From assembly GCA_036939975.1 (NCBI GenBank), contig JALLPB010000018.1, positions 1 through 36,499 of the forward strand: DNA of 36,499 nucleotides. Direction: 5' to 3'. The stretch is from Cyclostephanos tholiformis. Taxonomy: Eukaryota > Bacillariophyta > Thalassiosirophyceae > Thalassiosirales > Thalassiosiraceae. The notes under the pieces were generated by a model. The model was not told where the DNA came from. It made no database searches and worked only from the letters and a program-made list of their open reading frames with translations. Positions 1 through 36,499 of the stretch are shown in pieces. The stretch's first letter is position 1. Each line of letters starts with the position of its first letter. Made by a program: the position numbers and the translations under genes.

Positions 1-149
1 TTACGTCTATATGTTTTTCACCTCTACGCTCAAAGAAATCACAGCCTCTAAAGTAACACATATGAAAAAAAAGCCATAGACGATTTTTCTCTCCCGCCCC
101 GCCCCCCCCCCCCCCCAAACACACCCAACCGAACGACGGGGGAGAAGGG
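1..149. other. 5' flank of the fucokinase gene with poly-C tract
   Basis: This non-coding flank contains a run of 15 C at 102-116, just upstream of the fucokinase start codon. I see no clear TATA box and no upstream gene. The long reverse-strand frame over this region is a shadow of CGA-repeat coding DNA. Confidence 0.5.
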
Positions 150-3100
150 ATGAACAAAAAAACGATGACCAACGATGACGGATATATGACCAACTATGAC
201 AACGACACGTCGACGACGATGATATTATCATCATCCTCGTCGTCGTCGTCGTCGTCGTCTTGCCCATTCGACGTGATCGTCGTGACCTCCCCCGACATTC
301 AAGCCGCCCGCGCCGCGAGTGAAATGATCTCCTCGTCCTTCGGGGGGGGCATCGTAGTCGTCCAGTCGCCGCCGCCCGACTGGGACCGCCGCGTCGACGA
401 CGTCGACGATCGCGCGGTCGTCGACGATGTCGTCGACGACGACTCTGACGACGACGACGACGACGACGACATCGCCGCGGATGGGAGGACGAGCCGTGGC
501 AATAATGCCACCTCCACGCTCCTCCTCTCGTCCTGCGATCCGTACGGCACGAGGCTGGGCAGCGGCGGGGGGACGATATCGGCTCTCGCCGAGGCGGATT
601 TGGCGTGGCGTCGTACTTTGCCGCCTCGTCGAAGGAGGGGACGACGCCGACGACGGCGGATGCATCATCGTGAAACTGGGGACGGTGAAAATAACGATGG
701 CGATGTCGATTATTATAACGACGATGACGATGACATCCATCCTCCCACGGTGTTGATATGTCACGCGGGGGGGGAATCGAGTCGTTGTCCGACGCAGATC
801 GCGCTCGGGAAGGCGTGGACGTCGTTGCCGGTGGTGCTGCCACCGTCGCGATCGCACACGACGCGCGGTCGACGGGGGGGGGGGGGGGACGTGGACGAGC
901 GCGACGGCGGCAAGTCGGCCGCCGCCGCCGACGCCGCCGTGGCCGTCGTCACGAATCCGACGGAGTCGCTCGTTCGTGCGCTGTCGATCGCGTTCGCCGA
1001 TGTTCCACGAGGTTCCGTCGTCGTTGCAGCGTCGGACGTGCTGCTGTCCCTGGGCGAAGACGACGACGACGACGACGACAACAGCAACAATAACAACGAG
1101 GATGATGGATACGTCAAACGACGACGACGCATGTCAAGAAGGATGAGGATCAAGTTCGACGGCTTAAACGGAGTCGTGGGCCTCGCCGTGCCCGCTCCGC
1201 TATCGACGGCCAAGAACCACGGCGTGTTCGTTTTGGATTCATTTCCTCCTCCTCCTCCTCCTCCTTCTTCTCCTCCTTCTTCGGAGAAAGCGGCGGGAAT
1301 GAACGGTGTGGACGACGACGACGACAACAAGGACAACGACGAGGACGACGACGATCGCGGATGGCATATCGCCGAGGTACGCGGGCTGCTGCAGAAGCCT
1401 ACCGTATCGATGATGATGAACGCGACGGATCCCCCATGCGCCTTCACGCCATTGTCATTCTCCTACCATTCTCGGCACGACGATGCGCACGACGACGACG
1501 AGCGGTACCTCAACGAGCCGCACGCATGGATCGACACGGGCGTCGTCGCCATCCTCCCTGACGTATCGCGCGACCTTCGGGGGATGATGATGCCGACGTC
1601 GACCGGGGGGGAGGGACCGCTCGGTCTATGCACGCGTCGTGGCATCGAACGATCGTACCGAAAGACTTATGGCGATGGTGGTGGCGGCGGCGGCGGCAGC
1701 GGGGTTCATGGTGCACGGTGGGGGAGGGTAGGAGGGATGGCCGAAACCATTATTGGATCGTCATCTTCATCCCTGTCATCGAATTTGCCATCGTCGTCAC
1801 AGTTTCCGTCCATGGTCGAATACGCTCGATCGATTGCGCTGAATATATGCCTTTATGGGGAGATGCTGCACGCACTGCGCACGACAGCGATGAGGGGGAC
1901 ATCCACGACGACGACGATGACGAACCCCCCGACGTACCACGAAGTCCTGTCGAGACACGTACTGCGCGTGTGCGCCGTCCCCGCCGGATCGTTCGTGCAC
2001 CTGGGCACGACGGCAGAGCTCGTCGATTTCGTATCGTCGGGCGCATCCCCCCCCGCCGTCAATGCTGAGGGAGAAGGTTCAAATTGGCGGGGAGACGCCG
2101 ATAGGACCCGACGGCGATATCGACGTTTCGGCGCGGCGATGGGCCTGACAAGTCGCGCTGGTGCCTTCGTTTCTGGGTTCGGTCGTAACAGAGGCCGGCA
2201 CAACGTCGTTATGAATTCCGCGATGACGGTGGTGAATAGGGGATACATTGGGGAATCAAGTATCGTTGAACATTGTCACGTCGACGTAGGCGACGGGACG
2301 ATCAATATTGGGGACGGATGCGTAGTCAGCGGCATACGAGGGTCGGCCTCCTTCTCCCTACCTAGCGGTATGTGCCTTCAGCTTTTGCCATTAAGTCGAT
2401 CGTGGCATACGGTCTATCCTTCCTTAGACGTTGTCGTGGAGGACGCGGTGACTTTTTTCGTTTGCATTTGTATCGGTGTTCATGACAACATCAAAGAGGC
2501 TCCAGCAAAAGCTCTGTTCGGAACAGATTTGCAGTTCATCTTCGGATGCGGGATAGATGAGGACGATCTCTGGGATGAATGCATCCCTGCATCGAAGCGA
2601 ATGCTATGGAATGCCAAAATTTTACCCGTCGTTTCCTCCAACGGCGATGGAACTGTGGAGCTCAACTATTCCTTTTTAGATTGGATAGAATCTTTGCCGT
2701 CATCTCTTTCGTCATTAAGCACGGAAGTAAGACCAGAAGATACGCATTTGCACCCTAATTCGAGTGTCCCTTCGCGAGCAATGATGGGTTTCAAGCAGTG
2801 GAAGGAGTCGACACGCTTGTCGCTTTCTCAGATCCGAACGGTCGTCGATTCTGAAGCCGAGGCGAGGTATCGAAGTTCCATCCCGGTCAAGAAGTGCGAA
2901 GATAGGCGGTTATTGGAGGTGGTTGACATTCTCATGAATCGAAGAAACGTGTCGTGCAATTTTGATCACGTTGTCGATTTTGTGTCGAGCTCAAACTTGT
3001 CCAATGGTACCGCTCATCTCCGCTGGGATGTTTTTGGTAATGCTATGGAGACTCTTGACATTGCAGCATCAAAGGCGATCACCGAAGGCCTGTTTGATGT

Positions 3101-4965
3101 CGCTGGGCGGACGTTTATGACAATGAAATTATTAATAGAAGGCTCCGTCGGCAGCGTGTTGGATTTATCTAATGCAGATAATGAGAGAAGTGCCGACGGA
3201 GTAGAAATGGCGGAGTCGATGAAGGAATCAATTACTTTACTCCAATCTCCGCATATTTCTAAAGATGCAATCGCTCTAATCGCATCCATCCGCAATTCAA
3301 TGCTTTATCCACCGCATGGTTGCTTCATTGACTATAAAATGGTCACTGTTTGCTGCGACTTTCTTGAGCGGGCTGCATCGGCTATGACCGAACGATGTGT
3401 GTCCGGAAATGTCATTGCTAAGAAGCCACTATCGTTGGAACGCACATCGCCCATCCCCATCGGAGCCAGCGCCATTGCAAGTGCTCCCGCCCGAATCGAC
3501 CTTGCTGGTGGTTGGAGCGACACGCCACCAATCTCGGTAATTGAAAATCATGATGACTTCATTCGATGTAAAGCATCCGTTGCATTTCTCACAATCACAC
3601 ATATTTTTTGATGACTTCGACAGTTTGAATACGGCGGTGCAGTGGCATGCCTTGCAGTTTTGGTAGACGGGAAACGACCACTTAAGGCACATTGTCGCAT
3701 GGTTAGGGGGGATGGGTGCATTAGACTTCGTACAGAATCCAGGAATTTAAGCGATGAGAAATTGCTCAGCAGCCGAACAGTGATAATAAGGACGCTAGGA
3801 GATCTTGCCGTTTACTGCAACCCCGAGGCGGACTGCTCGTTATTGATGTGTGCACTCATTCAGCTAGGGTTGGCCACACCGGATTCGATTAGCAACGACA
3901 GCCACGCCTCTATTCAATCGCATCTGATGACATTTTGTCAAACAGACCAGGCTGATCTTGGCCTTGAGGTAACAGCTCAATCACTGCTTCCGACTGGTTC
4001 TGGTTTGGGCAGTAGCTCCATTATTGGTGGGTGCATCTTATCAGCCATCGCAAAATGCGTTGGCATTGTGCTCGCTGGGATAGATAATGCACCCGGAGAA
4101 CGGATCGAAATCAATGGGCAGAATAGTCTCATCCACTCTGTACTGATGCTGGAGCAACTTCTCACTACAGGTGGTGGGTGAGTTTATTTAGCTGAGAGAG
4201 GCTAGAGAATCCTCTCTCTCTCTTTCTTTATATCGTCATTTGCGCTTATTCGCATAATATTTTATATTCGCCCCTCGGTCCTCATGAACATTTTCTATTA
4301 TGGCTCTGTTCGATGTATATCCAAACGAACTCTCTTTTCATCCCTCCCGATACAACAGGTGGCAAGATAATATCGGGGGCATCGTCGGTGGTCTAAAACT
4401 AGGCTTCTCCGATGCACACATTCTTCCGTTGCAGACCAAGGTACAGCGTGTCAGCTTGTCGCCGCAACTGGTCGAGGCATTAAATCAACGGCTTGTGCTC
4501 ACATTTAGCGGACAGCCACGACTCGCGAAGAATATTTTACAGCAGGTTCTTCGGCGATGGGCCACCAGAAGCGGAGAAATCATGACTACAGTGGAAGGCT
4601 TAGTCAAGGGTGCTTCAGAGGCAATCGCATGCGTCGAGGCAGGAGATATCAATGGCCTTGGGCTGGTCATGAATCAATATTGGAAGTTCAAGATGGCTAT
4701 GGCAGGTCCCAATAGCGGCGCCGAGCCTGCTAGTGTGCGCACTTTAATAGATCTTCTTTCGTCCAAGGGAGATATCGTTGGGGCCACTTTGTGTGGGGCC
4801 GGAGGTGGTGGATTTCTAGTATTGCTGGCATCAGAAGGGCATTCGTCACATGAAATTGAATCCACCGCTAGGGCATCGGGCTTGGATTTCTTCTCGTGGC
4901 ACTCCTGTACTATATCCGAGAAAGGCTTGGTAGTTGAGGTGGTTGAAGCTCAGTGTCTCCACTAA
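150..4965 (+). CDS. FKGP: bifunctional L-fucokinase / GDP-L-fucose pyrophosphorylase (3 exons)
   Basis: The protein salvages free L-fucose in the cytosol: fucose to fucose-1-phosphate (C-terminal GHMP kinase) and then to GDP-fucose (N-terminal pyrophosphorylase). Exons are 150-3536, 3624-4177 and 4359-4965, which join in frame to 1515 residues. The N-terminal half shows CPFDVIVVTSPD, DPYGTRLGSGGGT and LICHAGGESSRCP, then LPSGMCLQ and LWNAKILPV, all typical of the fucose pyrophosphorylase fold. The kinase has PARIDLAGGWSDTPP (about residue 1112), PTGSGLGSSS (about 1252), GGGWQDNIGG across intron 2, and GATLCGAGGGGF (about 1455). Plant FKGP is about 1055 residues. The extra length is low-complexity Asp/Ser/Pro/Gly inserts in the first 650 residues. 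The start at 150 is the first ATG of the frame and lies shortly before the first conserved block. It is convergent with the PARN-like gene, 66 bp away. Confidence 0.9.
3537..3623 (+). other. intron 1 of the fucokinase gene
   Basis: An 87-nt GT-AG intron (donor TCG|GTAATT, acceptor GACAG|TTTGAA). Removing it joins WSDTPPIS to FEYGGAV and restores GHMP kinase motif 1. Reading through instead gives an in-frame stop at 3609-3611. Confidence 0.85.
4178..4358 (+). other. intron 2 of the fucokinase gene
   Basis: A 181-nt GT-AG intron (donor GG|GTGAGT, acceptor ACAACAG|G). Splicing restores GGGWQDN, a hallmark of the fucokinase GHMP domain, whereas read-through stops at once. It contains a short CT-rich repeat near 4213-4226. 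Confidence 0.88.
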
Positions 4966-5031
4966 TAACTTATATGAATATTCGTATCTATTGGTGAAAA
5001 GAGACTTCTCATTCTCGGGGATACCATACCT

Positions 5032-7669
5032 TCAGCTGAATCTCATCCGCTTGTTTTCACGCCTACTGCTGCAATTGTCATCACTCGATCGTTTTTCACC
5101 GAAGCCCAGTACCCTATTTATCTTGCATTGTATTTTTGACGCCACTGCAACGATAGAGCCGACGATTCCAGCTGGATCAGATGCGACGATCGCGTTATTC
5201 TTCTTAGTAAAGTAGTCGCCAAGCGATAAAATTTCTACTTTGTTGCCGAGGCCAGCGTATAGCTTATTGCGAACGTGCGATGCGATCAGTCCCGTTGGGG
5301 GCAGGTCGTACGCAAGAGAGATGCCATCATCGGCCATTCTCGTGCCGACGAAGAACGATGAGTCATCCACCCAAATCAATTCGTACTTCAACTGACGAAT
5401 GGCCTCTTCCTCGCTCTCGTTCCCGCTCCAGAGTGCACGGAGTATGTCCCTCGTCAACACTGATGTGGTGATTCCGGATACGTGGAAGGTGGTATCGATC
5501 GAAAGACCACTCGAAAGAGGATCATTCAACCCAGCAGTCGGCCCCAATGATGATTCCAAATCGATGGTGAAAAGAGAAACGTGCATGTAAATTAGGTTAA
5601 GACCAAACAATTCCCTTAGCAGACTTGGGGAGCCATGCAATAAATTATCAAGAGTCATATTCTTCGACTTCAAGATCCTATTCGAGTCCAAGATTCTGTT
5701 ACAAAGGGCGCCAAATACGCAACCTAGAGATAAAAAGAAGAAAAAAAAGCAAACAAAAGAAGCGAATGAGTCATTATCAAACTAAATTGACTAAAAGCGA
5801 CGGCGAGTGTCATCATGTACCTGTCATATGCGCATCCCACGCAGCCTCGTGCGCTTGTCCTTGACCCCTCCCGTCCTGATTCGTTATGACTGCGGGAAGC
5901 ATTTTGGACGAAGAGAGGCACGCGCCGTCAGATGATTTTCCATCGCCGCAAACAACGCCGAACAAGTCCCCGAGATTCGTGCTCCCTCCCTTGATGATGG
6001 CGTCGCTGAACTCCGTCCCGATTACTTTCGTGTCGAAGACTAGGGGAAAGTACGACCTTATGATCCGTTTCGTATCCTCGAACGAGTCGGGAAGGGTTGG
6101 ATCGTGACAGTGCGTCAATAGGAACATCAGGTCGTGCAATCCGTTGTGCACGATGAGGGGTATTCCCCTCCTACCCGTCGAGCTCGTGGACGGGACGGAC
6201 AAATCGGTACACAACCCGTCAAGGAAGTCGCACGTTCGTTTCTCGTCGAACGTATTGCCGTTGCATGCGTCGCTGATCGCGCGGAATACCGTCGCGAATC
6301 CTATCTCCATCAGAATCTCGTCCCAAGCCTCCCGACGCAATCGGGATTCCCTCCTTTCCTTCTCAGCCGGGCTCAAGCGTATTGCCCTTATCTGATTCCG
6401 CAAGGTCGCCGTGGCCTCTCCGTCTCCTCCACCACCTCCTCCCTCCATGTCCGCGCGCTCGAGGATCAGCCCGGGATACTCGATCTCGATCGTCTCGTAC
6501 AGGCATCGACGGAGGAAGGCGTTGCACGGCGGAAGTACGATGGACGTCCCCTCCTCCCGACGTGGTCCGATCGCAGCCACTGATACATCGCGGACGTTGT
6601 TGCCGTTCGCGTCGGCCCTGGCCCCGGCCCCGGCCCCGGCCCCGGCGACAATACCCCCGTCATCGTTTGGAACCACGGCCACGTCGTTCGAGGCGACGTC
6701 CGAGTCGATCCACTCGCGCAGCCCCGCCATGGTCCGTGCCACGAAGGCGATGTCCTCCGGCCTAGTGAGCCTCACCCGTTCCCTCCCGCCTAGCGGTGTG
6801 GCCTGTGCAGCGCGGGAGTTCATGCCATCATCCTCGGCCTTGGCATTGTACCTCTCGAGGTACCTCTTCCTAAGATACGACGACTCCTCGACGGTGGCGT
6901 ACGGCACGCCCTCCCTGAACACCTTATCGAAATCCATGTGATTTTCCAATAGGAATTTCACAGTCGACGGATTCAGCGTAATCTCGCGTCCTACCCCCCC
7001 CGAATGGCCACCACCACCGTGCGGAAAGAGGTAGAAATTGTAAATCCTCGATGTGTATTCCGTCTGTTCCTCCCTCCCCTCCGCGACATCGTCCTTTCCA
7101 TCGTCGTCGTAATCGTAATCGTTGTCGTCGTCGTCGACGCCTCCGTCTCCCCGCTCGTTCTTAACCTCTCCCTCCTCCTCCCTCTCGGTCAGATCCTCCA
7201 GCTCGTCCTGATTCAGCATCCCCTCGCGATGCATGAAGGCGTGTTCGTCGTCTCCGTTGCTGTTCTCTCCGTCGTCATTATCGTTTTCGACGTCCCTCCC
7301 GAGGCCGGGACCGCCGATACCGCCATGGCGGTCGCCGCCGCCGGCCGCCTCGACGACGGCCTCCCTCCCCTCCACCCCAACGACGGCGACGTCATCGTCG
7401 GGTGGACGATGACGATGATTCTCATTCTTACTAAAGAGCGCCACGCCCACCTGTAGTATCGAGTAACGCATGGGCACCCCCCTCAGACGACGAACGTACC
7501 TCTCGGCGGGTAGCTCGACCTTGTTAGGTCGATCGTCGTTGCCGCCGCCGCATCCCGGGAGGGATATCCCCGTCATCTCCTCGTCGATCGCTACGTACGA
7601 CGACTTGGGTAGATGATGGAGGAAGTCGGCGAGCTGGGTGAGGAAGTTGGCCTTGGTTACATGGACCAT
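5032..7669 (-). CDS. PARN: PARN-type poly(A)-specific 3'-5' ribonuclease (2 exons)
   Basis: This is a DEDD-family deadenylase that shortens mRNA poly(A) tails. Exons are 7669-5821 and 5723-5032, joining to 846 residues. Family blocks in order are SSYVAIDEEMTGI (D29, E31), RYSILQVGVALF, YNFYLFPHG, MDFDKVFREGVPY, VHNGLHDLMFLL (D513), FDTKVIG and HEAAWDAHMTG (H607, D612), so the DEDDh catalytic set is complete. After the splice the chain runs MTGCVFGALCNRIL. A later IWVDDSSFFVGTR block matches the C-terminal RNA-binding region of PARN. Human PARN is 639 residues. The extra length is an acidic insert around residues 120-210 and Gly/Ala runs. The ATG at 7669 fits the family N-terminus. Its 5' end faces the histidine phosphatase gene across 295 bp. 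Confidence 0.88.
5724..5820 (-). other. intron of the PARN-like gene
   Basis: A 97-nt GT-AG intron on the minus strand (donor ACAG|GTACAT, pyrimidine-rich acceptor TTTATCTCTAG|G). Removing it joins HMTG to CVFGALCN in frame, as expected in PARN. Unspliced reading stops within two codons. Confidence 0.85.
6617..6643. repeat. CCGGCC-type microsatellite inside the PARN-like coding region
   Basis: A hexanucleotide run (CCCCGG units) that encodes an alternating Gly-Ala stretch in the nuclease. It is in frame. Confidence 0.7.
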
Positions 7670-7704
7670 GGATGGATGTATGGATGGATGGATGGATGGA
7701 TGGG
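7668..7704. repeat. GGAT/ATGG microsatellite in the 5' region of the PARN-like gene
   Basis: A tandem TGGA run directly over and upstream of the PARN-like start codon, in the divergent promoter region shared with the histidine phosphatase gene (7670-7964). The rest of that 295-bp spacer is AT-rich near 7840-7900 and shows no other clear signal. Confidence 0.7.
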
Positions 7705-7964
7705 GATGGAATGAAGCTACTACCTAGCGAGGATGATGATCGAGGAGGTGTGTGTAAATACCTACCTCTAGAGAGAGAGTGTGTGAATCTTGTCACCATC
7801 ACCACAAAGGATTCGCCGTCTGTCCGACTTCAAATTTTTTTGTTAAATATTTTTGGTTTTTAACAAACTTCATAGGTAATATGTAACACTGAAGGAGGAT
7901 AAAAAATGATTCCAACACATCATAATATTTTAGGAAATATAGTATCGGGGGAGGGCGGCCGATC

Positions 7965-9155
7965 ATGCCGTCCTCCATCGAGCTCGTCGCGTTGATAATC
8001 ATCTCGCTCCTCATGATAGACATGTCCACATGCTTCGTTACCGACCAGGACGTCGTCCGCCCGGCCGACGCCGACGCCGCAGATGTAGTCGTCGTTGCCG
8101 AGCCCGACGATGATGGGACGACGACGACGTGCGCCCCCGACCCAACCATGCCCCCCCCCGCGCCGTTTTCGGTGCGGCTGCATCTGATACGACACGGCGA
8201 GACGCAGGCCAACGTCCGTGGCCTGGTATTGGGCCAGGGCGATTCGCCCCTGACCGAGAGAGGATTGGCCGACGCCCGTTCGGCCTCGATGTCAGACACG
8301 ATCAACGGGAGGGCGGGATACTGGCGAACTTACTGCTCCGATCTCGGCAGGGCCAAGAAGACCGCGAGGATTGTTCTCGGCATAATCGGAGATGACGACG
8401 ACGACAATGATGAAGACGATGGGGGGGATGACGTTGACGATTACGACGGAGTAGTTCGTCTAATCCCGGATGCGCGGCTAAGGGAAGTGGCCAAGGGGGC
8501 GAGAGAGGGGTATTCGAAGAAATACACCATCGAGGAGGCGATGGAAATGAGGCGAGGAGAGGCCCTCCTCGAGTCATCCTCCTCCATATATCATCGTGGT
8601 GGAAAGGGGCAGTCGTCGTTATCAAATTATGATGTCGATATCCCGAAACTGGAAAGCGCGGATGATGCCTGGGGTAGGGCGAAAGATTGGATACACGAAA
8701 CCATCGATCATGCGTTCGAGGATTATCATCGCTCGAAAATCGTGAGGATGGAACGGGGGGGTCGCGATGACATCGTCGACACGAGGGGTGGAGACGACAG
8801 TGACAACGACGAAGACGACGACGATCCCAAGGTATATGACGTATTCGCCCTCACGCACTCGGCACTCATACGCACGATTATACACAGGATGGTCGAATCG
8901 CAGCTGCCATCGGACTACGCCAGGACGAGAGAGGGATCGCTCGAGGTACCGAATCTCTCGAGAACAATTATCGACGTACGACCGTTTTATTGCGATGATA
9001 ATTCGCATCGGGCATCCGCCAGGAATGACAACGACGATGCGTCATCGATGTCGTCGAGGCGTACTACTCCCAGGTGGACGACCTCACTTCGGAGGCTGGC
9101 GGATGTTTCGCACCTACAACGCGAGTCGAGGCCGATGAAACCACCTTATTTGTAA
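7965..9155 (+). CDS. histidine phosphatase superfamily (phosphoglycerate-mutase-like) protein
   Basis: A 396-residue single-exon protein. LHLIRHGETQAN carries the catalytic RHG (His77). LGQGDSPLTERGLADAR, YCSDLGRAKKTA and RLREVAKGAREGY follow in the family order, and FALTHSALIRT holds the second catalytic His (H298). VPNLSRTIIDV and RLADVSHL resemble the usual C-terminus. The superfamily transfers phosphate through a phospho-histidine. The substrate (phosphoglycerate, fructose bisphosphate or another) cannot be told. An acidic Asp insert at about residues 145-165 and another near 280 interrupt the fold. Residues 5-23 are hydrophobic and may be a signal peptide ending near STCF, so targeting to the secretory route or a complex plastid is possible but unproven. 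The ATG at 7965 is the first that includes this segment. Confidence 0.8.
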   Translation: MPSSIELVALIIISLLMIDMSTCFVTDQDVVRPADADAADVVVVAEPDDDGTTTTCAPDPTMPPPAPFSVRLHLIRHGETQANVRGLVLGQGDSPLTERGLADARSASMSDTINGRAGYWRTYCSDLGRAKKTARIVLGIIGDDDDDNDEDDGGDDVDDYDGVVRLIPDARLREVAKGAREGYSKKYTIEEAMEMRRGEALLESSSSIYHRGGKGQSSLSNYDVDIPKLESADDAWGRAKDWIHETIDHAFEDYHRSKIVRMERGGRDDIVDTRGGDDSDNDEDDDDPKVYDVFALTHSALIRTIIHRMVESQLPSDYARTREGSLEVPNLSRTIIDVRPFYCDDNSHRASARNDNDDASSMSSRRTTPRWTTSLRRLADVSHLQRESRPMKPPYL

Positions 9156-9366
9156 ATAGGATGAACTAATGCCACAGTTGTACCTAGAGTAGCTCTGTAA
9201 TTGTTTTATTTTTCTCGGAAAATGTCCCGTAATTCTTCCGAAACAAATCGACAACGCAGTGGCTTGCATGACAAGGTGAAGCACTCGCTCAGATGCCATA
9301 CATGGTGGACTGACGAGACTGTAATAATCTCCCCGACTATACAATACCCAAGTACCAACAGATCTC

Positions 9367-11445
9367 CTACGGGATGATGCTCGTGCCATTTCCGACATTT
9401 AAAATAGACGTAGATTCACATCCCCTCTCTCTCAACAACAATCGGTATAAATTCAAAGTGTCATCGATGTTGGTGTAACATCCCACAAGATGCCGTCGAC
9501 TCTCATCGATACTTGCTCCCTCGACGGCGGAAAATTTTCGTCGACCGTGGAGCATCCTCCTGTTGTTGAATACGAGGATCTCGCCAGGTAACAGCCTCCG
9601 TTCCCACGTAAACTGCCTTGCGTATTGCGAGAGATCGTCCAGGTGCAATCGATCCCTGCCGCCGTCGATATCGTCGACGAAATTCAACATTCGGTCGAAG
9701 TCGGCGCATGACTCGTAATATCGATCCACTTGCCAAGGGGGCAAGACGACTGGTCCCTCGAATGGTGGACTCCAATTTACAGCGACGATCTGTCGATCGA
9801 TGTAGCCGGATTGGGAACCCCCCTCTGTCCACCTCACGGCCGTCTCCGCCTCTTCCTCCAACACGTCGTCTTCCAGAACTATGTGGGGTCTCCTGTATGT
9901 CATGCATGCGCCGTCCCTCTGCTTCACGAAAGTCGCCGGACATCGTACTAGCGTCTCGAAGCTCGCCGGGCGAAATTCCCTCAGGCGGTACGCCGCGGCC
10001 ATCCCGTCGATCAACGTGCTCTCGCCCCCGATAACCCCGGGTCCGTTCTCGACGCAGTGCAGGAATTGCAGTCCGGGGGGGGACTCGTAGTATGCCAGGT
10101 CCTGATGCATTTCCAGTCCGTCGGACGTGTAGGCCGCGTTGATCGCCTCGCGTTCGGCGCGGACATGAAATACCTCCCCGTAGAGCGCACCGTGGGACAG
10201 GGATCCGCCGTACGTCGCGGCCATCGCCACCTTCGCGACGGGATAGTATCCGCCCTCGACGAGCGACGACGACGACGACGACGACTCGATGGACGACGGC
10301 GCGGGTACGTTCGTGACCACGGCGGCGCCGTCACGGAAGACGGAATGGAGGAGCGCGAACGCCCCGTCGCGCGACTGGGACGACGTCGTCGTCGTGCCGT
10401 CGTCGTCGTCTCCCACGATCGAGCGGTAGTCCACACGCACGAGCCCATCGTCCCCCCGTAGCAGCAGCGTCCCGCATCCCATCACATCATCTTCCTCCTC
10501 CTCCTCCTCCTCCTCCTCCTCCTCCTCCTCCTCCTCTCTCACCGACCACGACGACGACGACGACGATGCGTTTTGTGGAATCATAGGTCGAATTGCCCTC
10601 AAGGCGTGAGCAGGTCGTATCTCCGTACTCCTCCTCCGACGTGCTCTAGACGTTCGGTCGTTGCGAAAACGCATCAGCCATTCGACGTCATATATCGACG
10701 TTGTCGAGGACGGAGCATCATCGATCAAGCGTTCCATCGTTATGTCGGGGGATGCCATTTTCGTCCTCGATGCGGCCCACTCGACGACGAGGTAGGGCCT
10801 TACGATCCCCCTCCCACTACAGTCATCGTCATCGTCATCGTCACTTTCTTTCGAAGAGGATGACGATGACGTCGTGGACGGTATTGCGGAGGAGGACGCG
10901 GTATCCGTCGTCGTCGTCATCGTCGTCGTCGTCATCGTGCACATCCATGGGGGATAACCCCCGTAAATGGCGAGGGGGTGACAGCAATCTCCCGGCGTCG
11001 GACCGGGTACCATCCTCGTCGTCGATCCAACGGTCGAGGACACGCTGCACCCCCCGTCCACGTCGCCGCCATCGCATGCGCGCGATTCGAGCATCTCGAT
11101 GGTGGCCCCGCCGATTATTCCTCCCTCATATCCACGCCCTCCCCCCCCCCCCCACGACGCGTCGTAGTGGACGATCGACCCTCCACGGTCATCATTCCCG
11201 AACATTATCGAGACACGGGCGCCGTCGCTCGACGTCTCGACGACCTTGGCGGACAACGACGATGACCATGACGCCTTCGAGGGCGATGGGCCACGGCGGG
11301 AGAAGAGACTGGCCACCGACCGGGCGGCCGCGGAGGGCTCCTTGGGATCCTCCTGCCGCAGGGGCCACGTGTCATCGTCCTCGGGGGGCCACACGACGCG
11401 TTGATTGATCCGTGGCGATGGTTCTTTGGTCGCCTTCTTTGGCAT
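9367..11445 (-). CDS. gamma-butyrobetaine / trimethyllysine-type 2-oxoglutarate dioxygenase
   Basis: A 692-residue Fe(II)/2-oxoglutarate oxygenase of the TauD/BBOX-TMLHE family, whose known members hydroxylate carnitine precursors. Iron ligands are visible as MHQD (H447, D449) in LEMHQDLAYYESPPGLQ and as the distal His in NNRRMLHGRRKF (H633). GESTLIDGMAAAYRL, YTNIDDTLNLYRLL and LPPWQVDRYYES are other family blocks. Around residues 260-310 a shorter segment ending DVEWLMRFRNDR resembles the link between the small N-terminal domain and the oxygenase. The first 200 residues are low-complexity Ser/Thr/Asp sequence and the start is uncertain. A Glu run (GAG repeats) separates the domains. Typical BBOX is about 390-420 residues. 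Sequence alone does not separate BBOX from TMLHE activity. It is convergent with the histidine phosphatase gene, 211 bp apart. Confidence 0.82.
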   Translation of the reverse strand: MPKKATKEPSPRINQRVVWPPEDDDTWPLRQEDPKEPSAAARSVASLFSRRGPSPSKASWSSSLSAKVVETSSDGARVSIMFGNDDRGGSIVHYDASWGGGGGRGYEGGIIGGATIEMLESRACDGGDVDGGCSVSSTVGSTTRMVPGPTPGDCCHPLAIYGGYPPWMCTMTTTTMTTTTDTASSSAIPSTTSSSSSSKESDDDDDDDCSGRGIVRPYLVVEWAASRTKMASPDITMERLIDDAPSSTTSIYDVEWLMRFRNDRTSRARRRRSTEIRPAHALRAIRPMIPQNASSSSSSWSVREEEEEEEEEEEEEEEDDVMGCGTLLLRGDDGLVRVDYRSIVGDDDDGTTTTSSQSRDGAFALLHSVFRDGAAVVTNVPAPSSIESSSSSSSLVEGGYYPVAKVAMAATYGGSLSHGALYGEVFHVRAEREAINAAYTSDGLEMHQDLAYYESPPGLQFLHCVENGPGVIGGESTLIDGMAAAYRLREFRPASFETLVRCPATFVKQRDGACMTYRRPHIVLEDDVLEEEAETAVRWTEGGSQSGYIDRQIVAVNWSPPFEGPVVLPPWQVDRYYESCADFDRMLNFVDDIDGGRDRLHLDDLSQYARQFTWERRLLPGEILVFNNRRMLHGRRKFSAVEGASIDESRRHLVGCYTNIDDTLNLYRLLLRERGCESTSILNVGNGTSIIP
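10493..10536. repeat. TCC/GGA trinucleotide microsatellite
   Basis: About 14 TCC units on the plus strand, read as an uninterrupted Glu run in the dioxygenase on the minus strand. It is in frame and likely length-variable. Confidence 0.8.
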
Positions 11446-11572
11446 CCTTCACCGGACCCCCCTTGTTGGAATACTCGGCCGCCCGATTCAACTGTGCCCA
11501 TTTCGGTTCGCCGTACTGCGACATGTTTAGCATCGATTTAATATAAGTTCCTACGTAGAAGGAAGGAAAAAA

Positions 11573-11627
11573 TTTCTCCACCTACTCACAAAGATTTGGC
11601 GCCAAGGGAAGTGAGTAGGTGGAGAAA
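11573..11627. repeat. perfect 17-bp inverted repeat with palindromic loop
   Basis: Arms at 11573-11589 and 11611-11627 are exact reverse complements (core CTCCACCTACTCAC). The 21-nt loop itself contains the 10-bp palindrome TTGGCGCCAA. It sits just outside the 5' end of the dioxygenase gene. It could be a small foldback element or a cruciform. Confidence 0.75.
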
Positions 11628-11720
11628 AAATTCTTGGGCATTACGCACTCACTTACCTACCTGAGCACACTATACGTAAGTACTATAGTACTTTTAGTAC
11701 TAGTTCCTATGTACGTGAAG

Positions 11721-11860
11721 CCGACATGTCGGGAGCCGACAGAAACGACACGACATTGTCGGGGCCTAAAATGGCCGACACGTGATGTCGGCCAGGCGAC
11801 ATGTCGCCGACATGTCGGCCGACACGACATTGTTGGCTGAAAATTGCTGACACCGACATC
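11721..11860. repeat. cluster of GACATGTC-type palindromes
   Basis: Perfect palindromes CCGACATGTCGG occur at 11721-11732 and 11807-11818, with GGCGACATGTCGCC at 11795-11808 and a near-palindrome at 11773-11793. Further partial copies (ACGACATTGTCGG, ACGACATTGTTGGC, CCGACATCCGACATG) fill the stretch. Nothing else is seen in the 11446-11900 spacer apart from this and the hairpin. Confidence 0.7.
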
Positions 11861-11900
11861 CGACATGCGCAACTAAGAGTTTCCCGCCGTCATTCGTGCC

Positions 11901-13061
11901 ATGGCAACCTCAGATCTCATAGACACCTTTCATGATGACCACTTCACACAGGCCTTTTTGGCCCGAGTCGTCATTCCTCATATAGACATCAAACCAGACC
12001 AGACCTTAAGTCCAGACCAGAGAAAACCAGACCAGATAAGACAACCACACCAGACAGACACTCAACCTGCCCTCACTGGGAATGTCCGTGCCCGTAAGAC
12101 CCCTGGCGTGGACTTCTTAACTCTTGCAAGATGGTGGGGCATCTCTCCCGACACGGCAAGACAGACCATAGGCCGTACAACTCAGCGTGGCGTTCGGACA
12201 TGTCTACACCCAATGCTTTCACGATGCTTCCCGACCAACGACAGGATGCTCTGCTACAAGCGGCTTCCGCATCCTTGTTTCACAGATACCCTGATATCGG
12301 GTACGACTTCCAGACGTGGCCATAAATACACCCAGGTTTATTCAACCTCCTTTGGCTGGTCACAGGTGCATCCCCTCAAACAAAAGGGTGACGCGCACGA
12401 GACACTTTCCCTCCTATTTCATTGGGATGGGGTTCCTCCTGCCATGATCATGGATGGATCTAAAGAACAGACCCTAGGAGACTTTCGCCATAAACTACGT
12501 GAAGCAGACTGCCATTTATGACAGACAGAACCGCACTCACCTTGGATGAATGCCGCAGAAGGCTGCATCCGTGAGCTTAAGCATGGTACATCAATTAAAA
12601 TTTGAAAGACCGGTTCTCCTAAGACCCTTTGGGACCATTGCATCAAATTAGAGGGCCTGATATGCTCTTCTACCTGTAATACAATCTATCTTACCAATGG
12701 GGAGACCCCTGAGACCATCATGACCGGAACGACAGCAGACATCAGCCATATCTGTGAATTTGGCTGGTTCAACTGGGTTATGTTTCGGGACAATGCCCCC
12801 ACTTACCCGGACGACCGGATGATACTTGGCCATTACCTTGGACTCGCCACAGACACCAGTTCTGCACTGACTGCAAAGATCCTGAAATCGAACGGACAAT
12901 ATGTATGTCGCTCGACACTAAGACATCTGACAGATGAGGAACTCCAATGTTCCGTGCATAAGACACTCTGCGATGACTTTATGACTTCAGTCATTGATGC
13001 CCTCGGTCGACCCGCACAGGCGAATGACTTCCCGGCCAAGGATCAAAATATTTTGCTCTAA
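11901..13061 (+). pseudogene. Ty1/copia integrase-region relic (pol fragment)
   Basis: One reading frame with two in-frame TGA codons (12519-12521 and 12603-12605) covers an integrase core and what follows it. Recognisable blocks are TLARWWGISPDTARQTIG, RRGHKYTQVYSTSFGW, GVPPAMIMDGSKEQTLGDF, SPWMNAAEGCIRELKHG, PKTLWDHCIKLEGLI and LKSNGQYVCRSTLRHLT. The second Asp and the Glu of the DDE triad are visible, but the first Asp position reads Ser (TSFGW where family members have TDFGW). No LTRs, gag or RT flank it, so it is an orphan fragment. It belongs to a different copia lineage from the element at 13446-20118. CCAGACCAGA-type simple repeats lie near 11990-12045. Confidence 0.72.
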
Positions 13062-13096
13062 CGGACTAACAAATATTTAGAAAGTGGAACCAAACT

Positions 13097-13248
13097 AGGT
13101 GTAATATTTTATAGTCAAGATTGCTACAGTGAGTGGTTTTAAAAGTCCTGTCTCCTCAAGTGATGTATTTTAAAAGTGAATAGTTCTAGGTGAAGTATTT
13201 TAAAAGTTAGTTTCAATAGGTGAGTATATTTCAAAAGTTGACCTGTCA
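13097..13248. repeat. imperfect ~31-bp tandem repeat, about 5 units
   Basis: Degenerate units share GGTGAGTATTTTAAAAGT. Copies begin near 13097, 13129, 13160, 13190 and 13220. They lie between the integrase relic and the copia 5' LTR. The rest of 13062-13445 is AT-rich and holds nothing else I can support. Confidence 0.6.
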
Positions 13249-13445
13249 GAATTAGCGATTCTCGCAGCTTTTTAAAGTGGTAAGACTCAAGTGAGTTGTC
13301 GGTTCAAAACAGGTGAGTGGAAAATAAAAGTGCAAAAATTGGGGGGAGATAGAAAAAATTGAAATCAGATGGTGTGATATTAATAATGGCCTACACTCCA
13401 AGTGAGTACATTTTAGATATTTTCAGTAATAATAATAGCATGTGA

Positions 13446-13713
13446 TGTTGGATATCCTTGTCTTTACTACATGGGAACACTGAATTCCCGCGTAGGTACA
13501 TCACCTCCACTAGTGCTTTCTGGCACAGCCCCACTATAGGAAACAGTACTGGCAGTTACTTGCCACCAACCGCCAATAGTCCCATATGTGAGCGCAACCT
13601 CTTCATCGCATAAGAGAGCCAAAAGCTCATTATCTTGTGCACCAACTTGACAGTAAGATTAAACAACTAAGCTCAGTTAGAACACTGCGATAACCTCTTA
13701 TCGATGTCTTGCA
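13446..13713 (+). repeat. 5' LTR of the copia element
   Basis: It begins TGTTGGATATCC and ends GTCTTGCA. A TATA-like CGCATAAGAG lies near 13607, about 27 nt before TTGTGCACCAA (13635-13645), which would suit transcription starting there. Confidence 0.93.
13635..13645 (+). promoter_or_regulatory. candidate transcript 5' end / self-primer segment
   Basis: TTGTGCACCAA is the exact reverse complement of the 11 nt that directly follow the LTR (13714-13724). It sits 79 nt from the LTR end. The placement and length match the Tf1-type self-primer, in which the first 11 nt of the RNA fold back onto the PBS. The start of R here is inferred, not seen. Confidence 0.6.
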
Positions 13714-13724
13714 TTGGTGCACAA
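13714..13724 (+). promoter_or_regulatory. primer-binding site
   Basis: TTGGTGCACAA directly abuts the 5' LTR. It begins T-TGG, so a tRNA 3' CCA end could pair, but all 11 nt are complementary to the element's own LTR. The untranslated leader continues to the gag ATG at 13765. Confidence 0.7.
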
Positions 13725-13764
13725 TAATCACATAGAAACCTGAAGAAACTTCCACTAAGGCATA

Positions 13765-15107
13765 ATGCCTTCAACAACAAAATCCATCGAGGCCGAAGCC
13801 CATGAAGCAGTGCGGGCAAATCCTTTCACAAAAATACATGGATGGCCATCAAGGAATGATTACAAAATGCTCAAGAAGGAGGCATCGGATCTAGCCTCCG
13901 AACTTGAGGACATCACATACTACTGGACACGATCCCCCACAGGTGAAGAATACGGCCTCCTGGCTGAAATAATCGGCAAGGATGAGTACCAGCACTTAAC
14001 AAATCTGATGTGGGTGCAAGAAATGGAACCAGGCCCATATGATCCAACCATTGATGACACAACGCCAACGCACATGCAAAAGTGAATGGAACAAGAATGG
14101 GAGCGCAATCGCAAAACATAGGCCATCAGGAAAGGATTCCTCTGCGGGGTTGCAGCCAACATGCGCGAAGCCCTCAATGAGAACTGGTACTCCTAACTGA
14201 AGCACCTACACATGGCCTATTGCAACGTGCAACCCATCCAGATCCTGGACCACCTGCACACACGATGGTGTCCACTGGACGTTCATGCCAAGAAGCTCAT
14301 CAAGGCTGAATATTTGACCAAGTGGGACGGCAATATGCACCTCACCACCTTCGGAAAACGACTGGACAATGAACAAATCCGAATAGAACACTTTGGCATC
14401 ACCATCTCTGACAAAGATAAATTGCAGTTCTACCTCAAACAGATGTACACCTGCAATCAATTCAATCAGACCCAAATGACAACGTGGGAGAACAAACCCG
14501 AAGCCATTAAAAATGACTGGGCAATGGCAAAACAATACTTTGAAGGACTTATTCGGGACAAAGTATATGAACAAAACAGCGGCGGCACGGCCAGCAAAAG
14601 CAAGTACAAAAGTGCAAATCATGCTGCCGACGCTGCCAAAGGTGACAAACTATGACAGTACATCACCACAATAGCCGCCGCGGCGCCGTTGCTAAAAACA
14701 TAAAGCACGATGAGCTAGCCGCCAGTATCCATGACGCCGCACAGCAGAAAACGAATGAGATGGCAGCGCAACTCAAGTCACTGCACAAGGCAGTCGCCAA
14801 ATTAACGCTCGCCCTTGCAAACAAGGAGAACACCGGAGGCAACGGCGGCGGTGGAAGCGGAGACCAAGTCAAATAACCTTATTCCAAGACTCGCTGCATG
14901 GGCGCCTACTGTTGGTCACACGGATGGCATCCTGTTGGCAAAAATCACAACAGCATGACGTGCACCTTCAAAAAGGAAGGACACAAGCCCGAGGCAACAT
15001 TTGACAACATAATGGGCGGCAACACCTACTGGCCAGCAGGCGACCACATCATGCCATCCCAACAGATGCACGTGACATTTGCGGGGAAATCCAAGCCACC
15101 CACCTGA
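13765..15107 (+). pseudogene. degenerate copia gag with zinc knuckle
   Basis: The frame opens at 13765 with MPSTTKSIEAEAHEAV and FTKIHGWPSRNDYKMLKK. It carries stops at 14083 (TGA), 14119 (TAG) and 14194 (TAA), continues to 14655, then shifts by one frame (14652 on) through a TAA at 14874 to 15107. The C-terminal YCWSHGWHPVGKNHNSMTC and KKEGHKPEATFDNIMGG form a nucleocapsid-type zinc-binding knuckle typical of diatom copia Gag. The product would package element RNA if intact. At least four stops and one frameshift rule that out. Confidence 0.8.
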
Positions 15108-16340
15108 CTGGCGCAAGGCCAGACAATACAGAAAACAAAAAGGAGAAAAGTCAAGCAATAGCATTAAAACTAAAGCAAAACTTATTATCTAATTTTTATT
15201 CCATATTATCCAATTACACCCCGCCAACTTGCCCGGTCGACGAGCAAGATGGCGACCACAATGAAATGGTCAACAACAGCAATGAACTAAAAACGGGGGT
15301 CCTAAACGACACAATCCCCTCAGCCGCGGCGCAACATCACACATCGGTACCACAAAGGATCGCGCCCGTCACGCATTTATCACAACCAACCGCCAGTCCA
15401 ACAAAGCATTCCGCATGCCCAACGGATCCGTGGAGGTGGCCACCGCAATTGACGCCCTCCATCACAACCTACGAGCACCAGCAAAGGACGTTCACATCAT
15501 ACCATCCATCAAACGTGACTTGCTTCTCAGCATATCCAAACTCGTCGACGCAAATTATATTGCGATCTTCGACAAGGATGAAGTAACAATATTTGACACC
15601 AAGAGTACCAAGGTCAATATGTCATGCGCGGCCATACTACAAGGATGGCGTTGCCCCAAATCCAAACTGTGGCACATCCCCCTTGTTAAGCACATCACCA
15701 ACAAAAACACTGACACAATCCTGTGCAGCCGATCACCAACGGAGTTCCTACCCGAGCGACCCCCACCAACAGAAGCTGTGGCAAACATCTATGAGCTGAA
15801 AACGCAACCGGAAGTAGTCAGATATTATCATGCTGCGGCGAGTTTCCTGACCAAACCCACTTGGATTGCGGCGATTAAGAATCAACAGTTCGCTTTGTGG
15901 CCAGGCCTCACAGTAAAAGCAGTCACAAAACATTTTCCAGAATCCAATGAGACAACAAAAGGCCACGGCCGCAAAATACGAAGCGGCCAACATTCAACCA
16001 CAAGGACAGCAGGCAACGACAGCTCTCACGGCAACAACAAGGACAACCAGGCCACCGCTGGCGTCGATCCACCACCCAGGCCGGCTACGCGAACACGTGA
16101 AATCTTTCATACCATCTACGACCTCGATGACGACGTGCAACTGAAAATGTACACGAACCAGATGGGTCGTTTCCCAAGGAAGTCAAGCTGCGGCAACCAG
16201 TATATCATGGTTCTAATCGAACTCGACAGCAACGCAATCCTGGTGGAAGCAATGAAAAATAGGTCAGCAACAGAAATGATCCGAGCATACCAGGTCCTTG
16301 TTGACAGACTATGCAGCGCAGGGATGCCACCAAACTGCAT

Positions 16341-16644
16341 CTACTAGACAATGAGTGTTCAGCGGACTTCAAGGAGAAAATCAAGTCAAACAAGATGTCG
16401 TATCAACTTGTTCCACCACATTACCACATTGTGTGCGTATAACAAGACGGGAAGAAGGATAAGTACAGAACACGAATCACAATGGGAGGAAATCTTGCTA
16501 ATTACCCCGGCGACTGTGGAACCCCCATTGCAGACTTACTCACCGTCAAACTGCCACCTACTGGACAATGAGTGTTCATCGGACTTCAAGGAGAAAATCA
16601 AGTCAAACAAGATGTCGGATCAACTTGTTCCACCACATTACCAC
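16341..16644 (+). repeat. chimeric duplication in integrase: 87-bp direct repeats around an RT-derived insert
   Basis: Copy A (16341-16427) and copy B (16558-16644) of the LLDNECS...VPPHYH coding block flank 130 bp (16428-16557). The insert matches the RT start region at about 17670-17798 with some eight differences. The return junction shares CAAACTGC between the integrase and RT donors. This is the footprint of two template switches during reverse transcription. Confidence 0.8.
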
Positions 16645-18745
16645 CAATGTAACATTGCTGAAACAGCAATCAAAGTCTTTAAAGCTCATTTCATCAGCAT
16701 CCTATGCGGATGTGACAAGACTTTCTCCCTATACCTATAGGATAAATTACTTCCTCAAGCCGAGCATACTCTCAACATGCTATGGCCAGCCCGCTTGACA
16801 CCAACCATCTCAGCTTATGCGTACCTGTGGGGGCAACACGATTACAATGCAAACCCCTTCGCCCCGCTAGGTTGCCGAGTCAAAGCACACGTCACCCCAG
16901 GAGTACGAGAAACATGGGCACCACACACTGCCAGCGGATACTACATCAGCAACGCATAGGAACACTACTGGTGTCATGACATATACATCCGTGACACCAA
17001 GAGAATTCGAACATGTCTCACAGTGTTTTTCAAACACAAATACCTCACAATGCCAAGTGTTACTCCAGCGGATGCACTCATTTGCGTGGTGGACAATCTA
17101 ATGGATGCAATCGCAGGCCTACCTTCCTCAAACACAGTCACAGCAGATGCAGTCGACCAGCTCATGATGATCTTCAAACAACAAGCACGCGACTCCATCG
17201 ACGCGAGGGTGCTCACAGAAACTCAACCTCACGCCCAGGCACCACTGCATCCCACCCTCCAAATTGAAGATGACTACAAAGTCAATGCGCCAGGTCCCCA
17301 AGCAATCCCACAAATCACACAGGATGATTACGATTCACCACCAGCAGCCAACACATGTTGACATCGTGAATCTTGAACCCTCATGCAGGACTTCATGCTT
17401 CAATGCATGGAGATCCCAGACTACAAGGCGCCTTTCTCACCACAACAGGCAGCTTCCAGAAAATACCCCCTCCAGTTCTTCTGTGACATTGCCTATGCCA
17501 TCCTTCTTGAATACCGTCATTTAATGAAGCATCCCAAGTACAAAGAGTTATGGATGAAATCTTTTGGAACAGAAATACTATGCCTCGCCACAATGACAGA
17601 GACCATCTTTTTCATCAAGAAAGACGAGATCCCCCAGGAACGGCAAAGAGACGAAACCTATGCTCGCATCGTGTGCGTATAACGAGACAGGAAGAAGGAT
17701 AAGTACAGAACACGAATCACAATGGAAGGAAATCTTGCTAATTACCCCGGCGACTGTGGAACCCCTACTGCAGACCTACTCACCGCCAAACTGCTCCTCA
17801 ACAGCGTGATCTCCACACAACACTCAAAATTCATGACCCTGGACCTCAAAGACTTCTATCTGATGACTCCAATGAAGCGATACGAGTACTTCCGAATGAA
17901 AATTGAGCTGTTCCCCCAAAACATCATCGACCAATACGACCTCACCAACAAGGCAGACCACAACGGCAATGTACACTGTGAGGTCAGACGTGGCATGTAT
18001 GGCCTACCCCAGGCTGGCATAATTGCTCAGGAACTTCTCGAAGAACGCCTCAAAGCAGTGGGATACAGCCAAAGCAAATTAACCCCGGGCTACTGGAAGC
18101 ACGAATGGCGACCCATCAGTTTCACACTCATGGTAGATGACTTTGGAGTAAAATACATAGGGAAGGAACACGTCATGCATCTGATCCACACCCTGCAGAA
18201 ATACTATGAGGTCGAGGAAGACTGGGACGGCAAACACTACATTGGGATCACCATGGACTGGGACTACAATAAGTGCGAAGTTCACCTCTCCATGCCCGAA
18301 TATATGGAACGCGCCCTTGCGAGGTTCGGACACCCCATCCCCGACAAACACCAACACCAACCCCACCAACACACAATCCCTACGTATGGCGCCACTGTCC
18401 AATATGCCAAACCCGATGACACCTCATGGATCCTCTCCCCTCAAGAGAAGAAATTCATTCAGGAGGTCATCGGCGTTTTCCTCTACTACGGACGGGCCGT
18501 CGATCCCACCATGCTCACCACCCTGAGCGCCATCGCATCCGCCCAAGCCGCGTGATGTCATCCAGTTTGCATGCTAGGTCGGATGCCTCTTTCTTGAGTA
18601 GTTCGTAGTCGTTTCTTGACGGGCGGCCATGAATCTTGGTGAACGGGGTCCCGCATACCGATTCAAAGGTCGTGTTCTCGATTTCCTTGATCGAAGATGG
18701 CATTGTAGTTGATCGTCTGTTGTTTACTTTTCTGGTTTCGTTAGA

Positions 18746-18759
18746 TTTTTATCCACCAA
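18746..18759 (-). promoter_or_regulatory. primer-binding site of the nested copia fragment
   Basis: On the minus strand TTGGTGGATAAAA follows the LTR end directly. Thirteen nt are perfectly complementary to TTTTATCCACCAA inside the same LTR (plus-strand 18817-18829), 70 nt from the LTR end. Confidence 0.65.
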
Positions 18760-19172
18760 TGCAAGACATCAATAAGTGGTTTGTTAGGCTAATGATAATT
18801 TAGTCTTACTGTCAAGTTGGTGGATAAAATAATGAGCTCATGCTGGCTCATCCCATAGAGTTTTTGTATTGTGCGTTTAGCGCAATACGTAAGTATTGCA
18901 TGATGGCGGCAAACTACTCCTTTTCTCGTTATTAGGGAAATGTGTGCCTGTGCCAGAAAATGCATATGTAGGGGTACTGTACCTATGTGGGAATTCTGTA
19001 TTCAGAAGTAGCTAGATAGAGGATATCTAACTGTGCCAAGATGGAAGTTGAGAATTGGGATCAGTCTGAAAGATGGAAGTTGAGAAATGGGATGAGTGCT
19101 AATTAATGTAGGGGTACTGTGCCTACGTGGGACTTCTGTATTCCAAAGTAGCTAGATAGAGGATATCTAACA
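18760..19172 (-). repeat. LTR of the nested copia fragment with internal duplication
   Basis: The LTR's outer 65 bp are present twice (18967-19031 and 19107-19171). Between them are two copies of a 31-bp unit starting AGATGGAAGTTGAGAA (about 19039 and 19070). It shares AGCTCATTAT and ACCAACTTGACAGTAAGA with the host element's LTR but is otherwise diverged. Confidence 0.75.
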
Positions 19173-19831
19173 AAGCACAATGGAACGCTGCAAGCAATTC
19201 CTAGACTATGCAGCCACACACCAGGACGCAATCATCACCTATCATGAAAGCGACATGGTACTGGTAGTACACAGCGATGCCTCTTACCTCAGCGAACCCA
19301 AAGCACGCAGTCGCGCCGGTGGGCATTTCTTTCTCTCGTCGGACATCGCCAACCCAATCAACAATGGCACGGTCCTCAACTTGGTGCAACTCATCAAAGC
19401 CGTCAAGTCATTGGCTGTGGAAGCCGAACTTAGTGCGCTGTATATCAATGCATGTAAGGCCATCCCACAGCGTCAGTGCCTCGAGGAAATGGGCCACAAG
19501 CAACCACCAACCCCAATTCAAACCAACAACACCACAGCACTTGGAGTTGTCAACAACAACATCCAACCCAAGCGCACCAAAGCCATGGATATGTGATTCC
19601 ATTGGCTATGTTGCCGCGAGGTGCAAAACCAATTCAGATTCTTTTGGCGCCCCGAACCTACAAACAAGGCTGACTACTGGACCAAGCATCACTGTGCAGC
19701 ACACCACATAGAGAAATGCACCGAATTCCTCACCCACAAGAGTGTCTTTGTGGCCCTTCGTGCTTCCTTAGCTTGCACACCTGTCCCTCCGGCAGCTGCT
19801 GCAACATAACCTTTGTGCAATATACACTATG

Positions 19832-19850
19832 TGGAGGTAATGAAAGGGTG
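19832..19850 (+). promoter_or_regulatory. polypurine tract candidate
   Basis: The purine-rich stretch GGAGGTAATGAAAGGGTG abuts the 3' LTR, as expected for second-strand priming. It is interrupted by a few pyrimidines. Confidence 0.5.
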
Positions 19851-20118
19851 TGTTAGATATCCTTATCTCTACTACATGAGAACACTGAATTCCCACGTAG
19901 GTACATCACCTCCACTAGTGCTTTCTGGCACAGCCCCACTATAGGAAACAGTACTGGCAGTTACTTGCCACCAACCGCCAATAGTCCCATATGTGAGCGC
20001 AACCTCTTCATCGCATAAGAGAGCCAAAAGCTCATTATCTTGTGCACCAACTTGACAGTAAGATTAAACAACTAAGCTCAGTTAGACCACTGCGATAACC
20101 TCTTATCAATGTCTTGCA
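19851..20118 (+). repeat. 3' LTR of the copia element
   Basis: It runs TGTTAGATATCC to GTCTTGCA, 268 bp, followed by the TGTGA target duplicate. It retains the TTGTGCACCAA segment. Confidence 0.93.
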
Positions 20119-20224
20119 TGTGATCCCAATGCATTCAGTCACTAGCCTGCATAGCTAGTACCAATTTAATGCAAGTTTCACTTAGTGAAATTTTGTCCAA
20201 ACTTGTCCCCGAGTTGCTCAAAAT

Positions 20225-20276
20225 TGGACAACGTTTGGACATTGTCCATTTATGGACAATGTCCGAACGTTGTCCA
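20225..20276. repeat. 25-bp-stem, 2-nt-loop inverted repeat
   Basis: Arms 20225-20249 and 20252-20276 are reverse complements with a single mismatch (TGGACAACGTT start). A related direct copy (TGGACAACATCTGGACC) lies at 20332-20348, and ATGCAAGTTT / AAACTTGCAT form a looser outer pair near 20169 and 20367. It may be the core of a small foldback element. Confidence 0.8.
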
Positions 20277-20348
20277 TGATCACAGGGGAATTTGTTGAGT
20301 TTGTATTGGGCATTTTCAAGTTGTCTGAAAATGGACAACATCTGGACC

Positions 20349-21789
20349 ATGCACGGAGCTTGCACCAAACTTGCATGGAACTTTCTCACAAAACTTGCCC
20401 TGTTCTGGACCAGGTTACATACCTAAAAAAGATCATTCCCATCAAAAGAGGCCAACAATAACTCAGCTCTATTTCCCTCAACCTCAACAAAAGTCTCATG
20501 TACGAATAGGTATGTAGGATTTTTTTGGGGGGGCGGATTGAGAAAGGGGGGGAAAGCTCTGCCGGCTATGGATTCACAGAGATGAAATTCCTCCACAAGC
20601 CTTCTTGTTGAAATTCATAGTTACTTGCCAACGCATTCCTGGCCATTCTTTTAAGAGTTCCTTGGAGCACTCACAGCTGCCCTAAAATTAATGAGAAAGG
20701 GAGTTTTTTGTATTTGTTTATAAAGAGTCCTACCAATCTCTCGTGCCATGACTGTAGTTCCTATAACTCAAAGTACGAGAAGGGGATTTTTTTTGTTTCT
20801 GTGCATATAGAGTCCTACGTATCTTACCTTATGTATGTATGTCGTTACTGTAAATTTTCACATTTGCCTAATAGTAAAGTATGAGAAAGGCTCGGATGTA
20901 CATATATGATCTACCCAGATTTATTTACAGTACACACCACAGACACCAACTATGACACCCTTTAAATCTTTATACCTGATGCTCTCTCCAACATACATCA
21001 GATGTAGTATAATACTCTAGAGGACACCACAACTAGTTTTTATGGCCCAATATCATTTACATGAATGTAGATCTTGACCTAATGGTCACATTACTACTTG
21101 AGACTGTCATCATTGGACATCATCTTGGCTGTCAATATTGTGCCATATCATACCTAGGGCGCATCCAGCGAACTGACAAACTCACAATGCAGCTCATGTC
21201 TTTGCATGTTTTCATCAGCATTTCATCTTCAAATCTGTTGCAACTTCAGTCAATGCCCATTCCTGTCATGATAACAAATTGATCTGCATGTGCCAATAAT
21301 GTTAATCATGTTGTGCAGTTCCTTCTGAGGAATTGGAATGCCTCAGTTTACGAGGTGATGCTCATCTTTGAATTTCAAAAAAAACACCACAATGATTTGA
21401 GGAGCTCATGTAAGACCATCTCTTGTTTGTTCATCCAAGCACTGTGTGCACTTGTCCCACCCACCAATGTTGCTCAATGTGAGGGGACATCAGTTCATCA
21501 AAGCACTGTGGGGACTTGTCCCACCCACCAATATTGCTCAATGTGAGGGGACATCCATGGTACTACCCTACAGTATGGACAACAGTAAAGTTAAGATGTT
21601 TCAAAACCTGGGTTAATCTTACCCTTCTTCAGATAAGAGTTATAATTCAAATGTACAGCATCACAGGCATCAGCAACATCATTGGAGTATGAGAAGGGCA
21701 AAAACCTAGGGGTTTCACAAATCCCCAGAACATCTCAAATCCCAAGAATGTATGGTAAAATTTGTTGCTTTTGATCTGTTTTTGTAACC
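20349..21789. other. AT-rich intergenic stretch, no supported gene
   Basis: It contains two related GAGAARGGGA...GAGTCCTAC segments near 20693 and 20777, and a 64-bp-period duplication at 21432-21555 (CACTTGTCCCACCCACCAAT). Frames at 21061-21546 are short and interrupted, and I could not assign them. Confidence 0.4.
21432..21555. repeat. two tandem copies of a 64-bp unit
   Basis: Copies begin at 21432 and 21496, each containing GCACTGTG...ACTTGTCCCACCCACCAAT and ending TGTGAGGGGACAT. They differ at few positions. Confidence 0.75.
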
Positions 21790-22663
21790 TTAAACTCTCT
21801 CCAATCACAGACATTCTCATATCTGCCTCCTGTATTAAATATCTAAGTCTAGAGTTATGTATCCAGATGATGACACACCTTCTTTTAATGAAAAAGTCAT
21901 CAAGTAGTGAAACATGATTCACATTGTGAGGCTTGATTCACATTGTAAAGCATGATTCAAATTGATTTTGGCAAAGGCAATAAATATTCCTACGTTGACT
22001 CTCTACAGACCCAATGTGATTCACGTCAAAAAGTGTGATTCACACTGTTAAGCTTGATTCACGTCATGCACTGCTTTCAAATAAAGATTCATAAAAGGAA
22101 GTCATTCTCATAATAAACAAGATTTATTATCTTGAATTAGGTTTTTAGGTACCTTGGTACATAAGGATACAGACGTTCTCATATCAGCCTCCTGTATTAA
22201 ATATCGACATCTAGATGTATCCAGAAGATGACACACCTTCTTTCTACAAGAAAGTCATCAAATAGTGAAATGTGATTCATGTTGTGAAGCTTGATTCACA
22301 TTGTAAAGCATGTTTCACTTTAACTTTGGCGAGTGCAATAAATATTCCTACGTTGACTCTCTACAGACCCAATGTGATTCATGTCAAAAAGTGTGATTCA
22401 CATCATTAAGCTTGATTTATGTCAAGTACTGCTTTCAAATAATGATTCATAAAAGGAAGTCTTTCATGTAATAAGAAAGATTCATTATCTTGAATTAGGT
22501 TATTAGGTACCTTGGTACATAAGGATACAAATGTTCTCATATCAGCTTCCTGCATTAAATATCTAATATGTCTAGAGTTATGTATCAACATGATGACATA
22601 CTTTCTTTTTACGAGAAAGTCATCGTGAAGCTTGATTCACATTTTAAAGCATGATTTGGAAGT
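21790..22663. repeat. satellite array 1 (~360-bp monomer, about 2.4 copies)
   Basis: Monomers are marked by TCAGCCTCCTGTATTAAAT near 21829, 22191 and 22549, giving periods of 362 and 358 bp. Each monomer holds two clusters of a 19-bp subrepeat (TGATTCACATTGTGAAGCT type) and GGTACCTTGGTACATAAGGA. The array is broken at 22663, where the candidate DNA element begins. Confidence 0.85.
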
Positions 22664-23239
22664 CCCTCACAAGAATGAATAATTTTACTCTAAAAATAAA
22701 TTTTTACCACAGCTACAGTATATTGTCGTAAATTTACATTAAATAGTTTTATTATGTGTTTTATTCTTTTGTCAGATCAATTTATTAAAAAATACATTTT
22801 AATGTAACTGGTGTAAAAAAATTTATTGATGAACTGAAATAGCTATTTGTTGCGATCCATTTTATTGTTAAATAATCTGTTGTCATTACAACAAATCTGT
22901 ATTAAGTTGTGTAAACTTTGGTGCTATGTTATTGTGTTGAAAATGTAGTTTGTTTATGTAAATTTGGTTACTAAGCAGGTATAAAATATTTGTAAGAAGT
23001 GATCAAGTCATTGTATGTTGATGGCAGTGCAACATTTTGAGTACCATTAGTGTTGCAGTTGAACCATTACCTTTTGAGATATCTCCTGAGTAAATAGGTA
23101 ACAGGTATCTCCCTACTGCACAATATTTTTCACTCCCCCTCTTACTCAATGCAGTGCATAACTTTCCCCAAACCTCACCTACACCCTCGTCACAAGCACC
23201 AACACCGCCATCAAAGCCTGCACATCAAAGTATTGTTGC

Positions 23240-23770
23240 TTGATCCCTCCTGATGCGACAAATTTCAATGAAGGCAACAGTGGTCCACTGCCACTGGATA
23301 CAACTTACTCAATTCATGTCGTCATCACCAAAAAGGGCCATGTCATTGCCAAATTGATAATCATCACAATCAATTTCCGCGCTCTACTCCCCACTGCATG
23401 GTATGAGAAGGCAACTGGCCCTCAAGCACAAAATCCTCCACTCCCCACCATCCAGCATGATGAGGCGACCGGCCTTCAAGCGCAAAATCCTCTACTCCCC
23501 ATTGCACAACATGAGGAGATGACAGGCCCTCAAGCGCAAAATCCTCCACTCCCCACCACCCGGCATGAGGAAGCAATCAAAGAACTAGAGGAATTTTGTC
23601 GCTTTGTGACAATTACTTTTCCCACCAACTTCCCTATTTTCCCTGATGTGGCCAGATCATGTGGAGACTCCATGTTTGAAGATCCAACCAACCCCCTTGT
23701 CCCCAAAGCACTCCACCCACCCAAACTGATAGTATCAAAAATATCGAAAAATTGCTGGGAATGCACATGA
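23240..23770 (+). CDS. hypothetical ORF with three 18-residue repeats
   Basis: A 176-residue open frame inside the candidate DNA element. Three 54-bp tandem units (23405-23566) encode ATGPQAQNPPLPT-type repeats. The frame ends at NCWECT. I do not recognise a family. It may be one exon of a decayed gene that continues at 23897, since a CAG acceptor lies at about 23940. Confidence 0.3.
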   Translation: MIPPDATNFNEGNSGPLPLDTTYSIHVVITKKGHVIAKLIIITINFRALLPTAWYEKATGPQAQNPPLPTIQHDEATGLQAQNPLLPIAQHEEMTGPQAQNPPLPTTRHEEAIKELEEFCRFVTITFPTNFPIFPDVARSCGDSMFEDPTNPLVPKALHPPKLIVSKISKNCWECT

Positions 23771-23896
23771 GTGCACCGATGTTGTATTTTTACCACCTAT
23801 GGAGATCTCGAATGTAAATGCTGTAAAAGGATGCACCTTATGGTTTTCTTTCAATATTCTGGTAAGCTGGTATATTCTATGTTTTAGTATTATTGA

Positions 23897-24322
23897 GTGA
23901 ATTATACAAATAATGTTTTTGTCTTTTTTCTTGTTGTCTCAGAACAAGGCCACCACAATGATTCCTCAAAGCTGAAGGATTCATTTGTTCCCCCAGAACC
24001 AGGCCGCTGCAATGATCTCTTGAAGCTGATTTTTGGATTTGTCCCTCAAGATACTAGTATGTTAACTAGTACTAAGAGTAGGTCCTATATCATTAGTGAT
24101 AGTGCTCACTGCAACCCCTTGACACAGTTCACTTCATCATCCGGCTCCAGATGCCACACTGATGATAATTTAAAGGAGAGGAAGAATGTGGCACCTAGAG
24201 ATCCTCATTCTCCTTCATTCAGCTTCTCCAGCCCACCTCCCCATGGATACATATTTTCTCCAAGTCTCGTGCAAACTCCTCTCTTTGCACACAGTGTGCT
24301 ACCATTGCTGCAGTTGATGTAA
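23897..24322 (+). CDS. hypothetical ORF, possible continuation of the repeat protein
   Basis: A 141-residue frame with two imperfect 54-bp units at 23942-24049 (QGHHNDSSKLKDSFVPPE and PGRCNDLLKLIFGFVPQD). Their period equals that of the repeats at 23405-23566. It is rich in Ser/Pro and the function is unknown. Confidence 0.25.
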   Translation: MNYTNNVFVFFLVVSEQGHHNDSSKLKDSFVPPEPGRCNDLLKLIFGFVPQDTSMLTSTKSRSYIISDSAHCNPLTQFTSSSGSRCHTDDNLKERKNVAPRDPHSPSFSFSSPPPHGYIFSPSLVQTPLFAHSVLPLLQLM

Positions 24323-24341
24323 AATCACCAACTGTTTTCCA

Positions 24342-24620
24342 TTGTCATCTTTGTTGAGCAAGGAAAAGCTACTCCAAGAAATTGTTGTGCCTTTAACTCA
24401 GGTGAAACTCTCTATCAAGAATGAATTGATGGAGGATAAAAGTACTCCACCAATAAGACCCCCTGAAGGTATTATATGGCGCTCCATCCCTATCAAACAT
24501 TGTTATATTCAAGACAAGCTGAGGGGTGACATTGGCCTCTCCTTTCTCAAGGTCAATGGAGTTTCCTACTTCATCCATTTACCCCGAGTTATGTCATTAG
24601 ACATCATTGCCAAGTGTTGA
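24342..24620 (+). CDS. hypothetical ORF fragment
   Basis: A 92-residue frame (KLLQEIVVPLTQVKLSIKNE, then LRGDIGLSFLKVNGVSYFIH). No family was recognised. It could be a remnant of an element-encoded protein. Confidence 0.2.
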   Translation: MSSLLSKEKLLQEIVVPLTQVKLSIKNELMEDKSTPPIRPPEGIIWRSIPIKHCYIQDKLRGDIGLSFLKVNGVSYFIHLPRVMSLDIIAKC

Positions 24621-24832
24621 TTATCAAGAATTTATGACATACTATAAGAGTGTGAAAATTAAGATGTGTTGCCCTTTCTCATAGTGACCACAAATGTGTC
24701 TTCGTTGATTATGGTTAGCAAGTGACATATGCATGTGTTGGACCACAGCCCTCAAGAAACACCAAAACTGTGCACAACAACCCACCATTCATGAGCTCTC
24801 TACCCCAATATCATTGGAGAACATTGGTATGG

Positions 24833-25060
24833 CTAATTGCAAGATGGATCAAATGAACTCTCTGAATTATCATTGACACTATTAATAGCCGCGTTGCTTG
24901 GTTGTTGATGATTATATGATGCTTTCAGTGGATGATGATCAAGTAGTACATGACTATCTGCTACCTTTCCATATTTTCTTGGACATGAAGCAACATAAAT
25001 CATGAGAGTATGCCGGTTGGTAAACCATCTATGGCAGTTGCTGCACTGCAATGACAACAT
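24833..25060 (-). CDS. small ORF with zinc-finger-like motif
   Basis: A 75-residue frame starting LSLQCSNCHRWFTNRHTLMI and continuing YVASCPRK. The C-x2-C ... H ... C spacing resembles a C2HC/C2H2 finger such as those near the N-terminus of some transposon proteins. The remainder is Asn/Ser-rich. It has no support beyond the motif. Confidence 0.3.
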   Translation of the reverse strand: MLSLQCSNCHRWFTNRHTLMIYVASCPRKYGKVADSHVLLDHHPLKASYNHQQPSNAAINSVNDNSESSFDPSCN

Positions 25061-25198
25061 ATTGATGTTATATAGTGCAGAGAGAAGGGATTCTATAGAC
25101 TGTTATGTTCGCATAAAGTCAGTGTGAGTGGTTTGTTTTCTGGGAGTTAAATGGTGTTTGTCTTCTGTATAATACACTAGATCACTGGATCAACTAAG

Positions 25199-25843
25199 TT
25201 GATCAAGGCATGCAATATGATGCTTAGTGTGATACAATACATTATAGAAGCATTAAATATTGGAATTTTAGAAACAATACAAGATTACAATAGACATTAT
25301 CAGCTAAGTCATCTTAGATATTCCATTATATATGGTGGGAAATTTGCCTCCACGAATGACAACACCACCGAGGTTGATCATCAATTTTTTAAACCTTGTT
25401 GGTGTTTGGGTGTCACTAATAATTTGAACGCTATGCCACATAGTGGTTGCAGTGCATTAACTATATTGACAGTAAAATTATGCTCCACAGTGCATGAAAA
25501 TAATATGGATACCCCGGTTTGCAGTGCATTAACTATATTGACAGTAAAATTATGCTCCACAGTGCAAGACAATAATATGGATACCCCAAGCCCATCTAAC
25601 AATCAACTAAGGAAGAGTCCAAGGAAGAATGTGAGAGTGATGCCAGGATACTTAGCCAGGGAGTATGACAGAAAACCTAGTGAAAGCAGACGTATAGTGA
25701 AGACAGTGGGAGCGATGGCAAAAATGTGCACCAGAGAAAGTGATGGAAAGGAGGAAAGGAAGTTTATAAATTTGAAGTCAACATGTGATTTGTTGGACGA
25801 TAATAGCAGCAATAGTGAGGAAGGACCAATACAGATATTCTGA
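25199..25843 (+). CDS. hypothetical ORF with in-frame 72-bp duplication
   Basis: A 214-residue frame. A 72-bp unit is tandemly duplicated (25449-25520 and 25521-25592), encoding CSALTILTVKLCSTV twice. The second half is basic then acidic (RKSPRKNVRVMPGYLAREYD; NSSNSEEGP). I do not recognise it. It overlaps a further frame at 25785-26039 ending MHSIDY. Confidence 0.3.
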   Translation: MIKACNMMLSVIQYIIEALNIGILETIQDYNRHYQLSHLRYSIIYGGKFASTNDNTTEVDHQFFKPCWCLGVTNNLNAMPHSGCSALTILTVKLCSTVHENNMDTPVCSALTILTVKLCSTVQDNNMDTPSPSNNQLRKSPRKNVRVMPGYLAREYDRKPSESRRIVKTVGAMAKMCTRESDGKEERKFINLKSTCDLLDDNSSNSEEGPIQIF

Positions 25844-26149
25844 GGAGCAACAACGGTCTTGTGGAATATCATGGGGGGACAAAAGGAAGCAGATTGACGG
25901 AGTGATAAAAATAACAACGTTAGCAAAAAGGCGGGTGAATGACAATGACAACTACTCTTCTGATGAGTCTACACCAACAGCTGTTGTGGTTGATGATAGC
26001 AGGTATTACACTGGGGTGATGCATTCCATTGATTATTGAAGAGAGGAATGAGACAATCAGAATGTTGGAATTAGAGCTATCAAAATCGAAGTTTACAACA
26101 ATAATGAGCAAGAAAACTGTTTGAAAAGAGTAACAGTGGACAGGGAAGG

Positions 26150-27340
26150 AGAACTTTCTTTTTCCTAGGACCAAGTTCCTTAAGAATAGATGGCAGAATT
26201 TTTTGCCCAATCAAAAGAACAGCTTATACTTGCTTTGTATGCAACATTTGAGGATTCCTGAAGGAGCGGATGAGAGAGATATGTGGGATAGGGTGATTGT
26301 TCCTTCTATAAGTAGAAAATACCAGAATATGAAGTGCAATTTGAACAATGACATCAAATCAATTTACCCAAGTATGAGGACGTGATTTGTTCATATGCAT
26401 TTCCTACATTGAGATTGGTTGTGATCTTGAAATAATACAGAAGACAATATTGTGGTCTATACACATGAGTTAAAGGCTGGTTTTAAAACATATCAGATCT
26501 AAAAATAGAACAGACAGTCTACAAGTTCATGTGTACCTATATTTGGAGAATCAAACCCAATGCAAAGTGGGAGAAGATGTTGAAGAACAATCCAGGGAGT
26601 CCGTTCTTCTGCCTTGTGACACTGAGTGTTAGCATATAGTCTACTACGTGAGGTACTATAGCCACTTTTTATCCTATCTGCTCTCATGCACTTGTAGGGA
26701 CAACGGGATACTGAGAGGTTATGAGCACCATACGCTCTGATTTTTGGCTGAGACTGAGTGACATTGCATATATATTGGCCATTATCAAGAATGGGAATGA
26801 TATGTGGGATCAAGTGAAGAGACTGAACAATGTTCCATAAGCAGAACCAGAGGAATAGGCAAAACTGCTATTCAGTGAGGGAAAGGGTAGAAAGAGAGAG
26901 ATTGGTAAGTCAGTGTAGAATAATGATGGGCTGGAGTTATATTACATGGTGGAAAAAAATTGAGAGCGGTATACAATTACAAGGAACTATTTTTGGCACT
27001 TGTCAATGGGTGGGAAAATTGGGAGCCAAGAGACAAAAGGAGAAAGGATCCAATCAGGACATACTGGGCTCCAAATCTAGATTTGAAGGCAGAATAGGAA
27101 TGGGACAAAGATACTGTTCACAAAGTGTACAGAGAAGTAGGTGAAGAATACAATGAGGATGATGACTAACACATTCATGATGACAAAGGGAGTAGCCATG
27201 AGGAGGGCAATGAAATGAAAGGGGATGAAAAGGAAGGTGGAGAAGAGATGGGATTAGAGACTGAGAACACTGTAGAGAGTGATGAAAGGGTAGAGCCAAT
27301 TAAACATCGATCAAAGAGGACACATAAGTAGAGCAGAAAA
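26150..27340 (+). pseudogene. eroded coding region of unknown identity
   Basis: Protein-like segments occur in shifting frames: ALYATFED near 26235, GADERDMWDRVIVPSISRKY near 26257, LSDIAYILAIIKNGNDMWDQ near 26754, and an acidic tail around 27140-27330 (EEGNEMKGDEKEGGEEM). Multiple stops and frameshifts separate them. It may be the main protein of the candidate DNA element, but I cannot assign a family. Confidence 0.35.
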
Positions 27341-27623
27341 GAAGAATTATAACATTGTAATTAGGCAGATATTATATCTGGAAGAAAGAATTAACATAGT
27401 AGTCAATGAACATTTTATTCCATCTGTGTCAACCTTTCTAAAGTAGCAAGCAAAAAGGTATTAGTTTATGTAAAATAACAATGTATTGTCACTTATGACA
27501 GTTTATTGTTTTATTATTAAAAGGTAACAAATTAGAAACAATAAAAATTTTATTTTATTTAGATAAAGTACGAGATAAGTGAGACAAGTTATTGTGATAG
27601 AGAAACTTTTCATTGTTGTGAGG

Positions 27624-29150
27624 CTTTCTTGTAATAAAAAAGATTCATAATCTTGAAGTAGGTTTTTAAGTACCTAGGTACATAAGGATACAGATGTTCT
27701 CATATCAGTCTCCTGTATTAAATATTGACATCTAGAGTTATGTATCCAGAGGATGACACACCTTATTTTTATAAGAAAGTCATCAAGTAGTGATGTGTGA
27801 TTCATGTTGTGAAGCATGATTAACTTTGTAGAGCATGATTCACGTCAACTTTGGCAAGTGCAATAAATATTCCTAGATTGTTTCTCTACAGACCCAATGT
27901 GATTCACATCAAAAAGTGCGATTCACATCATTAAGCTTGATTAATGTCATGTACTGCTTTCAAAAAAAGATTCATAAAAGGAAGTCTTTCTTGTATTCAT
28001 ATCAGCCTCCTGTATTAAATATTGATGTCTAGAGTTATGTATAAGATTCATTATCTTGAATTAGTCTTTTTAGGTATCTTAGTACATATGGATACAGACG
28101 TTCTCATATCAGCCTCCTATATCAAATATTGACTTCTAGAGTTATGTATCCAGAGGATGACACACCTTCTTTTTACAAGAAAGTCATCAACTAGTGAAAC
28201 ATGATTCGCCTCATCAAGCTTGATTGTCATTGTGAAGCATCATTCAAATCGATTTTGGCGAATGACAAAGGCTATAAATATTCCTACATTGACTGTCTAC
28301 AGAACCAATGTAATTCACTTAAAAAAGTGTGATTCATCTTGTTAAGCTTGAATCACGTCAAGGACTGCTTTTAAATCGAGATTCATAAAAGAAGTCTTTC
28401 TCAGAATAAAAAAGATTCATTATCTTCAATTAGGTTTTTAGGTACTTTTGTATATTAGAAAACAGACATTCTCATATCAGCCTCCTGTATTAAATATCGA
28501 CATTTAGAGTTATGTATCCAGAAGATGACACACCTTCTTTTTACAAAAAAGTCATCAATTAGTGAAACATGATTCAAGTTGTGAAGCTTGATTCTCATTA
28601 TAAGCATGATTCAAATCGATTTTGGTGAATGGTGAGAGCAATATAATTTCCTACATTGACTCTACAGACCCAGTGTAATTCACTTCCAAACATGTGATTC
28701 ACATCGTTAAGTTTGATTCAACTGCTTTCAAATAGGAAGTCTTTCTTGTAATAAGAAAGATTTTATCTTTAATTTATTTTTTAAGTACCTTGGTACAGAA
28801 GGATACAGACATTCTTGTATCAGCCTCCTGTATTAAATATCTAGTACGTCTAGAGTTAGGTATCAAGAGGATGACAAACCTTCTTTTTACGAAAAGTTAT
28901 CAAGTAGTGAAACATGATTCATGTTGTTAAGCTTGATTCATATTATAATGCATGATTAATGTCAACTTTAGCAAGTGCAACAAATATTCCTACATTGACT
29001 GTCTACAGACCCAATATGATTTACGTTTTAAAGTTTGATTCACATCAAGTACTGCTTTCAAATAAAGATTCATGAAAGGAAGTTTTTCTTGTAATAAGAA
29101 AGATTCATTATCTTGAATTAGGTTTTTAGGTACCTTGGTACATAAGAATT
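27624..29150. repeat. satellite array 2 (~360-bp monomer, about 4 partial copies)
   Basis: The same monomer and orientation as array 1. Markers TCAGCCTCCT.TAT fall near 27712, 28009, 28116, 28484 and 28827, giving spacings of 297, 107, 368 and 343 bp, so some copies are internally deleted. It ends at TACCTTGGTACATAAGAA near 29150. Confidence 0.85.
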
Positions 29151-29484
29151 TTCATGTTACAAGAGGACTGAAATCAGGGTTAGGGAAATAAGTAGACACA
29201 GAGAGAAGCAAATTAGCATTTTTATTGCCTTATTATCAATTTATTTAACAGCTTAACAGCTATTGACGCTCATGAGCGTCCACTTTTTAACGAGCTTCTT
29301 TGGTGCATAGTTACTTGCTAAATTTTTATCCGTTCACAGAGTTAGATAGCTAGAAAGTTAGCTGAGCTCTTCGGCTTTCTTGTTGTTTTTTGAAAATTTG
29401 ACAACGCTTGTATCTCCAATGACGTGAATAGAGGGTCCCTTTTGTGCCTTTTTCGTACTAGCTTTAATTCTCAGTTGTGAGGTT

Positions 29485-30640
29485 GTGATGTACCCTAAAT
29501 TACTACGTGCCAAATTTTCTTATGGTCGGACGCCCGTAGAAATGTACCAGAAAAACAATTCTCCTAACAAAAATGGCACTCTTCCCACATATCACATCCC
29601 ACCGCAGCACACAACGATGCCTCCCACCTTCGTCCAAGACATTCCCATCGACTCGGAATGGGCAGAGGCATTGGTAGGCCTCTGCCTGAACGTCCCGAAC
29701 AGCTGGTGGCCAGGATTCGTTGATGGCGGTCTCAATTGAGGTCGAATTGCCGCTGTAAACCTTGATGCGCCAAATGAGTATTATTTCAAAGTTGAGCTCG
29801 ACAATAAGCTTGGAGCACACTATGCCATGCGCTATGATTCAGTCCTCCTCTACGCGGACGAGGGGCAGCCGGGCTTCTCTCAATTTTGTCTACCGATGCT
29901 GTGTCCGGGCAATCCGGACAATGAAGTAGCACAAGTGAGAGTCCTCCATGGAAAAAAGGAGGGATGATTGTTGATGATGACTATACCAATCGTTGATGAG
30001 GGGGACGATGACATCGACTTCTTTGATAGCCGCGACGAGGGAAGAGCCGACTGCACAACTGGTCGCCAAAGTTGATGTTTCGGCTGTACAACATGGCGCT
30101 GAATAATGCCTACAAAATGTACACGGCGCTCATCAAGGAGCACAAGCATGAGCGGAGATTTTTATTGATGGGCAACGCGGTGAGGGAGTTGACGCACGAC
30201 CTGTGTCAAAGGGGTCCGGCGATGCGTAAGTTGAGGGCAGAGCATCCGAGCTGGACTCGAGATTTGGGGAAATTGTTCGGGTGGGTGACAGGCCGGAAGG
30301 TTCGGTCCGATGCGAAGGGGATGATCACAGTGATGTTGGCATGCTGCCGGCCAGTGGAGGTGCCAATGGATAACTATGCGCTGCTGAAGAATCAGCAGCG
30401 CAAATCGCCATGGCGCATGCACCAGAGCGAGGCGGTATCAAAAAAGGGGAAGTGTGGATGGGACGATTGCCCAGGTAAGTTGACAAGCACACTGCGAGGA
30501 GTGCAGCGCGCGTTTGGGGAAGGATGTATACCTTTGCAACGGCTACATCAAGGGAGTGCCGGTGAATTGCCACCGGCACTACCACATCTATAATCACAAC
30601 AAAGAATTTGCATCGACAATGGTAATAAATTAATATCAAT
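29485..30640 (+). pseudogene. transposase relic, PiggyBac-type (DDE_Tnp_1_7) N- and C-terminal parts
   Basis: The first part (frame of 29485, stops at 29737 and 29965) reads VPNSWWPGFVDGG, YYFKVELDNKLGAHYAMRYD and SVLLYADEGQPGFSQF. The second part (30057 on, another frame) reads WSPKLMFRLYNMALNNAYKM and AVRELTHDLCQRGPAMRKL, then GWVTGRKVRSDAKGM. After a further shift near 30490 a Cys/His-rich tail follows (HCEECSARLGKDVYLCNGY, NCHRHYHIYNHNKEF), as at the C-terminus of PiggyBac transposases. The central catalytic Asp region is absent. The family call rests on remembered similarity plus the TTAA ends. Confidence 0.5.
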
Positions 30641-30739
30641 TAAACTAACAATCATTTAGCAATTTCCTGTTGCAGGGGCATTCTTGAGGGGTATAGGAAG
30701 GCCGCCCAACAGGGGGGCCGCCGTCACCCAAAAGGAACA

Positions 30740-30943
30740 TTGATCACGCTGGCCATTTTGGCCATCATTGATTTGTTCTGTCGGAGCCAATTTATTATGA
30801 ATTCAATGGAGGGGTCACAAACGATTCCTACGGATGTAGAATATGAGAAGGCATTCATTATTGGTTCCCGCCACACAGTACATACCTACCAAAAGTACGA
30901 GTCCAAGTTTTTTCGTTCCCGCTGGAACGAACTTAGCAGTTAA
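30740..30943 (+). CDS. small ORF at the right end of the PiggyBac-like relic
   Basis: A 67-residue frame (TLAILAIIDLFCRSQF; FFRSRWNELSS), open upstream to about 30680 (GILEGYRKAAQQGGRRHPKG). A possible intron (ATG|GTAATA ... ACTAAC ... TTGCAG) lies at 30620-30675, which could join it to the transposase tail, but the joined frame then stops. No function was recognised. Confidence 0.25.
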   Translation: MITLAILAIIDLFCRSQFIMNSMEGSQTIPTDVEYEKAFIIGSRHTVHTYQKYESKFFRSRWNELSS

Positions 30944-31215
30944 GCTGTTAAGCAGTAGCTGTGGAAAGAAGGAAATTTCTGCCTCTCTCTAATAGTTTCC
31001 ACATTCTTTTTTTGTGTAAAGTATATTTCTTCATACACTTTTTCTACATGGCTGAATGCATTTGAACTTATTGCATACTCATTCTAATTTTCCTCAGCAT
31101 CATATGTATGTCAGTTTTGTACCAGATGCAACAAGTAAAATGATGATGTGCAAAATCATAAATTTGTACAATTGGTAGGCACCTACACACCAAGTACAAT
31201 GACCTTACAAGCAAG

Positions 31216-31329
31216 CGAGAGAAAGAGAAAGAGAGAGAGAGAAAGAGAGAGAAAAAGAGAGAGAAAGAGTGAGAAAGAGAAAGAGAAAGAGAAAGAAAGA
31301 GAGAGAGAGAGAGAGAGGAGGGAGAGAGA
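31216..31329. repeat. GA-rich microsatellite (GAGAAA/GAGA)
   Basis: Over 110 bp of almost pure purine on the plus strand. The flanks (30952-31215 and 31330-31860) hold no supported gene. The 3' side turns abruptly T/G/C-rich (TTGTTGT, TTGCAT). Confidence 0.85.
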
Positions 31330-31876
31330 TTATCTAAGCAGCATCATTACATCTTGTAGCATCATCGTGTCTTGTTGTGTTGAACATCTCTTTGTTTGTT
31401 GCCGCTTGCTGCTCCTGCTTTGTTTATTTGCTTGTAGTGTCTTTGCATTGTGCCTCATTGTCTTCTCCTGTTGTATTGTCAAGTTGTAATCGCATCCAGT
31501 TGCATTTTAGTGTCTCCTTATCAATGTAATGCATCTCGTTGTCTTGTTGTTGTATCCTGTTTTGTTTCAACTCTTTGTCATGTTGCATTGCATGTGTTGT
31601 GTTTCATCTTTGCATCCCATCACATCCACTATGTTTGGTTGGTAGTCACATTTCACCAGCACATTGGGCATTGGTTTCCATCTCTTGTCCCATTGTGTTG
31701 CTTTGACAATGTTGAACTGTATTGCCGCCGCTGTACAAGCCTCCAGATGCACCCCTCAAAATGTTGATGCACTGCTGCCAGCTCCCAACACCACCACCAA
31801 GATGCCTTTTCTAATTGTTGTGTGCTATTCATTATCCAAAAAGTAGAATTTAAATCAGGTATTTGCCATCATTGTG

Positions 31877-31922
31877 TCAACATGTCAGCAGCTAACATGT
31901 TGAGCAACATGTTGCATGTTGG
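31877..31922. repeat. cluster of AACATGTT palindromes
   Basis: Four CATG-centred motifs (TCAACATGTCA, TAACATGTTG, CAACATGTTG, GCATGTTGG) lie in 46 bp. The style resembles the CCGACATGTCGG cluster near 11.8 kb, though the flanking bases differ. Confidence 0.55.
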
Positions 31923-32040
31923 CAATTTTGGGCACTCAACTGACATTCTCGGACATTTCAAGCTAAGCAAATAACACTACTGCAGTTTTGTTAAATATAT
32001 TTTTTCATAAACCACAACAATATATCCATTATACAACATG

Positions 32041-32520
32041 TTATTGTTGTGATATGGGCAATACAGTTGGATACATGGCAGTAGCATCATGTGGTGCAAG
32101 CAATATTGCAAGAAAGCTGTACATGGGCCCATCCATTCCAATCGTTTCATCGACCAAATTGACTACCCGGCTGTCACCTGCCAGCTGGGTTCGACCCACA
32201 AATTCTGGCTTGGGAGTGTCCTCGATACTATCAAGATTGAGGGAATGCACTGATATGGAGCCAAATTGGCTCTCTTTGGATGCTAGGAGCCCATCATTGT
32301 GGGACCCCACAGAATTGTCATCTGAAGGGAACTTGAAGAGACCTGGGCCACCCCCCCCCAAATTAGCTGACTCGTTGTTGTTGGATTCCATCGTGCGCGC
32401 ACCTGGATGTGGCCGACACCCTTTAATTTTTTGCGCTTGCATGCTGCTAGTGGAGGAGATTGGTGGGATGTGGTGTGGTAGGTGTGTGGCACACCGGCAT
32501 TTTTTGTGAGAAATCGCCAA
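32041..32520 (-). CDS. hypothetical protein ORF
   Basis: A 159-residue open frame. The N-terminal 40 residues are His/Ser/Cys-rich. The rest (FKFPSDDNSVGSHNDGLLAS, LNLDSIEDTPKPEFVGRTQL) looks moderately protein-like, but I recognise no family and see no splice or promoter evidence. A start at MESNNNES (about 32391) is equally possible. Confidence 0.25.
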   Translation of the reverse strand: MAISHKKCRCATHLPHHIPPISSTSSMQAQKIKGCRPHPGARTMESNNNESANLGGGGPGLFKFPSDDNSVGSHNDGLLASKESQFGSISVHSLNLDSIEDTPKPEFVGRTQLAGDSRVVNLVDETIGMDGPMYSFLAILLAPHDATAMYPTVLPISQQ

Positions 32521-32881
32521 AAAAAATTTGCCGGCGGCAGGAAAGGGTTAAATAATTTGTAGTTATAATATCCAATAAGCCAGAAACAGTTTTGGATGGT
32601 GCAAATGATCTTTCTCACAAAAATTATGAGAAAAGGTGATACATCCTTTGCACCATTTGACTCCAATTTTTTAACGGTTTTTTTGTTTTATGTAGGGATA
32701 CATTACTGGATGGGTTACAAAATGGGTATTGGATGGGTGACAGAAATGTTACTGAATAGTTGACGAAATATTTTCATTTTGCAAAAATGTTTACACAGTT
32801 GCAATGGCCTTGCAACCATTGATTGTTGAAGTTCAATGGTTACCATTGTTCAAAATAGGGATGAAAGGCATTCATGAGCGG

Positions 32882-33314
32882 TGGTAGAACACCAAACGTG
32901 CCCTGATCTTTGCTGTGTGTATCCTGTGCAAGAGTCCAGGTGTGATCAGAGCCCGTGACATCAAATGCAGAGTGGAATGCTGGCTAAAGCTGTAGACAGA
33001 TGGCCACTACAATGCCCTTGTGCAAGACATTGTAGGGGAGGCCATGAGGGGTGCAGGCAGTGGCCGGGGCATGGCCGACAAAGACATCATTGATGGTCCT
33101 TGACAACAAGCTCTGCACCACAGTCCACTTTGCCACCAACCGCAGCGGTGGTGGAGTCTTGCTGCCACAAGACTCTCGCACCAAGATAGGATGGCCGGTG
33201 ATGGAGGTGCTTTGCTCGTAACACCCCAACACCAGGATCCCTGATCTCAAGGATCCGCATTGCATTGCTTTTGAGCATTACGATGAGGTGCTGGTGGAGA
33301 TCTGTACCAGCTAA
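32882..33314 (+). pseudogene. relic of a retroelement ORF (region upstream of an RT domain)
   Basis: Segments read CILCKSPGVIRARDIKCRVE, NALVQDIVGEAMRGAGSGRG, then after a frameshift near 33095 LCTTVHFATNRSGGGVLLP, TKIGWPVMEVL and RIPDLKDPHCIAFEHYDEV. This order resembles the stretch that precedes the reverse transcriptase domain in a retroelement family common in diatom and other algal genomes. Internal stops (32885, 32990, 33101, 33221) and the missing RT mark it as dead. The call is from memory of the family, without a search. The 32521-32881 spacer before it has no supported feature. Confidence 0.4.
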
Positions 33315-33815
33315 TATCGAATATCTGTATATTCGAATTTACGGGTTTGTATACTCCGTATATTCGAATATGGGTTTTAATCGGTACCCCCCATATTCGA
33401 AGTTACGGGTTTTTTTAGTCATTTTGTACATCCCATATTCGATATCAGGGTACCCACTTACCCCGAATATCGAATATGGTGTTTACGGAAACTTGTATAT
33501 TCGATATTCGGGTATTCCTCTGACCCCGATTATCGAATATGAATAATTTTCGGAAAAAATATATTCGATATTTGGGGTCGTAAAATCGAATATACAGACC
33601 GAGATATCGAATATCTAATTGTTCGGATTTTTCTATATTCGATAATTGGCCCCGTAAATTCGAATATAGGCGCCTGGATATCGAATATATATTTTACGTC
33701 AAGTCGTATATTCGATATTCAAACCCTTAACTTCGAATATACAACTTTTTTACTGCGTATTTTCGAATATTTTCATGTATATTCGAAGTTAAGGGTTCGT
33801 ATATCGAATATAGGT
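33311..33815. repeat. helically phased array of ATATTCGA/TCGAATAT motifs
   Basis: Nineteen motifs centred on TCGA in an AT context. The C of each central CG is at 33318, 33334, 33365, 33398, 33440, 33471, 33502, 33534, 33566, 33587, 33608, 33640, 33661, 33682, 33713, 33734, 33764, 33784 and 33805. Apart from the first gap (16), spacings are 20-21, 30-33 or 42 bp. The motifs lie in both orientations. Spacer words such as GTTAAGGGTT, TTACGGGTTT and CCCCGAAT recur. No coding frame is supported. Confidence 0.8.
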
Positions 33816-33970
33816 ATTTCTTTGCGCAGTTTTTTAATGATTCATAGTCTTCAGTTGGCAAATAATGTTTCCAAAGCCTAGATTTATCCAAGCTTAGTCC
33901 TTTAGATTAAGTTAGTCCTTTAAAGAAGAATCGTAATGATTACTCTTTTAAATGTTCCTTATCATGTCTT

Positions 33971-34134
33971 CGTTACAATCACCAAACAATCCCTGCAAAC
34001 AATCCTAAACAAACCTAATCAATGTTTTCCTAATCTCTCGTAACAATCGCCAAACAATCCCTGCAAACATTCCTAAACAAATCTTCAAGACAAACCTAAT
34101 CAATCTTTCCTGATATCCTAAACAACCCCTGCAA
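33971..34134. repeat. imperfect 68-bp tandem repeat, about 2.4 units
   Basis: Units begin CGTTACAATCACCAAAC at 33971 and CGTAACAATCGCCAAAC at 34039, each containing CAATCCCTGCAAAC and CCTAAACAA. A partial third copy (CCTAAACAACCCCTGCAAA) reaches 34134 and enters the end of the Ulp1-like ORF. Confidence 0.7.
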
Positions 34135-35052
34135 AAACACTCTTAACCCCCTAATGCAGCTATCCTTATTCACCACAGTTTCCATTGCAGGAACAACCGC
34201 TGTGGCACTTCTCTTTCTACCTTCGGGATTGGAGTGAGTCCGGTAGTCGACCTGAAGACTTACCACAGCACCTGCAGCGACACCAGATTGTAACGCTGCG
34301 TTACCACATTTCTTCATTGCCTTCTTAGCACTTTCTTGTTGCTTCTTGTTTTTCTTTTCCATGGCCAATGTGCGCTTGTTCGAAGTGACAGACACTGCGT
34401 CAGGCTCTTCGTCTTCCCCATCATCTATCTCAATTTCCTCATCCTCGATATGATTCTTCTTGATTGTCTTCATTTTCCGGACATATACGTCCCTGCTGAG
34501 CATATACTTGAGTTGAGGTTCATTCACCTCCAGCATTCTCTCATAAAACGGCATGACTACTCCACGATAGCCATGCTTCTTCTGTGCAATTCCGGCAATT
34601 GAATTGGTGGGAATAAACCCATATAACTCCAAAACCTTGAGGCATGCGATTGGGCCACAGTTGAAACCATCATTTTGCTGGATGATTGGGTCATTGTAAA
34701 CTATCCAAGGCTCATTCAAATCGTTAAAACATAGCTCAACTACGCGGTCGCCATCACTGCCCACTGTTTGCTCGACATGTACTGTGGCATCTAGCTCTTG
34801 GTAACCATATTTCTTGAGAGTGTGGACAATATGATGCTCCCAGGTTCTGAGAGGATAGTTGAGGCCATCATAGACAATGACAGATTTCTCGTCAAGGTCA
34901 TACACCAACACGGCAAAATGACTACAGGCTAAAACAACTGACACAAAATGGGTAATTCCATCCATGAGAACGATCTCATTTGTAGTGAGGGATGCTCGAG
35001 GATGAGGGGTCCTTATCATTTGTACAACAAGGCAAAACCCTTGCAGTTCCAT
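34096..35052 (-). CDS. Ulp1-family (C48) cysteine protease-like protein
   Basis: A 318-residue frame with an apparently complete catalytic set of the SUMO/ubiquitin-like protease fold: SHFAVLVYDLDEKSVIVYDGL-type region with His45 and Asp62, and IIQQNDGFNCGPIAC with Gln126 and Cys132. These enzymes cleave ubiquitin-like modifiers. An acidic stretch (about residues 200-218) and a Lys-rich tail (KKNKKQQESAKKAMKK) follow. An in-frame stop lies 12 codons upstream of the ATG, so either the start is as given or 5' exons are missing. The usual upstream WLND-type segment is not seen. Divergent Ulp1 domains are often carried by eukaryotic transposons, and the repeat-rich setting fits that. The last 16 residues overlap the 68-bp repeat. 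Confidence 0.65.
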   Translation of the reverse strand: MELQGFCLVVQMIRTPHPRASLTTNEIVLMDGITHFVSVVLACSHFAVLVYDLDEKSVIVYDGLNYPLRTWEHHIVHTLKKYGYQELDATVHVEQTVGSDGDRVVELCFNDLNEPWIVYNDPIIQQNDGFNCGPIACLKVLELYGFIPTNSIAGIAQKKHGYRGVVMPFYERMLEVNEPQLKYMLSRDVYVRKMKTIKKNHIEDEEIEIDDGEDEEPDAVSVTSNKRTLAMEKKNKKQQESAKKAMKKCGNAALQSGVAAGAVVSLQVDYRTHSNPEGRKRSATAVVPAMETVVNKDSCIRGLRVFLQGLFRISGKID

Positions 35053-36499
35053 TGTTGCAATGGGATTATCGATGGTGCTGTTGAATGATTATTTCTAATT
35101 GTGTAAATTGGCTGAGAAAAAAATAATTTAATAAAATCTTTGATTTGATTTAATTTTACACTATATTCCTGACTTGATTGCCTCAAATCTATTGATCCGT
35201 GATCCCCCGGTGCCCACCCTCCAGTTGCTCGTCCTGTAACATTCCTCTTCCTTCTTGCCCACATGTTTTCAGTTGATTGTTAGGTTGTTTTTTGTTGTTT
35301 AGCAGCCGTTTAAGGCCTCAAAAAAAATTGTTTTTTTTATTTTTGTGCCACTTAATTTGTCGGCCAAAACGATGCCAGATGCTGTGGTCGTGCGCCCTTC
35401 CCTGCATCCCCCCCCCCACTGCCAATGCCGACTATCAGTTGATTGCTACCCCCTTCTCTCTCTTAATTTTGTTCATCTATTTGCCGCCCTAAATTATGGC
35501 AAAATGCCCCTCCGACATGTTCCGCCACAATCGTGCACCCTCCCCATTATTCAACATACCGTGAATGTCAAATACCAGTTGGTTGTTGCATTGTCTGACA
35601 AAATGATGGTCAATGAAGGCCAAGACCCTCCCTCTCTTTCTCTTTTTTGATGGGTTGCCTTTTAGGCGCCCCAAGCGCCCCCCCCAGCCCCAGCATGAAA
35701 ACAACCAAAGCAAGTGTACCCGCCATCGCCCACAATGTGGAGAGGAGGCAAATTGTGCCAGAACAGACAGAAGACAGCCATGTGTGGCAGTAGAATCCAT
35801 ATAGCACACATTGCCCGGCGGCCATCTTGTTGGTTGTTGTGTGTGTTGTTTAGTTAAGTGTACACAATTAAGGCTGTGATTTCTTTGGGAAATAGACAAA
35901 TAGACAAATACGCAAAAGAACAGGTAGGAACAGTTTTTTTTGGATGGCGTCTTCTGCGTATCTATGAATTTTTCCCAGTTTTTGTTGCCACGCAGACTGC
36001 AAACATGCAGATATGCGCTTTCAAGCCATACCAACCTCACATTTAGTCGACATTGCCCTTGCTGTCAACAGCTCCAAGCTGTCATCAACAAAGGTTCCGA
36101 GGCTCTCGGGATGCCATAATTGTCTCCCAAAAAAAATAAACACCATGGCTTAACCGCTCCCTGAGATATGGGCGTGTCCCGCCTGCAGTTACAGCAAGAA
36201 TATTGATAGCTCTAACTGCCAAATGTACACATTGGCACGGCCCCGGAGTGGACGCTCAGTTCTGCTTGTGGACAAAAAATCGACTCACCCTGCCGCCGTC
36301 GCAGCACGCGGAGGCCGTAAACCACGACCACCCCCCCGAAGGTGAGGGGGGCTGTGCCTCCTGCAACTTGCAAGTCTCCCTCCCGAAGTGCTAAGAATAA
36401 GGCGAGTGAAAGAATTGCCACCCAGTTAGCCATGTACCTTCCCGTGCCCATGGCTGAGGTGGTACACTCACCCGAGTCTTCCCCTGATGGCCCATTGGT
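35053..36499. other. intergenic or repeat-derived DNA, no supported gene
   Basis: It is T/G-rich near 35270-35345, with C runs at 35410 and 35670. Open frames on both strands (largest 35489-36040 minus) are low-complexity and mutually overlapping, and none shows a family motif. From about 36,200 composition becomes GC-richer and may mark the edge of another coding or repeat unit cut by the window. Confidence 0.4.

Follow-up and report, generated by a model that had tools for sequence, protein, structure and literature searches.

A helically phased site array at one end of a Ginger-like integrase transposon in the diatom Cyclostephanos tholiformis

A stretch of 36,499 nucleotides from the diatom Cyclostephanos tholiformis (GCA_036939975.1, contig JALLPB010000018.1, positions 1 to 36,499), here termed the window, carries an array of 19 asymmetric sites at positions 33311-33815. 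This array makes up the left subterminal region of a dispersed, cut-and-paste-type DNA transposon. It is fairly likely that it forms an asymmetric set of sites that bind the transposase along one helical face, working much as Tn7/CAST and En/Spm ends do.

A motif scan of the window recovered 19 TCGA motifs at 33311-33815, with starts at 33317, 33333, 33364, 33397, 33439, 33470, 33501, 33533, 33565, 33586, 33607, 33639, 33660, 33681, 33712, 33733, 33763, 33783 and 33804. Every motif and all 18 spacings listed in an earlier interpretation made from the letters alone (the sequence-only reading) were reproduced exactly, and its count of 471 bp over 45 turns is correct. The array has no strand assigned, and its true unit is probably an asymmetric site of ~18-20 bp, ATATTCGAWWTTnSGGG, present in both orientations. 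With F for TCGAATAT, R for ATATTCGA and B for both, the sites run F R B R R F R F R F F R F F R F F R F. Once oriented, all 19 contain ATATTCGA without a mismatch, and a GG-containing block follows the site in 15 of them. There are 20 occurrences of TCGAATAT/ATATTCGA in the 505 bp; in 500 dinucleotide shuffles the mean count was 0.33 and the highest 3.

The 18 sites that follow the first are phased on the helical repeat, with a Rayleigh R of 0.859 at a best period of 10.50 bp (R 0.776 and 10.48 bp for all 19 sites). An R of 0.859 was matched by none of 4,000 random arrays with gaps of 16-45 bp when periods of 8-14 bp were scanned, and by none of 20,000 with the same gaps at periods of 10.2-10.8 bp. 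The periodicity and the earlier claim that 18 sites share one helix face are thus upheld against randomised arrays. The first site (33317-33320, minus strand) lies within the terminal repeat and on the opposite face, 16 bp or 1.5 turns from the next, and 23 of 30 left ends have this 16-bp gap. Intrinsic curvature, which had also been suggested, was rejected: in a prediction from wedge values, the bend of the whole array was matched by 318 of 500 shuffles and that of 63-bp stretches by 89 of 500.

Part of the array is the product of duplication, often inverted. An inverted repeat with a 37-nt left arm at 33707-33743 (plus strand), 95% complementary to a right arm at 33776-33812 (minus strand), is evidence of array growth by inverted duplication. 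Similarity at p of about 0.01 or less is found in 8 of 153 spacer pairs. The strongest rival explanation starts from these observations, from a further inverted pair of 64 nt (73%) and from an internal ~327-bp repeat seen by eye in the array of a coding relative, C1420. It holds that the phase is a neutral by-product with no selection behind it: one or two ancestral units that happened to span two or three turns were duplicated, both directly and in inverted form. Duplication of this kind accounts for part of the array, but as a source of the phase it is unlikely. When one gap is taken from each similarity cluster, the phase remains: nine gaps, the 16-bp gap omitted, lie on average 0.33 bp off whole turns, which none of 400,000 random sets equalled, and ten gaps, with that gap kept, lie 0.8 bp off (p 6e-5). 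All 19 sites are perfect, whereas the spacers are not. The gap order of the window array shows no fixed 52-bp (31+21) unit, and Tandem Repeats Finder has no entry for a short-period tandem repeat at 33311-33815.

The search of the genome for other arrays that had been proposed located phased left ends on other contigs. Of the ends collected, 30 left and 21 right, those with at least 6 sites (27 left and 16 right) were tested against jittered sites, phasing being accepted at p<0.05 for periods of 10.2-10.8 bp. Fourteen of the 27 left ends are phased, the window among them, and 1 of the 16 right ends, where 6-13 sites as against 7-19 at left ends give less power. Many of the 13 left ends that miss p<0.05 are decayed short copies, with inner parts at other spacings; the site definition for decayed copies was fixed after the data were seen. 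The sequence-only reading had staked its case on there being no fixed 52-bp duplication and on periodicity in other copies; it holds for the left ends and fails for the right ends. Among gene-linked arrays, that of C1420 reaches an R of 0.75 (0 of 20,000 jitters), rising to 0.91 over the first 500 bp; R is 0.66 in C1563 (p 0.002), 0.82 in C1335 (p 0.0002) and 0.63 in C1169 (p 0.043, or 0.065 in another test). The C1420 array keeps the phase with a different gap order, which also argues against neutral duplication. Left arrays share 59-79% identity with the window over the longest alignable stretches, C1420 aligning only in pieces of up to 94 bp; because they can still be aligned, the phased arrays are not fully independent and the phasing is partly inherited.

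Differences in spacer length between the window and ten related copies (n=106) are zero in 68 cases, 1 bp in 13, 2-6 bp in 13 and at least 7 bp in 12, the last group comprising ten of 9-12 bp, one of 18 bp and one of 74 bp. There are thus ten changes at 9-12 bp vs two at 5-8 bp, again contrary to neutral duplication, although some of the ten are common by descent and they may include alignment artefacts. The sites themselves decay in a particular way. Among 116 ungapped site copies (7 further copies are gapped), 65 are intact, 38 read TTGA or TCAA and 13 are otherwise altered, some by misalignment; C-to-T or G-to-A changes at CpG therefore make up 38 of the 51 changed copies. Judged from sequence, this CpG-centred decay suggests that the array sites are methylated. 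It would also fit a host protein, such as a silencer or a nucleosome- or methylation-related factor, that binds the sites, the phase being that of the protein or of nucleosome wrapping. Wrapped DNA can show AT-rich sites at a 10.5-bp phase, as is found here. This host-protein explanation is nevertheless quite unlikely, since phasing is found at transposon left ends and hardly at right ends and since the array travels with the element gene.

The element starts at 33303, immediately after a GATC target site, and runs past the contig end, so that the right end of the window copy and the complete element lie beyond the contig. The GATC at 33299-33302 (plus strand) is the left copy of a 4-bp target-site duplication and recurs at this place in over 20 copies that, judged by eye, have unlike outer flanks. 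The terminus TGTACCAGCTAATATCGAATATC (33303-33325, plus strand) has an imperfect inverted match, ~27 bp including GATC as judged by eye, to the right ends, which read inward TGT(T/C)(G/A)CAGCTAAATTCGAATAT. Across copies the left terminus reads GATC followed by TGTAC(C/A)AGCTAATATCGAATATC. A search of the same genome with 33100-34100 returned 34 matches, of which 20 begin at window positions 33291-33302; outside this point the flanks differ between copies by eye, and the start point is therefore the element terminus. The match on C255 is to the flank only and represents a paralogous sequence without the element, with GATA at the insertion point. The flank at 33100-33298 is itself a repeat, and the paralogue on C255 (L018, 3660-3860) served as the empty site.

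Complete short copies of ~300-940 bp are bounded by TGT...ACA, and on the other side end in ...AGCTGC(G/A)ACA followed by GATC, or in close variants. Of 19 copies read at both ends (18 from one survey plus C1355), 13 carry the same outer 4-mer on either side, namely GATC in ten and GTTC, GAAC and GCTC in one each; in the other six (C939, C194, C2, C864, C1392 and C5) the two 4-mers differ. The element makes a 4-bp target duplication and prefers GATC. The three identical non-GATC pairs fit duplication and not a built-in GATC, and they overturned the alternative that GATC is part of the element ends and that nothing is duplicated. Two short copies used as queries gave at least 46 matches on at least 39 contigs (40 of 72 candidates scored) and at least 77 matches on at least 38 contigs (40 of 69 candidates scored). 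Of the several identities offered in the sequence-only reading, the mobile-element terminus is borne out by the copies, by their termini and by the target duplications. A phased AT-rich motif superficially resembles a centromere, origin or nucleosome-positioning element of the host, but such an element without a link to transposition has a practically negligible probability: the arrays are scattered at transposon ends on many contigs and not at one locus, short-copy ends with sharp termini and target duplications match on at least 39 contigs, and curvature is no higher than in shuffles. Right-end pieces lie at or near contig ends in C260, C251, C425, C326 and C1562, and several left ends do likewise; the assembly therefore probably breaks inside these elements and underestimates their number.

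Between the array and the gene, the element interior (33816-34095, no strand assigned) contains short CAAACAATCC-type repeats. The gene remnant is a 330-amino-acid open reading frame at 34096-35088 on the minus strand (318 amino acids from its ATG), recognised as a Ulp1/C48-type cysteine protease by PF02902 and by similarity to the protein P0003. The frame carries QQNDGFNCG, has its C-terminus toward the array, matches Pfam PF02902 at E 0.0015, which is under the cut-off of that family, and is 55% identical to P0003 over residues 131-426 of the latter. In a predicted model, residues 61-298 of P0003 fold as SENP/NEDP1/Ulp1. Neither the C-terminal CXC part nor the N-terminal integrase part was found in the window, and 35089-36499 (no strand assigned), where no coding part was recognised, is presumed to continue the element interior as far as the contig runs. 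The window copy is a defective derivative that retains a left array with all 19 sites perfect.

Coding relatives encode a retroviral-type integrase with an H2C2 zinc finger and a DDE core, then the Ulp1 protease, then a C-terminal cluster of nine cysteines of CXC type, and the C-terminus of their protein faces the array. Integrase_H2C2 scores 26.4 bits in C1420, above the cut-off of 25.5. The intact frame of C1039 scores 25.1 for H2C2 (cut-off 25.5) and 26.7 for rve (cut-off 32.6), both under cut-off, and matches the PFV integrase at E 1.9e-5; D192/D256/E294 are DDE candidates in the fetched frame. The CXC motif occurs once per protein by pattern and by eye; in the frames scanned nothing matches Pfam CXC at E<=1, and this part of the model is poorly predicted. 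A RING-like stretch is present between Ulp1 and CXC at about residues 724-792 of C1039 (L085), with weak PDB matches (best E 0.017), and is visible by eye also in P0081, a relative in the diatom Skeletonema marinoi. Array and element gene travel together; in C838 and C548 the gene is present with no array within the stretch fetched. The integrase-Ulp1-CXC architecture recurs in database sequences, mostly on short contigs. Of 40 viral-contig stretches that fit a P0003-derived pattern, none encodes a relative by tblastn. P0132, annotated from a nimavirus metagenome assembly, is a distant integrase homologue (E 1.5e-26, 24% query cover). Element-borne open reading frames with a GFQxWHxDF-like motif, possibly oxygenases, are found in L049 (5480-6211), L084 (1843-2592) and L087. 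For a dioxygenase-like frame (GFQGWHRDF) of C1420 and others, the two scanned have no Pfam match, and the predicted model of the homologue P0046 is too poor to draw on, with a pLDDT of 34.

By architecture the closest known group is Ginger1. As characterised by Bao, Kapitonov and Jurka (2010; PMC2836005), Ginger1 has a Gypsy-like integrase with an H2C2 finger and a DDE core, a GPY/F motif termed a hallmark, a YPYY motif, a C-terminal Ulp1 or OTU domain, ends in TGTNR, a 4-bp target duplication at CCGG or CCGT and terminal inverted repeats of ~40-270 bp. The diatom element shares with that description the Gypsy/retroviral-type integrase with finger and DDE core in its coding relatives, the Ulp1 domain (C-terminal in Ginger1), termini that start with TGT, a sequence-specific 4-bp target duplication and the existence of non-autonomous derivatives (PMC2836005). 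Unlike Ginger1, it targets GATC (ten of the 13 identical pairs, with no CCGG or CCGT among the 13), has imperfect inverted ends of ~27 bp as opposed to 40-270 bp, and adds a CXC cluster and a long phased array at one end. GPY/F and YPYY are both absent from the 1061-amino-acid intact stretch of C1039, and GPY/F is present in 1 of 30 three-signature homologues. TGTNR gives a mixed result: right ends with TGTCG or TGTTG and some left ends with TGTAG fit, and the window left end, TGTAC, does not. Because integrase, Ulp1 and the 4-bp duplication agree with Ginger1, and GPY/F, YPYY, long inverted repeats and a CCGG target do not, the element is assigned to a Ginger-like integrase transposon lineage and not to Ginger1 itself. 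Ginger2/TDD, GingerRoot/IS3EU and IS481EU (PMC10045372, PMC2836005) are likewise described with an integrase-like transposase, TGT...ACA-type ends and, in some, a 4-bp duplication; their descriptions, on which the comparison is based, contain no Ulp1-CXC fusion. GingerRoot is known here as mentioned in PMC10741241 and PMC10045372. The main text of the Ginger1 paper uses neither the word "subterminal" nor the term "binding site" (PMC2836005). Searches of one open-licence library turned up no account of a phased array in Ginger-like elements, and as far as they show, the one-ended, turn-locked 18-site array, the GATC preference and the CXC fusion are new.

In working, the closest analogues would be Tn7/CAST ends and En/Spm subterminal repeats. 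TnsB of Tn7/CAST is a transposase of the integrase superfamily. In VchCAST, experimental alteration of TnsB-site spacing produced activity peaks about every 10 bp (PMC10201428). As with the array here, Tn7/CAST elements are described with several sites per end and asymmetric ends, and their activity follows site spacing with a ~10-bp period (PMC10201428); whole-turn spacing is found in the window and other left ends (14 of 27) and in 1 of 16 right ends. Tn7/CAST elements are bacterial, and VchCAST has three sites per end, compared with 19 in the window array; the two sets of DNA sites are not claimed to be related. En/Spm (CACTA) elements also have short-motif arrays in asymmetric subterminal regions, there bound by the element-encoded TNPA; their motifs have a GC-rich and an AT-rich part, and methylation has been suggested to hinder binding (PMC2613891). 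They differ in an unrelated transposase and a 3-bp duplication (Tgmt*), and the available text mentions no helical spacing rule (PMC2613891). Galileo, with THAP transposase sites deep in its long ends and proposed higher-order multimers, offers a third likeness; its transposase is P-element-like, three sites are described, and no phase rule is given in the account available (PMC3688188).

The inverted structure of the array allows another possibility, namely that transposition makes use of a single-stranded form folded into hairpins or cruciforms. The DNA folding energy is -106 kcal/mol (z = -12 vs 100 shuffles), and 42 inverted pairs of at least 14 nt are present in the array. This potential arises largely from the two-way sites and the inverted duplications, as sites in two orientations by themselves yield inverted repeats. 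DDE integrases with 4-bp duplications use double-stranded ends, and folding predicts no 10.5-bp rule across gaps. The hairpin explanation is very improbable.

The array most likely serves a cooperative DNA-binding protein, which the sequence-only reading had also offered; the phase is computed and the binding predicted. It is proposed that the integrase-Ulp1-CXC protein of the element, a candidate binder because array and gene travel together, would bind the ~20-bp site many times. With sites in either orientation 2, 3 or 4 turns apart, 18 protomers might lie on one face, neighbours touching to build a one-sided assembly, and the mixed orientation looks as if dimers or back-to-back contacts are allowed. 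The terminal site, 1.5 turns off, may offer the cut end to a catalytic dimer on the opposite face. The right end, with its own spacing and not detectably phased, might allow the two ends to be told apart, as in Tn7-like elements. The CpG in each site would open the array to methylation, old copies having decayed to TTGA/TCAA.

The CXC cluster is the first candidate reader of the site because CXC domains read DNA in LIN54, with consensus TTYRAA (PMC4974476), and in MSL2 (PMC3447885). As in LIN54/tesmin (PMC4974476), the candidate reader is a cysteine-rich CXC cluster, and the site resembles TTCGAA/TTTGAA; the element protein has one CXC motif as opposed to two in tandem, and is unmatched by Pfam CXC. 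One feature of the cluster bears on specificity. The two minor-groove tyrosines of LIN54, at what we take to be their position, are absent from the element CXC. The TTYRAA specificity (PMC4974476) is therefore not transferable, and the resemblance is treated as a lead only.

Elsewhere in the window, ordinary host genes with long open frames occupy 150-11445 (fucose pyrophosphorylase, CAF1 nuclease, histidine phosphatase and TauD-type dioxygenase), and a ~345-370-bp tandem repeat, its units about 60-94% alike and containing 19-bp TGATTCACATT sub-repeats, forms two clusters at 21738-22624 and 27557-29186.

A broader proposal, put forward tentatively and judged somewhat short of probable, is that an algal lineage of eukaryotic integrase transposons has, at just one of its ends, a one-faced scaffold half a kilobase long with ~18 transposase sites. 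On it a helix-locked cooperative assembly would form from a protein that joins integrase, SUMO/NEDD8-type protease and CXC reader. To our knowledge such a scaffold would be several times longer than known transposon-end complexes. That sites of both orientations keep whole-turn spacing over 45 turns can be tested directly as a rule for the assembly of a eukaryotic integrase-type transposase on DNA. This spacing ties a cis-acting pattern to a specific protein architecture of integrase, Ulp1 and CXC, and as that architecture recurs in database sequences, the spacing rule can be tested across many elements. The element also provides a natural case for asking why integrase transposons bear SUMO-type proteases. 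If the proposal is true, the CpG in every site would let host methylation turn the scaffold off.
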